A stretch of DNA of 64,000 nucleotides. Origin: Methylococcus capsulatus (GTDB lineage Bacteria; Pseudomonadota; Gammaproteobacteria; Methylococcales; Methylococcaceae). Made by a program: the position numbers and the translations under genes. Position 1 is the first letter of the stretch, and the number at the start of each line of letters is the position of its first letter. The stretch covers positions 503,501 through 567,500 of the forward strand of contig NZ_CP104311.1 of NCBI RefSeq assembly GCF_036864975.1. The letters run 5' to 3'. Under the pieces are notes generated by a model. That model was not told the origin of the DNA. It made no database searches and saw only the letters and a program-made list of their open reading frames with translations. Positions 1-64,000 of the stretch are shown piece after piece.

Positions 1-738
1 GTGGTCATTCCGCAACCCAACCACTTCGGCGTGCTTGAAGAGGTGGACGTCCTCGCCGACTGGGCCCATTGCCATGGCGCCCGCAGCATTGCCGTGGTCA
101 ACCCGACCGCCATGGCTCTGCTGAAACCGCCGGGCGAATGGGGCGAGCACGGCGCCGACCTGGCCTGCGGCGAAGGCCAGCCCCTGGGGATTCCCCTTTC
201 CGCCGGCGGCCCTTACTTCGGGTTCCTCTGCAGCCGCCAGACCTTCGTCCACCAGCTTCCCGGACGCCTGGTCGGCCGTACCGTCGATGTGGACGGCCGC
301 GAGGGCTTCACCCTCGCGCTGCAACCCCGCGAGCAGCACATCCGCCGCGGCAAAGCGACCTCCAACATCTGCACCAACCAGGGACTGATGGTGACGGCGG
401 CAACTCTCTATATGGCATTGATGGGCCCCAAGGGACTGCGCGGCGTCGCCGCCGCCTGCCACGCCAACACCTCGGCGCTGATCGAGCGGCTGACCCGCAT
501 CGACGGCGTCGCACCGGTCTTCCCGGCTCCGTTCTTCCACGAAGCCGCGATCCGCCTGCCGCAGGCGGCGGACCGCGTGCTGGCAGCGCTGGCCGAGCGG
601 GGGATACTCGGCGGCCTCGCCCTTTCGGCCGACTATCCCGAACTCGGCGACGCCCTCCTGGTGTGCGCCACCGAAACCCGCGGTCCGGAGGATATGGACC
701 GCTATGCAGCCGCGCTGGCGGAGGTACTCCAATGCTGA
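1..738 (+). CDS. gcvPA: Glycine decarboxylase P-protein subunit 1, C-terminal part (partial)
   Basis: This is the C-terminal 245 residues of the alpha-like subunit of the two-subunit glycine dehydrogenase (decarboxylating), the PLP-dependent P-protein of the glycine cleavage system. The family is recognised from stretches such as [10 protein letters not shown] and [14 protein letters not shown], typical of GcvPA. The reading frame is open at base 1, so the true start lies outside the window; subunit 1 is normally about 450 residues. It overlaps gcvPB by seven bases (the gcvPB ATG at 732 precedes the TGA at 736-738), so the two subunits are translationally coupled, as expected for a heteromeric enzyme. 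Confidence 0.93.
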
Positions 739-2201
739 TTTTCGACCGTTCCCGTGAAGGCCGCGCCTGCGCCAGCTTGTATCCGCAAATCCCCGCCGAA
801 GTCCCCAGCCTGCCAAGCCACCTGCTGCGCCGAACCCCGCTGCCATTGCCGGAAGTGACCGAACTCGACGTCGTACGGCACTACACCCGTTTGTCCCAGA
901 AGAATTTTTCCATCGACACCCACTTCTACCCCTTGGGTTCCTGCACCATGAAATACAACCCCAAGGCGGCGAACGTACTGGCGCGGCAGCCCGGCTTCGC
1001 AGCGGTCCATCCCCACGGGGCCGAGCGCTTCGGCCAAGGCACCCTGAGCTGCCTTTACGAGTTGCAGGAATATCTGAAAACGCTCACCGGCATGACCGCC
1101 GTCAGCCTCAGCCCCGCCGCCGGTGCCCAGGGCGAATTCTGCGGCGTCGCCATGATCCGTGCCTACCATGCCGCCCGCAACGACCACGAGCGCAACGAAA
1201 TCCTGGTCCCCGATGCGGCCCATGGTACCAATCCCGCCTCGGCCGCCATGTGCGGCTACGTGGTCCGGGAAATCCCCACCAACCCGGAAGGCGACGTCGA
1301 TCGGGATGCCCTCGAGCAGACATTGGGACCGAAAACCGCCGGCATCATGCTCACCAATCCCTCGACCCTGGGTGTATTCGAACGTCGCATCCCCGAGATC
1401 GCTGCGCAGGTCCACGCCGCGGGCGGCCTGCTCTATTACGATGGAGCCAACCTCAACGCCATCCTCGGCAAGGTCCTCCCCGCTGACATGGGGTTCGACG
1501 TCATCCACTTGAACCTGCACAAGACCTTCTCGACTCCGCATGGCGGCGGCGGCCCCGGTGCCGGGCCGGTCGGGGTCAACGCCAAGCTGCAACCCTTCCT
1601 GCCCCTGCCGATAGTGGCAAGAAGCTCGAACGGCTGCCGCTGGCTCACCGAAAACGACTGCCCGCAAAGCATCGGCCGGCTCTCCGCCTTCGCCGGCAAT
1701 ATCGGCGTGCTGCTGCGGGCTTATATCTACATCCGCCTGCTTGGGTATCCAGGCCTGCGGCGAGTGGCCGAATACGCCACCCTCAACGCCAACTATTTGC
1801 AGAAGAAACTGGCGGAGGCCGGATTCGACACTGCTTTTCCGGCCCGCCGTGCCGCCCATGAATTCATCCTCAGCCTGCAGAGGCAGAAAAAAGATCATCA
1901 GGTCACCGCTCTGGACTTCGCCAAGCGACTGCTCGACTATGGCTTCCATGCACCGACCGTTTATTTCCCGCTGCTGATCCCCGAATGCCTGATGATCGAA
2001 CCCACGGAAACCGAGAACAAAGAGACCCTGGATGCTTTCGTCGACGCCATGGCGGCGATCTTGAAGGAAGCCACCGAGGAGCCGGAACGGCTCAAACAAG
2101 CGCCGCACCAAACGCCCGTCCGCCGACTGGATGAAGTGCGTGCCGCCCGCCATCCGGATCTGGCCTGGAAACCGGCAGCGCCGGATGCATCCCGGCGCTG
2201 A
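732..2201 (+). CDS. gcvPB: Glycine decarboxylase P-protein subunit 2
   Basis: The product has 489 residues and is the PLP-binding subunit of glycine dehydrogenase (decarboxylating). It releases CO2 from glycine and passes the aminomethyl group to the lipoyl H-protein. The PLP-lysine motif [18 protein letters not shown] is visible, with the lysine at residue 264. N-terminal [22 protein letters not shown] is a clear signature of this subunit. The ATG at 732 is preferred over upstream in-frame codons because only from here does the protein match the family, and it overlaps the gcvPA stop. A hairpin follows the stop. In a methanotroph the system links C1-tetrahydrofolate and glycine/serine metabolism. 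Confidence 0.95.
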
Positions 2202-2216
2202 CTTCGAAACATAACG

Positions 2217-2250
2217 GTAAAAAGCCCTTCCGCCTCACGGCCGGAAGGGC
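2217..2250 (-). terminator. Rho-independent terminator of the YcnI-like gene
   Basis: GCCCTTCCG at 2224-2232 pairs with CGGAAGGGC at 2242-2250. Read on the minus strand the stem is followed by TTTTT, which fits a terminator for the minus-strand gene ending at 2278. The stem may also stop gcvPB transcripts coming from the other side. Confidence 0.75.
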
Positions 2251-2277
2251 CTGTTGCCCGGAACGGGCGTGGCGCGA

Positions 2278-3021
2278 TCAGCGATACAGGAACTGATCAA
2301 TGTCGCTGGGAGAGGGGTAGAAGTACCAAGTCTCGGGCGACGTGCAGCCGTCCGGCAACGGATTGCTGGCCGTATCGCGCACCACGGTCACGGACGGGGA
2401 TGCACCGTTGGGATCGCCCAAGGTGGAGGAAGGGAATGCCGTGGTCGGCTCCAGCAGCCAGGCCTCGACCTTCTTCTTGCTGCAGTACTGGACCGCCGGC
2501 ATGTAGTACACCGCCTGGTTGACACATGCGTCGGCGGGGAAGAGCTTCGTCTGCCAGCCGGCCTTGACCCGGAAGGAGAAACCGGCGTATCGGCTGCCGG
2601 GAAGGTTGCCATTTTTCCAGACCATCGCCCGGGTGCCCTCGCCGCTCGGATGAAGGGGGCCGTTACGGGTTTCGACCTTGCCGAACCCTGCGGTCATCGA
2701 GGGAAGCGCGGTACCCCAGTCCCACATCATGGCGTTCTCGATGACCTGGACGGGCTGACCCGAAACCGGCTTGGCGATGCGGTTCAGGGTGTGCCCCTGA
2801 GGCGGCATCACGACGACCTCGACGACCGGGAAGTGCTTTTCGCCTTCGCTGCAGTCGTGAGGAATGATCGCCGTCGGATAGACGGTCTTGCCTTCGATGT
2901 ACTTCACCGGCGAGCCGTCAGGGAAAGCCTGGAAACCGGCGTGTCCGTGGGCCTGGCCTCCACTTAGTGCGATTCCCGCGCCCAGCAGGGATAGTGACAG
3001 GATTTTGTTCATAGTGGACAT
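2278..3021 (-). CDS. Secreted YcnI-like (DUF1775-type) protein, possible copper binder
   Basis: The 247-residue product begins with a signal peptide (MSTMNKILSLSLLGAGIALS) and is predicted to be cut near AHG|HAGF, leaving a histidine at the mature N-terminus (residue 27). IPHDC, then VVMPPQG, and later YYMPAVQYC followed by W match the pattern of YcnI proteins (hGC, P-x-G, viQtC...W). Known YcnI proteins bind copper through the mature N-terminal His with a Glu and a Trp; that role here is inference. The start at 3021 is chosen because AGAGAG lies 6-11 bases upstream; an extended ORF to 3081 lacks this. It is a single gene with its own terminator, divergent from the gene at 3389. Confidence 0.6.
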   Translation of the reverse strand: MSTMNKILSLSLLGAGIALSGGQAHGHAGFQAFPDGSPVKYIEGKTVYPTAIIPHDCSEGEKHFPVVEVVVMPPQGHTLNRIAKPVSGQPVQVIENAMMWDWGTALPSMTAGFGKVETRNGPLHPSGEGTRAMVWKNGNLPGSRYAGFSFRVKAGWQTKLFPADACVNQAVYYMPAVQYCSKKKVEAWLLEPTTAFPSSTLGDPNGASPSVTVVRDTASNPLPDGCTSPETWYFYPSPSDIDQFLYR

Positions 3022-3133
3022 CGTTATCTCTCTATTGGATTTTGTGTTTTTGACAAGGACGGCGCCCATTGGATCAAACACTAAGCATGCCAGAGTCAGA
3101 TTTACCGCAAGTCAATGATAAAACGACATATCC

Positions 3134-3180
3134 CGATGACAGGTCATCGCGAAATGCGGCATTTCACTCACTTTGTGAGT
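3134..3180. promoter_or_regulatory. Three abutting perfect inverted repeats in a divergent promoter region
   Basis: Within the 367-base gap between the YcnI-like gene (start 3021, minus) and the gene at 3389 (plus), three perfect inverted repeats lie almost end to end: CGATGAC-AG-GTCATCG (3134-3149), GAAATG-CGG-CATTTC (3151-3165) and ACTCAC-TTT-GTGAGT (3166-3180). GGCATTTCAC recurs near 3225, and several TCAC/GTGA words follow at 3189-3215. They could be operators or a transcript able to fold into serial hairpins; there is no T-run, so a simple terminator is unlikely. Confidence 0.5.
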
Positions 3181-3388
3181 TATTTCGCTCACCCCTTGGT
3201 GTGACCTCACTCACTATGTCAAGGGCATTTCACCCAGATCGAGCCGCGTCATCGCTTGCGATTCCCCAGGCACTATCTTGGCCAGCCGCCTGTTCTACGT
3301 CGCAACCGTTTGACCGTCCCTCTGTTAATATCCCCGCGTACGGACCATTCGCCCCCATGGCCATCCTCGCCTCCGCCAACCAAACCGC

Positions 3389-4633
3389 GTGAAACGCCTC
3401 AGCCGAGTAGCCATCGTCCGCGCCGTCCTGGTCGTTCCCGCCCTCCTGCCGGTGGCGGCACTCTGGTTCGCCCTGGAGCCGCAACCGCTGGTGAATACTC
3501 CGCCCCCAGCCGCCCGGCCCTATGACGGACAGGAACTGCTGAAGGTCCGCAAACGGGAAGGAGAAGACAAAACGGTCGAGTTGACAGCGGGCGACATCGA
3601 AACCTCAATCAACGATCTGCTAGCCCGGAAGAAACTCGAGGGCGCCGTCCGCACCGAGATGAAAGGGGGGCGCTTGACGGCAGCCGTTACCCTGCGGTTC
3701 CCTTACTTGGCGGGCTTGTTCCTGAACTTCCGGCTGACCGTCGAAGACGCAGATCCCTTGCCTGCCCTGACCAGCCTGCGGGTAGGGTCGCTCCCGCTCC
3801 CGTCCAAAGCGGTGAATGTCGTCATGATCCGGCAACTGGAAAAAAAGGGCCTGCTGCGGAACACGCCGGACGATCGAGGGCTCATCCTGTCGGCGCATAT
3901 CCGCGAAGGGAAGCTGGAACTGACTTTGGCCGGCGAATCCCGGACGACCGCAAGCCTTCGCGCGTTAATCATCGAAACTGCCGGTGCCGAACGGGTCCAT
4001 GCCTATCATGGCCGGCTCGCCACAGCTTTGAACGAATCCAACACCCGACAATTCATCCGTCTTGGGATACTGACACGGGCGCTGTTCGCACTGGCGGAAC
4101 AACGGTCCGGTACGGCAGATCCGGCGGCGGAAAACCGGGCAGTCATTCTGCTGCTGGCGGCTTATGTGAACGGCTATGATTTGATGAGTGGCCCTGACAG
4201 CGAAGCGACTCCGTTGCCCGTACGATCCGTGCTGCTGCAGGGACGGCAGGACCTCGGCAGGCATTTCATGACCTCCGCCGCGTTCGCCCTTGCGGGCCAG
4301 CGCACCCTCACCGATGCCATTGGTCTCATCAAGGAATTGAACGACACGCACAGCGGCAGCGGGTTCAGCTTCACCGACCTGGCCGCCGACCGCGCCGGCA
4401 CGGTATTCGGCAAGCGTGCAGCCCAGCCGCGTTATGCCCGCAGGATCCAGGGTGTACTGGCCGCCAGTACCGACGACACGGTCTTCATGCCGAATGTCGG
4501 TGATTTACCGGAACGCCTTCGCAGCGCCGAATTTTTCGAGCGCTTCCGGGATGTCCACAGCCCGGAGTTCGAACGGCTGAAACAGCTCATCGACGAGCGG
4601 ATCGACCGGCTTTCCCTTTACACCCCTCCTTGA
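3389..4633 (+). CDS. Membrane-anchored protein of unknown function
   Basis: The product has 414 residues. It starts with one hydrophobic segment (about residues 10-28, VRAVLVVPALLPVAALWFAL) that is an uncleaved anchor or signal sequence, so the rest is likely periplasmic. I do not recognise the N-terminal 270 residues. The C-terminal part has an arrangement HFMTSAAFALAG ... GLIKELNDTHSGSGFSFTDLAADRAGT that resembles YfiM/DUF2279-type lipoproteins (His, then KE..D, then GFS..DL.A), but this is a pattern impression only. It stands alone, divergent from the YcnI-like gene. No catalytic function can be assigned. Confidence 0.75.
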   Translation: MKRLSRVAIVRAVLVVPALLPVAALWFALEPQPLVNTPPPAARPYDGQELLKVRKREGEDKTVELTAGDIETSINDLLARKKLEGAVRTEMKGGRLTAAVTLRFPYLAGLFLNFRLTVEDADPLPALTSLRVGSLPLPSKAVNVVMIRQLEKKGLLRNTPDDRGLILSAHIREGKLELTLAGESRTTASLRALIIETAGAERVHAYHGRLATALNESNTRQFIRLGILTRALFALAEQRSGTADPAAENRAVILLLAAYVNGYDLMSGPDSEATPLPVRSVLLQGRQDLGRHFMTSAAFALAGQRTLTDAIGLIKELNDTHSGSGFSFTDLAADRAGTVFGKRAAQPRYARRIQGVLAASTDDTVFMPNVGDLPERLRSAEFFERFRDVHSPEFERLKQLIDERIDRLSLYTPP

Positions 4634-4651
4634 CGCACCAGGCAACCGGCG

Positions 4652-4678
4652 CAAAAAAGCCAGCCCCGGGGGCTGGCT
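4652..4678 (-). terminator. Rho-independent terminator of the cytochrome c peroxidase gene
   Basis: AGCCAGCCCC (4658-4667) pairs with GGGGCTGGCT (4669-4678), and on the minus strand the stem runs into TTTTTTGC. It ends the minus-strand gene whose stop is at 4706. Confidence 0.85.
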
Positions 4679-4705
4679 CCGCAAGCCGAAAAAACCGGGA
4701 GGCCT

Positions 4706-5737
4706 TTAGTCGTAATCGAAGGTCTTGTTCGGCAAGCCGGGCAGATGTGGCATCTGCTGCTTGGGGAATTCACCGGTCAGGGCGTTCAGGAAGGCGACTA
4801 TGTCCGCAATCTGCTGATCGCTCAGATCCTTGTTGAGCTGCAGCTTCGCCATCACCCGCACCGCCTCGTCCAGTGTCTTGACCTTGCCGTTGTGGAAATA
4901 AGGTGCGGTCAGCGCAACGTTGCGCAGGGTCGGCACTTTGAACAAATGTTCGTCCTCGGTCTTCTTCGTGACCTCGGCGCGGCCTTTATCCTGGCTGAAT
5001 CCGTATTTGGCCTCGAACATGCCGTTCTCGAAGGTCGGGAACTTCATGAAGAACGGCGTTCCCTCCGGTAGAGTGGGACCGTTGAATGCCGGCCCGCTGT
5101 GGCAGTTGGAGCAGCCCGTCTCGGCGAAGGTGTTCATACCCCGCACCTGCTGTTCGGTCAGGGCGGTCTTGTCGCCGCTGACGTATTTGTCATAGGCGCT
5201 GTTGGGCGTGATCAAGGTGCGCTCGTAGGCGGCGATGGCGTTGGCGGCATTGTCCGCCGTGACTACGTCCCCGCTGCCGAAGGCGGCGGCGAAGGCTTCC
5301 GGATAACCCGGAATGGCCTTGAGCCGGGCCACGACGTCATCCCAGCTTTTCATGCCCATCTCGATGGGATTGGTCACGGGGCCCTTGGCTTGGGCTTCCA
5401 GGCTGGGCGCGCGGCCGTCCCAGAATTGCACGGAGTTGAAGGCGGAATTCCAGACCGTCGGCGCGCTGCGGCCGCCGACCTGGCCGTGGACGCCGACCGA
5501 GCCGCCGCGGTTGTCTTCGCCACCCAGCATCACGTTATGGCAGGAATTGCACGAGACCGTGCCGGTCGAGGACAAGCGCGGGTCCAGGTAAAGCATCTTG
5601 CCCAGTTCCACCTTGGCCGGGGTGCTCGGATTGGCCGCGGGCTCGGGGGCCTTGGCGGGCAGCGCCTGCCAATCGGCAACCGCCGCCGACGCTCCGGCCG
5701 TGAGCAGGGCGCAGGTCAGCAAACGTAGAGTGAACAT
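4706..5737 (-). CDS. Periplasmic diheme cytochrome c peroxidase family protein
   Basis: The 343-residue protein has a signal peptide (MFTLRLLTCALLTAGASAAVA) and two heme c motifs: CNSCH (C63, C66, H67) and CSNCH (C209, C212, H213). RSAPTVWNSAF, FWDGRAPSLEAQA and TLRNVALTAPYFHNG are hallmarks of bacterial diheme peroxidases of the CcpA/MauG superfamily. The family reduces hydrogen peroxide in the periplasm with electrons from small cytochromes. A strong GGAGGA ribosome site lies before the ATG. No electron donor gene is adjacent. Whether it is a true peroxidase or one of the surface-associated family members of methanotrophs cannot be told from sequence alone. Confidence 0.92.
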   Translation of the reverse strand: MFTLRLLTCALLTAGASAAVADWQALPAKAPEPAANPSTPAKVELGKMLYLDPRLSSTGTVSCNSCHNVMLGGEDNRGGSVGVHGQVGGRSAPTVWNSAFNSVQFWDGRAPSLEAQAKGPVTNPIEMGMKSWDDVVARLKAIPGYPEAFAAAFGSGDVVTADNAANAIAAYERTLITPNSAYDKYVSGDKTALTEQQVRGMNTFAETGCSNCHSGPAFNGPTLPEGTPFFMKFPTFENGMFEAKYGFSQDKGRAEVTKKTEDEHLFKVPTLRNVALTAPYFHNGKVKTLDEAVRVMAKLQLNKDLSDQQIADIVAFLNALTGEFPKQQMPHLPGLPNKTFDYD

Positions 5738-5844
5738 GGTGACTTCCTCCTCGGTGTGGTGTTGTTTTCAAACGGCGGTGTCGCCGCGTCCAGCGAGTTC
5801 TTATAGGGAATTACGCGCCAGTTTGCAACCGCCCCACGCCCAAG

Positions 5845-6093
5845 TCAGTGCCGGGTCGGCGCCTGCCCCACCCGCACCACCAGGTCTTTCGGGATCGCGA
5901 CCAGATCGAACGAATCGAGATACCGCGCCACCAGTTCTTCACTGACGTTGATCTCGACACGCGGCGGCGCAGGCTCGCTCAGCCGCTGGATTCGTTTCTC
6001 CAGCCGCTGCGCGGAATGGTTCAGGCTCACCACGACACCCAGCCCAAAACCGACCGCCAGGAACAGCAGATACATCGTAATTTCGTTAGTCAT
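5845..6093 (-). CDS. Small membrane protein, unknown function
   Basis: The 82-residue product has one N-terminal transmembrane segment (about residues 5-24, ITMYLLFLAVGFGLGVVVSL), a short basic helix (QRLEKRIQRL), and a C-terminal soluble region ending in APTRH. I do not recognise a family. The gene lies alone between the peroxidase and the divergent APC transporter; coding is supported by codon use and by the single consistent membrane segment. Confidence 0.6.
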   Translation of the reverse strand: MTNEITMYLLFLAVGFGLGVVVSLNHSAQRLEKRIQRLSEPAPPRVEINVSEELVARYLDSFDLVAIPKDLVVRVGQAPTRH

Positions 6094-6269
6094 CGGAAAC
6101 TCTCCCCGCCCATAAATCGCGGGCGTCTCATGGTTTTAACATGGTGCCCGGATGGAGAATTTCAACGTCTTGCAATATTCCACCTCACCAACGGCGAGCG
6201 CCGTTCGGCGGAGACACCGGTTCAGGCATAATCGCCCCACATTTCAAAATAATGTTACGGAGAGGCGAC

Positions 6270-7667
6270 ATGCGAATTTTTCGGACCAAGGCGGTTTCCA
6301 CGGCCGACTGCTCAGGCAGCGGCTTGAAGCGCTGCCTGGGCGCGCTCGACCTGACCCTGCTCGGGATCGGGGCCATCATCGGTACCGGCATCTTTGTGCT
6401 GACCGGCATCGCTGCCGCGACCCAGGCCGGCCCCGCCGTAGTTCTTTCCTTCGTCTTCGCAGGACTGGCCTGCGCCTTCGCCGCTCTGGCCTACGCCGAA
6501 CTGGCGGCCTGCGTGGGCGGCTGCGGCAGCGCGTACGGCTACAGCTACGCGGCTTTCGGTGAGCTGATTGCCTGGATCATCGGCTGGGACCTTATTCTGG
6601 AGTACGCGATCTCGGTAGCCGCGGTCGCCAACGGCTGGTCGGGCTATTTCGCCAACGCTCTGACCGCAATCGGTCTGGAATTGCCGGATGCGCTGACCAA
6701 GGCGCCGGAAAAGGGAGGACTCATCAACCTGCCGGCCTCAGCGATCATCTTCCTGCTGATGCTCTTGCTCATCGTCGGTGTGAAGGAGAGCGCCCGCCTC
6801 AACACCGTGATGGTGTCGATCAAGGTGCTGGCCATCACGGTGTTCGTCGCCGTCGCCAGCGCCCACGTCGATCCAGCCTATTGGGACCCGTTCCTGCCCT
6901 TCGGCTGGTTCGGCCACGATGCCAACGGTAAACCGGTCGGGGTGTTGGCCGGAGCTTCGATCGTTTTTTTCGCCTACGTGGGATTCGATGCGGTTTCCAC
7001 CGCTGCGGAGGAAGCGCGCAATCCGATGCGTGACGTGCCGATCGGCATCATCGGCTCGCTGGTGTTCTGCACCCTCATCTACATCGTGGTGGCGGGACTC
7101 CTCACAGGGGTGGTGCCCTATACCGAACTCAACGTCTCCTCGCCGGTCGCGCACGCGCTGCAGCTGCTGGGCATCCGTTGGGCTTCCGGGCTGGTCGCCA
7201 CCGGAGTGATCGCTGGGCTCACCACGGTCATGCTGGTGCTTTATTACGCGCTAACCCGCATCATCTTCGCCATGTCCCGCGACGGGCTGCTGTCACCCTG
7301 GTTTTCCGCCGTGAACCGCCGCACCCAGACGCCGGTACGGGTCATCGTCCTGTGCGGCCTGTTCATTTCTCTGGTGGCCGGCTTCGTGCCGTTGGGCGAA
7401 CTGGCCGAACTCGTCAACATCGGCACCCTGTTTGCCTTCGTCTTGGTGTGCCTGGGCGTGATCGTGCTCCGTGTCACGCGGCCGGAGCTGCACCGCCCCT
7501 TCAAGACACCCGTCGTGCCCTGGTTTCCGATCCTCGGCGCCCTGTCCTGTAGTGCCCTGATGGCCTTCCTGCCGGCACTGACCTGGCTGCGCTTCGTGAT
7601 CTGGCTGGGGCTGGGCATCATGATCTATTTCGCCTATTCCTACCGCCACAGCAGGCTGGCGGACTAG
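6270..7667 (+). CDS. APC-superfamily amino acid permease (cationic amino acid transporter type)
   Basis: The 465-residue inner-membrane protein has about 12 hydrophobic segments. LGALDLTLLGIGAIIGTGIFVLTG is the conserved first helix of the amino acid-polyamine-organocation superfamily, and AYVGFDAVSTAAEEARNPMRDVP is the loop typical of the CAT (YfnA-like) group. The ATG at 6270 has GGAGAGGC upstream and gives the normal family length, whereas the longer frame to 6141 adds sequence without similarity. The substrate is not determinable. The gene is monocistronic and convergent with gloB. Confidence 0.9.
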   Translation: MRIFRTKAVSTADCSGSGLKRCLGALDLTLLGIGAIIGTGIFVLTGIAAATQAGPAVVLSFVFAGLACAFAALAYAELAACVGGCGSAYGYSYAAFGELIAWIIGWDLILEYAISVAAVANGWSGYFANALTAIGLELPDALTKAPEKGGLINLPASAIIFLLMLLLIVGVKESARLNTVMVSIKVLAITVFVAVASAHVDPAYWDPFLPFGWFGHDANGKPVGVLAGASIVFFAYVGFDAVSTAAEEARNPMRDVPIGIIGSLVFCTLIYIVVAGLLTGVVPYTELNVSSPVAHALQLLGIRWASGLVATGVIAGLTTVMLVLYYALTRIIFAMSRDGLLSPWFSAVNRRTQTPVRVIVLCGLFISLVAGFVPLGELAELVNIGTLFAFVLVCLGVIVLRVTRPELHRPFKTPVVPWFPILGALSCSALMAFLPALTWLRFVIWLGLGIMIYFAYSYRHSRLAD

Positions 7668-7727
7668 CGGTCCCAGACTCGATCCGTGGAAAGGAGGTCT
7701 GGGAGAGTCGCCGCGCAGCCATTGGGC

Positions 7728-8495
7728 TCAGCGAAAACCATCCTTCCTGCGCCGGATTTCCGCGAACACCTCCACGTCCGGTGCATCTCGCAAACCCAGC
7801 CCGTCTCTGATTTCCGGACTTTCCGGACGCAGGAACGGGTTGGTCGCCAACTCCTCGCCCAGGCAAGAGGGTACCGTGGGCCGTTTCTCACGCCGCAGGG
7901 CCTCGACCCGCTCGAAGCGCTCGTGCAAGGCCGCGTTGCCGGGCTCGATCGTAACGGCGAATCGGGCATTGGCCTGGGTGTATTCATGGGCGCAGAAAAC
8001 TTTCGTCTCCGCCGGCAGCGCGCGCAGCCGCTCCAGGGAATGCCACATCTGCTCCGCACTGCCCTCGAACAAACGGCCGCAGCCCAACGCGAACAACGTG
8101 TCGCCACAGAACAGGGCGGCATCATCCTCGAACCAGAAAGCGACGTGGCCGGAGGTATGCCCCGGAACCTCCAGCATCCGCGCCGATGCAGCACCGAGCG
8201 TGAATGCATCACCGTCTTTCAACGCCACATCGATTCCCGGGATGCGGCGACGATCCACTGCCGCACCGACGATGGTACAGCCGGTCGCCGCCTTGAGCTC
8301 CAGATTGCCGCCGACGTGGTCACCGTGGTGATGGGTATTGAGTACATGGCTGAGCTGCCAGCCTCTGGCATCGAGCGCTTCCAGTACCGGTCCAGCGACG
8401 GCCGGGTCCACCGCGGCGGTGGCGCCGCTGTCGGGCTCGTGGAGGAGATAGACATAGTTGTCTTCGAGCACGGGGATTTGAAGGATTTCGAGCAT
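7728..8495 (-). CDS. gloB: Hydroxyacylglutathione hydrolase (glyoxalase II)
   Basis: The 255-residue metallo-beta-lactamase-fold hydrolase carries THHHGDH (T54-H60) for the dinuclear metal site, then VPGHTSGHVAF and FCGDTLFALGCGRLFEG, all diagnostic of GloB. It hydrolyses S-D-lactoylglutathione to D-lactate and glutathione, the second step of methylglyoxal detoxification. Its ATG (8493-8495) overlaps the TGA of the upstream MutS-like gene as TGATG, so the two are cotranslated. Confidence 0.95.
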   Translation of the reverse strand: MLEILQIPVLEDNYVYLLHEPDSGATAAVDPAVAGPVLEALDARGWQLSHVLNTHHHGDHVGGNLELKAATGCTIVGAAVDRRRIPGIDVALKDGDAFTLGAASARMLEVPGHTSGHVAFWFEDDAALFCGDTLFALGCGRLFEGSAEQMWHSLERLRALPAETKVFCAHEYTQANARFAVTIEPGNAALHERFERVEALRREKRPTVPSCLGEELATNPFLRPESPEIRDGLGLRDAPDVEVFAEIRRRKDGFR

Positions 8496-10105
8496 CAGGA
8501 CTTGCCTTGTAGGTATCTGGCGATGTCCTCCTTGGAAAAACCGATCTTCCTGGCGATGCGGTCGGCATGGCTGACCCGCGACACCCCTTCGATCAGGCGG
8601 TAGGTCGGCTGTTCATTGCGGAATTCCACCTGTCGCGCCTGCCCGATCCGCCTCCCTTGGTAGACGTCCACCAGTTCATGGTTGTGAGTAATAAGCACCG
8701 TGGTGTTGCCCCTCTCCCGGAAGCCGTCGAGGATCGCGATGGAGATGTCCATCTTTTCCTCATTGGTCGTCCCTTCCGACAGCTCATCCATGATGACCAG
8801 GCTGCGCGGCGTCGAGGCCAGGAAGATGTCCTTGGTCCGCTTGAGTTCGGTGCCGAAGCGGCCTTCGCCGTCCGTCAGATGGCTGATCTCTGGCACCTGG
8901 TAGAACACCCGGTCTGCGACGGTCAGTTCGGCCCGCTCCGCCGGCACGTAACAGCCGACCTGGGCCAGGATCTGGACCTGCGCCAGGGTCTTGCAGAATG
9001 CAGTCTTGCCGCCGCTGTTGGGACCGGTGATGAAAGTCAGCCGGTGCTCGGTCAGGTCGATGTCATTGGGCACATAGAGCGGACTGTTCTTGGCCAACAC
9101 CGGATTGCGCACCCCGCGCAGCGACATCCGGTGCCGCTCTCCGTCCAAGATATCCGGCAGCGTCATGAAATGCCCGAAGGACTCGCGGAAGCGGAGAAAG
9201 CTCATCAGTTCATCGATCTGGCCCAGCGTATCCAGCGTGGCCTGCACTTCCTCCGAGCGGCGGAAAACCTCGCGCAGAGGATAGATGATGCCATCACGGT
9301 CCATGCCGCCGACGATAGGCACATAGACGAAGCCGATCGGCAGCAGGAACAGCCAGAACACCGGCGCGATCGACGCCGCGATGTCTAGCGCGAACGGCAA
9401 AAACTCCATTGCGGCCAGAAACAGCAGCACCGTGACGGTAAGGCCGACCGGCTTGAACAGCGATGGCCGAAACCGAATGCCCGGCGTGAACCAGCCCTTT
9501 TCGGCCCGGGTGCAGACCCGCTTCTCGGTCCGGTACACCGGCCCCTTCATCAGGGCGTAGGCGCGTGACCGGGCGAAATCCCGGACTTCCTGCACCAGTG
9601 CCTTGAGATAGGCGCTGCCCGGTTCGGGCAAACGGTTGGCACGCTCGACCAGGTCGAGCATGAAGCGCGTGCCCTTGATATAAGTGGCATAGCCGTAGCC
9701 TTCGACTTCCAGGGGATGCGCAGGCGAACCGATCAGCCCCAGAAACTGGGCGTAGAGGAGATTGTAGAACTCCCCTTCCAGCCTGGCGGCTTCGGCCAGC
9801 AGGACTTCCAGTCCCGCTCGCAGTTCTGCGTTCCGCTCCAGTTCCCGCACCGCATCCTGCTTGGCGCGGATCAGTCCGGGATCGACCGGCGGCTGCGCGA
9901 GCGAGCGGTACAGCACGGCGCGCCCGATGACCGTGGTGGCATGGTCAACGGCCTCGAACAGCTTATCCACCTCGATGACGCGGAACGCCTGTTCGTCCAG
10001 CACCGACGCGCCAGTGTGCCCCGGCGCGACGGAAGGAATCTTGGGCGGCTCCTTGCCGTCGGATCTCAAAATCGTCGGGTAGCCCCGGATATCGATGGAT
10101 TCCAC
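8495..10105 (-). CDS. Membrane-associated MutS-family ATPase
   Basis: The protein (536 residues from the chosen GTG) has the C-terminal MutS ATPase domain: Walker A GPNSGGKT, Walker B-like LVIMDELSEGTT and the H-loop LITHNHELVD. It lacks the N-terminal mismatch-recognition domains of MutS. Unusually, two hydrophobic segments (VGLTVTVLLFLAAMEFLPFAL and IAPVFWLFLLPIGFVYVPIVGG) sit in the middle, suggesting membrane attachment. Start: the frame is open to a TTG at 10156, but GTG at 10105 has GAGGG seven bases ahead. The gene overlaps gloB. A role in DNA transactions at the membrane is possible; the function is unknown. Confidence 0.82.
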   Translation of the reverse strand: MESIDIRGYPTILRSDGKEPPKIPSVAPGHTGASVLDEQAFRVIEVDKLFEAVDHATTVIGRAVLYRSLAQPPVDPGLIRAKQDAVRELERNAELRAGLEVLLAEAARLEGEFYNLLYAQFLGLIGSPAHPLEVEGYGYATYIKGTRFMLDLVERANRLPEPGSAYLKALVQEVRDFARSRAYALMKGPVYRTEKRVCTRAEKGWFTPGIRFRPSLFKPVGLTVTVLLFLAAMEFLPFALDIAASIAPVFWLFLLPIGFVYVPIVGGMDRDGIIYPLREVFRRSEEVQATLDTLGQIDELMSFLRFRESFGHFMTLPDILDGERHRMSLRGVRNPVLAKNSPLYVPNDIDLTEHRLTFITGPNSGGKTAFCKTLAQVQILAQVGCYVPAERAELTVADRVFYQVPEISHLTDGEGRFGTELKRTKDIFLASTPRSLVIMDELSEGTTNEEKMDISIAILDGFRERGNTTVLITHNHELVDVYQGRRIGQARQVEFRNEQPTYRLIEGVSRVSHADRIARKIGFSKEDIARYLQGKS

Positions 10106-10214
10106 TGTACCGCCCTCGCTCGATTGACAAAGCGCAATTTTGAACCGGTTCGGCAAAGGAAGGCAAAAGCCACAGCCCCGGCCATCCTCTCCGCAGCCGT
10201 TTTCCAGGTACGGC

Positions 10215-10535
10215 TTACCGCCAAGCCTGGCTCAGCATTTGGTCTATGGCCCCGATGATTTGGTCTCCGACATCCGATAACGATCCTACCCGCCCTCCCA
10301 ATCGGGCGACCGGCACCAACACGATCTCCAGCGGGTGCAGAACGACATCGACGCCTTCGAGGGTGAAGGCCGGATTGAAACCCGGATCGGGAACTGCGCC
10401 AAGCCGGTCCCGACGCACCAGCGGCACCACGACCCGGCGCCGATAAGCGTCGAAGAGCGACGACTGGACGATCACTACGAACGGGACGGCATCCCTGTGT
10501 GGGCCGGTATTCCGGTGGACATCGAACTGGGCCAT
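10215..10535 (-). CDS. ccdB: CcdB-type toxin
   Basis: The 106-residue product (MAQFDVHRN..., VPFVVIVQSSLFD, RRRVVVPLVRRD, NPAFTLEGVDVVLHPLEI, GRVGSLSD) matches CcdB throughout. CcdB poisons DNA gyrase and is neutralised by CcdA. Its ATG overlaps the TGA of ccdA (TGATG), the usual coupling of antitoxin and toxin. The C-terminus AIDQMLSQAWR differs from F-plasmid CcdB, so gyrase as target is inference. Confidence 0.88.
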   Translation of the reverse strand: MAQFDVHRNTGPHRDAVPFVVIVQSSLFDAYRRRVVVPLVRRDRLGAVPDPGFNPAFTLEGVDVVLHPLEIVLVPVARLGGRVGSLSDVGDQIIGAIDQMLSQAWR

Positions 10536-10786
10536 CAAAGCGTCGAATACTCGTCGGCAAAAGAACCGTGTTTTTCCTCGAAGTCATTCCACAAGGCAAC
10601 GGTCGCTTCGACGCGTCGAGATTGCTCGCGCTGGCGCTGCAGCTCGCATTCGACGAAATCGGCAAGCAGGGATTCGACAACCCCGGACAGGTTATCAGTC
10701 AGCTGGCGCGCCTGGGCCACCAGTTCCTCGTTGAGACTGAGGTTGACCGGGCGCTTGCGAACCTGAGAATGGACGATAGTTTTCAT
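10535..10786 (-). CDS. ccdA: CcdA-type antitoxin
   Basis: The 83-residue protein has an N-terminal ribbon-helix-helix region (KRPVNLSLNEELVAQARQL) and a C-terminal acidic, toxin-binding tail (ALWNDFEEKHGSFADEYSTL), as in CcdA. RKRPVNLSLN is typical of this family. It is first in the two-gene operon and likely represses its own promoter through the palindromic sites just upstream (10786-10832). Confidence 0.88.
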   Translation of the reverse strand: MKTIVHSQVRKRPVNLSLNEELVAQARQLTDNLSGVVESLLADFVECELQRQREQSRRVEATVALWNDFEEKHGSFADEYSTL

Positions 10787-10832
10787 TGCGCACCTCTGAT
10801 GCGCATTCTATGCGCAAAGTCGATATTGCGCA
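10786..10832. promoter_or_regulatory. Probable CcdA operator: palindrome with flanking half sites
   Basis: A perfect palindrome GCGCAT-TCT-ATGCGC (10801-10815) is flanked by two copies of TTGCGCA (10786-10792 and 10826-10832), immediately upstream of and overlapping the ccdA start. Ribbon-helix-helix antitoxins bind such arrays cooperatively. The rest of the gap up to 10963 holds no gene that I can see. Confidence 0.6.
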
Positions 10833-10963
10833 TTCAACCCGAAGCGCAGACCAGTCACGCCCGCCGATCCGAACTTGAGGCGATCCCCTGCTGCGCATAC
10901 CATTACCCGCCCGAATTCCCGCACCGGGCGTAGGAAAATCCGGCGAACCATCGAAGAACCCCC

Positions 10964-12874
10964 ATGCAAAAAGCCTTGTTCAATCTCGTCCTGCGCGGCC
11001 TGGAGAAGCAGGTGCCTGCCACCGGCCTCGGCCTGTTCCGGTTGGCGTTCGGCCTGGTCGCGTTTCAGGAAATCTGCTTCCTGTATTACTTCCGCCAGCT
11101 GATCTTCGATCCGGTACCCTATCTGGACATCGCTTCGCCCTCCGTCCATCTGTTCCTGGTGCTGTGGGGCATGGCTGCGCTGTGCCTGGCGCTGGGGCTT
11201 TACACCCGGCTCGCCGCCATCGCCAACTACCTGCTCTGGCTGATCTTCACGGTGTTCACGCCGATGTGGAAGGACTTCGACGGCGGCTTCGACCAGCTCA
11301 TGCTGGGATCGAGCCTCCTCTTGATCTTCCTGCCCTCGGAACGCGCCTGGTCGTTGGATCGGCTACGCCTGGCCTGGCGCCATTCGACGGTGGATCGGCG
11401 GTACGCCCTGCCGCAGACGGTGCCGGTGCTGTGCTATTTCCTGCCGCTGGCGGTGTCGCTGGGGTTCATTTACTTCGATTCCGTGATCCACAAGCTGTTC
11501 GCCGAATTCTGGCGCAATGGCCTGGGGCCCTGGCTGCCCTCCTCGCTGCCATATTACATGTCGCCGCTGGACATGAGCTGGCTGCTGGAAATCGAGCCTC
11601 TGCAGCGGGCGATCGGCTACACGATCATCGCGTTCCAGTTCGGCTTCCCGTTTTTGCTGTATTTCCGCCGCTTCCGCGTGCCGCTGATGCTGGTCGGCAC
11701 GTCGCTGCACGCAGGCATCATCGTATCGCTGAACATCTACCCGTTCGGCTTCGGCATGCTGGTGCATTATCTCCTGATGGTGCCGTTCCGCTGGTGGCGG
11801 ACCCTCGCGCGAACCCTGCGCCCGGCGGAACCGACGTTGCAAGTGTTCTACGATGAACGCTGTCCGCTATGCCTCAAGACCGTGCTCGCCGTCGAGCATT
11901 TCGATGTATTCCGTGCCGTGGAATTCCGCGGACTGCAGACCCATGCCGCGACGGCACCGGCGCTCAAGGACATTCCCGAACAGGACTTGCTGGGGGATCT
12001 CTATGCCGTCGACTGCAAAGGACAGCGCCACTTTGGGGTGGCGACCTACGCCCGCATCCTGGTTGCCATGCGTTATCCGGCGCTGGTGGGACTGGTGATG
12101 CGGCTGCCGGGCCTGAACGCAATCGCCAACGGGATCTACCGGCGTATCGCCGACAACCGCGTCCGGCTGGGCTGCGATGCGTCCTGCGCCCCCGCGCCCG
12201 GGCGGACAGAGCCGGATCTGGCCCAGCGCATCTCCCGATGGGTCGGCGGCAACCTGCATCAGCGGGCCAACCGCATCAGCCGGATGCTGGTGGTCGTGCT
12301 GATCCTGCAGATCAACTGCACCCTGCACTACGCCATCCTCTATCGACTGGGCGTGGACACCAAGGCCAATGAAGCCGGACAGGTGCTGACGATGCTCAGC
12401 AATGCGCTGATTTCGGCCTCGCACACGTTCCTCGGCATCACCCCGCATCCGCTCTATCTGCACGACCATTTCCAGGGCTACGAGCACATCCTGGGTATCA
12501 CCTGGCTCGATGCCGATGGTAAGGAACATTGGCTCCCGTTCGTCGCTGCGGATGGCCGGATCGTGTCGCCGAACTGGGGCCGGGTACATTCCATGTGGGC
12601 CAACGTCGCGGTGACCCGTCACATGGACCCACGCCGGCTGGACAAATTCGTGCGCAAAGTGACTGCGTTTTGGGGCACCCGGCTCGGGCTGGATCTGAAC
12701 CGGACCACGTTCGTGCTCAAGCTCAAAACGGTCAAAGCACCGATGGACTGGGAGCCGGGCCTGCGCCGGTACAACCTCGGCCAACCCTGGCAGGACGTCG
12801 GCCGGGCGCTGTGGCGCGACGGCGAGATGCGGCTGGAGTTGGACCGCGACCTGGAGGCACTGAGCGCCGACTGA
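10964..12874 (+). CDS. HTTM-domain membrane protein fused to a DCC thiol-disulfide domain
   Basis: The 636-residue protein combines two families. Residues 1-285 form a multi-pass HTTM domain (related to vitamin K-dependent gamma-carboxylase membrane regions), with segments such as LFLVLWGMAALCLALGL and YDSV-type HKL motif IYFDSVIHKLF. From residue 293 comes a DCC (YuxK-like) domain with the active motif YDERCPLC (D297, C300, C303). A C-terminal region (residues about 430-636) has another hydrophobic helix (MLVVVLILQINCTLHYAIL) and a soluble tail. The order HTTM then DCC is seen in some bacteria; substrates are unknown. It stands alone, convergent with rmuC. Confidence 0.85.
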   Translation: MQKALFNLVLRGLEKQVPATGLGLFRLAFGLVAFQEICFLYYFRQLIFDPVPYLDIASPSVHLFLVLWGMAALCLALGLYTRLAAIANYLLWLIFTVFTPMWKDFDGGFDQLMLGSSLLLIFLPSERAWSLDRLRLAWRHSTVDRRYALPQTVPVLCYFLPLAVSLGFIYFDSVIHKLFAEFWRNGLGPWLPSSLPYYMSPLDMSWLLEIEPLQRAIGYTIIAFQFGFPFLLYFRRFRVPLMLVGTSLHAGIIVSLNIYPFGFGMLVHYLLMVPFRWWRTLARTLRPAEPTLQVFYDERCPLCLKTVLAVEHFDVFRAVEFRGLQTHAATAPALKDIPEQDLLGDLYAVDCKGQRHFGVATYARILVAMRYPALVGLVMRLPGLNAIANGIYRRIADNRVRLGCDASCAPAPGRTEPDLAQRISRWVGGNLHQRANRISRMLVVVLILQINCTLHYAILYRLGVDTKANEAGQVLTMLSNALISASHTFLGITPHPLYLHDHFQGYEHILGITWLDADGKEHWLPFVAADGRIVSPNWGRVHSMWANVAVTRHMDPRRLDKFVRKVTAFWGTRLGLDLNRTTFVLKLKTVKAPMDWEPGLRRYNLGQPWQDVGRALWRDGEMRLELDRDLEALSAD

Positions 12875-12878
12875 GTCT

Positions 12879-14291
12879 TCAGTCGTCCGCCTCTGCCGTC
12901 GAGGGCAGCAACCACCGCGCCTCCTGCGCCGGGATGGCCTCGACCTCCTTGAGTTTGCGGGTCAGCACGCGGGTGCGGGTTTCGGCCTTGTCGATGGAGC
13001 TGGTGGCCTCCTCCAGCTTCTTGCGGGTATAGGCCAGGGCATCGCCGAACTTGGTGAATTCGGTCTTGACCGCTCCCAGGATGGTCCACACCTCCGACGA
13101 GCGCTGCTCGATCGCCAGGGTCCGGAAACCCATCTGCAGGCTGTTCAGCATGGCGGCCAGGGTAGTCGGACCGGCCAGAGTCACCCGGTAGTCGCGCTGC
13201 AGGGTTTCGGCCAGCCCCGGCCGCCGCAGGGCTTCGGCGTACAGTCCTTCGATGGGCAGGTAGAGGATGGCGAAGTCGGTGGTATGCGGCGGCTCCACGT
13301 ATTTGTCGCGGATGGTCCGGGCTTCGGTCTTCAGCCGCTGTTCCAGCGCCTTGCCGTTCGCCTCGATACCGGCATGGTCCGCGCTGTCCTGGGAATCCAG
13401 CAGCTTCTGGTAATCCTCGATCGGGAACTTGGCGTCGATCGGCAGCCAGACCGGCGCGTCGGTCGAGTCGCGGCCGGGTAGCCGGATCGCGAACTCGACC
13501 CGTTCCCCGCCGTTCGGCCGGGTCGCCACGTTCTTGCCGTATTGCTCGGGCGTCAGAATCTGCTCCAGCAAGGCGTCGAGCTGCACCTCGCCCCAAGTAC
13601 CCCGGGTTTTGACGTTGGTCAGCACGCGCTTCAGGTCGCCCACGCCGGAAGCGAGGGTCTGCATTTCCCCCAAGCCCTTGTGCACCTGCTCCAGGCGTTC
13701 GCTGACCAGCTTGAACGACTCGCCCAGCCGCTGCTCCAGCGTATTGTGGAGTTTCTCATCGACGGTCTGGCGCATCTGCTCCAGCTTCTGGCCGTTGTCG
13801 TGCTGCAGCGCCTGGAGCCTTTCTTCGATGGTGAGCCGTAGGCGTTCGATGCTCTTTTCGTTGGTCCCGGCGAGGGCTTCGAGCTGGTTTTTCAGCAGCA
13901 GGCCGACGCTGTCGAGCTGTTCCTTCTGTACCTCGCCGAAACGCTTCAGCCCCAGGCTCATCTCCTCCCGTCCCTCGCGGGCATCGGCCTGGACCCGCAC
14001 GAGCTTTTCGTCCATCAGCAGCCGCATCCGCTCGGCCTGATCCTGCTGCGCCGCCTGGAACCGGCCGATCGCCCCGCCGATCTCCTCGCGGTTGTCACGG
14101 GAAGCGCGGCCTATCTCGGCGCGGACCTGGTTCAGCTCTTCGCGCAGGAGGCGTTCCATGCGTTCACGCTCTGAGGCAATCGACGCCAGCCGCCGCCCCT
14201 GGCGCAAACAAAGGAACAGGCACAGCCATAAGGGCAGCATGATCCCGGCGAGAAGTGCAACAGCAACATAGAGGGCAAGTCCTTCAGTCAA
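12879..14291 (-). CDS. rmuC: DNA recombination protein RmuC
   Basis: The 470-residue protein has an N-terminal membrane anchor (LYVAVALLAGIMLPLWLCLFLCL), a long coiled-coil (residues about 35-210) and the conserved RmuC domain with LKRVLTNVKTRGTWGEVQL, EQYGKNV, LPIDAKFPIEDYQ and TDFAILYLPIEGLYAEA. RmuC limits inversions between short inverted repeats and is predicted to be a nuclease-fold protein. The ATG at 14291 gives the normal architecture. It is divergent from the multiheme cytochrome gene. Confidence 0.93.
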   Translation of the reverse strand: MTEGLALYVAVALLAGIMLPLWLCLFLCLRQGRRLASIASERERMERLLREELNQVRAEIGRASRDNREEIGGAIGRFQAAQQDQAERMRLLMDEKLVRVQADAREGREEMSLGLKRFGEVQKEQLDSVGLLLKNQLEALAGTNEKSIERLRLTIEERLQALQHDNGQKLEQMRQTVDEKLHNTLEQRLGESFKLVSERLEQVHKGLGEMQTLASGVGDLKRVLTNVKTRGTWGEVQLDALLEQILTPEQYGKNVATRPNGGERVEFAIRLPGRDSTDAPVWLPIDAKFPIEDYQKLLDSQDSADHAGIEANGKALEQRLKTEARTIRDKYVEPPHTTDFAILYLPIEGLYAEALRRPGLAETLQRDYRVTLAGPTTLAAMLNSLQMGFRTLAIEQRSSEVWTILGAVKTEFTKFGDALAYTRKKLEEATSSIDKAETRTRVLTRKLKEVEAIPAQEARWLLPSTAEADD

Positions 14292-14445
14292 ATCAATTAC
14301 CTTTCATTAATATTGGAAATAGTCTAATCTTTCCAGGGCCGGCACATTGGGCTCGGGAACATCCTGTCGGCGCTTTGACAACAAAACACCGGGTACCGCC
14401 TCTTCCTTAGACAGCGCCCGGGCGGACAAAGAAGGGGACCGCACA

Positions 14446-17355
14446 ATGTATACGATGAACCCCCATTTCAAACAGGGGATGGCGAGCGTCCTCGCCGTCT
14501 CCCTGGCCGCTCTTGCCGGCATGGTCCAGGCCAAGGAGCTGACCATCAGTTCGGCATCGTGGAATGCGAAAACCAAGAGTCTGAGCCTGGCGGGGAGCAG
14601 CGAAAACCGGGCCACGATCACCCTGTACAACGCCCGGACCAATGCGAAACTCGGGTCGGCGACGGCCAACGCGAAAGGCGCCTGGAGCAAGACGCTCTCG
14701 AAACCGGCGACCGTGCCCTGCCGCGTTCGCGCGACTTCCAAGGACTCGGCGACCGAACGCGACGTCTCCAACGCTCCCGCCAATTGCTCCGGCAGCGCCC
14801 CCAACCAGCCGCCGATCGCCAATGCCGGCCCGGACCAGTCCGTCACCCTCGCCCCGGGCCAGAGCAGTATCGCCGTGGCCCTCAACGGCGGCGGCTCCTC
14901 CGACCCGGACGGCAGCATCGCATCCTACCAATGGACCGGCAATCCCGATCCCGCCGACACGGTCAGCCCCAGCGTCACCCTGACCGCGGGCACGTATGTC
15001 TTCACACTCACTGTCACCGACGATAAGGGGGCGACCAGCGCCGCCGATACGGTCCAGGTCACCGTTGCCGCGCCGCCCGCCGCCTCCGCCGGTTCGATCA
15101 ATTCCACCAGTGCTGGCTCGCTGGCCAAGGTGACCACCCCGGTAGCCGAACCGTCCAAGGTCACCAGCAGCAACTACAGCGTGCTGGCGGTCAATGATCT
15201 GGGCATGCACTGTGTCGATCTCGACACCCGCATTGTCAACATCCTGCCGCCCTTCCAGGTGATGCTGGGACAGGTCGTCCAGAAAGGCGCGAAACCGGTC
15301 ATCAACCCGCAGGGGGTCGAGCTGTATTATTCGGCGGTATCGAACCCCAAAGATCCCATCCTGTCCCGGAACGACCTGTTCAACGGCATTGCCGCGGACG
15401 GCACGACCTTCAAAACCAATTTCTGGGACAGCCTCGCCCATGGCGCCTATGACGCCTTCTATCCGCCCCTGGACCAGCCGCCGCTTAACCTCCCCCCCGG
15501 CACGAAACTGGCCGATCTGGTGCCCGTCGACAAAGGGCTTCCGGTGCCCAACGCGGAAAAGCTCTATATCGGCAGCGACGGTAGGGTCAACAGCGGCGAC
15601 GAACAGCTCGCCGTCGCTCAGCATGCGATGCCGGGATTTTCCAGTCCGTATGCCGCCAACGCTCCGCAGCGCGTCGAAGAGCGTTATACCCACAAGCCGA
15701 TGTTCGTAAATTTCCCCTTCGGCTACGTCGCGAACGACGTCAACTGGTTCGAGGCAGCGGGCATCCCGTTGGCGCCGTTCGATGATTTCGGCCGGCAGAA
15801 CCCTTTCCCGCTGGTGAGAGTGCAGGCGAAGAGCGGCAACACCGTGCTTGCCACCGTGGATACGGTGCTTCCGGTATCGAGCGAAGCGAGCTGCACCAAC
15901 TGCCACTCCGATCCAGCCGACGTCACGACCAGCCGGTCGAGCCGGCCGACCGACGTATTGCGGGGTGCCGGCCTGGCAGTCGCCACCGGGGTCCAAGACC
16001 CAGACACCAACAACCCCCGCAAGGTCAGCGTGGAATACGCCGCCGACATCAACATCCTGCGCCTGCATGACCTCCGTCAGGGCGCGAACTACGTCGATCC
16101 CACCGGCGCGAAAACGCCCTGCGATATCAAGTCGGGCCTCCCTGCCAGTTCCAACGGTGATGCCAACTGCCTGACCTACAAGGCGGTGGTACAGAACAAG
16201 CCGGTGGTATGCCAGAGCTGCCATTACACCCCCGCCCTGGACCTGGCCCAGGTCGGCCCGCAGGCCGGCGCCGTCGGCGGCCCCGCCAACGGCCGCAACC
16301 AGCTGGCGCACCAGAGCAATTCGCGGGTGATGCACAACCACCACGGCGCCTTCACCGACCTGTTCACGGCCATTCCGGCGCCCGATCAGGATCCTGCGAC
16401 CGGCGCCATCCGGAATCAGGCCGAACGATTGACGGCGCTGGAACAGAACTGCTACCAGTGCCATCCGGGCAAGGAAACCAAATGCCTGCGCGGCGCCATG
16501 TTCAACGGCGGCATGCTGTGCAGCGACTGCCACGGCGACATGAAGCAGATCGGCGCCGACTTCTCCACCGGCGTCTCCCCCGCCAACCCTGGAGCCTTCG
16601 TGTTGAACCAGGGCAACTTCTACAATCCGGCCAGCCGCCAGCCCCGGGTACCTTGGGCCAACGAACCCGGCTGCGGCTCCTGTCACACGGGCGACGCCAA
16701 TGGCAACCTGACGGGCTCGGCCAACGTGATCGTCAACAAGGTCGATAGCAAGGGCAACCAGGACGGCATCCGCCTGCGCCAAGCCTTCCGCACGGGCGAT
16801 GCCAAGGCCACGCCCATCGTACCCACCAACAAGCGCTTCGCCGAGCCGGCCATTCCCGTCCAGTTCAACGGCTTCAACAACCCGGGCGCGGGTAATCCCA
16901 AGCTGTACCGGGTGAGTACTGGCCACGGCGGGGTGATGTGCGAAGGCTGCCACGGCGCGACCCACGCCGAGTGGCCGAACGCCACGGCCAATGCCAACGA
17001 CAATCTGGCCGCCTCGCAGTTGCAGGGCCATACCGGCACGATCGCCGAGTGCACGACCTGCCACACCGCCGGCAGCCTGCCGAGCAGCACCCAGGGCGGC
17101 CCCCACGGCATGCACCTGGTCAACGACAGCCGGTTCTACAACGATGCCCATGGAGATCTGGCGGAGGATCAGAACGGGCAGCCCGGCGGCGGCACCTGTG
17201 GCGCCTGCCATGGCAGCGACCACCTCGGTACCGTCCTCTCACGCGCCGCCACCGACCGCAGCTTTTCGGTGGAAGGCAAGACCGTGAGCGTCAAAGCCGG
17301 CCAGCCGGTGGCCTGCGATCTCTGCCACAGCCTGAGCAAGAGCTTCGAGCGGTAG
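14446..17355 (+). CDS. Secreted multiheme c-type cytochrome with PKD domain (nine CXXCH)
   Basis: The 969-residue protein has a signal peptide (MYTMNPHFKQGMASVLAVSLAALAG), an Ig/PKD-like module around residues 125-210 (PPIANAGPDQSVTLAPGQ ... YVFTLTVTDDKGATSAADTVQVTV), and nine heme c motifs: CTNCH, CQSCH, CYQCH, CSDCH, CGSCH, CEGCH, CTTCH, CGACH and CDLCH. NDLGMHC at about residue 247 is typical of this large surface cytochrome family. GAAGGGG precedes the ATG. A periplasmic or cell-surface electron-transfer role is likely, as in the copper-responsive surface cytochromes of Methylococcus; partner and redox chain are unknown. It is divergent from rmuC. Confidence 0.9.
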   Translation: MYTMNPHFKQGMASVLAVSLAALAGMVQAKELTISSASWNAKTKSLSLAGSSENRATITLYNARTNAKLGSATANAKGAWSKTLSKPATVPCRVRATSKDSATERDVSNAPANCSGSAPNQPPIANAGPDQSVTLAPGQSSIAVALNGGGSSDPDGSIASYQWTGNPDPADTVSPSVTLTAGTYVFTLTVTDDKGATSAADTVQVTVAAPPAASAGSINSTSAGSLAKVTTPVAEPSKVTSSNYSVLAVNDLGMHCVDLDTRIVNILPPFQVMLGQVVQKGAKPVINPQGVELYYSAVSNPKDPILSRNDLFNGIAADGTTFKTNFWDSLAHGAYDAFYPPLDQPPLNLPPGTKLADLVPVDKGLPVPNAEKLYIGSDGRVNSGDEQLAVAQHAMPGFSSPYAANAPQRVEERYTHKPMFVNFPFGYVANDVNWFEAAGIPLAPFDDFGRQNPFPLVRVQAKSGNTVLATVDTVLPVSSEASCTNCHSDPADVTTSRSSRPTDVLRGAGLAVATGVQDPDTNNPRKVSVEYAADINILRLHDLRQGANYVDPTGAKTPCDIKSGLPASSNGDANCLTYKAVVQNKPVVCQSCHYTPALDLAQVGPQAGAVGGPANGRNQLAHQSNSRVMHNHHGAFTDLFTAIPAPDQDPATGAIRNQAERLTALEQNCYQCHPGKETKCLRGAMFNGGMLCSDCHGDMKQIGADFSTGVSPANPGAFVLNQGNFYNPASRQPRVPWANEPGCGSCHTGDANGNLTGSANVIVNKVDSKGNQDGIRLRQAFRTGDAKATPIVPTNKRFAEPAIPVQFNGFNNPGAGNPKLYRVSTGHGGVMCEGCHGATHAEWPNATANANDNLAASQLQGHTGTIAECTTCHTAGSLPSSTQGGPHGMHLVNDSRFYNDAHGDLAEDQNGQPGGGTCGACHGSDHLGTVLSRAATDRSFSVEGKTVSVKAGQPVACDLCHSLSKSFER

Positions 17356-17449
17356 AAAACCGGGAGCCGGTTATGTTCGCGGCCCGCCCAAGAGGCGGGC
17401 GCGAACCACGGAACACCTTACGATATCCGCTGGACGTTGTTCATTCCTA

Positions 17450-17472
17450 GGGCGAAAGACGCCCATTTTATT
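17450..17472 (+). terminator. Probable terminator downstream of the multiheme cytochrome
   Basis: GGGCG (17450-17454) pairs with CGCCC (17460-17464) around AAAGA and is followed by ATTTTATT. The stem is short, but it lies 95 bases past the cytochrome stop. Another weak GCCCGCC/GGCGGGC stem lies at 17382-17400. Confidence 0.5.
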
Positions 17473-17627
17473 CACACGGCGAAAAAACCGGCCGCATCTG
17501 CCTTCCGGAAGGCCACCCAACCGATCGGCGCCTCGCGGCTGAGCACGACGCCGTCGGAAATCGGGGGCATGTTGAATCCCTTGACCCGGACCCTCAGCTA
17601 GTGTTTGTAATTACTGTCAGAACTCAT
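17472..17627 (-). pseudogene. Small ORF interrupted by an in-frame amber codon
   Basis: On the minus strand an ATG at 17625-17627, preceded by GGGAGAGG, opens MSSDSNYKH, then meets TAG (17598-17600). The same frame continues without a stop for 41 more codons (LRVRVKGFNMPPISDGV, then VLSREAPIGWVAFRKADAAG) to TGA at 17472-17474. The downstream part looks coding-like. It may be a decayed small gene, a sequencing error, an ORF restarted at the internal ATG at 17570, or chance. I do not recognise the peptide. The remaining gap to 17796 holds no other gene that I can support. Confidence 0.35.
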
Positions 17628-17671
17628 CGATTCCTCTCCCTATTTTAAAGAACGAATCGGACGTATTGAAA

Positions 17672-17691
17672 TCCTCCGCAGCAGCGGAGGA
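17672..17691. repeat. Perfect inverted repeat upstream of the large flavoprotein gene
   Basis: TCCTCCGC (17672-17679) pairs with GCGGAGGA (17684-17691) around a four-base loop, 105 bases before the ATG at 17797. No T-run follows, so it is more likely an operator or leader hairpin than a terminator. Confidence 0.45.
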
Positions 17692-17796
17692 ATACCAAAA
17701 AGACTCCACAGCGAAGGCTTGCCGATCCGCGGCCCCCTAGGCGGTACGGCCTTTAACACGTTATTGTATTGACATTTCTCCCCAGGGACACTCTTG

Positions 17797-20700
17797 ATGA
17801 ACGACGACGCCATGCACGGCCTCGGCATAGCCGATTTCCGCTACCCCGACCTCCACGATCCCGAAAAGCTTCGGCTTCTGCACCAGGCGTTCGAAGACTG
17901 GGCACGGCAGCGGGAGCCCGACCTGATCGCGGCATTCCAGGGCTACCGTGCATCGAACGGTACCGACATGGCGCCCGAGGCCATCTCGGAACTTTTGGTG
18001 AGGATGGCGCCGCATGTCGGGGAGTTCGTCGCCCGCCTGTTTGGCGTCGAGGTGGAGCGCGAACGGCAGATGGCCGAAATTCGGGACAGCTTCGCCACGA
18101 TCTTCGCCTTCCGCTCGGAAATCGTGGTGAAGCTGCCGAGCCGCTTCAAGAATGTCTCCACCGAAGACTGGGATGTGGCAGCACTGGCGGCGAAGATCGA
18201 CATTCTCGTCGAAGCCTTCGCGCCGGAATACGCGGCCTCGGACCGCGAAGCGGCGGTGGCCAGGGTTGGCTTGGCATTGCAGAATCTGCACACGCACTAC
18301 GAGGCGGAATCGAAACAGCCGGGCGGTGGCCCGCTCCCCGACCCTGAAGCGCGCATCGCCAAACTTCGTGCCCAGCTCGGCGCCCATCCGCGGGCTGCCG
18401 CCTGGAAGGATGTGACCTCCCTGGGCGATGCCGATTTCGCCGCCGGCCTGTTCGGGGAATTCGAGCGTTGGTGCTTTGCCGCCAGCCGCGATGAGTGCCT
18501 TAGATCTCAGGTCAAGGATTGGGTGAGCTTCAAGGTTCCGGCCAAGACCGACTTCGGGCACCTGGTCCACCACCTCGTGGAATACCGCAATGGCTATAGC
18601 GTCTGGACCGCCGAACCCGGCCACCACCGCCGCCGCGACGGTTTCGCCCTGACCGATCCGCGCTTCCCCGAGCGCCGGGTTCTGTACGAGGTCGATCACT
18701 GTATCTACTGCCACGACCGGGATGCCGATTCCTGCTCCAAGGGTATGCGCAACAAGAAGGACGGCGGCTTCAAGACCAATCCGCTGGGCATCCCCATCAC
18801 CGGCTGTCCGCTGGAGGAAAAGATTTCCGAGATGCACTGGCTCAAGCGCCAGGGCGACAACATTGCAGCCCTCGCGCTGATCACGGTGGACAACCCGCTC
18901 TGTCCCGGCACCGGCCACCGCATCTGCAACGACTGCATGAAAGGCTGTATCTACCAGAAGACCGAGCCGGTCAACATTCCGCAGATCGAGACCAACGTCC
19001 TCACCGACGTGCTGTTCATGCCCTATGGCTTCGAGATCTACAGCCTGCTTACGCGCTGGAATCCGCTCAACATCAAGCGCCCCTACGCCCTGCCATACAA
19101 CGGCCGGAACGTGCTGGTGGCTGGCATGGGACCGGCTGGCTACACCCTCTCGCATTATCTGGTGAACGAAGGCTTCGGTGTGGTGGGCATCGACGGACTC
19201 AAGATCGAGCCGCTGCCGGCCGAGCTGATCGGCGACGAACACCATCCGCCCCAGCCGATCCGTGACTTCGGCGCGCTCTATGAGAGATTGGACCGACGCA
19301 TCATGCTCGGCTTCGGCGGTGTTGCCGAATATGGCATCACGGTGCGCTGGGACAAGAACTTCCTCAAGGTCATCTACCTGAACCTGCTGCGGCGCAGGAA
19401 TTTCCGCTGCTACGGAGGAGTGCGTTTCGGCGGAGCGATCACGATCAATGAAGCCTGGGATTTGGGCTTTGACCACATCGCCATCGCTTCGGGTGCCGGC
19501 AAGCCCACCCTGATCGAGCTGAAAAACAACCTGATCCGGGGCATCCGCAAGGCTTCCGATTTCCTGATGGCCTTGCAGCTCACCGGCGCGGCCAAGGAAT
19601 CCTCGCTGGCGAACCTGCAGGTTCGGCTGCCGGCCGGTGTCATCGGCGGCGGCCTCACCGCCATCGATACCGCCACCGAATTGCTGGCCTATTACCCGGT
19701 CCAGGTCGAGAAGATCCTGCACCGCTACGAAAAGCTCTGCGCGGCCTATGGCGAGCCGGCCGTGCGCGCCCGCTACGACGCCGAGGAACTCGGGATACTC
19801 GACGAATTCCTGGCGCACGGCCGGGCGATCCAGACCGAGCGGCGGCGCGCCGAAGCCGCCGGCGAGACACCGGATTTCTTGCCGCTGCTGAACCAGTGGG
19901 GCGGCGCCACCTTGTTCTACCGCAAGGGTATCAAGGACTCGCCCGCTTACCGCCAGAACCATGAAGAGATCAAGGAAGCCATGGACGAAGGCATCGTACT
20001 GGCGGAAGGCTTGAGCCCGCTGGAGGCGCTGGAAGACGAGTACGGCCACCTCAAGGCGCTGCGCTTCGAAAAGCTGGAGGAACGGGATGGTCGCTGGCAA
20101 CCCGTCGGTGAAATCGAGGTTCCGCTGCGGAGCCTCTTCATCGCCGCGGGCACCTCGCCCAACACCATCTACGAATCCGAGCATCCGGAAACCTTCGAGA
20201 TGGATCACAAGTTCTACAAGCGCCACGTGCCCGAATGGGTCGGTGAGACACCCGGTCTGGTGCCGGTACAGGACGAGCCATGGCCTAAGATCGGCAAGCC
20301 AGCCCCCTTCACCTCCTATCACCGTGGCGGCAAGTTCATCACCTTCTACGGCGACAACCATCCGGTCTATGCCGGCAACGTGGTCAAGGCCATGGCCAGC
20401 GCCAAAGACGGGTACCCCTATATCGTCCGTCTGTTCGAAAAGGAGCTAAAGCGGCTGGACCCGGCGGAACAGTCCCACCGCGACCGGAACCTCCAGGCAT
20501 TCCAGGCGGTGATCGACGACGCTTTGACCGCTCGCATCGTCGCGGTGAATCGTCTGACACCGACCATCATCGAAGTGGTCGTCCGCGCCCCGGCCGCCGC
20601 CAAACACTTCCAGCCCGGCCAGTTCTACCGGGTGCAGAACTACGAGGCGCTGGCCCCGGTGGTGGAAGGCACGGTGCTGGCCACTGAGGGCATCGCGCTC

Positions 20701-21495
20701 ACCGGCGCCTGGGTGGACAAGGACAACGGCCTGATCTCGCTGATCGCGCTGGAAATGGGCAGCTCTTCCAGGCTGTGTGCGCAATGGAAACCCGGTGATC
20801 CGCTGGTGGTGATGGGTGTCACCGGCGCGCCGACCGAAATCCCTTCGGGTCAAACCGTAGCGCTTGTCGGGGGAGGCTTGGGCAACGCGGTGCTGTTCTC
20901 GATCGGCAAGGCGTTGCGAAGCGCCGGCAATCAGGTGATCTATTTCGCTGGCTACCGTAACAGCTCGGACGTTTTCAAGGTTGAAGAACTCGAAGCGGCA
21001 TCGGATCTGCTGGTCTGGACGGTGGACAAGCGTGAGGGCAACACCCCCATTCCGATCACCCGCCCCGACGACAAGTCCTTCATGGGCAACATCGTCGAGG
21101 CCATGCTGGCCTATACCAAGGGCGAACTGGGCCCCACCCCCATCCATCTCGACGACGTCGACCACATGATCGTGATCGGCTCGGACCGCATGATGGAAGC
21201 GGTCAAGCATGCCCGCCACGGTCTGCTGGCGCCTTACCTCAAGCCGCACCACGCCGCCATCGGCTCGATCAACTCACCGATGCAGTGCATGATGAAAGGC
21301 GTGTGCGCCCAGTGCCTGTGCAAACACGTGGATCCGGAAACGGGACGCGAGTATTTCGTGTATTCCTGCTACAACCAGGATCAGGAACTGGACCGTGTGG
21401 ATTTCCCGAATCTCCGGGCCCGGCTGCGGCAGAATTCGGTGCAGGAGAAGCTGTCGGCGCTCTGGCTGGACTGGCTTTTGAGCCGGCAGACCTGA
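17797..21495 (+). CDS. Very large iron-sulfur flavoprotein oxidoreductase (GltD-like plus PyrK-like)
   Basis: The 1232-residue soluble protein has four parts. Residues 1-290 are an unrecognised helical domain. Residues 295-420 hold a cysteine-rich ferredoxin-like region (CIYCH at 302-306, CPGTGHRICNDCMKGC), as in GltD-type proteins. Residues 437-900 form a pyridine nucleotide-disulfide reductase fold with VLVAGMGPAG and a second nucleotide motif GVIGGGLTAID. Residues 905-1232 resemble the dihydroorotate dehydrogenase electron-transfer subunit PyrK: flavin site FQPGQFYRVQN, NAD site ALVGGGLGNAV, and a 2Fe-2S motif with C1164, C1170, C1173 and C1175. It should move electrons between NAD(P)H, flavins and Fe-S clusters; the acceptor is unknown. 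It is next to the multiheme cytochrome but separated by 441 bases. Confidence 0.85.
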   Translation: MNDDAMHGLGIADFRYPDLHDPEKLRLLHQAFEDWARQREPDLIAAFQGYRASNGTDMAPEAISELLVRMAPHVGEFVARLFGVEVERERQMAEIRDSFATIFAFRSEIVVKLPSRFKNVSTEDWDVAALAAKIDILVEAFAPEYAASDREAAVARVGLALQNLHTHYEAESKQPGGGPLPDPEARIAKLRAQLGAHPRAAAWKDVTSLGDADFAAGLFGEFERWCFAASRDECLRSQVKDWVSFKVPAKTDFGHLVHHLVEYRNGYSVWTAEPGHHRRRDGFALTDPRFPERRVLYEVDHCIYCHDRDADSCSKGMRNKKDGGFKTNPLGIPITGCPLEEKISEMHWLKRQGDNIAALALITVDNPLCPGTGHRICNDCMKGCIYQKTEPVNIPQIETNVLTDVLFMPYGFEIYSLLTRWNPLNIKRPYALPYNGRNVLVAGMGPAGYTLSHYLVNEGFGVVGIDGLKIEPLPAELIGDEHHPPQPIRDFGALYERLDRRIMLGFGGVAEYGITVRWDKNFLKVIYLNLLRRRNFRCYGGVRFGGAITINEAWDLGFDHIAIASGAGKPTLIELKNNLIRGIRKASDFLMALQLTGAAKESSLANLQVRLPAGVIGGGLTAIDTATELLAYYPVQVEKILHRYEKLCAAYGEPAVRARYDAEELGILDEFLAHGRAIQTERRRAEAAGETPDFLPLLNQWGGATLFYRKGIKDSPAYRQNHEEIKEAMDEGIVLAEGLSPLEALEDEYGHLKALRFEKLEERDGRWQPVGEIEVPLRSLFIAAGTSPNTIYESEHPETFEMDHKFYKRHVPEWVGETPGLVPVQDEPWPKIGKPAPFTSYHRGGKFITFYGDNHPVYAGNVVKAMASAKDGYPYIVRLFEKELKRLDPAEQSHRDRNLQAFQAVIDDALTARIVAVNRLTPTIIEVVVRAPAAAKHFQPGQFYRVQNYEALAPVVEGTVLATEGIALTGAWVDKDNGLISLIALEMGSSSRLCAQWKPGDPLVVMGVTGAPTEIPSGQTVALVGGGLGNAVLFSIGKALRSAGNQVIYFAGYRNSSDVFKVEELEAASDLLVWTVDKREGNTPIPITRPDDKSFMGNIVEAMLAYTKGELGPTPIHLDDVDHMIVIGSDRMMEAVKHARHGLLAPYLKPHHAAIGSINSPMQCMMKGVCAQCLCKHVDPETGREYFVYSCYNQDQELDRVDFPNLRARLRQNSVQEKLSALWLDWLLSRQT

Positions 21496-21502
21496 GGCGG
21501 CC

Positions 21503-21868
21503 GTGGCGATTCGGCTGAAAAGGGTCTACGAGCCAAGCTCCCCGGAAGACGGCGAGCGTTTCCTGGTGGAACGGCTATGGCCGCGCGGCATGTCGCGGCC
21601 AGCGCTGGCGTTGGATGGCTGGCTAAAAGACATCGCGCCCAGCAATGAACTACGACGCTGGTATGGGCACGATCCCCGCAAGTGGGAGGAATTCAGGCAG
21701 CGCTACTTTGCTGAACTGGACCGCGCGCCAGCAGCGCTGACCCTCCTGCTGGAAGCCTGCAGCCGCGGTACCGTGACGCTGCTCTACAGTGCCCGCAATA
21801 GCAAATGCAATAGCGCCGTCGCCCTGCGAGACTACCTGGAACGTCACTTGAGGCCGGATCCGACCTGA
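21503..21868 (+). CDS. DUF488 family protein (YeaO-like)
   Basis: The 121-residue protein has RVYEPSSPEDGERFLVERLWPRG at its start and TLLYSARNSKCNSAVALRDYLE near its end, the core of the DUF488/YeaO family. The biochemical role of the family is not established. The start is a GTG at 21503, seven bases after the flavoprotein stop, so it is probably cotranscribed with it. Its 3' end overlaps the convergent Nudix gene by 25 bases. Confidence 0.85.
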   Translation: MAIRLKRVYEPSSPEDGERFLVERLWPRGMSRPALALDGWLKDIAPSNELRRWYGHDPRKWEEFRQRYFAELDRAPAALTLLLEACSRGTVTLLYSARNSKCNSAVALRDYLERHLRPDPT

Positions 21869-22413
21869 CTCGAGGCGCGACCCAAAGCCAAGCGTAACAA
21901 ACCGGCAACGCTGATGGCATCGGTGATCTCCCCGGAGATCACCATGGCGACAGCATCGGCCAGCGGGAGCTTCCAGATGCGCAGGTCTTCGGTTTCCTCG
22001 AATTCCGGCTCACCTTCCTCCAGGTCTTCTGCGACGAACACGAAACCTTCCTCGTCGGTGACGGAATTCGAGGTGTGGAGTCGCATGAGGAACGTCCAGG
22101 AGGCGGCGGTAAGACCGGTTTCCTCCTTCAGCTCGCGCCGGGCCGATTCCAGTATGGATTCACCTTCGGGCGAACCGCCCATCGGAATCTCCCAGGACCA
22201 GGTATCGGGTACATAGCGATACTGGCCGACCAGCCAGGTATTGCCCCGGCCGTCGAGGGGGATGATACCGATCGCCCGGTTCTTGAAGTGAATGCGGCCG
22301 TACAGGCTGATGCCGCCGCCGGGATTGACGACCTTGTCCTCATCCACGTGGATCCAGGGGTTGTCGTAGATCTCCCGCCGGCTTAGCAGGCGCCAGGGAT
22401 TCGACTCCGCCAC
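21844..22413 (-). CDS. Nudix hydrolase (ADP-ribose pyrophosphatase-like)
   Basis: The Nudix box is complete: GGSPEGESILESARRELKEE followed by TGL (G-x5-E-x7-RE-x2-EE-x-G). Upstream WLVGQYRYVPDTWSWEIPMG is typical of ADP-sugar pyrophosphatases. These enzymes cut nucleoside diphosphates linked to another group. Start is uncertain: GTG at 22413 lies four bases past the hemE stop and gives 189 residues; an ATG at 22458 would overlap hemE by 41 bases and add unrelated residues. It is the last gene of the minus-strand block. Confidence 0.85.
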   Translation of the reverse strand: MAESNPWRLLSRREIYDNPWIHVDEDKVVNPGGGISLYGRIHFKNRAIGIIPLDGRGNTWLVGQYRYVPDTWSWEIPMGGSPEGESILESARRELKEETGLTAASWTFLMRLHTSNSVTDEEGFVFVAEDLEEGEPEFEETEDLRIWKLPLADAVAMVISGEITDAISVAGLLRLALGRASSQVGSGLK

Positions 22414-22417
22414 AGGA

Positions 22418-23470
22418 TCAAATCCGGTGGAACGCCGGGCTGAATTCGTGCACCGCATCGATCATCGCGCCGACGTGCTCGGGCTTGATGTCGGGCGTGA
22501 CCCCATGGCCGAGGTTGAACACATGGCCGCTGCCGGTACCGTAACGCTCGAGGATCTTCCGGACTTCCCCGCGAATGACTTCGGGCCTGGCATAGAGCGC
22601 CACCGGATCGAGGTTGCCCTGCAAAGCCACCCGGTCGCCGACCCGCTGTCTCGCTGAACCGATGTCCGTGGTCCAGTCCAGACCGAGCGCGTCATAACCG
22701 GCGTCCGCCATCGCCTCCAGCCATTGCCCGCCGCCCTTGGTGAAGAAGATCGCGGGGATGCGGCCCCGCGCGGTCAGCCGAAGCTGCTGGAGCACGCGCT
22801 CGGCGTAGCGCAGCGAAAATGTCAGATAGTGCTCCGCGTCCAGATTGCCACCCCAGGTATCGAACACCATCACGGCATCGACGCCCGCCGCGATCTGGGC
22901 GTTCAGATACAAGGCGACCGCATCGGCAAGCTTTTCCAGCAGTTCATGCATCAGCGCCGGCTCCTCATACATGAGGCATTTGATCTTGCGGAACTCCCGG
23001 CTGCTGCCCCCTTCCACCATATAGGTGGCCAGAGTCCAGGGACTGCCCGAAAAACCGATCAACGGCGCCCGATCGCCCAGGTGCTGCTTGATCAGCCGCA
23101 CTGCGGCCGGCACGTAGGCCAGCTCCGCTTCCGGATCCGGCACACCCAGCCGGTGGATGTCTGTGGCGCCCCGGATCGGATTGCGGAACCTCGGTCCCTC
23201 GCCCTCGACGAATTCCAGACCCAGCCCCATGGCGTCGGGGACGGTCAGAATATCGGAGAACAGGATCGCCGCATCCAGCCGGTAGCGCTCCAGCGGCTGC
23301 AAAGTCACTTCGCAGGCGAGTTCGGGGGAGGTGCAGAGATTCATAAAGCTGCCGGCCCGCTCCCGGACCTCGCGGTATTCCGGCAAGTAACGGCCCGCCT
23401 GGCGCATCATCCAGACCGGAGTCCGCTCGACCGGCTGGCGCAGTAGGGCGCGGATGAAGCAATGAGTCAT
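22418..23470 (-). CDS. hemE: Uroporphyrinogen decarboxylase
   Basis: The 350-residue enzyme converts uroporphyrinogen III to coproporphyrinogen III in heme synthesis. The signature [16 protein letters not shown] is at residues 18-33, [17 protein letters not shown] follows, and [17 protein letters not shown] is the second signature. The length is normal for the family. It lies downstream of aroB with a 27-base gap, in the gammaproteobacterial order pilMNOPQ-aroK-aroB-hemE. Heme supply matters in this organism given the multiheme cytochromes nearby, but the linkage is a conserved housekeeping arrangement. Confidence 0.97.
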
Positions 23471-23497
23471 GGTATGTCCTTCGTCGGTTCGGTGGCC

Positions 23498-24577
23498 TCA
23501 GCGACCGTAGCATTCCAAGGTGGCCCGTAACAGTCCAGCGTCCACGGCCACCGGCAGGGTCGCCTCACCCAGGGATTTGAGCAGAATCAGCCGCAGGCCG
23601 CCGTCGACGTTTTTCTTGTCGACCGCCATGTGTTCGAGAAAGGCGTCCGCATCCAGCTCGCGCGGCGGGACGACCGGCAGCCGCGCCCGCTCCAGCAGGC
23701 GGATCACCCGTGCCACGTCGTCGTCACCGATCCAACCCAGGCGGCGGGACAGATCGGCCGCCTGGCACATACCGATCGCCACCGCTTCGCCGTGTAGACA
23801 TACGCCATAGCCCATGCCGGTTTCGATAGCGTGGCCGAAAGTGTGACCCAGGTTCAGCGTTGCCCGCACCCCGGTTTCGGTCTCGTCTTCCGCCACCACT
23901 TCCGCCTTGTTGATGCAGGAACGCTCGATCGCATAGGCCAGGGCGTCCGGCTCACGCCGAAGCAGGCTTTCCACGTTCGCTTCGAGCCAGACCAGGAATT
24001 CCGGATCGCGGATCAAACCGTATTTGATCACTTCCGCCAGACCCGCGCTCAGTTCCCGGTCGGGGAGGGTATTCAAGGTGTCGGTGTCAGCCAGGACACA
24101 GCGCGGCTGGTAGAAGGCACCGATCATGTTCTTGCCGCGCGGATGGTTGACCGCAGTCTTGCCTCCCACCGAAGAATCGACCTGGGACAGCAAAGTGGTT
24201 GGCGCCTGGATGAAAGGCACGCCGCGCTGATAACAGGCCGCTGCGAAACCGGCCAGATCGCCGATCACCCCCCCGCCCAGCGCCACGATGGCGGCGTTGC
24301 GACCGAAGCGCCGACTCAGTAGCGCATCGAACACGGCCATCGCCGAGTCCATGGTCTTGTGGGCCTCGCCGTCCGGCAGCACGAGACTGCCCGTTTCCTT
24401 GCCGGCCAGGGACGCGAGCATGCGGTCGAGGTACAGCGGCGCCACCACTTCGTTGGTCACCACCATGACCTGTCTGCCCGGCAGGTGCGCCTGAATCAGG
24501 TCCGGACGGCCCAGCAGGCCGCATCCTATATGAATGGGGTAGCTGCGATCCCCCAGCTCGACGTGTAAGGTTTTCAT
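23498..24577 (-). CDS. aroB: 3-dehydroquinate synthase
   Basis: The 359-residue NAD-dependent enzyme makes 3-dehydroquinate from DAHP in the shikimate pathway. Visible motifs are [36 protein letters not shown], the metal-site region [11 protein letters not shown] and [11 protein letters not shown]. The start is the ATG at 24575-24577, which overlaps the aroK stop (ATGA); the frame extends further upstream only as a shadow of aroK. Confidence 0.97.
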
Positions 24578-25113
24578 TCCGCCCGCAGTCTGGTTCCGGA
24601 TTTCTCGTAAGCGTTGATGATACGGCGGACGGCATTGCGGCTCGACTGCTGGCCGGTATCGACGATGTAATCGGCAAGCTCGCGATAGATGGGATCCCTC
24701 ACCCGCAGCAGCTCTTCCAGCCTTTGCCGGGGATTCTCCGTCCGCAACAGGGGCCGGTTGATGTCCTTTTGGGTCCGCTCCAACTGCTTCTGGACCGAGC
24801 ACTGCAGGTAAATTACCAAGCCCCGCGCCGCCAGATGTTCCTGATTTTCCGGCATCAGCACGGAACCGCCGCCGGTGGCCAGCACGATCCCTTCCTTGCC
24901 TGTCAGGTCGGCGATGACTTCCGACTCGCGGCGCCGGAACCCGGCCTCCCCCTCGTATTCGAAAATCATTGGCACCGTGACCCCGGTCCGACGCTCGATT
25001 TCCTTGTCGCTGTCCCAAAACTCCAGCCCCAGAGCCCTGGCAAGCAGGCGGCCCACCGTGGTCTTGCCCGCTCCCATCGGGCCAATCAGGAAGATGTTTC
25101 GACGGTTTCGCAT
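24574..25113 (-). CDS. aroK: Shikimate kinase
   Basis: The 179-residue kinase has the P-loop [11 protein letters not shown] near its N-terminus, the shikimate-binding DSDKEIERR, and [12 protein letters not shown]. It phosphorylates shikimate at O3. The ATG at 25113 with CAGGA upstream is preferred over the longer frame to 25164, which adds residues with no match to the family. It is coupled to aroB by a four-base overlap. Confidence 0.96.
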
Positions 25114-25174
25114 CGTGTCCTGCGCCAACTCAAGCGGGAAATGATAACACGCACCAGCCCGCATCCCGGCGATC

Positions 25175-27364
25175 TCAGGGATTCATGGTCGTCTGCTTGA
25201 CGATCTTCGGCGTGATGAAGATGAGGAGTTCCTTCTTTCTGTCCTCGACCGCGTTGCGCCGGAACATGAAGCCGATACCGGGAAGGTCGCCGAAAAACGG
25301 CACTTTGTCGGTGTTGTTGCGCCGCGTGCCTTCGTACACGCCGCCCAGCACCACCGTTTCGCCGTTGGCCACCTGCGCCACGGTGTCGATTTCGCGCTTT
25401 TCGATGGCGAAATTGCCATTGGGCGCGAGTTCGCCCTTGTCATCCTTCTTTATCATGAGATCCATCAGAATATGGTCGTCCGGCGTGATGTGCGGCGTCA
25501 CGTCCAGTTCCAACACGGCGGGCTTGAACGCGACGTTCTGTACCGGCAGGCCCCCGCCGGTGCCCTGCTGGGTGATCTGGTAGGGCAGCTCCACGCCCTG
25601 CATGATCTTGGCCTTGGACTGGTCGGCGGTGAGCACCCGCGGATTGGCGACGATCTCGCCGCGGCCTTCCTTCTGGGCCGCCGACAATTCGAGATCAAGC
25701 AGGTAATCGCCCATGGAAACCACGTATTGCGCCGTGCCGTAGGGCGACAGGGTGGTAAGCCTCGCCAGGTCGACCCCCAGGTCCGCCATGCTGCCGGTAG
25801 GGTTCAGGCGCTCCGCGGCGGTCAGGTTTTTGGGCCGGAAATCCAGCTTGGCGCCCAGCTCGCGTAGGAAGTCCACGTTGGCGATCACCACCCGCGACTC
25901 GATCATCACCTGCCGCACCGGCTTGTCGAGCTGCCGCACCAATTCGCGGATGCGTTCGAGATTCCTGGGCGTATCCTGGACGATGAGCTGATTGGTGCGC
26001 GGATCGGTGGTCACGTTGCCACGGCTCGACAGGATCGACTGGGTCACGTCGTAGGCCTCGGTGGCAGTCACACCCGGCCCGCCGGTCAGCGCTTCCGGGC
26101 GGGTGATGGCTTTTTCCGCCTTCTCGGTCGTGCCCATGATGACCTTCTTGATATCGTCGGCCTTGGTGTAGTTGATCTGGATGATCTCGGTCCGCAATGG
26201 CTCCAGGTCCTCGACGACTTTCAACGCTTCCAGTTCGTCGCGCTCGAGCCGGTTGATCTCATCCATCGGAGCCACGCGGATGATGTTGCTGTTCGCCTCC
26301 TGCCGCTTGCCTAGCCCCTTGGCCTTGAGAACCAGGTCCAGCGCCTCGTCCCACGGAACCTCGTTGAGTCGCAGGGTGAGGCTGCCCTGCACGGAATCCG
26401 AAGCCACGATATTCAGATTGGTGAAGTCCGCCAAAATCTGCAGTACATTGCGTACCGGAATGTCCTGAAAGTTCAGGGAAAGGCGTTCCCCCGAAAACAC
26501 CCGTCGCCGCTTCTTGGCTTCCTCTTTCTCGGCCCGGCTCAAGGGGCGCAGTTCCACAGTGAGCATTTTGCCGGACTGGTAGGAGGAGTAATCGTATTCG
26601 TCCGACACCGGCGTGATCAGCAGCCGGGTACCCCGACCGACGGGCATCGCCTCGATCCATTTCACCGGTGTGGCGAAGTCGAGCACGTCGAGCCTGCGCG
26701 CCAGCCGGCCCGGCAGACTGGTACCGGGAAGGTCGGCGATCACGCTGCGCCCTTCTTCCCGGAGGTTGACGACGGTATTCGGATCACTCAGGGTGACCAG
26801 CAATCGGCCCTCCCCGTGCTCGCCGCGCCGGAAATCGACGTTCTCGACCTGCGGCCCACCGACCACCGGCCGTTCGGCCACCACGACCGGAGCCGATTCC
26901 GGGCTGTCGGCTCCGCTCCCGGCCTTCCCGCCCTGCAGGATCACATACAGGAAACGCTCCGCGACGCGGGTGGTATAAGGAACCACCGTGGCCAGATTCA
27001 GGATCACCCGCGTCCTGCCGCCGGCCGCAATCACCTGGACGGTTTCGACGCCGGCCTGGTGCACGGCGATCGGCTTTTTGTCCAGGCTGCTTCGGACACC
27101 AGCCAGATCCAGCGCGATCCGGGCGGGATGTTCCATGGTGAAAGACCGGGGTTCCGGCGCCGGCCCGTCGAAACTGAGGCGGAGCTGGAAATTCTCGCCG
27201 GGCAGCGCCGTGAAATCGATGGACTGCAGCGCCGCTCCAGCCGCCGACGCCGTCCAGCCCAACCCCAAGACCAATAGCCCCACGATCCAGCACAGCGGAA
27301 TTTTCCTCCCCGCCAAACCTCGAATGACCAACCCTCTCACACCGCCCTCTTCACTTTTTTTCAC
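25175..27364 (-). CDS. pilQ: Type IV pilus outer-membrane secretin PilQ
   Basis: The 729-residue precursor has an N-terminal signal anchor (IPLCWIVGLLVLGLGWTASAAGA), AMIN domains (residues about 45-260, binding peptidoglycan), an STN/N0 domain around LSLNFQDIPVRNVLQILADFTNLNIVASD, an N1 KH-like domain, and the secretin core with VPFFGDLPGIGFMFR and ending KKELLIFITPKIV. It forms the channel through which the pilus leaves the cell. Its start overlaps the end of pilP. Confidence 0.96.
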   Translation of the reverse strand: MKKSEEGGVRGLVIRGLAGRKIPLCWIVGLLVLGLGWTASAAGAALQSIDFTALPGENFQLRLSFDGPAPEPRSFTMEHPARIALDLAGVRSSLDKKPIAVHQAGVETVQVIAAGGRTRVILNLATVVPYTTRVAERFLYVILQGGKAGSGADSPESAPVVVAERPVVGGPQVENVDFRRGEHGEGRLLVTLSDPNTVVNLREEGRSVIADLPGTSLPGRLARRLDVLDFATPVKWIEAMPVGRGTRLLITPVSDEYDYSSYQSGKMLTVELRPLSRAEKEEAKKRRRVFSGERLSLNFQDIPVRNVLQILADFTNLNIVASDSVQGSLTLRLNEVPWDEALDLVLKAKGLGKRQEANSNIIRVAPMDEINRLERDELEALKVVEDLEPLRTEIIQINYTKADDIKKVIMGTTEKAEKAITRPEALTGGPGVTATEAYDVTQSILSSRGNVTTDPRTNQLIVQDTPRNLERIRELVRQLDKPVRQVMIESRVVIANVDFLRELGAKLDFRPKNLTAAERLNPTGSMADLGVDLARLTTLSPYGTAQYVVSMGDYLLDLELSAAQKEGRGEIVANPRVLTADQSKAKIMQGVELPYQITQQGTGGGLPVQNVAFKPAVLELDVTPHITPDDHILMDLMIKKDDKGELAPNGNFAIEKREIDTVAQVANGETVVLGGVYEGTRRNNTDKVPFFGDLPGIGFMFRRNAVEDRKKELLIFITPKIVKQTTMNP

Positions 27365-27893
27365 CCCCCGCTTCCGTCAACGTCATCGTGACGCTGCGCT
27401 CCAGCCATCCGCCCTGGGCGTCTGGAACGATTTCGACCAGCTCGACCCCGTCTTCGCTGATGCGCGTGATCTTGCCGAAATTCCTGCCCATGTGGTTACC
27501 GGTCCGAACCCGGTGTATCGTGCCGTCGGCGGCGCGCACCAGCGCCCACATAGTCCCGGAAATCCTGACCGTCCCGACCATCCTCAAGCTATCCAGCTCG
27601 TAGCTCTCGAGCTGCTCCTTCTGGCGGGACAGATCGGGGTGAATTCCGTTGTCCCTCGCGGCCGTCTCGGCTTCGTCGGGCTTTTCGATGGGTTGGAAAG
27701 GGTCATGCAAGCCCTCCGGGGTGAACACAAACGGCGACACCGTCTTGATTTCCGGCAACGGCTCGATGTTGACTTTCTGGCGCGCCTTGACGTCGGCCAC
27801 ATAGCGCCTGAGGTCGGCCAGTTCATCCTCGGCGCAGCCGGACAGGCAGCCCAGTGCCGCCAGCGCCCAAGCGTACTTCGCCGGAACCGCCAT
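27351..27893 (-). CDS. pilP: Type IV pilus assembly lipoprotein PilP
   Basis: The 180-residue protein has a lipobox LSGC with Cys20 as the predicted lipidation site, then the PilP core (SPFVFTPEGLHDPFQP, SYELDSLRMVGTV, VRTGNHMGRNFGKITRISEDGVEL). PilP links the inner-membrane PilNO complex to the secretin PilQ. It overlaps pilQ by 14 bases and abuts pilO. Confidence 0.94.
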   Translation of the reverse strand: MAVPAKYAWALAALGCLSGCAEDELADLRRYVADVKARQKVNIEPLPEIKTVSPFVFTPEGLHDPFQPIEKPDEAETAARDNGIHPDLSRQKEQLESYELDSLRMVGTVRISGTMWALVRAADGTIHRVRTGNHMGRNFGKITRISEDGVELVEIVPDAQGGWLERSVTMTLTEAGGEKK

Positions 27894-28534
27894 CAGCGCC
27901 GCCTGCGCTCAGCCGCCGAAGAGGAGGTCGCGGCACCGTCGTCGAGATAGCGATAAGTCTTTACCAGCGCCGTCATGACCAGCCCCGCCTCCCCGCGCTT
28001 GGGGGCTGTGCCATCGACGGAACGTGAAGCGATCTTCACGTTATGGACGGTGACGATACGGGGAAGCGAGGCCAAGCCGCTCACGAAGGCTCCGAGCTCC
28101 ATGTAGGTGCCGACGACGCGGATCTCGATCGGGAGTTCGGCATAGAATTCCTTGGAAACCTCGCCGCCGGGCTTGAACAGTTCGAATTCGAGACCGCTCG
28201 CCAGGCCAGTCTGGGAAACATCCACCAGCAGATCGGGCACCTGGGTGCGGTCGGGAAGCTGCCTCAGCAAATCACCGAAGGTCTTCTCGATGTCCGCCAG
28301 CTGCAGTTTGTATTCTTCCAGGTTGACCGCCTTCTTTTGCTTGAGCTCGAAGGTCTCCTTGAGTTCCAGCTCCCTGCGCTGCTGAGCTTCCAGTTCGACC
28401 AGCTGGGCGCGGGTGTCGAGGTAATACCAGACGCTGGCGAGCACGGCGCTCAGTAGGCCGATGACGGCAAGTTTGACCGGCGTCGGCCAGGACCCCGCAT
28501 ACTCGAGGTCCCAGTTGATCTTAGCGAGGTTCAC
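27893..28534 (-). CDS. pilO: Type IV pilus inner-membrane protein PilO
   Basis: The 213-residue protein has one membrane helix (LAVIGLLSAVLASVWYYL), a coiled-coil (residues about 50-95) and a ferredoxin-like periplasmic domain (PDLLVDVSQTGLASGLEFELF, ELPIEIRVVGTYMELG). It pairs with PilN. The start is a GTG at 28532-28534 that overlaps the pilN stop as GTGA; the longer upstream frame is a shadow of pilN. Confidence 0.94.
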   Translation of the reverse strand: MNLAKINWDLEYAGSWPTPVKLAVIGLLSAVLASVWYYLDTRAQLVELEAQQRRELELKETFELKQKKAVNLEEYKLQLADIEKTFGDLLRQLPDRTQVPDLLVDVSQTGLASGLEFELFKPGGEVSKEFYAELPIEIRVVGTYMELGAFVSGLASLPRIVTVHNVKIASRSVDGTAPKRGEAGLVMTALVKTYRYLDDGAATSSSAAERRRR

Positions 28535-29130
28535 GGCGCCTTCTTCTCCGTCGGGAGCGGGTCCTCGCCGATCCGGCTCTTGGGACCCTGTTTCATCCGC
28601 AGGGTAAAGCGGCTGCCCCTTTCCTTGCCCCTTACCTGTCCATCCGGCTTGTTTTCGATGACCTCCAGGACTGGATCGTACAGCCACTCCGATCCCTCCA
28701 GATTCCGCATATAGGCGGAAACCCGGGCATTGGACTGCGCGATACCGTTGACCGTGATGGCGCGATCCTCCTGGGTCAGGTCCCGCAGGCGTACTCCTTC
28801 CGGCACCGTCCGCGCGATTTCATCGAACAGATGCACTTCTTCGGGCCGGCTCAACTGCAATTGCTGGATGATTTCCATCTTGGCCACCAGCCGGCTTTTC
28901 TTGGCTTCCATGTCCCGGATTTCGGCGATCTGGCGCTCCAGCGCCCCGATTTCGCCTTCGAGATACTGATTCCGCCGGCTCTGGCTGTCGATGGCGGCCC
29001 CAATCTGGGTCCGGACCAACAGCATCATTGCCCCTGTCAAGGCCAGGCCGAGCCCGGTCCAGATGGCGAACTCTTTCTGCCGTTCGCGCCGAAGAGCGGC
29101 GCGCCAGGGCAGGAGGTTGATGCGCGTCAT
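28531..29130 (-). CDS. pilN: Type IV pilus inner-membrane protein PilN
   Basis: The 199-residue protein begins MTRINLLPWR, the conserved cytoplasmic motif that binds PilM, followed by a membrane helix (ALTGAMMLLV) and a coiled-coil with a periplasmic domain. It overlaps pilM and pilO by four bases on each side, consistent with stoichiometric production of the alignment complex. Confidence 0.95.
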   Translation of the reverse strand: MTRINLLPWRAALRRERQKEFAIWTGLGLALTGAMMLLVRTQIGAAIDSQSRRNQYLEGEIGALERQIAEIRDMEAKKSRLVAKMEIIQQLQLSRPEEVHLFDEIARTVPEGVRLRDLTQEDRAITVNGIAQSNARVSAYMRNLEGSEWLYDPVLEVIENKPDGQVRGKERGSRFTLRMKQGPKSRIGEDPLPTEKKAP

Positions 29131-30191
29131 CGGTCGAAACTCCGCAGCGCCAGGCCGCAGGCCAGCATCAGGGCCGAAGCGTCGTAATTCAGCCGCTCCT
29201 GCCGCACCCGCCCTGAAAAACTCATGCTCCGGAAAGGATTGGCGACGACGGTGGGAACCTGCAATGCCGCCTCGACGTAACGGTCGATTTCCGGGATCAT
29301 GGCGCAGCCGCCGGCCAGCACCACCGCATCGAAGCCACGCTGAGCAGTGGACGAGAGATAGAACTGGAACGACCGGCGGATCTGCTGAACCAGAGCGTGC
29401 TTGAACGGCTCCAGCACTTCCTCTGCGTAGTTGCCGGGAAGGCTCCCCTCTTTCTTCGCCAGCCCCGCTTCCTCGTAGGTCAGACCGAAGCGCCGCTGGA
29501 TCTCGTCGGTGAGCTGCATGCCACCGAAACCCTGTTCCCGGGTATAGATGATCGAACCGTCGTGGATGACGTTGAGCGTGGTGGCCACGGCCCCCACGTC
29601 GGCCACGGCTACCGCCCGGTCGCGGAGGAGCGGCGGAAGCTGGTCCTTGACCAGCTCGAAGGCACGTTCGATGCCATAGGATTCGACATCGACGATTTCG
29701 ACGCCGAGCCCTGCGTTTTCCAGAACCGAGACCCGATCCTCCACGTTCTCCCGGCGGGTCGCCACCAAAAGCACATCCACCAGATCGGGGTTTTTCGTGC
29801 TCTTCCCCAGCACCTCAAAATCCAGACTGACCTCCTCCCTGGCATGAGGGATGTACTGGTCCGCCTCCAGTTCGATCTGCGCCTCGAGTTGGTCACCCTC
29901 CAGGTTAGCGGGGATGGTGAAGCGCTTAGTGATGACCACTGAGCCAGGCACTGCCACCACCGCGTGCCTGAGCGGGGTTCCCGACTGTTTGACCACCGCC
30001 CGTACCGCGGCCGACACATTGTCCGGCTCGGCAATGGTATTATCGACCACCGTGTTGCGGGGCAAAGGCACGACGCCGTAGCTTTCCACCTGGTAGCCGC
30101 CGTTCTTTCTGCTCAGTTCGAGCAGTTTGACCGCCGCCGCGCTGATGTCGATCCCCAGCAGAGGCGGTTTCTTCCTTCCGAAACCCCACAT
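29127..30191 (-). CDS. pilM: Type IV pilus assembly ATPase-like protein PilM
   Basis: The 354-residue actin-fold cytoplasmic protein starts MWGFGRKKPPLLGIDISAAAVKLLEL, then has VADVGAVATTLNV (phosphate-binding segment) and VLAGGCAMIPEIDRYVE. It binds the N-terminus of PilN and connects the pilus motor to the alignment complex. It is the first gene of the pilMNOPQ operon; the promoter must lie in the 242-base gap shared with divergent mrcA. Confidence 0.95.
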   Translation of the reverse strand: MWGFGRKKPPLLGIDISAAAVKLLELSRKNGGYQVESYGVVPLPRNTVVDNTIAEPDNVSAAVRAVVKQSGTPLRHAVVAVPGSVVITKRFTIPANLEGDQLEAQIELEADQYIPHAREEVSLDFEVLGKSTKNPDLVDVLLVATRRENVEDRVSVLENAGLGVEIVDVESYGIERAFELVKDQLPPLLRDRAVAVADVGAVATTLNVIHDGSIIYTREQGFGGMQLTDEIQRRFGLTYEEAGLAKKEGSLPGNYAEEVLEPFKHALVQQIRRSFQFYLSSTAQRGFDAVVLAGGCAMIPEIDRYVEAALQVPTVVANPFRSMSFSGRVRQERLNYDASALMLACGLALRSFDR

Positions 30192-30268
30192 GCCTGATAG
30201 TCACAAAAAAATCGAAAGAGGCGCGAGAAGCTGCGACATGCTACTGGAAAACAATATTATTGATAGTT

Positions 30269-30364
30269 CTAGGATACCCCAAAACGGGACCTGCTGGAGG
30301 ACGGTACCTAGCGATCGGCCGAAGAAGTCCGCCGGAGCGGTTCACTCCCTTCGGGCAACTGGAG
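30269..30364 (+). ncRNA. Candidate structured leader RNA ahead of mrcA
   Basis: In the gap between pilM and mrcA, CTAGGATACC (30269-30278) pairs with GGTACCTAG (30303-30311) with one bulged base. Next, GCCGAAG (30318-30324) pairs with CTTCGGGC (30349-30356), enclosing a GGAG/CTCC stem (30334-30337 with 30345-30348). The segment is rich in GGAC/GGAG loops and ends in ACTGGAG, about 70 bases before the mrcA start. I do not match it to a known riboswitch class. No T-run follows, so any control would act on translation. Confidence 0.35.
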
Positions 30365-30433
30365 TATCATGCAAACCTTAATAAATATAAGTCCGTTCCT
30401 TCTACAAAATCCTCTCCGGTGAACGCCTGTCGA

Positions 30434-32965
30434 ATGCCGACGGGACTTACCGCCATCGCCAAAACTAAAGTCGTGGCAATTTCATCCCGAAAGCCCAGAA
30501 GGCCCCGTTACTGGCTGGTGACGTTCGAAGTCATGCTGGTCGTTGCCCTGATCATCGCTCTGGGGCTGTTCGGGCTGTACCGCCATCTCGAACCGCAATT
30601 GCCGGACATCGCTGTATTGAAGGAGGTGCGCTATCAGATCCCGATGTCGGTCTACAGCCGCGACGGAAAGTTGATAGCGCAGTTCGGTGAAAAAAAGCGC
30701 AGCCCCGTCGCCATCAGTGACGTCCCTCCGGATCTAGTCCACGCCTTCATAGCCGCCGAAGACGACCGCTTCTATGACCACGTCGGGGTGGATTACCAGG
30801 GCATCCTGCGCGCCGTGCTCACCTTCGCCCGCACCGGCGAAAAACGCCAGGGCGGCAGCACGATCACCATGCAGGTCGCGCGCAACTTCTTCCTGAGCAG
30901 TGAGAAGACCTTTCTCCGTAAGGTCAAGGAAATCATGCTGGCGATCCGGATCGATTCGGAACTGCCCAAAGACCAGATTCTCGAACTCTATCTGAACAAG
31001 ATTTATTTCGGCCAGCACGCCTACGGCATCGAGGCGGCGGCCCAGGTGTACTACGGTAAACATGTGGGCGAGCTGACCCTCGGTGAGATGGCGATGATCG
31101 CAGGACTCCCCAAGGCACCGTCCGCCTTCAATCCGGTCGCCAACCCCGAACGGGCGCAGATCCGCCGCAACTACGTGCTGCGGCGCATGCGCAAGCTACG
31201 CTTCATCACCGATGAGGCCTACCAGAAAGCCCTGAATGAACCGATCACCGCCCGCATCCATACCCGTCCCATCGAACTGGATGCTCCCTACGTCGCCGAG
31301 ATGGTACGCGCAGAGATGTATCAGCAATATGGCGAGGATGCCTACGAGAGCGGTTACGCGGTCTACACCACCATCGACAGCCATGCGCAACGGGCGGCGG
31401 AATCGGCACTGCAGTCGGGCTTGCGAAGCTACGACGAAAGGCACGGCTACCGCAAAGCCAAGGTTCACATTGATCTCAAGCAGGTGAAAGCCAAGTCAGC
31501 GTGGAACCAGATACTGGAAGACCAAGGGCCCGCAGGCGACACTGTCCCGGCGCTGGTGCTCACCGTCACCGACACGGCCGCGGGGCTCTATACCGTGAAT
31601 CACGGCGAACCCGAACTCTCCTACGACGCCGTCCGCTGGGCCAAGCCGTTCATCAGTGTCGACGCCCATGGCGCACCTCCCCCGTCGGTCAAGGAAGTGC
31701 TCAAGCCCGGTGACGTGATCCGCATTCGCAAGAACGCGGAAGGCCACTGGGTGCTGACCCAGATCCCGAAGGTCCAGGGTGCATTGGTCGAACTGGATGC
31801 CGACAGCGGCGCCATCATCGCCGTCGCCGGTGGTTTCGACTATCGTCTCAGCAAGTTCAACCGCGCCACCCAGGGCCAACGCCAGCCCGGCTCAGGGTTT
31901 AAGCCGGTGGTGTATGCCGCCGCCTTGGAATCGGGGTTCACTCCAGCGAGTGTGGTCAACGACTCTCCGCTATCCTTTCCGGACCCCGCGTCCCCGGGGG
32001 GAATATGGCGGCCACACAACTACTCGATGAAATATGCCGGCCCCACCCCCTTGCGGGAGGCCCTGGCCAAATCGCGCAACATGGTGTCCATCCGCCTGCT
32101 GCGTGCGGTCGGTCTGCCCAAAGTGATCGAGCTGGCCGAAAAATTCGGCTTCACGCCAGAGGAGCTGCCCCGCTCATTCACGCTCGCGCTGGGTTCCGGC
32201 ACTGCATCCCCGCTTCGGATGGCCCAGGTCTATGCCGTCTTCGCCAACGGCGGTTATCGCGTCGACCCCTTCCTCATCAGTCGCATCGAAACCCAAAACG
32301 GCCGGCTGCTGTATCAGGCCACGCCAGCCCTCGCCTGCCTGGACTGCGCCGACGGAAGATCCACGACGAACCGGGCGAAAAGGGTCATCTCGGCAGAAGT
32401 CCATTACATGATGCATTCCATGCTGCAGGATGTGGTTCGCCGGGGCACCGCCACCAAAGCGCGGGAGCTCGGACGTTCCGATCTGGCGGGCAAGACCGGC
32501 ACCACCAATCAGTACCGCGACGCCTGGTTCAACGGCTACGTGCCCGGCCTCGTCACGGTGGCCTGGGTAGGATTCGACTCGTACCAGACCCTCGGCGACA
32601 AGGAAACCGGCGGACAAACCGCGCTGCCCATCTGGATGGAATTTATGAAGGAAATACTGCGCGACGTTCCCGAGCGCAAATTTCCCCAGCCTGCCGGGAT
32701 CATGTCTGCTCGGGTCGATCCCGCAACCGGCAACCGCCTGCCCGCCAGCATCCCCGGCGGGATCGTGGAAATGGTGCCACGGCCGACGCCCCCTCCCGCC
32801 TTCAACGCCACTAGTGAGGAACCCGAAGCCGCCTCCGAGGAATCCCGGGCCGATGCTTCAGCCGCGGCGGCACCGGAATCTGCCCTCCCGGGCGATGAAG
32901 AAGTCGAGGAAGCTCCACCCATGCGGCCGGCGGAAACGCCAAAGCCGATGGAATCCTTGTTTTGA
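30434..32965 (+). CDS. mrcA: Penicillin-binding protein 1A (bifunctional transglycosylase/transpeptidase)
   Basis: The 843-residue class A PBP has a membrane anchor (VMLVVALIIALGLFGLYRHLEPQLP), a GT51 glycosyltransferase domain (AAEDDRFYDHVGVD, KRQGGSTITMQVARNFFLS), an OB-like insert and a transpeptidase domain with the catalytic SGFK (from RQPGSGFKPVVYAA), SRN and KTGTT. The acidic, alanine-rich tail (residues 780-843) is low complexity. The start is unsure; ATG 30434 gives a length close to that of E. coli PBP1A (850), while GTG 30419 and later GTGs are possible. It polymerises and crosslinks peptidoglycan. It is divergent from pilMNOPQ, a common gammaproteobacterial arrangement. Confidence 0.95.
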   Translation: MPTGLTAIAKTKVVAISSRKPRRPRYWLVTFEVMLVVALIIALGLFGLYRHLEPQLPDIAVLKEVRYQIPMSVYSRDGKLIAQFGEKKRSPVAISDVPPDLVHAFIAAEDDRFYDHVGVDYQGILRAVLTFARTGEKRQGGSTITMQVARNFFLSSEKTFLRKVKEIMLAIRIDSELPKDQILELYLNKIYFGQHAYGIEAAAQVYYGKHVGELTLGEMAMIAGLPKAPSAFNPVANPERAQIRRNYVLRRMRKLRFITDEAYQKALNEPITARIHTRPIELDAPYVAEMVRAEMYQQYGEDAYESGYAVYTTIDSHAQRAAESALQSGLRSYDERHGYRKAKVHIDLKQVKAKSAWNQILEDQGPAGDTVPALVLTVTDTAAGLYTVNHGEPELSYDAVRWAKPFISVDAHGAPPPSVKEVLKPGDVIRIRKNAEGHWVLTQIPKVQGALVELDADSGAIIAVAGGFDYRLSKFNRATQGQRQPGSGFKPVVYAAALESGFTPASVVNDSPLSFPDPASPGGIWRPHNYSMKYAGPTPLREALAKSRNMVSIRLLRAVGLPKVIELAEKFGFTPEELPRSFTLALGSGTASPLRMAQVYAVFANGGYRVDPFLISRIETQNGRLLYQATPALACLDCADGRSTTNRAKRVISAEVHYMMHSMLQDVVRRGTATKARELGRSDLAGKTGTTNQYRDAWFNGYVPGLVTVAWVGFDSYQTLGDKETGGQTALPIWMEFMKEILRDVPERKFPQPAGIMSARVDPATGNRLPASIPGGIVEMVPRPTPPPAFNATSEEPEAASEESRADASAAAAPESALPGDEEVEEAPPMRPAETPKPMESLF

Positions 32966-32980
32966 AGACGGGAACGGAAC

Positions 32981-33592
32981 GTGAAAACCAGGCAGAAAAC
33001 ACGCGCTCACCTGGCCTGGGCGGCTGCCCGCCTGATGGCCGAGCAAGGCATCGACAACCCCCAGCTGGCGCTGAACAAGGCTGTTGCGCGGTTTGGCCCG
33101 ATCGATAAACACCGATTGCCGGAACCGGAGGAAATCGACGCCGCCCTGATCGAGTACAACCGGCTGTTCCGGCCGGCCACTCAGAACGCCGAGCTGGCCA
33201 GGCAGCGTGTCCTGGCTCTGGAAGCCATGGAGTTTCTCGCGGAGTTCGATCCGCGCCTCACCGGCGCGGCGCTGGAGGGGACCGCCGGCCGGCACAGTGT
33301 GATCACACTACAGGTGTTTGCGGATGCGCCAGAAGAAGTCATGCGCAAACTGCTCGACGCCCATTTACCGTTCCGCGAAACCTCCTGCCGATGCCGCCTC
33401 CGGGGTGAGAACACGGCATTCCCCGCACTGTCGTTCTACGTGGACGAGACACCGATGGAACTGTGCATCTTCCCGGCTACGCCGGCCGGGCGGGCTGCCG
33501 CCGCGGGCAACAGGGAAGGTGCGGCATCGATACGGGAACTGCGCACCCTGCTCGGGAAACCGGCCGGCACGGGAAACGGGGAGAGGGGCTGA
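32981..33592 (+). CDS. Conserved hypothetical protein
   Basis: The 203-residue soluble protein follows mrcA by 15 bases. RPATQNAELARQRVLALEAMEFLAEFDPRLTGAALEGTAGRHS resembles a group of proteobacterial hypotheticals that look nucleotidyltransferase-like (a conserved G-x-A-L-x-GTA-x-RHS stretch), and VITLQVFADAPEEV could be the next strand. That fold assignment is from memory and weak. It has no signal or membrane segment. Confidence 0.75.
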   Translation: MKTRQKTRAHLAWAAARLMAEQGIDNPQLALNKAVARFGPIDKHRLPEPEEIDAALIEYNRLFRPATQNAELARQRVLALEAMEFLAEFDPRLTGAALEGTAGRHSVITLQVFADAPEEVMRKLLDAHLPFRETSCRCRLRGENTAFPALSFYVDETPMELCIFPATPAGRAAAAGNREGAASIRELRTLLGKPAGTGNGERG

Positions 33593-33633
33593 GCCCCGCA
33601 CGAGCAGCGGCTGCCCGCCCTGCCCCCCTTTCG

Positions 33634-33837
33634 TCAGCCGCGGCCGTATTTGCGGCGGAATTTGTCGACGCGTCCGGCGGTATCGACGATCTTCTGCTTG
33701 CCCGTATAGAATGGATGGCAGGCCGAGCAGACTTCGACGTGGAAATCCTTGCCCACCGTGGATCGGGTTTCGAAGGTGTTTCCGCAACTGCAGCTTACGG
33801 TCACCGTCGTGTATTCTGGATGGATGTCTGGCTTCAT
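33634..33837 (-). CDS. rpmE: 50S ribosomal protein L31 (zinc-binding form)
   Basis: The 67-residue protein [20 protein letters not shown]...[13 protein letters not shown] is L31. Cysteines 16, 18, 37 and 40 form the zinc site, so this is the C+ form rather than the zinc-independent paralogue. The ATG at 33835-33837 is chosen by comparison with the family; the open frame continues far upstream as a shadow of xth. Confidence 0.97.
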
Positions 33838-33939
33838 GGTACGAGATACTCCAAGGGGCTCGAACGGACGAAATCTGGCATGGTACTGTAATCGGATCAT
33901 CGCAGCAAGCCGCACCGCCCGACACTCCCTGACCCGTCC

Positions 33940-34713
33940 ATGAGAATCATCACCCTGAACGTGAACGGCATCCGCTCGGCCGCCCGCAAGGGCTTTTTCG
34001 ACTGGCTGCCGAAGCAGAATGCCGACATCGTCTGTCTGCAGGAAATCAAAGCCCGGACAGCGCAGCTCAACGACGAGCTGTTCTGGCCGGAAGGCTATGC
34101 CTGCTATTACCTGGAAGCCGAGAAGAAAGGCTACAGCGGCGTGGCCCTTTACGCCGCCAAGGAACCCGACGAAGTGATCCAGGGACTGGGGTGGGACGAC
34201 ATGGACGCGGAAGGGCGCTACCTGGAGGCCCGCTTCGGCACGCTGAGCGTGGTGTCCCTCTACATTCCCTCGGGTTCGACCAGCGAGGAGCGCCAAAGCG
34301 TCAAGTTCAGCTTCCTCGACCGCTTCCTCCCCTTTCTGGACGAATGCGCCCGTTCCGGCCGACAGTACATTTTCTGCGGCGACTGGAACATCGCCCACAA
34401 GCCCATCGACCTTAAGAACTGGCGTTCGAACCAAAAGAATTCCGGTTTTCTGCCGGAGGAGCGCGCCTGGCTGGACCGGGTGTTCGAGGAAAGGGGCTGG
34501 GTCGATGCCTTCCGCGTGGTGAATCCTGAACCGGAGCAGTACACCTGGTGGTCCAACCGCGGGCAGGCCTGGGCCAAGAACGTCGGATGGCGCATCGACT
34601 ACCAAGTCGTCAGTCCTGCCCTGCGTGGTCTGATCCGCTCCGCAGCGATTTACAAGGACGAACGTTTTTCCGACCACGCGCCGCTTACGATCGACTATGA
34701 CCTCGCCTTCTGA
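33940..34713 (+). CDS. xth: Exodeoxyribonuclease III family AP endonuclease
   Basis: The 257-residue enzyme begins [19 protein letters not shown] and has CLQEIKA (metal-binding Glu), [34 protein letters not shown] and [10 protein letters not shown], the full set of exonuclease III motifs. It incises abasic sites and removes 3' blocks in base excision repair. It overlaps the following transporter gene by 17 bases. Confidence 0.94.
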
Positions 34714-35926
34714 ACCGATCGCGCGCAGCATTCTGAACGGCCGTATGCTGGCCGCCTTCGCCATGGGCTTCTATAGCGGCGCCCCACTGCTTCTCACCGG
34801 TTCGGTGCTGCTGGCCTGGATGAAGGAGCGCGGTATCGATCTGACCACCATCGGCCTATTCGCTCTGGTCGGCCTGCCCTACACCCTCAAATTCCTGTGG
34901 GCGCCGGTGTTCGACCGCTTTCACTGGCCTCGGCTGGGGCGGCGGCGCGGCTGGCTGCTGCTGATGCAGCTCCTGCTGGCGGTGTCGATCGCCGGGCTTG
35001 CGATATACGGTCCGGGGGCATCGGCACCGATACTGGCGGCACTGGCGCTGGCCGTCGCCTTCTTTTCCGCCTCGCAGGACACCCTGATCGATGCCTACCG
35101 GCGCGAAAGCCTGCACGATCGCGAACAGGGCCTGGGCGCCTCGCTCTATGTCAACGGCTATCGCTTGGGCATGCTGTTGGCATCGGGCGGCGGCCTGATC
35201 CTGGCCGATTGGATCGGTTTTTCCGACACGTACGGCCTGATGGCGGTTTTGATGGCCTCCGGCATCCTCGTGACCTTGCTACTCCCGGAAGCCGCCTCAA
35301 GCGAAGCTCACCCGAACAGCCTGAAAGACGCTGTTGTGCTGCCTTTCGTCGAATTCTTCCGGCGCAGCGAGGCCGTTTGGATCCTGCTGTTCATCCTGCT
35401 GTACAAGCTGGGCGATACCGTGGCCGGGCAGATGACCACGCCGTTCTACCTGGAAATGGGCTTCAGCAAGACCGAGATCGGCGCGGTGGTCAAACTATTC
35501 GGCTTCTGGGCCACGGTGCTCGGCGGCCTGGCCGGCGGCGCGCTGATCCTGCGCTACGGCATCTACCGCACGCTGTGGCAATTCGGCCTGCTGCAGCTCC
35601 TTTCCACCGCCGCCTTCGCCGTACTGGTGCACACCGGCCCGCAGTTGCCGGCCCTGACCGCGGTGATCAGTTTCGAGAATCTGTCCGCAGGCATGGGCAC
35701 GGCCGCCTTCATCGCCTTCATGGCCAACCAGACCGACCGCCGCTTCACCGCCACCCAATATGCGCTGCTGTCCAGCCTGATGGGCGTGCCGCGCGTGATC
35801 GCCGCCGCCCCCTCCGGCTGGCTGGCCACGACCGTCGGCTGGCAGAACTTCTTCATCCTCTGTGCCCTGTTCGCCATACCCGGCCTACTGGTGCTGCCCC
35901 GGTTCCGGAGCTGGCTGGCCGACTGA
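34697..35926 (+). CDS. ampG: AmpG-like muropeptide permease (MFS)
   Basis: The 409-residue membrane protein has about 12 hydrophobic segments. [59 protein letters not shown] and the last-third repeat [30 protein letters not shown] are characteristic of AmpG, which imports anhydromuropeptides for cell-wall recycling. An insertion sequence begins four bases after the TGA, so the gene is intact but its native downstream region has been replaced. Confidence 0.92.
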
Positions 35927-35929
35927 AAA

Positions 35930-36309
35930 TGATCTGGCAAGAGTTTTCCGGACACAAGGTCAGGCAGCTTTTCGGTGCAGTGTGTCGAACTCGGCAGGCG
36001 TTCGATAACCGAGTGTCGAATGCTTGCGCTGCCGGTTATAAAACACTTCGATGTACTCGAAGATCTCTTGCTTGGCTTGCTCCCGGGTCTCGAAACGGCG
36101 CTGATGGATCAGCTCCGTTTGGAGGGTAGGGAAGAAGCTCTCGGCCGGTGCGTTGTCCCAGCAGTTGCCCTTGCGGCTCATGCTGCAGACGTAGCCCTGG
36201 TCCTTCAGCAGCGCCTGGAAGCGGCCTGAGGCGTACTGGCTGCCGCGATCCGAATGCACCAGCAGGCCCTTGCCGGGCCGGCGGCGCCAGCGGGCCATCT
36301 GCAGGGCAG
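35930..36309 (-). mobile_element. IS3-family element remnant, copy 1 (3' end of orfB)
   Basis: The minus strand encodes the C-terminal part of an IS3-family integrase-type transposase: ALQMARWRRRPGKGLLVHSD, RGSQYASGRFQALLKDQGY, SMSRKGNCWDNAPAESFF, EVFYNRQRKHSTLGYRTP, ending at 35960. The element edge with GAGTTTTCCGGACAC is at about 35930. The 5' part is missing; coding similarity stops near 36309 where the IS1380-family element begins. Bases 35930-36295 recur, apparently without change, at 41186-41551. Confidence 0.85.
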
Positions 36310-36313
36310 CTAG

Positions 36314-37881
36314 CCCGGATATTTCATGAGGGAAGGGCGGCGGAACCTGAAAGTCCTTAAAATTCAAGCGCCTAAGTTGAATTAGAGGAGGTTCCACCGT
36401 GACAGATTGTACCGAACAAATTGAGCTGTTTGCGCCGGTGGGGTGTCGCTGGGTGGAAGTGAAATTCGAGGGAGGCGACGTGACCAGCGATGCGGGCGTG
36501 CTGTTGTTGCGGCAGGTTGATCGGCGGATCGGTCTTTTGCAGCGTGTGGCCGAGCGCCTGCCTGACCCTCGTGATCCGAACCGCTGCCGCCATTCTCTGC
36601 TGCACTTGCTTCGACAACGGGTGTATGGGTTGTGCCAAGGCTATGAAGACCTCGATGATCATGACACCTGGCGCCATGACCTGGCCTTGCAGACGTCCTG
36701 CGAACGGGTGTCACCGGGAGCGTCCAGCCCGACGTTGTGTCGGTTGGAGAACCGCATGGATCGGTTGACGGCCAAGGTGATCCATGAGGTTTTCCTGGAG
36801 CCATTCATCGCCTCGTTCGAGACACCACCGGATCGGCTGATTCTGGATTTCGATGCCACTGACGATCCGGTTCATGGAGCTCAGGAGGGGCGATTCTTTC
36901 ATGGCTACTATGACCAGTACTGCTTTTTGCCTCTTTACGTGTTCTGCGGTAATCAGCTGTTGGTTGCCTATCTTCGCCCGTCGAAGATCGACGCGGCTCG
37001 GCATGCTGGGGCGATCCTGAAGTGCTTGGTGCAACGGCTTCGCGCCGTCTGGCCCGAAGTGACTCTCCTCTTCCGCGCGGATTCCGGTTTTTGTCGGCGG
37101 CGGATTCTGGGCTGGTGCGAGCGGAACGGGGTGGGGTATCTCGTGGGTCTGGCTAAAAATTCCCGGCTCATGAAACAGGCCGAACCCTGGCGGCAGGAAG
37201 CGCAGGCCCGGTTTGCGGCTCAGTCCGAAAAACAACGGGTCTTTGGCGAAATGGCCTATGCCGCCGGCACCTGGAAACATCCACGCCGGGTGATCGTCAA
37301 AGCCGAGCACGGCCCGAAGGGCGAGAACCCCCGGTTTCTGGTCACGAATCGGGAGGGAGAACCTCAAGCGCTCTACGAGGACGTGTATTGCGCTCGAGGA
37401 GACATGGAGAATCGGATCAAGGAGCAGCAGTTGGGCCTGTTCGCCGACCGCACCAGTTGCCATCATTGGTGGGCGAATCAGTTCCGTCTGCTCCTGGCCT
37501 CGCTCGGTTATATTCTGCTGGAGACCCTCCGCCGCCTCGGGCTCGCTGGTCCCGAACTGGCGTCTGCCCAGTGCGCAACCCTTCGAGTCAGGCTCCTCAA
37601 AGTCGGCGGCGTGGTTCTACGCAATACCCGCCGCATCCGATTCCTCCTGCCTGATGCCTACCCCTGGCAAGACCTCTTCTGGCGTGTGGCCGAACGCTTT
37701 GCATCCGGATAGGCTCAGCGGAGTGCGCCCCGGGCACGCTGACACCCCAGGGGTAGGGGGAAGTCTGTCTATTGGTTCACCCATTGACCCCAAATCGCGC
37801 CCAATCGCCGTTGACGACCCTCCGGTCAGCACCATGCTCGGTTTTGTAGGCGTCGTGTGGTGAGGTGATGAAATATCCGGG
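36314..37881 (+). mobile_element. IS1380-family insertion sequence with terminal inverted repeats
   Basis: The left end CCCGGATATTTCAT (36314-36327) is the exact inverse of the right end ATGAAATATCCGGG (37868-37881), enclosing one transposase gene. The flanking bases are CTAG on the left and TTAG on the right, so a perfect four-base target duplication is not present; the right flank is not IS3 sequence, so the element lies at a rearrangement joint. Bases 37713-37881 hold no gene. Confidence 0.85.
36399..37712 (+). CDS. IS1380-family transposase
   Basis: The 437-residue DDE transposase starts at GTG 36399 behind GAGGAGG. Residues 22-60 (KFEGGDVTSDAGVLLLRQVD), RVYGLCQGYEDLDDHDTWRHD, the catalytic LILDFDATDDPVHG and LLFRADSGFCRRRIL, and ARGDMENRIKEQQLGLFADR match IS1380-family enzymes. 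The frame is intact, so the element may still be active. Confidence 0.92.
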   Translation: MTDCTEQIELFAPVGCRWVEVKFEGGDVTSDAGVLLLRQVDRRIGLLQRVAERLPDPRDPNRCRHSLLHLLRQRVYGLCQGYEDLDDHDTWRHDLALQTSCERVSPGASSPTLCRLENRMDRLTAKVIHEVFLEPFIASFETPPDRLILDFDATDDPVHGAQEGRFFHGYYDQYCFLPLYVFCGNQLLVAYLRPSKIDAARHAGAILKCLVQRLRAVWPEVTLLFRADSGFCRRRILGWCERNGVGYLVGLAKNSRLMKQAEPWRQEAQARFAAQSEKQRVFGEMAYAAGTWKHPRRVIVKAEHGPKGENPRFLVTNREGEPQALYEDVYCARGDMENRIKEQQLGLFADRTSCHHWWANQFRLLLASLGYILLETLRRLGLAGPELASAQCATLRVRLLKVGGVVLRNTRRIRFLLPDAYPWQDLFWRVAERFASG

Positions 37882-37967
37882 TTAGTGGCCTGTGGACTGC
37901 TGAAGATAGCTTACGACTTGACGCTGTGGTCGGCCTTTCGGAGATTCAGGGAAAAGCTGTAGCCAGC

Positions 37968-38310
37968 TTAAGGTTCATGTACATGATCATAATGGGGTTT
38001 CCGTGAAAGGATCGCGGCGATAGCGATCAACAGGCAGACCGCCCCGGCCAAGGTAAATGGCAACGGTGCCCCGAGCCTGCTTACTCCGTGCCCGATGGCG
38101 GGGTAAGTGACGAGCCAGCATGCGTGGGTCAGCGCGAAATACGCGGCGTAGGCCCGGCCTCGTTCCGCTTCCTTCGTATGTTCCGCCAGCAGCGTGGTGG
38201 AGGGAATCTCGATGAGCGCCTGGCCCGCTCCAATCGAACCGGCGGGACGTGCGGGATTCAGGCGCGACGCGAGATCCGCAATAAGCGTATCACGCCGAGA
38301 AGTGTGGCAG
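37968..38310 (-). pseudogene. C-terminal fragment of an MFS transporter gene
   Basis: No long ATG-started frame covers this stretch, but the minus strand reads LIADLASRLNPARPAG, then GAGQALIEIPSTTLLAEHTK, RGRAYAAYFALTHACWLVTY and SRLGAPLPFTLAGAVCLLIA, ending PHYDHVHEP and TAA at 37968-37970. The alternation of membrane segments and the charged loop AEHTKEAERGRA is that of an MFS exporter's last third. The 5' end is lost near 38310. The histidine-rich tail recalls metal exporters, but this is only an impression. It is debris carried in the mobile island. Confidence 0.6.
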
Positions 38311-38479
38311 CCCCGGCCTGCAGATGCGCCGATCGACGCGGCCGCCCCACCGGCGAGGCGGGCCGAGCAGTGATCGTGTAATCAGCGACTTACGATGGCG
38401 CCCGGCGCGTCTTCGCCGCGACCGCGCGAGCGCCGTCCACCGTTTCGCTCGCCGGCTTCGCGAATCGCCGCGCGTGTGC

Positions 38480-39358
38480 TCAACCGGGCAGCGCGTCCAC
38501 GTGCGCGCAAATCGCGCCCGGGGTGGTGAACCAGACCCCGGCGCGGCCCGCGACGTGCACGAGCGCGCGCCGGAGGTGGCGCAGGCGGTAGGGCTGCCCG
38601 ACGATGTAGGGGTGGAGCGCGATCCCCATCACCAACGGCTGATGCCGGCTCTGCGCGAGCATCTCGTCGAAGTTGTCGACGATCAGGTCGGCGAAGTCGC
38701 GGGCGTCCATCTGGCGCGCGACGATCATCGGAATGTCGTTGAGCTCCTGCGGATACGGGATCGACCACAACGGGCCGGAGCGCGTCGCGAAGCGCGTCGG
38801 TTGGTCGTCGTGGCACCAGTCGAGCGTATAGCGATAGCCGGTCTCGACGAGCAGATCCGGGGTGACGAAGCTCTCGGAGATCCACGGCGAGAGCCAGCCC
38901 GCCGGACGGACCCCCGACTCCTTCGCGATCCGATCGCGGCACTCTTCGAGCAGCCGCCGCTCCTCGGCCTCGGTCATTTCCCCCTGCCGCTCGGAGTTCG
39001 TGCGGCCGTGGCCGATCAGCTCGTCGCCGCGGCGAACGAACGCCGCGACCACCTCGGGGCAGTAGTCGTACAGCGCGGTGTTGATCAGGACGCCGAGCGG
39101 CAGCCGCAGCTCCTCGAACAGCTCGAGGCAGCGCCACACGCCCACCCGGTTGCCGTAGTCGCGCCACGAGTAGTTGAGCACGTCGGGCTCCGGGCAGCGC
39201 GGGCCGAGCGCGGCGCCGAGCCCGCCGCCGAAGTCGAAGTGCTCGACGTTGAAGCCGAGGTAGACGGCGAGCTGCGCGCCGTCCGGCCAGGAATAGTCCG
39301 GGCGACGGATGATCGCGCTGTACTCGTAGCGGCCGTGGGTCTTGAGGGGCCGGGTCAT
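38480..39358 (-). CDS. Polysaccharide deacetylase family protein (PuuE-like)
   Basis: The 292-residue protein has a NodB-type deacetylase fold of the group close to PuuE allantoinase: GFNVEHFDFG, YSWRDYGNRVGVWR, NTALYDYCPEVV, ELIGHGRTNS, AGWLSPWISESFVTPDLL and MGIALHPYIVGQP. These enzymes hydrolyse C-N bonds in polysaccharides or purine derivatives; the substrate here is unknown. Base use differs sharply from the neighbours, with many CGCG words and third-position G/C, which points to recent transfer from a very GC-rich donor. It sits between the MFS fragment and the IS91-type transposase. Confidence 0.82.
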   Translation of the reverse strand: MTRPLKTHGRYEYSAIIRRPDYSWPDGAQLAVYLGFNVEHFDFGGGLGAALGPRCPEPDVLNYSWRDYGNRVGVWRCLELFEELRLPLGVLINTALYDYCPEVVAAFVRRGDELIGHGRTNSERQGEMTEAEERRLLEECRDRIAKESGVRPAGWLSPWISESFVTPDLLVETGYRYTLDWCHDDQPTRFATRSGPLWSIPYPQELNDIPMIVARQMDARDFADLIVDNFDEMLAQSRHQPLVMGIALHPYIVGQPYRLRHLRRALVHVAGRAGVWFTTPGAICAHVDALPG

Positions 39359-39628
39359 CCGCGGGTCGTATGGATAGGAATTTCAATGGACGCCGCCGCC
39401 CATTGGGAATGGAGGATGCGCCCGTGGTGAGGACTTGTCAACGATTTGGGTCGATCAGCTAAGGAGCGTGGGGGACCATTTCGGGCCTCGGACGGCCTCG
39501 GGCGGGGGAAGTGCGTCGTCCGAAGGCGTCCGCAACGACCTTTGGGTGGGGTCGAACCGGCGCCGGCGCAAGAGGGTCTGCGCCCTGCTCGGCGAGCGAG
39601 GCGGCGTGGGGTATTGGCAGCGAACCGG
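39359..39628. other. Non-coding segment between the deacetylase gene and the IS91-type transposase
   Basis: This 270-base stretch probably contains the outer end of the IS91-family element (downstream of the transposase stop at 39629) and the promoter side of the deacetylase gene. I see no supportable gene and no clear terminal repeat, as expected for IS91 elements, which lack inverted repeats. Confidence 0.4.
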
Positions 39629-41086
39629 TTACCAACTGACGGTTTGATCAAACTCGAATTCCGGCGGCGGTTCGAAGGACGGCTCACCGCCTGCCGATTC
39701 ATCGCCGGAGGTTTGATCCCAGTCGAAGGACTGTTCCTCGGGTGGGGAACGGGCCGGTGAAATTGGCGGCGGGAGCGCGGGTTCGCCGATGTGGCGGAGG
39801 ATCCGCTGCACCGGTTCCCGCTCGGTCACTGCCGCAATGAGTCGCATGGGGCTGCCACACTCGGGGCAGATCCAAGGCAACGCCGCATAGATGCGGGCGA
39901 GCAGGACGGCCCAGAGGTACGCGGCCGGCGAGGCGCGCTTCGGCTCGGCCGGAGTCTTCGGCGCCGGTGGCGTGACGGGCGGGGCCGGGCGGTCCAGCGG
40001 CAAGCCCGCGTACGCCGTCACCGCCGGGCGCAGGGGTGAATGGGGTGCCAATACGCCGTGGTAGCGGTGGCGGTGTTTCCGGGGAGGCGGGACCAGGGTG
40101 GCGAGACGATCGAGGAATTCCAGCGGCGTCAGGTACAGGTCCGTTTGTCCCTCCGGGCGCGGTTTGGGGAGGGGGTAGATCAGGCGCTCATCGGGCTCGA
40201 CCCAGGCCAGCCGCTCACCGGCGAAGATCGGCCGGGCACAGGAGCGCAACAGCCGTTCCAGACCGGCGCGGTCCCAGGCGGGTACCCAGACCTCGGCATG
40301 GAGAGAGAACCCTCCGCTGTGCTCCCACCCGAGCATCAACTCCGTCGCCTCTTCCGGCAACACCGCGCGACGCTCGAACAGCTTCCGCACCCGCCGCCGG
40401 GTCTGCGGCTGGACGCGGGCGATGGCGGCCTCGCTCAGGCAGGCCGGGTGAAACCGGATCCCTTCCGCTTCCGCGCTGAAGACGCCGTCGATGACGCAGC
40501 AGTGGAAGTGCAGGTTGGCATTCAGTGCCGAGCCGAAACGGTGGACGAACGTCACCGCACCGAAACGGGCAGCGTTCGGCGCGTCGGGACTGCACGAGCG
40601 CAGCGCCGTCTCCACCTCGGCCAGGAAGATCCGCAGCACCGGGTTGACCCGGTGGGCGTGGTGATGGAGGAAGTACCGCAGCCGTTTCGGGAGCGACAGG
40701 ACCCACTGCCGCACCGGCACCTCGGGGAACACGTGATCCACCAGATGCGCGGCGGTTTCGGCCATGCGCCGGGTGCTGCACGAGGGACAGACCCCGCGGC
40801 CCTTGCAGGAGAACGCGACCAGAAAGTCATGCCCGCCGTCCGCGCAACGCGCCCGGGCAAAGCCGTGGGCCAGGATGCCGCAGGTCAGGTACTGGCGGAA
40901 CTCCCGCTCGACGTGGGCGGGAATGGGATCGCCGTCCGGCTCGCTCCTGCGCGCAAGGTGCAGCCAGGTCTCCAGATGACCTTGCACCGCCTGATACGCC
41001 GCGGTCCGCTCCGGCCGCCGGGGCTGATAGACCGTCGGCGGGACGAGCGGGGGTAAATCGTGGCGACAGGCGGCAACGGCCGGCAT
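39629..41086 (-). CDS. IS91-family (rolling-circle, HUH-type) transposase
   Basis: The 485-residue protein has an N-terminal zinc-binding region (CADGGHDFLVAFSCKGRGVC with PSCSTRRMAE), the conserved WVLSLPKRLRYFLHH, and the HUH motif LHFHCCVIDG (H193-H195), followed by LTPLEFLDRLATLVPPPRKHRHRYHGVLAP, all typical of IS91-family transposases. A proline-rich acidic tail closes the protein. IS91/ISCR elements move by rolling-circle replication and can carry neighbouring DNA, which may explain the foreign genes beside it. The frame is intact. Confidence 0.92.
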   Translation of the reverse strand: MPAVAACRHDLPPLVPPTVYQPRRPERTAAYQAVQGHLETWLHLARRSEPDGDPIPAHVEREFRQYLTCGILAHGFARARCADGGHDFLVAFSCKGRGVCPSCSTRRMAETAAHLVDHVFPEVPVRQWVLSLPKRLRYFLHHHAHRVNPVLRIFLAEVETALRSCSPDAPNAARFGAVTFVHRFGSALNANLHFHCCVIDGVFSAEAEGIRFHPACLSEAAIARVQPQTRRRVRKLFERRAVLPEEATELMLGWEHSGGFSLHAEVWVPAWDRAGLERLLRSCARPIFAGERLAWVEPDERLIYPLPKPRPEGQTDLYLTPLEFLDRLATLVPPPRKHRHRYHGVLAPHSPLRPAVTAYAGLPLDRPAPPVTPPAPKTPAEPKRASPAAYLWAVLLARIYAALPWICPECGSPMRLIAAVTEREPVQRILRHIGEPALPPPISPARSPPEEQSFDWDQTSGDESAGGEPSFEPPPEFEFDQTVSW

Positions 41087-41185
41087 GGCTTACGGAAAAG
41101 GGCATGGACTTCCCGTAAGTATTGGCGCGCCTCCAGCGGCGGCGCGGTTCGCTGCTTCGGTTTGTGACGCGGCGCACGGGATTTC

Positions 41186-41692
41186 TGATCTGGCAAGAGT
41201 TTTCCGGACACAAGGTCAGGCAGCTTTTCGGTGCAGTGTGTCGAACTCGGCAGGCGTTCGATAACCGAGTGTCGAATGCTTGCGCTGCCGGTTATAAAAC
41301 ACTTCGATGTACTCGAAGATCTCTTGCTTGGCTTGCTCCCGGGTCTCGAAACGGCGCTGATGGATCAGCTCCGTTTGGAGGGTAGGGAAGAAGCTCTCGG
41401 CCGGTGCGTTGTCCCAGCAGTTGCCCTTGCGGCTCATGCTGCAGACGTAGCCCTGGTCCTTCAGCAGCGCCTGGAAGCGGCCTGAGGCGTACTGGCTGCC
41501 GCGATCCGAATGCACCAGCAGGCCCTTGCCGGGCCGGCGGCGCCAGCGGGCGCTTCGACTCCACCGCCAACTTCACCGCCGATTCCTTGAACTCCGCGGT
41601 GTAACTCTTCGCTTGCTTTCTCTCACTCATCTCAACACACAACCTCGATCTCTCTATGATCTCATTTCAGGTTGTGTGTCCGGGATAGTCTA
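41186..41692 (-). mobile_element. IS3-family element, copy 2, with internal deletion
   Basis: Bases 41186-41551 repeat 35930-36295 and encode the end of the orfB transposase (stop at 41216). From 41552 the sequence jumps to the beginning of orfA, read on the minus strand as MSERKQAKSYTAEFKESAVK from 41630, and ends with GTTGTGTGTCCGGGATAGTCT, the other element edge, near 41692. The centre of the IS is therefore deleted and neither reading frame is functional. The right edge lies inside the SBP56 gene. Confidence 0.85.
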
Positions 41693-42693
41693 GCCAGGTC
41701 AATATCGACCGGAAGCGGCACCTTGAACGGTTCGCCGATGTCGGCCACGGCCTTGGCCTGCCACTCGCCCTTGGCATCCTCATAAATCAGCCAGATCTGC
41801 GAAGTGAGCGCCATGCTGGTGAAGCAGTAGTTGTGGGCTTCGCCCCAGGCGCAGCGGATTTCCAGCGGCGCGCCGGGTACGTCGAAGACCTTCTTCGGCT
41901 GCTTGGTGTGCAGATCCCAGGTCACCACGGTGTGGCCGAAATGCTTCATGGCCTCGGGGTCCGCCAGCATCTTGCCGAAGTCCATCATGTAATTGTTCCA
42001 GCTGGTGAAAGATGAGGTCACCAGGAGGTTCCTGCGGGGCAGGGTACGGACGTCGTAATCGTAGCCATCAGCGTATTTGCCGGTCTTGACCGCCCCGCGC
42101 AGGTCACCGTCGGTCGGGATCCAATGGGTAGCGACGTATTCGCCGGCATTGGTGTATTCCACCAGCGCCGTGCGGCCGCCGTGGTCCTTGTTGTTGGAAA
42201 GCCCCGTGATGAGCATGCGTCCCGGCAGGGCGTACAAGGTGTGGGGGCCGACCACGCCGCCGCTCTTTTCCACGAAGTCGGTGAGGGTCTTCGAGAGGAC
42301 GGGCTTGGCAGGATCGCTGTGCACGTCGAACACGAAGATCTTGCTGGTATCGAGCCCGCCGGCCCAGAGGTACCGGCGGTCGTCGGTGAAGTCCGCATGA
42401 TGGGCCTCGTTGCGTCCGCCCACCGAAAGCGTGCTCACCACCTTGCCATACTGAGGCGATTTCGGGTTGGCGTCGACGATGACCAGCTTGTCCTGCTCAT
42501 CACCGACGCCTTCCGCCCCCAGAGTCCAGACCTATACATAATCCTCCTGACCGGTGATTTTCTTCATGTAGGGCGAAGCGCAAGTTTCATCACCCTTTGC
42601 GGCCAGCGGCGCGACAAAGGTCAGAACGAGGACTGAAACCAGGAGCGGCGAAGCAAAACGCATGGGTGGTCCTGAAACGATGGATGTCTTCAT
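41693..42693 (-). pseudogene. SBP56 (selenium-binding protein / methanethiol oxidase family) pseudogene
   Basis: The minus-strand frame starts at ATG 42693 behind GAGGTTA, with a signal-like segment MRFASPLLVSVLVLTFVAPL, then CASPYMKKITGQEDYV. Codon 54 is TAG (42532-42534) where the family has Tyr (Y-V-x-V/W-T-L-G). The frame then continues VWTLGAEGVG, GGRNEAHHADFTDD, PHTLYALPGRMLITGLSN, TSSFTSWNNYMMDFG to PLPVDIDLA, where the IS3 edge cuts off the last third. SBP56 proteins oxidise methanethiol in methylotrophs and relatives. With both a nonsense codon and a truncation the gene should be inactive. Confidence 0.85.
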
Positions 42694-42721
42694 GGCGTAA
42701 CCTCGTTGTTGTCTGTTATAT

Positions 42722-42734
42722 GACCGGTCGTCTC
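42722..42734. promoter_or_regulatory. Probable TetR operator in front of the SBP56 pseudogene
   Basis: GACCGGTCGTCTC lies 29 bases upstream of the SBP56 start and contains the palindrome GACCGGTC. The same 13 bases occur in front of the TetR gene at 43362-43374. The shared site suggests that the regulator controls both promoters. Confidence 0.65.
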
Positions 42735-42751
42735 GATTCGGCTAAAAAATT

Positions 42752-43348
42752 TTAAGGTTGGAAATATCCCTCCAAGAGGTTGCGGCAACATTCTTCCAGC
42801 GGGCGGGTGGAACGTTCGATCTTCATTCGCAGCAAAGCGCCCTGCCAGGCATCGACGAGACAATCGGCCAGTTCTTCGGCGCTCCGGTCGCGCCGGAACA
42901 CGCCTTCGTCCTGGGCGCGGGCGATGCCTTGCGCCAGCTTGTCCCGATGCCGGTGCAAAGCCTCCCCCAGCGCCTCGCGGCAAGTATCGCTGGTGTCCCC
43001 GATCTCGCCCATCAGGTTTCCCAGCAGGCAGCCTCCCTTGAACCGCCGGCGACCGGCTTCTTCGATCAGTTCACGGAAATATGCCTGCAGGGATTGGGCG
43101 CTATTTCGCGACGAATCCCGAAGATGACCGTCGAGCCGCAGGAGAAACGGCTCGATATAGTGCCGGATCACCTCGGCGCCGAATTCTTCTTTGCTGGCGA
43201 AGTAGTTGTAGAACGAACCCTTCGGCACGCCCACCCGTTGCAGGATATCCTGCAGTCCGGTGCCGTGATAGCCTTGCTCCATGAGCAAGGCCACGCCTTC
43301 GTTCAACAATCTTTCCCGTGTCAGTTGTTTGGTCGCGGTTTTCGTCAT
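42752..43348 (-). CDS. TetR-family transcriptional regulator
   Basis: The 198-residue protein has a TetR helix-turn-helix (residues about 8-55: RERLLNEGVALLMEQGYHGT, VPKGSFYNYFASKEEFG) and a TetR_C-type ligand domain with GCLLGNLMGEI, which recalls the AcuR/NemR group that responds to reactive electrophiles or acrylate-like compounds. It lies upstream of the SBP56 pseudogene in the same direction, with matching palindromes ahead of both. The ligand is unknown; C-terminal cysteines (GGC, TC, CC) could be sensors. Confidence 0.9.
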   Translation of the reverse strand: MTKTATKQLTRERLLNEGVALLMEQGYHGTGLQDILQRVGVPKGSFYNYFASKEEFGAEVIRHYIEPFLLRLDGHLRDSSRNSAQSLQAYFRELIEEAGRRRFKGGCLLGNLMGEIGDTSDTCREALGEALHRHRDKLAQGIARAQDEGVFRRDRSAEELADCLVDAWQGALLRMKIERSTRPLEECCRNLLEGYFQP

Positions 43349-43359
43349 GACGGCATGAT

Positions 43360-43374
43360 ACGACCGGTCGTCTC
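43360..43374. promoter_or_regulatory. Probable autoregulatory operator of the TetR gene
   Basis: The perfect 12-base palindrome ACGACCGGTCGT (43360-43371) lies 12 bases before the TetR start and extends into GACCGGTCGTCTC, shared with the site at 42722. ACCGGT-centred palindromes are typical operators for NemR/AcuR-like repressors. The gap from 43375 to 43571 shows nothing else. Confidence 0.7.
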
Positions 43375-43571
43375 ATTTCCGCGAACATGCAAACCTGACC
43401 CGATATCGCCGTTTGTCCGTCCGCCAATGGGGCGACCCAGACCGAGTGCCTGAAGAGTCATCTGACCCTCCCGGATGCCCAGGTTCCCAAGATCTCCGCC
43501 ATCGATCGAACAATACGCCGAGATGCCGCCGCGCTCCCCGTGGGCCGGCGCTCATCATCGCCGTTTGTGCC

Positions 43572-44534
43572 TCAAGGCTTGCGCTCCGCCTCGATACGCT
43601 TGAGCAGGGAAAACAGGTCGCTGCGGGTGGATAGGACGAGGGTGGCGTCGCGGTCGATGATCCTGCGGTAGGTCTCCATGCTCTTGAGAAAACGGTAGAA
43701 CTCGGCGGCCTCGGGACGCTGAGTATAGGCTCTGGCGTAAATCTCGGTGGCCTTGGCATCGGCTTCGCCGACGATCTCCTGGACCCGCTTGTAAGCGGTG
43801 GACGCGATCTCGTTGATGTCACGCTCCTTGTTGCCGGCGATGCGAGCGGCCTCGCCTTCGCCTTCCGACCGGAAACGCTGGGCGATCTGCAGACGCTCGC
43901 TGATCATGCGCTGGTGGATGCGTTCGAGCACCTCCGGGTTGTAGTTGAGACGCTTGAAACGCACGTCGAGCAGCTCGATGCCGAATTCCGCCAGCTTGGG
44001 GGCTGCACTCTCGAACACGTCCTTCTCGATCTGCTGCCGCCCGACCCGGATCGGTCGCAGCCCTCCCTCCGGCCACTGCGCGGCCAGTCCTTCATCCCGC
44101 AAGGGCTGGCGATCCTTGTCGCTGCGCACGACTTCGATCAACTCGTGCCGCGCGATGGCGGTACGGGTCTCGCTGCCGAGGATGTCCTCCAGCCGCGACT
44201 GGGCGCTGCGCTCGTCCCGCAGTCGCAGGTAGTAGCGCATGGCATCGGTGATGCGCCAGCGGGCGAAGGTGTCGACCTGGAGGTAGGTTTTGTCCTTGGT
44301 GGACATCTCGACCATGGGGCCGTCCCAGGACAGATAGCGCTTGTCGAAACGATTGACCTGCTGAACGAAAGGCAGCTTGAAATGGAGGCCGGGGTCGGTG
44401 ATCGGCTCACCTACCGGCCGGCCAAACTGGGTGACGATGACCTGCTCGGTCTGGTCGACGGTGTAGGCGGACAGATAAAGCGCCAGCAGCACCAGCGCGG
44501 CCACGAGGGAAACCCAGTGTCTTACGGCGATCAT
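43572..44534 (-). CDS. hflC: HflC, SPFH-domain modulator of FtsH protease
   Basis: The 320-residue protein has an N-terminal membrane anchor (WVSLVAALVLLALYLSAYTV) and an SPFH/band-7 domain: EQVIVTQFGRPVGEPITDPGLHFKLPFVQQVNRFDKR, typical of HflC. A C-terminal coiled-coil with the ERLQIAQRFRSEGEGEAARI repeat region follows. With HflK it forms a large inner-membrane cage around FtsH. It overlaps the hflK stop by four bases. The gene hflX is not present beside it. Confidence 0.94.
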   Translation of the reverse strand: MIAVRHWVSLVAALVLLALYLSAYTVDQTEQVIVTQFGRPVGEPITDPGLHFKLPFVQQVNRFDKRYLSWDGPMVEMSTKDKTYLQVDTFARWRITDAMRYYLRLRDERSAQSRLEDILGSETRTAIARHELIEVVRSDKDRQPLRDEGLAAQWPEGGLRPIRVGRQQIEKDVFESAAPKLAEFGIELLDVRFKRLNYNPEVLERIHQRMISERLQIAQRFRSEGEGEAARIAGNKERDINEIASTAYKRVQEIVGEADAKATEIYARAYTQRPEAAEFYRFLKSMETYRRIIDRDATLVLSTRSDLFSLLKRIEAERKP

Positions 44535-45520
44535 CGCTTTTCCTCCGGCATGGCGGCCGGCAAGGGCAGCATGGGCAAGATCTGCTGCACTGTCTCGTCG
44601 ACCACGATCGACTGCTTGGCCCGGGGCAGCACGTCGCCCATGGTTTCGAGGTAGAGCCGCATGCGTGTCACCTCCGGCGCTTTGACGTACTGCTCCAGCA
44701 CGGCACTGAAGGCGGCGACGTCGCCTTGCGCCTCATTGATCCGCTTGAAGCGATAGCCTTCCGCCGCCCGGATCTGCTGATCGGCCTCGCCGCGGGCGCG
44801 GGGCACCGCCTTGTTGTATTCGCCGTTGGCGAGGTTGATGGCGTTCTCGCGGTCCTGTTGGGCACGGTTGACTTCGTTGAAAGACGGTTGAACCGGCTCC
44901 GGCGGATTGACGTTCTTGAGCTGCACCTGGCTGATGAATACGCCGAGGTGATAAAGCTCGGCCAGCGCCCGCATCCGTTGCAGCGAGGTTTCTTCGATAT
45001 CCTGCCGTCCGATGGTGATGATCTCATCTACGGTCCGGTCGCCGACGACGGCGCGCATGACGGATTCGGAAATGTCGCGCAGCGTCTGACCGGGGTCGCG
45101 CACCGCGAACAGATAGTCCTGAGGCTCGATGATGCGGTACTGGACGATCCACTCCACCAGCGCCGCATTCAGATCGCCGGTGACCATGGTCCGTTCCTTG
45201 CCGGGCTCCAGACCGGCCTGATCCGGATTGGTCGCACCCGGTGAGGAAAATCCGAACTCCAGCTTGAGCTGGCGCTGGGTCGGCACGGCGATGACACTGT
45301 CGATGCCGTAAGGCAGCTTGAAATGGAGGCCCGGCGGCACCTTGTGGATGTATTTGCCGAACCGGAGCACCACGCCTTCGGATTCGGCCGGGATCGTATA
45401 GTAGGCGGTCCATAGTCCCAGGAGCGCCAGGGCGACCAGCACGATGCGGGCAGGCGAAGCCAGCAGTGAACGAGGGAATGGCTTGGCCATGGCCCCCCAG
45501 GGTGAGTTCGAATTTTCCAT
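44531..45520 (-). CDS. hflK: HflK, SPFH-domain modulator of FtsH protease
   Basis: The 329-residue protein has a short cytoplasmic N-terminus, a membrane helix (RIVLVALALLGLWTAYYTIP), and the SPFH domain (SEGVVLRFGKYIHKVPPGLHFKLPYGIDSV). VNPPEPVQPSFNEVNRAQQDRE and the AEGYRFKRINEAQGD coiled-coil are diagnostic of HflK. It lacks the long glycine-rich N-terminus of E. coli HflK. Start at ATG 45520, with AGGAG upstream. Confidence 0.94.
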   Translation of the reverse strand: MENSNSPWGAMAKPFPRSLLASPARIVLVALALLGLWTAYYTIPAESEGVVLRFGKYIHKVPPGLHFKLPYGIDSVIAVPTQRQLKLEFGFSSPGATNPDQAGLEPGKERTMVTGDLNAALVEWIVQYRIIEPQDYLFAVRDPGQTLRDISESVMRAVVGDRTVDEIITIGRQDIEETSLQRMRALAELYHLGVFISQVQLKNVNPPEPVQPSFNEVNRAQQDRENAINLANGEYNKAVPRARGEADQQIRAAEGYRFKRINEAQGDVAAFSAVLEQYVKAPEVTRMRLYLETMGDVLPRAKQSIVVDETVQQILPMLPLPAAMPEEKR

Positions 45521-45563
45521 ATCGGCTCCTGGTCTATTCGAGCAGCCGGGCAAACGGCTCGAG

Positions 45564-46262
45564 TCAGTCCGCCTGAAGCTCGATCGTGCCGCTCACGCTC
45601 ACCTCGATGTTCTGCGTCCCGGCTTCGAGCGGTACCGGCACAGCGGCTTCCGCTGCCATGGCGCGCATGCCCAGCGCCATGGGCCTGATGGGTGCACCGC
45701 CGGTGTCAACCCGCAGAGCGACGATCCGGTAACGACTGCGCCCCAGCTCGCGGGTCACCAGCTCGGCCCGTTGGCGGAATGCCCCCAGCGCTTCTTTGAT
45801 CAAGCCGTCTTCGGCACTTTTGCGTTTTTGTGGAGAGGTTTCGTAACCGACGGATTCGAGATGAAGCTGCGACTGAAGTTCGCCTAGCAGGCCGCCGAGC
45901 TTGCCGGCATCGGGGCTTTCCAGCCTGATCGACTGCTTCACCCGCCAGCCGCTGATGCGCTCCTTCTGGTAGACCGGCGAGGTCTGGTAACCCAGGGTCT
46001 GGACCTCGATCTCCGGCACCTGCTTGGCCCGTTCGACCGCCTTGGCGATGGCCTTGTTGACCTCGACGGCCAGCGCCGCCGACTTGGGGCCTTCCATCTC
46101 GCTGGAAAGAATGGCGACGAGGATATCGTTCTGGACCTCACCCCGAGCCACGGACGCGAGATCGATTCGGTCGTAAGTCAAGGGCGCTCGCTCGTCCGCC
46201 TCCACGACGGAGAGCATCGACAACGCCAACAGGACAGCCAACATGCGGATTCGCACTTTCAC
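45564..46262 (-). CDS. SIMPL-domain (DUF541) periplasmic protein
   Basis: The 232-residue product begins at a GTG (46260-46262) with AAGGAGGAG seven bases upstream, followed by a signal peptide (VRIRMLAVLLALSMLSVVEA). The domain has VNKAIAKAVERAKQVPEIEVQTLGYQTSP and SGTIELQAD, the pattern of the SIMPL/DUF541 family (periplasmic or outer-membrane-linked proteins such as YggE). Function is not established. It lies 43 bases upstream of hflK in the same direction and may share its transcript. Confidence 0.85.
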   Translation of the reverse strand: MKVRIRMLAVLLALSMLSVVEADERAPLTYDRIDLASVARGEVQNDILVAILSSEMEGPKSAALAVEVNKAIAKAVERAKQVPEIEVQTLGYQTSPVYQKERISGWRVKQSIRLESPDAGKLGGLLGELQSQLHLESVGYETSPQKRKSAEDGLIKEALGAFRQRAELVTRELGRSRYRIVALRVDTGGAPIRPMALGMRAMAAEAAVPVPLEAGTQNIEVSVSGTIELQAD

Positions 46263-46415
46263 GGCAAGCTCCTCCTTGGTTTCTATCACGACGCCCGGCA
46301 GGGTCGGGGGAAGGCAGTATGCGGCAAGTCATCGCGGATTGCACCGCTTGCCTCCGCGGGACCGTTTAAGGGATCATCGAACCCCATCTCTCTCCCACTT
46401 CCGGACGTGACGATT

Positions 46416-46688
46416 ATGAAGCAACGCCTGCGTGGCCTGACACACGCCCTGCTGCCGGTTGCACTCGGCCTGATCCTGGCGGCCTGCGAAAACAAGGTGA
46501 CCCGCGAGAACTACGACAAGCTCGCCATCGGTATGGAATACTCCAAGGTGGTCGAGCTGCTGGGTGAGCCGGAGAACTGTCAGTCCGTGGTTTCGGTCAA
46601 GAGCTGCGTCTGGGGCAAAGACCCCAAAACCATCAGCGTGCAGTTCGTGGGCGAGAAGATACTGTTCTATTCGAACACCGGCCTCTGA
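46416..46688 (+). CDS. Small outer-membrane-type lipoprotein (SmpA/BamE-like fold)
   Basis: The 90-residue protein has a signal peptide ending in the lipobox LAAC (Cys24). NYDKLAIGMEYSKVVELLGEPENCQ is the G-M-x-x-x-x-V-x-x-LG-x-P motif of the SmpA/BamE-like fold, here in the DUF3862-type small version. It directly abuts the next gene (TGA then ATG) and is probably cotranscribed with it. The ATG 46416 is preferred over GTG 46407. Confidence 0.8.
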   Translation: MKQRLRGLTHALLPVALGLILAACENKVTRENYDKLAIGMEYSKVVELLGEPENCQSVVSVKSCVWGKDPKTISVQFVGEKILFYSNTGL

Positions 46689-47393
46689 ATGGCTTGCCCC
46701 CACGCCCCCTGGCCGGGGATAGCCGGACCCTATCTGTTGGCATGCGCGATTTTCGGGCTCTCGCCCGCTAGCGCCGAAGCGGCTGGGCTGGCGGATCAGA
46801 TCCATGCACTGGCGCGGGACAACGGATTCCCGGCCGAAGGGCTCGAACGGTTGGGCGCCGAACCAGCCCGCAGCGCCGAAGGCACCATCAAAGACCGCCT
46901 GCAGACCCTGTTGCAGGGCTACAACTACATCCTGGCGGAAAGCCGGCCGGGGAACATCGAACGGCTGGTCATCACCGGCACCGCCCGCAGCGGGAAACCC
47001 CAGAGCTCGACCATTTCCACCCTTCGCATCGGCGCCCACCACCAGGTGGAAGCCATCCTGGTCGGCCCGAACGGGGTTACACAAACCGTGTCTGTCCTGG
47101 TCGACACCGGCGCGTCGACCGTGGTGCTGCCGACCTCGATGATCACCCCCCTGGGATTCGATGCCGAAGGGCTTTCCGCCGGCATCAGCCAGACCGCGAG
47201 CGGCCAGGTTCACACCAAGATCGGCGTGCTTCCCTCCGTCACTGTTGGCCCCGCCTCCGCCGAAAACGTCCCGGTCAGCTTCATCGCCGACAAGCGTCTC
47301 AACGGCGCGATGCTGCTGGGCATGAGCTTTCTCAACCGGTTCCGCCTCACCATCGACGACGAACGCAACGAGATCGTGCTCCTGGCGAAATAA
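46689..47393 (+). CDS. Retropepsin-like periplasmic aspartic protease
   Basis: The 234-residue protein has an N-terminal signal-like segment (YLLACAIFGLSPASAEA) and a clan AA aspartic protease domain in its C-terminal half, with the active-site motif VLVDTGASTVVLPTSM (Asp-Thr-Gly) and LLGMSFLNRFRLTIDD. Single-domain enzymes of this type act as dimers. Residues 30-90 are unassigned. It immediately follows the lipoprotein gene. Confidence 0.85.
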   Translation: MACPHAPWPGIAGPYLLACAIFGLSPASAEAAGLADQIHALARDNGFPAEGLERLGAEPARSAEGTIKDRLQTLLQGYNYILAESRPGNIERLVITGTARSGKPQSSTISTLRIGAHHQVEAILVGPNGVTQTVSVLVDTGASTVVLPTSMITPLGFDAEGLSAGISQTASGQVHTKIGVLPSVTVGPASAENVPVSFIADKRLNGAMLLGMSFLNRFRLTIDDERNEIVLLAK

Positions 47394-47399
47394 CCCGCC

Positions 47400-48116
47400 T
47401 CAGTGACTGGAGCGCACCATCGCCACCAGGGCCGCCCTCACCTCGGCCGGCGTGGAAACAGGGGCGGGAAAAGGGAAGCGCGCCACTCTGGTCCCCACCC
47501 GGAGGTGGAATCCTTCCCCGTCGATCCCGACCATGGACGGTTCACAGCCGGCCTCGAGAGACACGCCCGCCGCCTCGCAATACCTGCGCATCGCCTGGCG
47601 GTGGTCGGCGTTCATGTGCTCCAGCATCGCCCGCTCCTCCTCCGCCCGGAAGGGGTTGGGCCGCAATACGCGATCCGGCGACAGCCAGTGGATACGGCCG
47701 AAACCGCCGATGTAGCGCAGGCGCACCGGAAGCAGGCGGTAGAATGCGAAGGAATGGGTGTTGTGGAAACGGCGGGCGTCCGGAAAAAAGGAGAAATAGC
47801 GCTCGGCCGCATCCACTTCGTCCTCCTGCACGGGCTGCGCGTCCGCGAGCAGAGTCAACCGGCCATTGGTCTGCACGTCCCCGACGCTGCGGTCGAGCAC
47901 GATCAGCGAAACCTTGGGATTGGCCTGGATGTTCCGGGTGTGCTGGGCGATGTTGGCGATGTAGATGACGGGCACACCGCCCCGATCCAGACAGTACGGC
48001 ATCACCGAGCCAAAAGGATAGCCCGGCATATCCGCCGAATGCGTGGAAAGCACGCCATCATAGGCCTGATTCAGCAACGCGCGTGCTTCCGTTCCGATTT
48101 CGTCCGATTCCGCCAT
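47400..48116 (-). CDS. HugZ-like pyridoxamine-phosphate-oxidase-fold protein
   Basis: The 238-residue protein has an N-terminal split-barrel domain (GVLSTHSADMPGYPFGSVMPY, YIANIAQHTRNIQANPKVSL) and a C-terminal DUF2470-type domain (EERAMLEHMNADHRQAMRRYC). This combination is that of HugZ heme-utilisation proteins and related flavin or heme binders. RFHNTHSFAFYRLLPVRLRYIGGFGRIHWL is typical. Heme degradation is possible but not proven. Convergent with the protease gene. Confidence 0.88.
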   Translation of the reverse strand: MAESDEIGTEARALLNQAYDGVLSTHSADMPGYPFGSVMPYCLDRGGVPVIYIANIAQHTRNIQANPKVSLIVLDRSVGDVQTNGRLTLLADAQPVQEDEVDAAERYFSFFPDARRFHNTHSFAFYRLLPVRLRYIGGFGRIHWLSPDRVLRPNPFRAEEERAMLEHMNADHRQAMRRYCEAAGVSLEAGCEPSMVGIDGEGFHLRVGTRVARFPFPAPVSTPAEVRAALVAMVRSSH

Positions 48117-48177
48117 GGTCCAAATCCATCCTCAACCTGACCCCTTCCGCCCTGGGAAAGGGAACATCTGACAGCCA

Positions 48178-48450
48178 TTACGGCAACACACCTTGTATCA
48201 CCCGCTCATATTCGGGGAAGTAACGCCCGATCACGGAAAGATCGAAGCGCCGCAGGATGGCGGTGTTCGGTTCCCGTTCCAGCAGGAAATCGAAGGACCG
48301 CCGCACCAACACCTCCACCGGCACCGCGGCCCCTGCGATCCGGGCCGCATAGGATGGATCGACCGTCACGGTATGCGAAGTCATGGCGGCGTCCTCCACC
48401 ACTACGTCGAAGGTCGAATCGTCGCATCGAGTCACAGTCACCTTAGCCAT
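48178..48450 (-). CDS. Small conserved hypothetical protein
   Basis: The 90-residue soluble protein (MAKVTVTRCDDSTFDVVVED, FDFLLEREPNTAILRRFDLSVIGRYFPEYE) belongs to a widespread short hypothetical family with the conserved end FLL.REPN..IL..FDL..I..YFPEY. No function is known to me. It has no signal or membrane segment. Confidence 0.75.
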   Translation of the reverse strand: MAKVTVTRCDDSTFDVVVEDAAMTSHTVTVDPSYAARIAGAAVPVEVLVRRSFDFLLEREPNTAILRRFDLSVIGRYFPEYERVIQGVLP

Positions 48451-48651
48451 GCCAGCTCCACAATCGGCCAGTTTCCCCAGACCGATTCAAAGATAACACC
48501 CGAACCCGCCTTCCCAAAGCTCTGCAGGCCGCCAACTTTTTTTGGCTATCACGCCTGTTCCGCTGCGGACAGTCCCGAGCCAGACCCTTCCAATGAGGAC
48601 GCGCACCACGCCGCGTGCCGCCTAACTGTTTAATAGCAGTGCATTTTATTA

Positions 48652-48680
48652 TTGACACGCGTCACAGAGTTTTTTTTAAT
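48652..48680 (+). promoter_or_regulatory. Sigma-70-type promoter of the Csu-like pilus operon
   Basis: TTGACA (48652-48657) and TTTAAT (48675-48680) are separated by 17 bases, close to consensus, in an AT-rich patch unlike the surrounding DNA. The imperfect palindrome TGACACGCGTCA overlaps the -35 box. The leader to the ATG at 48836 would be about 150 bases. The rest of the 385-base gap (48451-48835) shows no gene. Confidence 0.6.
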
Positions 48681-48835
48681 TCGGTTCAATATAGCGAATC
48701 GCAAGCCTTCCAGCACTGTCTGTGAAAAGCCAAAATAAGAGGTGTCTTATCCGCTCTCGCCGCAGCAAAAGAACATTCTCAAGCGGCGGGCGAACAATTG
48801 TAAGCCAATAGAAACCATCAATTAGGAGTCCTGTC

Positions 48836-49381
48836 ATGAACACTTTATCGAAACACGCGTTCCTCCGCCGTACAGCCGGCTTTGCGAGCCTGGCCATAGC
48901 CTTTTTCCTTGCCGGCCCAGGAACCGCGAAAGCGGACGCAAGCGCAAGCCTCAACGTAACAGCGACCGTAGCCAGCAAGTGCAAGATAGACTCGACCACC
49001 ACAGGCTTGAGCTTCGGTGATTACGACCCCACAGACACGACGGATGCAACGGCAAACAACGGCCAGATCCAGGTGAAATGCACGAAGGGCTCGACCCATT
49101 CCATCACCATGGGCCCGGGCACGGGCACTGGCGCAAACTGCACCGGAACTCCCGTACGATACATGAAACAAGGGACCGATCAGCTCCAGTATGCGCTTTA
49201 TCAGGATTCCAGCTTCAGCACCGTGTGGGGTTGCACCACGGGCACAGGGGGAAATGCGTACTCTTACAGCGCAAGCTCCAACAACTATAGTAACATCACC
49301 GTCTACGGCAAGATTCCTGCCGGGCAGGACGTGCCCGCCGGAAGCTATTCAGATACCGTCACCGTAACCGTAGTCTTCTGA
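48836..49381 (+). CDS. Spore coat U / CsuA/B-type pilin subunit
   Basis: The 181-residue protein has a signal peptide (residues 1-33, ending AKADA) and the SCPU domain: SLNVTATVASKCKIDSTTTGLSFGDYDP at the start and the terminal strand YSDTVTVTVVF. Conserved cysteines (C44, C79 and others) fit the disulfides of this fold. It is the first gene of a four-gene chaperone-usher cluster and should be the major fibre subunit, as in Acinetobacter Csu pili involved in attachment. AGGAG precedes the ATG. Confidence 0.9.
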   Translation: MNTLSKHAFLRRTAGFASLAIAFFLAGPGTAKADASASLNVTATVASKCKIDSTTTGLSFGDYDPTDTTDATANNGQIQVKCTKGSTHSITMGPGTGTGANCTGTPVRYMKQGTDQLQYALYQDSSFSTVWGCTTGTGGNAYSYSASSNNYSNITVYGKIPAGQDVPAGSYSDTVTVTVVF

Positions 49382-49411
49382 TAAGCCGGCGCAAGGAGGC
49401 ATCGTGGCTCG

Positions 49412-50141
49412 ATGATTTCATCCCCATTCGCGGCCAGGCGGCTAACGCCGCTACTGGCCGCTTGCCTTTGCGCATCTGCTCAGCTTGCCGCCAGCCAGTT
49501 GGATGTGGCTCCCACCCGCATCGAGCTGAGCACTGCCAAACCGGCGTCGGCCGTGACCGTGAAAAATGAGAGCAAAGACAAGCTCGTCATCCAGAATTCC
49601 GTCGTCGCCTGGACCCGCGAGGGCAACGAGGACCGCCATACCCCGACCCGGGATCTGATCGTCACCCCGCCCATCGCCACGGTGGCGCCGGGCGGGTCCC
49701 AGGTGCTCCGGGTAGGACTGCGCCGGCCCGCAGACCCCCGCAGCATGCTGACGTACCGGCTGTTCGTCGAGGAAGTACCGCCCCCGCCCCAGGCCGGATT
49801 CAAAGGGGTACAGTTTGCCTTACGGGTCAGTCTGCCGGTGTTGGTGCAGCCCGCGGCTCCCGCCCCGCCGCGGATCGTGTGGAGCGGAGCCAGACGCCCC
49901 GGCGGCGACCTGGAAATCACCGCGCGGAACGAGGGCTCGGCCCTCCAGGCCGTCTACGAATTGTTCATCGGCGGAACGCCGGGGAAGCCAGTGGGACAAA
50001 GCGGCACGATTCTGTTACCTCCGGGAAGCCGGCAGAGCTGGACTTTCCCCCCCCGGCATCCTGGGGACCGAATCCGGGCCGGCCCATGTCCGGGCATCCA
50101 CCAGCGCGGGCGCCCTCGAAAGCGATGTGGCAATGCCTTGA
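49412..50141 (+). CDS. Csu-type fimbrial chaperone, frameshifted in a run of eight C
   Basis: The periplasmic PapD-like chaperone has a signal peptide and the conserved LDVAPTRIELSTAKPAS, VTPPIATVAPGGSQVLRVG and YRLFVEEVPPPP. After GSRQSWTFPP the frame is broken at CCCCCCCC (50047-50054). With seven C the frame continues GILGTESGPAHVRAS and ends DVAMP at TGA 50139-50141, immediately before the usher GTG. As written, the frame instead runs on with a nonsense tail to 50227, overlapping the usher. The tract suggests slippage-based on/off switching or a sequencing error; the G1 strand of the chaperone's second domain would be altered. Confidence 0.85.
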
Positions 50142-52532
50142 GTGTTCCTGCCCCGGTCGTCGCTACTATCCCTGCTGCTCCTGATGCCCGTCACGGCCCA
50201 CCCGCGGGAGCAGCCTTTCGGAACTGAATCAGTATCATCCCAGCCGGGGGAGCCTCAGGTATCCAGCCCCGCCGAACCCGAAGCGGACTGGGAGGAACAT
50301 GTGCTGGCGGTCGAGCTGAACGGGGAAAAGGTCTCGGAAGGGACGGTGGTGCTGCGCGGGCGGGGCGGAACGCTGTACGTGCCGGACAAGGAAGCGCAGG
50401 GCTGGCGGCTGCGGCTGCCCCGCGGCCAGACCCTGGCGCGCGACGGCCTGGATTACCTGCTGCTGGCGAATCCCGGCATCCTCGAGGCCCGCATCGACGA
50501 TACCCGACAGATCCTGGTGCTCAAAGTCGAACCTTCGCTGCTGGCCGCCACGGTGGCCCAGGCCAGCAGCCACCTGACTCAGCCCAAGCCGGAGCGGACG
50601 AGTTTCGCAGGCTTCCTCAACTACGATTTCAACCTCATGCACTCGCCCCAGGGCGATTTCCAGGGCGGCGCGCTGGAAATCGGCATATCGAACCGCTACG
50701 GCCTGGGCACCTCCGCCTTCCTCGCCCGGCACACCAGCGCCCAAGCCGGCTCGGAACTCCAGCTCACCCGCCTGTACACCACCTGGCTCGTGGACGACCC
50801 GGAGAACATGGCCAGCCTGCAGCTGGGCGACACCATTGTGCGTCCCTGGCAGCGCGGCTACCAGGCCCGCTTCGCCGGCATCCAGTACGCCACCAATTTC
50901 GGCCTCCAGCCCCGCTTCTACCGGTATCCGCAGCCGGCCGTCGCGGGCAGTCTGACCGAAGCCTCGCACCTCGACATCTTTATGAATAACCTCCTAGTGG
51001 ACCAGCAAAGCCTGCCCGCCGGGCCGTTTCAAATCAAAGATCTGCCCTCCGCCAACGGCAGCGGCGAAATCCGCGTCGTGGCGCGCGATCTGCTCGGGCG
51101 TGAACAGGTGATCACCCAGCCCTTTTATGTCGGTAGGACCCTGCTGAGGGAAGGGCTGGTCGATTTCTCCTACGAGGCCGGTTTCCTGCGCCGCTATTAC
51201 GGCACCGACAGCATGAGTTACGGCGCACCCTTCGGCAGCGCCACCTACCGGCGCGGCCTGAATTCCTGGCTGACCGGAGAACTGCACGGACAGGTGGTCC
51301 GCGATCAGGCCACCGTGGCGACCGGCGGCTCGTTCCTGGTCGGCACCTACGGCGTGGTCGATGCGGCGCTGGGCGTCAGCGGCGGCCGGGGCTGGGGAGG
51401 GCTGGGCGGCCTCGGCTTCATGCATCAGGGCGAAGCCTTCAGCTACGGCGCCAGTTCCTATTTCGCCAGCCAGGCTTTCACCCAGCTCGGCATCGAACAG
51501 GGCCAGTTCGCCCCCAAGCAACTGAGCGATGCCTTCTGCGGCTTCACCCTCACCGGTGGATCGAGCGTTTCCCTCCGCTACGGCTCGGCCAATTACTTCG
51601 ACCGGCCCCATGTCGACACGTATGTGGCAACCTACACCCAGAACCTCTGGGGAGGACTGACCCTGACCCTGGCGGCGAACTATACCCGATCGGACTTCGA
51701 GAACGCCCAGGTCGCGGCGATCTTCACCCTGCCTTTGGGCGAGCGGACCTATGCCACGGCCAACGCGCGGGCGACCCGCACCCAAGGCTCGCCCACGCAG
51801 TTGGAATTCGATGCCCAGTTGACCCATTCCCCCGGCTGGGGACCGGGGTGGGGTTACCGGCTGGACGCCGGCACCAACGACCGCCAGGCCGCGCAACTCA
51901 CGGCCCAGACCGCCTTCGGACTGTTCAGCGCAGAAGTCATACATTCCCAGGGAGACTTCGCCGAACGCGCCTTCGGCTCGGGGGGTATCGGCCTCATCGA
52001 AGGCCATCCGTTCCTGTCGCGGCAAATCCAGGACAGCTTTGCCATCGCGAAAGTGGGCGACTATAAGGATGTCAGGGTCTATGCGGACAATCAGCTGATC
52101 GGCCGGACCGACGACGAAGGGTACGTGGTACTGCCGCGCCTGCGGGCCTACGACGTCAACAACGTGAGGGTCGAGGATGAAGACCTGCCGATGGATGCAC
52201 AAATCGGAACCCTCTCCTTGCCGGTCACGCCTTATTTCCGCAGTGGCGTGGTGGTGGACTTCCCCATCCGGCGCTCGCGCGGGGCGACATTGACGATCCT
52301 GCTGGAGGACGGCCAACCGATCCCCGTCGGGGCGACGGTCACCGTGGAAGGGGTCGCGGATGTATTTCCCGTCGGCATGAACGGAGAGGTCTACCTGACG
52401 GGGTTGTCTCCCCGGAACGAGATGAAAGTCGAATGGAACGGAAAGCGATGCACGATCGTAGCCGATTATCCGGAATCAGCAGAGATACTGCCGGACCTGG
52501 GAAAATTCGTTTGCGCGGGAGTCCGCCGATGA
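50142..52532 (+). CDS. Outer-membrane usher of the Csu-like pilus
   Basis: The 796-residue protein starts at GTG 50142, directly after the restored chaperone stop. It has a signal peptide (LPRSSLLSLLLLMPVTA), an N-terminal chaperone-binding domain (LAVELNGEKVSEGTVVLRGRGGTLYVP), a beta-barrel with plug (ADNQLIGRTDDEGYVVLPRLRAYDVNNVRVEDEDLP is the typical post-barrel region), and C-terminal domains. Lengths and motifs fit the FimD/CsuD family. The usher secretes and assembles the pilus. Its end overlaps the next gene by four bases. Confidence 0.92.
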   Translation: MFLPRSSLLSLLLLMPVTAHPREQPFGTESVSSQPGEPQVSSPAEPEADWEEHVLAVELNGEKVSEGTVVLRGRGGTLYVPDKEAQGWRLRLPRGQTLARDGLDYLLLANPGILEARIDDTRQILVLKVEPSLLAATVAQASSHLTQPKPERTSFAGFLNYDFNLMHSPQGDFQGGALEIGISNRYGLGTSAFLARHTSAQAGSELQLTRLYTTWLVDDPENMASLQLGDTIVRPWQRGYQARFAGIQYATNFGLQPRFYRYPQPAVAGSLTEASHLDIFMNNLLVDQQSLPAGPFQIKDLPSANGSGEIRVVARDLLGREQVITQPFYVGRTLLREGLVDFSYEAGFLRRYYGTDSMSYGAPFGSATYRRGLNSWLTGELHGQVVRDQATVATGGSFLVGTYGVVDAALGVSGGRGWGGLGGLGFMHQGEAFSYGASSYFASQAFTQLGIEQGQFAPKQLSDAFCGFTLTGGSSVSLRYGSANYFDRPHVDTYVATYTQNLWGGLTLTLAANYTRSDFENAQVAAIFTLPLGERTYATANARATRTQGSPTQLEFDAQLTHSPGWGPGWGYRLDAGTNDRQAAQLTAQTAFGLFSAEVIHSQGDFAERAFGSGGIGLIEGHPFLSRQIQDSFAIAKVGDYKDVRVYADNQLIGRTDDEGYVVLPRLRAYDVNNVRVEDEDLPMDAQIGTLSLPVTPYFRSGVVVDFPIRRSRGATLTILLEDGQPIPVGATVTVEGVADVFPVGMNGEVYLTGLSPRNEMKVEWNGKRCTIVADYPESAEILPDLGKFVCAGVRR

Positions 52533-53041
52533 ACCACGATATTTGGAAAGGCCGCCAATGGCGGCCAGCAGCCCTGCTTTTCTCCCTGCTGGCCTGTCCC
52601 GGAATGTCGGGTGCGGAACCGTACCGGTGCGACATTGGCAATATCAGCGTCCCGCAAACGATCTACGATCCCACGGACTCCAACCCCAACAGCTCTGGCG
52701 TGGGCACCGTCGGGGTCACTTGCGAGCTCAAGAACGTAAAGCAGACACAGCGGGTCCAATACACGGTGGCGCTGAGCCGTGGCCTCGGCGGCAGTTACAA
52801 CCCCCGGCAGATGCTGGGCAGCAAAGGATCGCTCGGCTACAACCTGTATCTGGACGCGGCCAGGGTGACGATCTGGGGCGATGGAAGCGGCGGCACATTC
52901 CCTCTGCGGGGCACTTTGCTGCTGAACCCCACCAGCCCGGTACAACAGGTGATCCACAATATTTACGGTCTGATCCCTCCACTCCAGGACGTTTACGCCG
53001 GCACTTACACCGACACCGTCACCATCACACTGACGTATTGA
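52529..53041 (+). CDS. Second SCPU-domain protein, probable tip adhesin/minor subunit
   Basis: The 170-residue protein has a signal peptide (AALLFSLLACPGMSGA) and an SCPU-type fold (CDIGNISVPQTIYDPTDSNPNSSGVGTVGVTCELK, ending YAGTYTDTVTITLTY). Its place after the usher and its different start (C two residues after PYR) fit the tip or minor subunit of Csu systems. The ATG 52529 overlaps the usher stop (ATGA). It is shorter than two-domain CsuE adhesins, so the role is inference. Confidence 0.8.
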   Translation: MNHDIWKGRQWRPAALLFSLLACPGMSGAEPYRCDIGNISVPQTIYDPTDSNPNSSGVGTVGVTCELKNVKQTQRVQYTVALSRGLGGSYNPRQMLGSKGSLGYNLYLDAARVTIWGDGSGGTFPLRGTLLLNPTSPVQQVIHNIYGLIPPLQDVYAGTYTDTVTITLTY

Positions 53042-53129
53042 AACGTCGGGAGCACAAACCGAAGATTCTGACTACTGCGACGCTTTAACCATTGTAGTAG
53101 AATGCAAAGTTTTTCAACGGATTACCGCG

Positions 53130-54228
53130 ATGCGCGAACTCAATCCTCTCTACAATCAGATCAAAGACCTCAAGAGCCGCCAGGACGCTCTTAGGGGGTA
53201 TCTTTGACTTCGAAGCCAAACAGGAACGCCTGACCGAAGTCCTGCGCGAACTGGAAGACCCGAAGATCTGGGACAATCCGGAACGTGCCCAGGCGCTAGG
53301 CAAGGAACGGACCCAACTGGAAGGCGTGGTCAACCGGCTGAACGAGATCGCGGCCGGCCTCAACGACGCGGAAGAGCTGCTCCAGCTCGCGGTCGAGGAA
53401 AACGACGAGGACAGCATCGATGCGGTCGCCGCGGATCTAGCGCACTTTGAAAGCGTGATCGCCGAAATGGAATTCCGTCGCATGTTCTCCGGCGAAATGG
53501 ACCCGAACAACGCGTTCCTGGACATCCAGGCCGGTTCCGGCGGCACCGAGGCCCAGGACTGGGCGCAGATGCTCGAACGCATGTACCTGCGTTGGGGCGA
53601 ACGCAAGGGCTTCAAGACCGAACTGGTGGAAGAGTCGCCGGGCGAAGTCGCCGGCATCAAGAGCGCGACCATCCGCTTCGAAGGCGAATACGCCTACGGA
53701 TGGCTGCGCACCGAAACCGGCGTCCACCGGCTGGTGCGGAAATCGCCTTTCGACTCCGGCAACCGCCGCCATACCTCGTTTTCCTCGGTGTTCGTCTCAC
53801 CGGAGATCGACGACAACATCGACATCGACATCAACCCGGCCGATCTGCGCACCGACGTCTACCGCGCCAGCGGCGCCGGCGGGCAGCACGTCAACCGGAC
53901 CGAATCGGCGGTGCGCATCACCCATGTCCCAACCGGCATCGTGGTGCAATGCCAGAATCAGCGTTCCCAGCACGCCAACCGCGACTGGTGTATGAAGCAG
54001 TTGCGCGCCAAGCTCTACGAGCTGGAGATGCAGAAGCGCAACACCGAGAAGCAGAAACTGGAAGACTCCAAGTCCGACATCGGTTGGGGCAACCAGATCC
54101 GTTCCTACGTACTGGACCAGTCGCGCATCAAAGACCTGCGCACCAACGTGGAAACCGGCAACCCCCAGGCGGTGCTCGACGGCGACCTGGACATGTTCAT
54201 CGAAGCCAGCCTGAAGAGCGGCCTGTAA
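53130..54228 (+). CDS. prfB: Peptide chain release factor 2 (programmed +1 frameshift)
   Basis: RF2 ends translation at UGA and UAA. The gene starts at ATG 53130 ([20 protein letters not shown]) and meets an in-frame UGA at 53205-53207 after 25 codons; a +1 shift at CUU continues in the frame that stops at 54228. Visible are the anticodon-like SPF motif ([13 protein letters not shown]), the GGQ motif ([22 protein letters not shown]) and [14 protein letters not shown]. The total length is 365 residues, as in E. coli. It is followed five bases later by lysS, the standard gene pair. Confidence 0.97.
53193..53207 (+). promoter_or_regulatory. prfB autoregulatory frameshift site
   Basis: AGGGGG (53193-53198) acts as an internal Shine-Dalgarno, followed by TAT, the slippery CTT (53202-53204) and the TGA stop (53205-53207) with C after it. 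This is the classical arrangement by which low RF2 favours the +1 shift and restores RF2 synthesis. Confidence 0.95.
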
Positions 54229-54232
54229 AGCC

Positions 54233-55723
54233 ATGAGTGAACAGCAAGACGAAAACAAACTGATCGCGCTGCGCCGTGAAAAACTCGCCGAGCTGCGGCA
54301 AAGCGGCGTCGCCTTCCCCAACGACTTTCGCCGCGACGCCCTCGCCGCCGAACTGCACGCACGCTTCGGAGAGAAAACGGCCGAGGCGCTGGAAGAAACC
54401 GCCGCATCGGTCAAGCTGGCCGGGCGGCTGATGGGCAAGCGCATCATGGGCAAAGCCAGCTTCGCCCATATCCAGGACATGTCCGGCCGTATCCAGATTT
54501 TCCTGCAAAGGGATGCGCTGGCCGACGGCGTGTACGAGGAGTTCAAGGGCTGGGACATCGGCGATGTGATCGGCGTGGAAGGCACGGTGTTCCGCACCAG
54601 GACCGGCGAACTGTCGGTGAAGGCATCGAACATCCGCCTGCTCACCAAATCACTGCGCCCGCTGCCCGAAAAGTTCCACGGGCTCACCGACGCCGAGACC
54701 CGCCACCGCCAGCGCTACCTCGACCTCATCATGAACGAGGACTCGCGCCGGGTGTTTCAGCTCCGCAGCGCCATCGTCCGCTACATCCGCGACTTCTTGA
54801 GCGAGCGCGGCTTCATCGAGGCGGAAACGCCGATGATGCAGGTGATCCCCGGCGGCGCCCGCGCCAAACCGTTCGTCACCCATCACAACGCGCTGGGCCT
54901 GGATCTGTACCTGCGTATCGCCCCCGAGCTCTACCTCAAGCGCCTGGTGGTGGGCGGCTTCGAGAAGGTGTTCGAGATCAACCGCAGCTTCCGCAACGAA
55001 GGCTTATCCACCCGGCACAACCCCGAGTTCACGATGATCGAGTTCTATCAGGCCTATGCCGATTACCGTGATCTCATGGACCTGACCGAAACGCTGATGC
55101 GTGGCATCGCGCAGAACCTGCTGGGCAGCACCATCGTGACCCATCAGGGCAAGGATTACGACCTGGGCCAGCCGTTCCGACGCATGACAGTGCTGGAATC
55201 GATCCTCCACTACAACCCGGACATCCGGGCCGAAGAACTGGTCGAGCGCGAAAGCGCCGCCAAGATCGCGGCCCGGTTGGGCATCCCGGCCGCCGCGGGC
55301 GACGGACTCGGCAAGATCCAGACCGAAATCTTCGAGAAAACCGTGGAAGACCGGCTGGACGAACCGACCTTCATCACTGCCTACCCGGCCGAGGTGTCTC
55401 CCTTGGCGCGGCGCAATGACGAGAACCCGTTCATCACCGACCGCTTCGAGTTCTTCGTGGGCGGACGCGAGCTGGCCAACGGCTTTTCCGAGCTCAACGA
55501 TCCCGAAGACCAGGCCGAGCGGTTCCGGAAGCAGGCGGAAGACAAGGCCGCCGGCGACGAGGAGGCCATGCACTACGATGCCGACTACATCCGGGCCCTG
55601 GAATACGGCCTGCCGCCCACCGCCGGCGAAGGCATCGGCATCGACCGTCTGGTGATGTTCTTCACCGACTCGCCCTCCATCCGCGACGTCATCCTGTTCC
55701 CGCACATGCGGCCGGAAAGCTGA
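54233..55723 (+). CDS. lysS: Lysyl-tRNA synthetase (class II)
   Basis: The 496-residue class II synthetase has an N-terminal OB-fold anticodon-binding domain ([17 protein letters not shown]), motif 1 around [21 protein letters not shown], motif 2 [21 protein letters not shown], and motif 3 [19 protein letters not shown]. It charges tRNA-Lys. It follows prfB by four bases and is presumably cotranscribed. A weak stem (CCAGGG/CCCTGG) lies at 55726-55761, without a T-run. Confidence 0.97.
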
Positions 55724-55778
55724 CCGCCAGGGCACTCACCGAGTCGTTGCGGGCCCCTGGCGAACCCGCAACGGCCGG

Positions 55779-56633
55779 TCACTCTTCCGCCGCCGTCAAG
55801 AGTTTTCCGTCCTTGTCCAGCAGCGGGACGTGGTATTTCCTGAGCAGCGCCTCAATATCCGTGGTCTTCTTGTCGATGAGCGCTTCCAACTGCTCTTTCC
55901 GCGCTTTGTCAGGAATCCGCACCCCCATCGACATGGCGTAGTCAAACCGCACCCCTTCCTCGGACGGCATGGGAATCAATGCGAAGGTTCCCGGCTTGTT
56001 GTGGTAGACCAGATAGCCCGCCATCGGCCCCCACACGATGGCCATGTCTATGTTGCCGGCGAGCAGTTCCTTCTCCACCGTCTGGGTGGTGTTGACCGTC
56101 GCGTCTCCGGTCATCGACTGGTAGGGAACACCCTGTTCCACCAGATTGTGCTTCAGCATCCAGGTCGTGGCCGGCGAGCCGTCGAACATGGCGATCCGGA
56201 GTTTCGACTTGCGATCCGGCGGCAGGGCATCCAGCGCGGCGGCGGAATGAACGTCGTCCCAGCCCTTCTTCTTCACATAGACCAGGGCATAGGTCGATCG
56301 GTAGTAGGGCTTGGTGGTGGCGGCTTGGTCGTAGCCGGTCGGCAAGCCCATTACCACGTCACACTTGTAATCCTCGGAATCGGGCTCCTTGGCCTTTAGG
56401 GTATTGCGGATGAAGCCCATGCGCTGCGGAAACCAAGTGTAGACGAGTTTCTTGTCCAGTTCCTTGGCGAACAGCTCAGCGATCTTGTTCTCGAATCCGC
56501 CGCCCTTTTGATCGGAATACGGCGGGTTGTTGGGATCGGCGCAGACCTTGAAGGCATCGCTGGCCGCCGGGGCGGCTGCGCCAGTGAGCAGCCAGGCAAC
56601 CCCGGCCAAAATCAGACCTGTTTTTTTCATCAT
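55779..56633 (-). CDS. xoxJ: XoxJ/MxaJ-like periplasmic binding protein
   Basis: The 284-residue periplasmic protein has a signal peptide (MMKKTGLILAGVAWLLTGAAAPA) and a family 3 solute-binding fold. FKVCADPNNPPYSDQKGGGFENKIAELFAKEL, CDVVMGLPTGYDQAATTKPYYRSTYALVY and DMAIVWGPMAGYLVYH are characteristic of quinoprotein dehydrogenase-associated MxaJ/XoxJ proteins, thought to help mature the PQQ enzyme. It lies downstream of xoxF in the same direction, 164 bases away beyond a terminator. Start 56633 or 56630 are equally possible. Confidence 0.9.
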   Translation of the reverse strand: MMKKTGLILAGVAWLLTGAAAPAASDAFKVCADPNNPPYSDQKGGGFENKIAELFAKELDKKLVYTWFPQRMGFIRNTLKAKEPDSEDYKCDVVMGLPTGYDQAATTKPYYRSTYALVYVKKKGWDDVHSAAALDALPPDRKSKLRIAMFDGSPATTWMLKHNLVEQGVPYQSMTGDATVNTTQTVEKELLAGNIDMAIVWGPMAGYLVYHNKPGTFALIPMPSEEGVRFDYAMSMGVRIPDKARKEQLEALIDKKTTDIEALLRKYHVPLLDKDGKLLTAAEE

Positions 56634-56711
56634 GTTCTCGTGATCCGAAACAAGGGCGGGCGACCATCCGGACGCCGACGCAATTGTGTCACCGTTTGCG
56701 TGCTGCACAAA

Positions 56712-56749
56712 CAAAAATGCCCCGGACCGGGCGACCGATCCGGGGCATT
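56712..56749 (-). terminator. Terminator between xoxF and xoxJ
   Basis: AATGCCCCGGA (56716-56726) pairs perfectly with TCCGGGGCATT (56739-56749). On the minus strand the stem runs into TTTTTG. It ends xoxF transcripts and could let only a fraction read into xoxJ, giving an excess of the enzyme over the accessory protein. Confidence 0.85.
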
Positions 56750-56797
56750 CATTCGCCGGTCAGCGCCGGCTGTCCACTCGTGGAACCAGACCGGTTC

Positions 56798-58657
56798 TTA
56801 CGGCAGAGTGAACACGGTGAACACGCCGCCCAGCTTGGTGTGGCTGCTCAGGCCCTTGTAGGCGCCCACTGCGCCCAGGCCTTCGGTGTCGCCTTCCAGG
56901 CCGGCTGCCATGCCCACACCGGCCCAGCCGCCGATGCCGGACAGCACGCCGATGTACTGCTTGCCGTTGTAGGTCCAGGTGCTGACGTTGCCGATGATGC
57001 CCGACGGCGTCTTGAACCGGTACAGTTCTTCACCGGTCTTGGCGTCGCGCACTTTCAGGTAACCTTCCAGCGTCCCGTAGATCACGATGTCGCCAGCGGT
57101 CGAAACCATGCCGCTCCACAGTGAGAAAGGTTCGTCGAACTGCCAGGCGATGGTACCGGTGGTCGGATCCCAGGCGGTGAAGGAACCCATGTGGTTGCTC
57201 GATTCCTTCTCGCCGGTCTTCACGTTGGCCCTGGCCGGGAAGATGTTCAGCGTAGCGCCGACGTACGGCTGGCCTGCGGTGTATTCGACCTCGAACGGCT
57301 CATAGTTCATGCAGGTATGGTTACCCGGAATGTAGATGAGCTTGGTCCGCGGCGAGTAGGTGACCGGCGGCTCGTTCTTGGCGCCCATGGCCGAGGGGCA
57401 GATGCCTTTGGTGTCGACATCCACACCGCCGTGCTGGGTGGAATACTTCGGATTGACCTGCGGACGGCCGGTCTTCATGTCGACGTGGGTCGCCCAGTTG
57501 ACAGCCTTGTCGAACTTTTCAGCCACCAGCAGCTCACCGGTGACGCGGTCCAGGGTGTAGCCGAAACCGTTACGGTCGAAGTGGGTCAACAGCTTGGAGT
57601 GCTTGGAACCGTCCTTCGCGGTCATTTCCTGGTCGATCAGCATCATTTCGTTGATGCCGTCATAGTCCCATTCATCGTGCGGGGTCATCTGGTAGACCCA
57701 CTTGGCTTCGCCGGTATCGACGTCGCGGGCCCAGATGGTCATCGACCATTTGTTGTCGCCGGGACGCTGCACGGGGTTCCAGGTGCTGGGATTGCCCGAA
57801 CCGTAGTAGACCAGGTTCAGGTCCGGATCATAGCTGTACCAGCCCCAGGTGGTACCGCCACCGATCTTCCACTGGTCGCCCTGCCAGGTCTTCAACGACG
57901 AGTCCTTGCCGACCGGCGCCATCTTGCCATCGGTCCAGGTCATGGTGTGCTCGGGATCCAGCCCGACTTCATCGTCCGGCCCCATGCTGTACTTCTTCCA
58001 GACCAGGCTGCCGTCCTTGATGTTGTAAGCGGCCAGGAAGCCACGGACGCCGAATTCACCACCGGAGATACCAGTCAGGACCTTGTCCTTGACGACCAGG
58101 GGAGCATTGGTGGCGGTCATGCCGGTCTTCGGATCGCCATTCTTGACTTTCCAGACGATTTTGCCGGTTTTGGCGTCGAGGGCCACCAGCGTGGCGTCAC
58201 CCTGAGCAAGGAAAATCTTGCCGTCACCATAGGCCAGACCACGATTGACCACGTCGCAGCACATCACGGAGATGACCTGCGACTGATCGGTGCCCTTGTC
58301 GGGGGCGTAGACGTATTCCCAGATCACGGACTGCGTCGCCTGATCCAAGGCGTAGACCTTGTGGGGATAACCGGTGTGGATGTAGATCACGTCGTTGATG
58401 ACGAGCGGACCGCCTTCATGACCGCGCAGCATGCCCGTGGAGAACGTCCAGACCGGCTGCAGGTGCTTGGCGTTCTTGAAATTGATCTGATCCAGCGTGC
58501 TGTAACGCGTGCCCGCGTAGTTACCACCCCAAGTCGCAAAGTTCTTCGGATCCTTGGTGAGTGCTTCCACTTCGGCGTTCGCGAAAGAGACCCCGGGTAC
58601 CGCCAGCAACGATGCTATGGAACTTGCGATGAGCCAGCTTTTCACGGGTTTTTTCAT
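56798..58657 (-). CDS. xoxF: Lanthanide-dependent methanol dehydrogenase XoxF
   Basis: The 619-residue PQQ enzyme has a signal peptide (residues 1-26, ...VPGVSFA) and an eight-bladed propeller. It carries the vicinal cysteine pair MCCDVV near PQQ and [12 protein letters not shown], in which D331 (catalytic) is followed two residues later by D333, the extra aspartate that binds lanthanides; MxaF has Ala there. The enzyme oxidises methanol in the periplasm. Start ATG 58657 has AGGAGGAAAC upstream; the longer frame to 58882 is leader sequence. No xoxG cytochrome gene is adjacent, while xoxJ follows. Confidence 0.96.
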
Positions 58658-58770
58658 CTTGTTTCCTCCTGGTATCTGCGTCCGCAGAATACGTCTTGTT
58701 AGTGAAAAAATGTCCGAAAACTCTTTAAGGAGGACGGCGGCCGGTATCGCCGGAATTTCTCCCGGTAAAA

Positions 58771-58804
58771 GGCATGAAAATGCCCCGTCCAGCCCGTCTG
58801 GACG
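58771..58804 (-). promoter_or_regulatory. Tandem hairpins in the xoxF leader
   Basis: CGTCCAG (58786-58792) pairs with CTGGACG (58798-58804), and GGCAT (58771-58775) with ATGCC (58780-58784). Read toward xoxF the second hairpin is followed by TTTTACC, like an attenuator. A TTGACT box at 58831-58836 (minus) could be the -35 of the promoter, giving a leader of about 145 bases. The segment 58658-59022 holds no gene I can support. Confidence 0.4.
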
Positions 58805-59022
58805 CGTAAGGTGAAGGATTTCGCCATAAAAGTCAACCGCGAGGCGGGGCGGTGAAAGGGGCCTGGAAGCCACGTTTTTCACGGGTTCGACCCACGAGGA
58901 GCCGAGCCGGGCGCGTCAATTCGCCACGCTGTGGAAGCGGGACGGTTGAAGATCGCCACGCCGAAGGGGACAATGTCCAAAGGTCATTTTCAGGTATTCT
59001 TCTCCCCAGCCGAGGACACCCC

Positions 59023-59955
59023 TTGCCACCCCGTTTCGCCCGAACCGCTGGAGCGGCCTTGTGCGGCCTATGGTGGGGCTTGGCCGCCGCCCGGGCGGAC
59101 CTCGATCTGCGTGAAGTCGCGCAGGGCATTTTCGTTCATCAGGGCCGGCACGAGCTGCCCGACAAACACAACCGGGGGGAAATCGCTAATATCGGTTTCA
59201 TCGTCGGAGAACGCTGCGTCGCCGTAGTTGACAGCGGCGGGAGCCCCGACCAGGGACGGGCGCTGAAAGCCGCGATCGCCGTCCACACCCCGCTGCCCGT
59301 GTGTTATGTGATCAACACCCACGTCCATCCGGACCATATCTACGGCAACCGCGCGTTCAAGGCGCCGGGCGTGTCGTTCGTGGGCCATCACAAACTTGCT
59401 CAGGCGATGGCTCTGCGAGCGCCGTACTATATCGAAAAGGCTGGCCGGGACTTGGGCTACACTCTAACCGCCGAGGATTTCGTGCCTCCGGACCAGCCAG
59501 TCAAGGAAAGCATGGATCTCGACCTCGGTAACCGAATGCTCCGCCTCACTGCCCATGGCCCCGCCCATACCGACAATGATTTGAGCGTCTATGACGCCAA
59601 GACCGGCACGTTATGGGCGGCAGACCTCCTGTTCATGGGGCACCTGCCGGTGGTCGACGGGAGCCTCATCGGCTGGCTGAAGGAGATCGACCGTTTGAAA
59701 GCCGTCCCGGCCCGGCTGGTCATTCCCGGCCATGGCCCGGCGGTCAGCGAGTGGCCCCGGGCCATTGCCGCCGAGGAACGTTATCTCAACGGTCTCGCAA
59801 CCGAGGTCCGCGTTGCAATCAGGCAGCACCGGACGATGGAGCAGGCGATGGCAACCGTGGGAACTTCAATGCGGGGCGAGTGGCAATTGTTCGACGAATT
59901 CAACAAAAGAAACGTCTCCACGGCGTTCGCCGCGCTGGAATGGGAAGACGACTAA
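59023..59955 (+). CDS. Quinoprotein-associated zinc metallohydrolase (MBL fold)
   Basis: The predicted 310-residue protein is exported (AGAALCGLWWGLAAARA) and has a metallo-beta-lactamase fold: NTHVHPDHIYGN (H-x-H-x-DH), HGPAHTDNDLSVYD, and IPGHGPAVSEW. Such hydrolases are named as quinoprotein relay-system members because they sit beside PQQ dehydrogenase genes, as here beside xoxF. Their substrate is not known. Start is uncertain: the TTG at 59023 behind GAGG gives a signal peptide at the N-terminus; the frame is open to 58852. Confidence 0.85.
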   Translation: MPPRFARTAGAALCGLWWGLAAARADLDLREVAQGIFVHQGRHELPDKHNRGEIANIGFIVGERCVAVVDSGGSPDQGRALKAAIAVHTPLPVCYVINTHVHPDHIYGNRAFKAPGVSFVGHHKLAQAMALRAPYYIEKAGRDLGYTLTAEDFVPPDQPVKESMDLDLGNRMLRLTAHGPAHTDNDLSVYDAKTGTLWAADLLFMGHLPVVDGSLIGWLKEIDRLKAVPARLVIPGHGPAVSEWPRAIAAEERYLNGLATEVRVAIRQHRTMEQAMATVGTSMRGEWQLFDEFNKRNVSTAFAALEWEDD

Positions 59956-59993
59956 CAGTATCCTCTAATAATCAGCCCCCCGGAGATCGACAC

Positions 59994-60806
59994 ATGCAAA
60001 CTGGAATCGTCCCACGTATTTGGCTCCTGTTGGCAGGAACCATTCTCTCCGCCCTGGCGCAGGCGACAGACCCGCAAGATGAAAGCGCTTGGACAAGCGC
60101 GCTGCGGACTCAATACTTCGGCGACAGGCCAATCGAAGAAGGCAATGACGTCATCGAGCTTACGGCGCCCTACCGCGCCGAGGACCCTGCCCTGGTCCCC
60201 ATCCAGATCACAGGCAAGATTCCGCAGAGGCCGGAGAAATACATACGACACATCACCCTGATCATCGACAACAATCCGGTGCCCTTCGCGGCATCCTTCG
60301 AGCTGACCCCTGCCAGTGGTAAAGCTGATCTGGCAATGCGCGTCCGCGTCAATTCCTATACACATGTCCGCGCCATCGCCGAAACCAGCGACGGCAAGCT
60401 TTATATGAGCAAAGCCTTCGTCAAGGCCAGCGGCGGCTGTTCCGCCCCCTTGGGCGCCGACCTCGATGCCGCGATGGCGCGGCTGGGGAAGATGAAGTTC
60501 CGCATGGATGGCGACAAGGCCGTGCTGGGACAACCCAACGCCATCCAGCTCCTCGTCAGCCATCCGAACATCACCGGGCTGCAGATGGACCAGATCTCGC
60601 GCCTGATCAAACCCGCGCACTACGTCGAGGAAGTCAAAGTGAGCTTCAACGAAATGCCGGTCCTCACCGCCAAGACCGACATCGCCATCAGCGCCGACCC
60701 CAATTTCCGCTTCTATTTCGTGCCGGACAAAGCCGGGGAACTCAAAGCGGAAATCCGCGACAACCTGGGAAAAACCTTTACCGCCAGCCAGACTATCACC
60801 GACTGA
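59994..60806 (+). CDS. Quinoprotein-associated SoxYZ-like carrier protein
   Basis: The 270-residue periplasmic protein has a signal peptide (IVPRIWLLLAGTILSALAQA), a SoxY-like domain (IELTAPYRAEDPALVPIQITGKI) with a carrier-type GGCSAP motif, where Cys could carry a substrate, and a SoxZ-like domain (ITGLQMDQISRLIKPAHYVEEVKVSF). This fused family occurs near PQQ dehydrogenases. It follows the metallohydrolase by 38 bases, with GGAG upstream, and likely works with it. No other sox genes are present, so thiosulfate oxidation is unlikely. Confidence 0.88.
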   Translation: MQTGIVPRIWLLLAGTILSALAQATDPQDESAWTSALRTQYFGDRPIEEGNDVIELTAPYRAEDPALVPIQITGKIPQRPEKYIRHITLIIDNNPVPFAASFELTPASGKADLAMRVRVNSYTHVRAIAETSDGKLYMSKAFVKASGGCSAPLGADLDAAMARLGKMKFRMDGDKAVLGQPNAIQLLVSHPNITGLQMDQISRLIKPAHYVEEVKVSFNEMPVLTAKTDIAISADPNFRFYFVPDKAGELKAEIRDNLGKTFTASQTITD

Positions 60807-62897
60807 TCAGGCACGGGCCGCAACAGCCTTCGCGGCCCCTTCCACCAGCACCACCAGGCTGCGGTCGGGAAGAAACAGACGCCGCTGGTCCGGCAGCGGG
60901 CTCTCCCCTCCGAATTCGCAGATGTCGAACGGTGATTCCGCGGCGGTATCGACAGCCTTGACCCAAACCCCACCTCGAAGCGTATCCGGAAGCCGGAAGC
61001 AGAGCCCTTTCACCGTCGGATTGAACAGCAGACAGAGCGGCTGCTCCTCGTCCCCTACCGCCCGAATGCAGCACCCCAGAGCAGCGGCGGTCTGCCAGTC
61101 CGGCAGACCGCCGGCGGGGCTGAACCAGAGAATGTCTTCCGGCCGGTAGAATTGTTCCCGCGACAGCACCGGATGGCTGCCCCGGAACGCGATCATCTTG
61201 CGGACGAACTCGAAGAACGGACGGTTTTCCTCCAACAAACGCCAGTCGAACCAAGAAATCTCATTGTCCTGGCAGTAGGCGTTGTTGTTCCCCCGCTGCG
61301 TCCGGCAGAATTCGTCGCCGCCCAGAATCATGGGGATCCCCCGCGACAGCAGCAGTGAGGCCATGAAGTTCTTCATCTGGCGACGGCGGATGGCGTTGAT
61401 CTCATGATCGTCGGTCGGCCCTTCGCAACCGTAATTGGCGCTGAAATTGTGGTCCGAACCGTCGCGGTTGTCCTCCCCGTTCGCGGTGTTGTGCTTGCAG
61501 GCGTAGCTGACCAAGTCGTTGAGTGTGAAGCCATCGTGGCAGGTCACGAAGTTGATGCTGTTCACCGGTGCCTTGCCGGAATGCTCGTAAATGTCCGCAC
61601 TGCCGCACAGGCGGCTGGCAAAGGCCCCCGCCATACCCGGATCGCCGCGCCAGTAACGCCGCACGTCGTCCCGGTACACCCCATTCCATTCACACCAGCG
61701 TTCGCCCGGGAAACGGCCGACCAGATAGGCGCCGCCGGCATCCCAGGCCTCGGCGATGAGCTTGACGTCGCGCAGGATGGGGTCTTCGGCGATCAGCTCC
61801 AGCAGGGGTGGATTGGGCACCAGATGGCCGTTGCGGTCGCGCCCCAGGATTGAGGCCAGATCAAACCGGAAGCCGTCCACATGCATCTCCACCACCCAGT
61901 ACCGCAGGCAGTCCAAAATGTAATTGCGCACCACCGGGTGATTGCAGTTGACGGTATTGCCGCAGCCCGAATAGTTCCGGTAATGCCGACGGTCTTCTTC
62001 CAGCAGGTAGTAGATACTGTTGTCCAGACCCCGGAAATTCAGGATTGGACCGGTTTCATCGCCTTCCGCGGTATGGTTGAACACGACATCGAGGAGAACC
62101 TCGATGTCGGCCTCGTGCAGAGCCTTGACCATGTGCTTGAATTCTTCCACCTGGCAGCCGGGGTAGGCGCCGGTTCCATAACCCGCATGCGGCGCCTGGA
62201 AGGCGATGGTGTTGTAGCCCCAGTAATTCCTGAGCCGCTCGCCGGTGACGGGGTTGTGGCGGGTCACTTCGTAAGGGTTGAACGCCTGCAGCGGCATCAG
62301 CTCGATCGCGGTGATCCCGAGTTGCTTGAAATAGGGGATCTTGTCGATGACGCCGAGATAGGTGCCAGGATGTCGGACCGCCGAAGAAGGGTGAATACTC
62401 AGCCCCCGGACATGGACCTCATAGATGACCAGTTCCGACCAGTGATGCTTGAGCGGGCGATCATGGCCCCAGTCGAAATGGTCTGCCGTCACCAGTGCCT
62501 TTGCGACCACATGCTCGGGACCGCCGACAGCTGCCCCTGAAAACTCCCAATGCTCCGGTGTCACCAGGGCCGTGGCATAGGGGTCGAGCAAGACCGCCTG
62601 GGGGTCGAAACGATGCCCCAGATGCGGCTCATGCGGTCCGTCGACCTGAAAGGCGTAGGCCAGGCCACGGTGTGCACCGTGTACCGCCACGTGCCAGATA
62701 TCGCCGGTGCGGTGGTAATGGGGATCGAGGTCGATGATCTGATGAGGCTGGGTATGACTCGGGTCGGCGAACAGCAGCAGGCGGACCCTGGAGCCATGCC
62801 GGCTGAACAGAGCGAAATTGGCGTCCGTCCCCTGGAAATGAACTCCCAGGGGCAAGGGTGAACCCGTTGAATAATCGAATTTTGCAGGCACCGTCAT
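60807..62897 (-). CDS. glgX: Glycogen debranching enzyme GlgX
   Basis: The 696-residue enzyme has an N-terminal CBM48 domain (GSPLPLGVHFQGTDANFALFSRHGSRVRLLLF) and a GH13 alpha-amylase barrel: DVVFNHTAEGDE, DGFRFDLASILGRD (nucleophile Asp), LIAEAWDAGG (acid Glu) and FVTCHDGFTLNDLVSY. It removes alpha-1,6 branches from glycogen limit dextrins. Start ATG 62897; its stop is directly opposite the SoxYZ-like stop. The rest of the glycogen genes are not in the window. Confidence 0.95.
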   Translation of the reverse strand: MTVPAKFDYSTGSPLPLGVHFQGTDANFALFSRHGSRVRLLLFADPSHTQPHQIIDLDPHYHRTGDIWHVAVHGAHRGLAYAFQVDGPHEPHLGHRFDPQAVLLDPYATALVTPEHWEFSGAAVGGPEHVVAKALVTADHFDWGHDRPLKHHWSELVIYEVHVRGLSIHPSSAVRHPGTYLGVIDKIPYFKQLGITAIELMPLQAFNPYEVTRHNPVTGERLRNYWGYNTIAFQAPHAGYGTGAYPGCQVEEFKHMVKALHEADIEVLLDVVFNHTAEGDETGPILNFRGLDNSIYYLLEEDRRHYRNYSGCGNTVNCNHPVVRNYILDCLRYWVVEMHVDGFRFDLASILGRDRNGHLVPNPPLLELIAEDPILRDVKLIAEAWDAGGAYLVGRFPGERWCEWNGVYRDDVRRYWRGDPGMAGAFASRLCGSADIYEHSGKAPVNSINFVTCHDGFTLNDLVSYACKHNTANGEDNRDGSDHNFSANYGCEGPTDDHEINAIRRRQMKNFMASLLLSRGIPMILGGDEFCRTQRGNNNAYCQDNEISWFDWRLLEENRPFFEFVRKMIAFRGSHPVLSREQFYRPEDILWFSPAGGLPDWQTAAALGCCIRAVGDEEQPLCLLFNPTVKGLCFRLPDTLRGGVWVKAVDTAAESPFDICEFGGESPLPDQRRLFLPDRSLVVLVEGAAKAVAARA

Positions 62898-63042
62898 CGC
62901 AGCCGGACCGATCTTGAAAGACAAAGAAACGCGGCGAGCCGGAAGTGTATCATCAACCTTCCGCATCCCGTTCCAACCAAGGGGCAATTTTCCCAGAACG
63001 GCGATCGGGAATTTTTTCCGCCGCCACTGGTCTTACGTCATA

Positions 63043-63069
63043 CCACAGCCCCATGTAAGGGGCATGTGG
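63043..63069 (+). promoter_or_regulatory. Stem-loop in the pmoC leader
   Basis: CCACAGCCCC (63043-63052) pairs with GGGGC-A-TGTGG (63059-63069) with one bulged A around ATGTAA. It lies 22 bases ahead of the GGAG ribosome site of pmoC. It may stabilise the transcript or control its translation. Confidence 0.5.
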
Positions 63070-63101
63070 CATCAAACCAACACCAACTCAGGAGAAATCA
63101 G

Positions 63102-63863
63102 ATGGCTACAACAACCGCAGGCGGCCTCGCCGCCGTCGACCGGCCGCTACTGGACAAGAAGTGGCTGGTTTTCGCTATCGGCATCTACACCGTATTCTAC
63201 ATTTGGGTACGGTGGTACGAAGGTGTTTACGGCTGGTCCGCCGGTCTGGACTCGTTCGCGCCGGAGTTTGAAACCTACTGGATGAACTTCCTGTACACCG
63301 AGATCGTCCTGGAGATCGTGACGGCTTCGATCCTGTGGGGTTATCTCTGGAAGACCCGCGACCGCAACCTGGCCGCGCTGACCCCGCGTGAAGAGCTGCG
63401 CCGCAACTTCACCCACCTGACCTGGCTGGTGGCCTACGCCTGGGCCATCTACTGGGGCGCTTCCTACTTCACCGAGCAGGACGGCACCTGGCATCAGACG
63501 ATCGTGCGCGACACCGACTTCACGCCGTCGCACATCATCGAGTTTTATCTGAGCTACCCGATCTACATCATCACCGGTTTTGCGGCGTTCATCTACGCCA
63601 AGACGCGTCTGCCGTTCTTCGCGAAGGGCATTTCGCTGCCGTACCTGGTGCTGGTGGTGGGTCCGTTCATGATTCTGCCGAACGTGGGTCTGAACGAGTG
63701 GGGCCACACCTTCTGGTTCATGGAAGAGCTGTTCGTGGCGCCGCTGCACTATGGCTTCGTGATCTTCGGCTGGCTGGCGCTGGCCGTCATGGGCACCCTG
63801 ACCCAGACCTTCTACAGCTTCTCGCACCTGTTCGAACGCGAACTGTGCCCGGACATCCGCTGA
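63102..63863 (+). CDS. pmoC: Particulate methane monooxygenase subunit C, orphan copy
   Basis: The 253-residue inner-membrane protein is PmoC: YTVFYIWVRWYEGVYGWSAGLDSFAPEFETYWMNFLYTEIVLEIV and SHIIEFYLSYPIYIITG. The copper ligands corresponding to D156/H160/H173 of the M. capsulatus structure are kept here as D127, H131 and H144. The last 12 residues (SFSHLFERELCPDIR) differ from the usual ending as I remember it. No pmoA follows within the window; a strong terminator ends the transcript, so this is a lone pmoC, as is known for extra copies in methanotrophs. ATG 63102 has GGAGAAA upstream. Confidence 0.96.
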   Translation: MATTTAGGLAAVDRPLLDKKWLVFAIGIYTVFYIWVRWYEGVYGWSAGLDSFAPEFETYWMNFLYTEIVLEIVTASILWGYLWKTRDRNLAALTPREELRRNFTHLTWLVAYAWAIYWGASYFTEQDGTWHQTIVRDTDFTPSHIIEFYLSYPIYIITGFAAFIYAKTRLPFFAKGISLPYLVLVVGPFMILPNVGLNEWGHTFWFMEELFVAPLHYGFVIFGWLALAVMGTLTQTFYSFSHLFERELCPDIR

Positions 63864-63869
63864 TGCCGG

Positions 63870-63927
63870 CGTAACTCCCTGAGGATAAACCCTCTCCTGA
63901 GGGACGCAGAGAAGCCGAAAGACCAAG
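63870..63927 (+). other. Riboswitch-like (GEMM-resembling) segment after pmoC
   Basis: GATAAACC is followed by a perfect stem CCCTC-TCCT-GAGGG (63891-63904), then ACGCAGAGAAGCC and GACC. The order ATAAACC, hairpin, GGGACGCA, AAGCC resembles c-di-GMP-I (GEMM) riboswitch cores, which have GGGACGCAAAGCC; here three bases are inserted between ACGCA and AAGCC. It lies 28 bases after the pmoC stop and just before a terminator. It may be only a 3' hairpin. Confidence 0.25.
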
Positions 63928-63968
63928 GAGCCGCCGCCCGTGTCCCCTGGCCGGGCGGCGGCTCTTTT
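63928..63968 (+). terminator. Strong terminator after pmoC
   Basis: GAGCCGCCGCCCG (63928-63940) pairs with CGGGCGGCGGCTC (63952-63964) and is followed by TTTT. It closes the pmoC transcript and confirms that no pmoA/pmoB is cotranscribed. Confidence 0.92.
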
Positions 63969-64000
63969 CGTTTCAGATTCGCCGCTTGCGTCCGTAAGCG

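Follow-up and report, generated by a model that had tools for sequence, protein, structure and literature searches.

The pilus operon analysed here resembles the Csu operon of Acinetobacter baumannii, which consists of six genes: both combine SCPU-domain (spore coat U) subunits with a CsuC-like chaperone of the PapD type and then an usher. Expression of the Acinetobacter Csu pilus is reported to be bistable, and the discussion of it concerns regulation, apparently not homopolymer frameshifting (PMC10721868). Switching at homopolymers is described for Bordetella pertussis, where bvgS switches between C6 and C7, the length of the tracts in tcfA (G9/G10), bapC (G11) and BP3651 varies within single cultures, and one tract was variable within cultures only above C8; C7 and C8 alleles of the fimX promoter of Bordetella occur in nature (PMC1891110). 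Of the 20 papers listed by our literature search on Methylococcus phase variation, none mentions the genus.

The window, a stretch of 64,000 nucleotides, comes from a Methylococcus genome assembled as a single contig of 3.43 Mb. It contains a four-gene operon at 48836-53041 that encodes an SCPU-domain protein, a PapD-type chaperone, an usher and a second SCPU-domain protein. The features referred to below are as follows.

48836 to 49381, + strand: SCPU-domain protein, presumed major pilin, 181 aa (PF05229, E=3.5e-33), with AGGAG upstream
49412 to 50227, + strand: chaperone ORF as sequenced (C8), 271 aa, PapD-like N-domain, out of frame after 50054
49412 to 50141, + strand: chaperone of 242 aa as read in the family (C7) frame, from the alignment with three Methylococcus species
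50047 to 50054, + strand: C8 run carrying the frameshift, CCCCCCCC
50125 to 50127, + strand: ATG that corresponds to the relatives' usher start, here reading MWQCLECSCPGRRYYPCCS and then a stop
50139 to 50141, + strand: TGA stop of the C7-frame chaperone, from the same alignment
50142 to 52532, + strand: outer-membrane usher with GTG start at 50142, 796 aa (PF00577, E=1.4e-32; PF13953, E=1.2e-16)
52529 to 53041, + strand: second SCPU-domain protein, 170 aa (PF05229, E=1.1e-24), its ATG overlapping the usher stop

Pfam searches found two PF05229 domains, PF00345 and PF00577/PF13953 in this one operon, the composition of an archaic (Csu-like) chaperone-usher operon. With the C7-frame chaperone as query, the nearest solved structure by sequence was CsuC of Acinetobacter (5d6h, E=5.5e-08), ahead of the classical PapD (E=3.9e-05). 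The Csu-type label of the original prediction is therefore right. The operon nevertheless differs from Csu of A. baumannii in having four genes instead of six and in that its second SCPU protein is single-domain.

The analysis of the chaperone gene revealed a frameshift at the only C8/G8 run in the window. The ORF at 49412-50227 matches PapD_N over residues 30-149 (E=1e-21), and alignment shows that its frame agrees with the chaperones of three other Methylococcus species as far as the run. After the run the C8 frame continues as RHPGDRIRAGPCPG..., while a C7 frame would end in ...WTFPPGILGTESGPAHVRASTSAGALESDVAMP, the counterpart of the chaperone end WVFPGEVLGSESGTAHVRASTNAGVIEGDVDVEGP in M. 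capsulatus Texas. A change between C8 and C7 thus shifts the chaperone frame. As sequenced, the ORF lacks the last 28 residues of domain 2, which is complete in the three relatives, overruns the usher start and stops at 50227, 86 nt beyond the family stop. A chaperone-usher fusion was ruled out, as the C8 frame is not that of the usher and stops at 50227. The original prediction, made from the letters of the window, had stated that the chaperone follows its family up to the C8 and then goes wrong, and that removal of one C restores the family ending with the stop directly before the usher start codon; comparison with the three species bears out both statements. A structure predicted for the Texas chaperone from two sequences, at low confidence (a mean pLDDT of 50), served solely for counting strands beyond the run and places two of the seven domain 2 strands past it. 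The C8 product therefore should not fold domain 2 properly; it retains domain 1 and probably loses the last two strands of domain 2.

The junction with the usher is also altered. In the three relatives the usher begins at an ATG within the 3′ end of the chaperone gene (GATGTGGAG...), in the +1 frame. The usher leader of the window is net 2 nt longer, so the equivalent ATG at 50125 runs into an early stop and the usher must start at the GTG at 50142, behind the C7-frame stop. Since the Shine-Dalgarno sequence of this GTG is weak, initiation there probably requires that ribosomes terminate at 50141, and the C8 would prevent this; a loss of chaperone-usher coupling is thus plausible. A reading of the two extra bases as clear single-C insertions was rejected, since the diverged leader allows several gap placements of equal quality.

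The run as such is unremarkable, and the notable part is the gene broken by it. One C8/G8 is present in the window against 7.7 expected from dinucleotide shuffling, so that such runs are rarer than chance here, and C/G runs of at least 8 number about 62 in the genome; the run does not stand out in length from chance or from this background. At the same site three other Methylococcus species have no C run and read TTCCCCGCC, TTCCCTGGGG and TTCCCTCCGG, so that the C8 is not a conserved contingency tract. By analogy with the Bordetella tracts, it would lie at the lower edge of the fast-slipping lengths.

We classified 61 runs of 8-11 C/G in the genome by a codon-usage score together with reading by eye (the run near G000 1202810 lay outside the scored stretch). 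About 39 keep the coding frame, three break genes and the rest are terminal or intergenic. In-frame C9 runs occur in genes identified by reading their sequences as dnaK, fmt, parC and xerD, which shows that the lengths of such runs are usually correct in the assembly and that essential genes tolerate C9; M. capsulatus Texas has a C9 in fusA. Rampant error in run length was rejected on the ground that most runs retain frame. Besides the chaperone, the genes broken by runs comprise a polysaccharide pyruvyl transferase (C9) and a Fic-like fragment (G8).

Further run frameshifts were found across the genus, where genes lacking a Pfam match were named from their sequences. The pyruvyl transferase (PF04230; G000:C1:120980-120988; L170 5380-6652) lies in a glycan/ABC-transporter cluster; it is intact in three relatives (G001, G002, G005), one of which reads CCCCTCCC at the C9 site. 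In M. capsulatus Texas an exopolysaccharide cluster contains two methyltransferases that are broken, one at a G11 and one at a C8, and a second cluster, which has a radical SAM gene, contains broken AsnB-like (G11) and HPrK-like (G8) genes; the four sites are L235 6132 and 7728 and L236 5336 and 7022. A gene similar to GDP-mannose dehydratase (gmd) in G002 (L136) has an inserted repeat with a G8 and is out of frame; the epimerase-like gene after it stays open. In G004 a phosphate-permease-like gene is broken at a C11. Among runs that keep frame, the usher of a sister species (G002, L003 2864-2875) has a C12 just past the signal peptide, the longest C/G run of that genome, and polymerase-like genes of the genus contain a C10 and a G11. 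Surface genes look over-represented among the run-frameshifted genes, in a list that was drawn up by eye and after the fact, includes non-surface genes and has no sites conserved between species.

Selection on the operon does not appear relaxed. For the chaperone, pairs that include the window gave dN/dS values of 0.33-0.45, close to the 0.32-0.33 obtained among the relatives; the usher pairs computed gave 0.28-0.31. Divergence in the 28 codons that follow the run does not exceed that in the remainder of domain 2, a comparison that has little power with so few codons. These values suggest that the break is young on the species scale, intermittent, or not real. dN/dS is not clearly raised, the usher and both SCPU genes are open, and a long-dead pseudogene was ruled out by the dN/dS comparison. 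Across the family, SCPU genes are present in 6 of 38 genomes and the operon is absent from the other 32; of the other Methylococcus genomes, three carry an intact chaperone and two are without the operon. In two other genera it has decayed: the chaperone of G014 (L168 2031-2486) consists of domain 1 only and ends about 67 nt before the usher ATG, and in G010 (L169) the operon is wrecked, with an open SCPU gene and usher fragments in three frames. The operon is thus dispensable and decays repeatedly in the family, and this recurrent loss is the background against which the chaperone frameshift has to be read.

At about an even chance, these observations would be best explained by a slippage mutation of recent date in a pilus operon that is dispensable; the operon would be off in the strain sequenced, and the mutation could revert. 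The explanation starts from what was observed, namely the frameshift, its youth on the species scale and the lack of the run in the relatives. Slipped-strand mispairing would have expanded a short, lineage-specific C run by one base in the recent past, and the extra C would have put the chaperone gene of this archaic (Csu-like) operon out of frame. Ribosomes translating the C8 message would terminate 86 nt past the old stop and not beside the usher start, and the strain would likely be unable to build its Csu-like pilus. A slip to C7 would restore the chaperone gene, which makes the change formally reversible. We infer in this that the mutation is real, that function and coupling to the usher are lost and that the loss can be reversed. 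The C9-broken pyruvyl transferase, as the same event elsewhere in the genome, supports a real mutation, and so does the selection on the operon, which is not relaxed. Against it counts the position of the frame-changing indels, all within 130 nt, as a local error would give, and the excess of surface genes among the run-frameshifted genes hints against plain random loss. The locus is like ordinary frameshifted fimbrial operons in its single frameshift, its otherwise intact operon and its patchy, decaying distribution in the family; it differs from them in that the mutation lies within a C run, where reversion is likelier than for a typical null.

A sequence error and an evolved switch are about equally likely alternatives to recent slippage, each of them rather improbable. 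If the assembly is wrong, the run truly has seven C, and an intact chaperone leaves nothing to switch. The net frame-changing indels, one at the run and a net +2 in the usher leader, fall within 130 nt of GC-rich palindromic DNA, the coding part of the operon shows no other indel that is not a multiple of three relative to the three relatives, and a corrected local sequence would yield both the chaperone end and the usher leader of the family. However, the runs of 8-11 C/G elsewhere mostly keep frame, essential genes included, with only three breaking a gene; moreover, the leader has diverged with ambiguous gap placements, and as sequenced it offers a workable GTG start and signal peptide. The original prediction favoured a phase-variable switch in which C7 turns the pilus on and C8 turns it off. 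As an evolved switch, the C run would be a contingency tract whose reversible slippage gives mixed populations, and other C/G-run genes for surface polysaccharides would be parts of the same system. The account that the original prediction gave of the gene, the frameshift, the difference of one C and the junction of stop and usher holds; the switching stays hypothetical, given that the run is absent in relatives and that C8 and C9 runs are stable in essential genes. The precedents of bvgS (C6/C7) and fimX (C7/C8) are in its favour (PMC1891110), as are the coding frame kept under selection and the recurrence of long C/G runs in surface genes of the genus (the pyruvyl transferase, the Texas methyltransferases, gmd, the C12 usher and the polymerase-like genes). 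The likeness to the B. pertussis switches is that expression of a surface or regulatory gene is altered when a C/G run, coding or in a promoter, changes by one base; in Bordetella, however, length variation was seen between strains and within cultures, whereas the C8 comes from a single genome and is not conserved in the relatives. C8 is moreover common in the genome and mostly silent, with C9 in dnaK, fmt, parC, xerD and the Texas fusA, and within-culture variation of one B. pertussis tract was seen only above C8. The run also sits near the 3′ end of the chaperone gene, the genes broken by homopolymers include the permease, AsnB-like and HPrK-like genes, and the operon decays repeatedly in the family.

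A wider form of the switch, in which Methylococcus populations would vary their surface structures by slippage in a set of contingency genes (chaperone-usher pilus, polysaccharide polymerase, pyruvyl and methyl transferases), the C8 chaperone among them, is slightly more doubtful still. It is very improbable that C8 still yields chaperone through recoding, by a ribosomal +1 slip at CCC-C or by RNA polymerase slippage, so that the run would set the dose. The shift required on CCC CCC C is +1, and this is the known direction of the shift by tRNA-Pro at CCC-C. The same genome uses a +1 site in prfB (53131-53210), but the C8 has no Shine-Dalgarno spacer or stop codon of the prfB kind and is not conserved in the relatives. 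A precedent for slippage at the transcript level is Buchnera, where it rescues some frameshifts in homopolymers (PMC2831843); that rescue, however, concerns poly-A tracts.

Real switching would mean that an obligate methanotroph used for feed protein varies its surface by slippage, which would bear on biofilm, phage escape and the stability of strains in fermenters. Without a switch, the locus serves as a warning: a C-run frameshift beside a pilus gene mimics phase variation, but in this genus a sequence error, or chance loss in an operon that is dispensable, explains it about equally well.

Some other runs and frameshift sites were observed in the course of the analysis. CRP-like regulators of two genomes (G003, G004; L180, L182) have in common a G10/G12 run at an identical position near the C-terminus, and the tail of the protein would vary with its length. 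A G11 separates a bacterioferritin-like gene from a divergent PAS-domain gene (L191; G000:C1:1754386-1754396), possibly in a promoter. The prfB gene of the window has the usual programmed +1 frameshift site (AGGGGGTATCTTTGAC).
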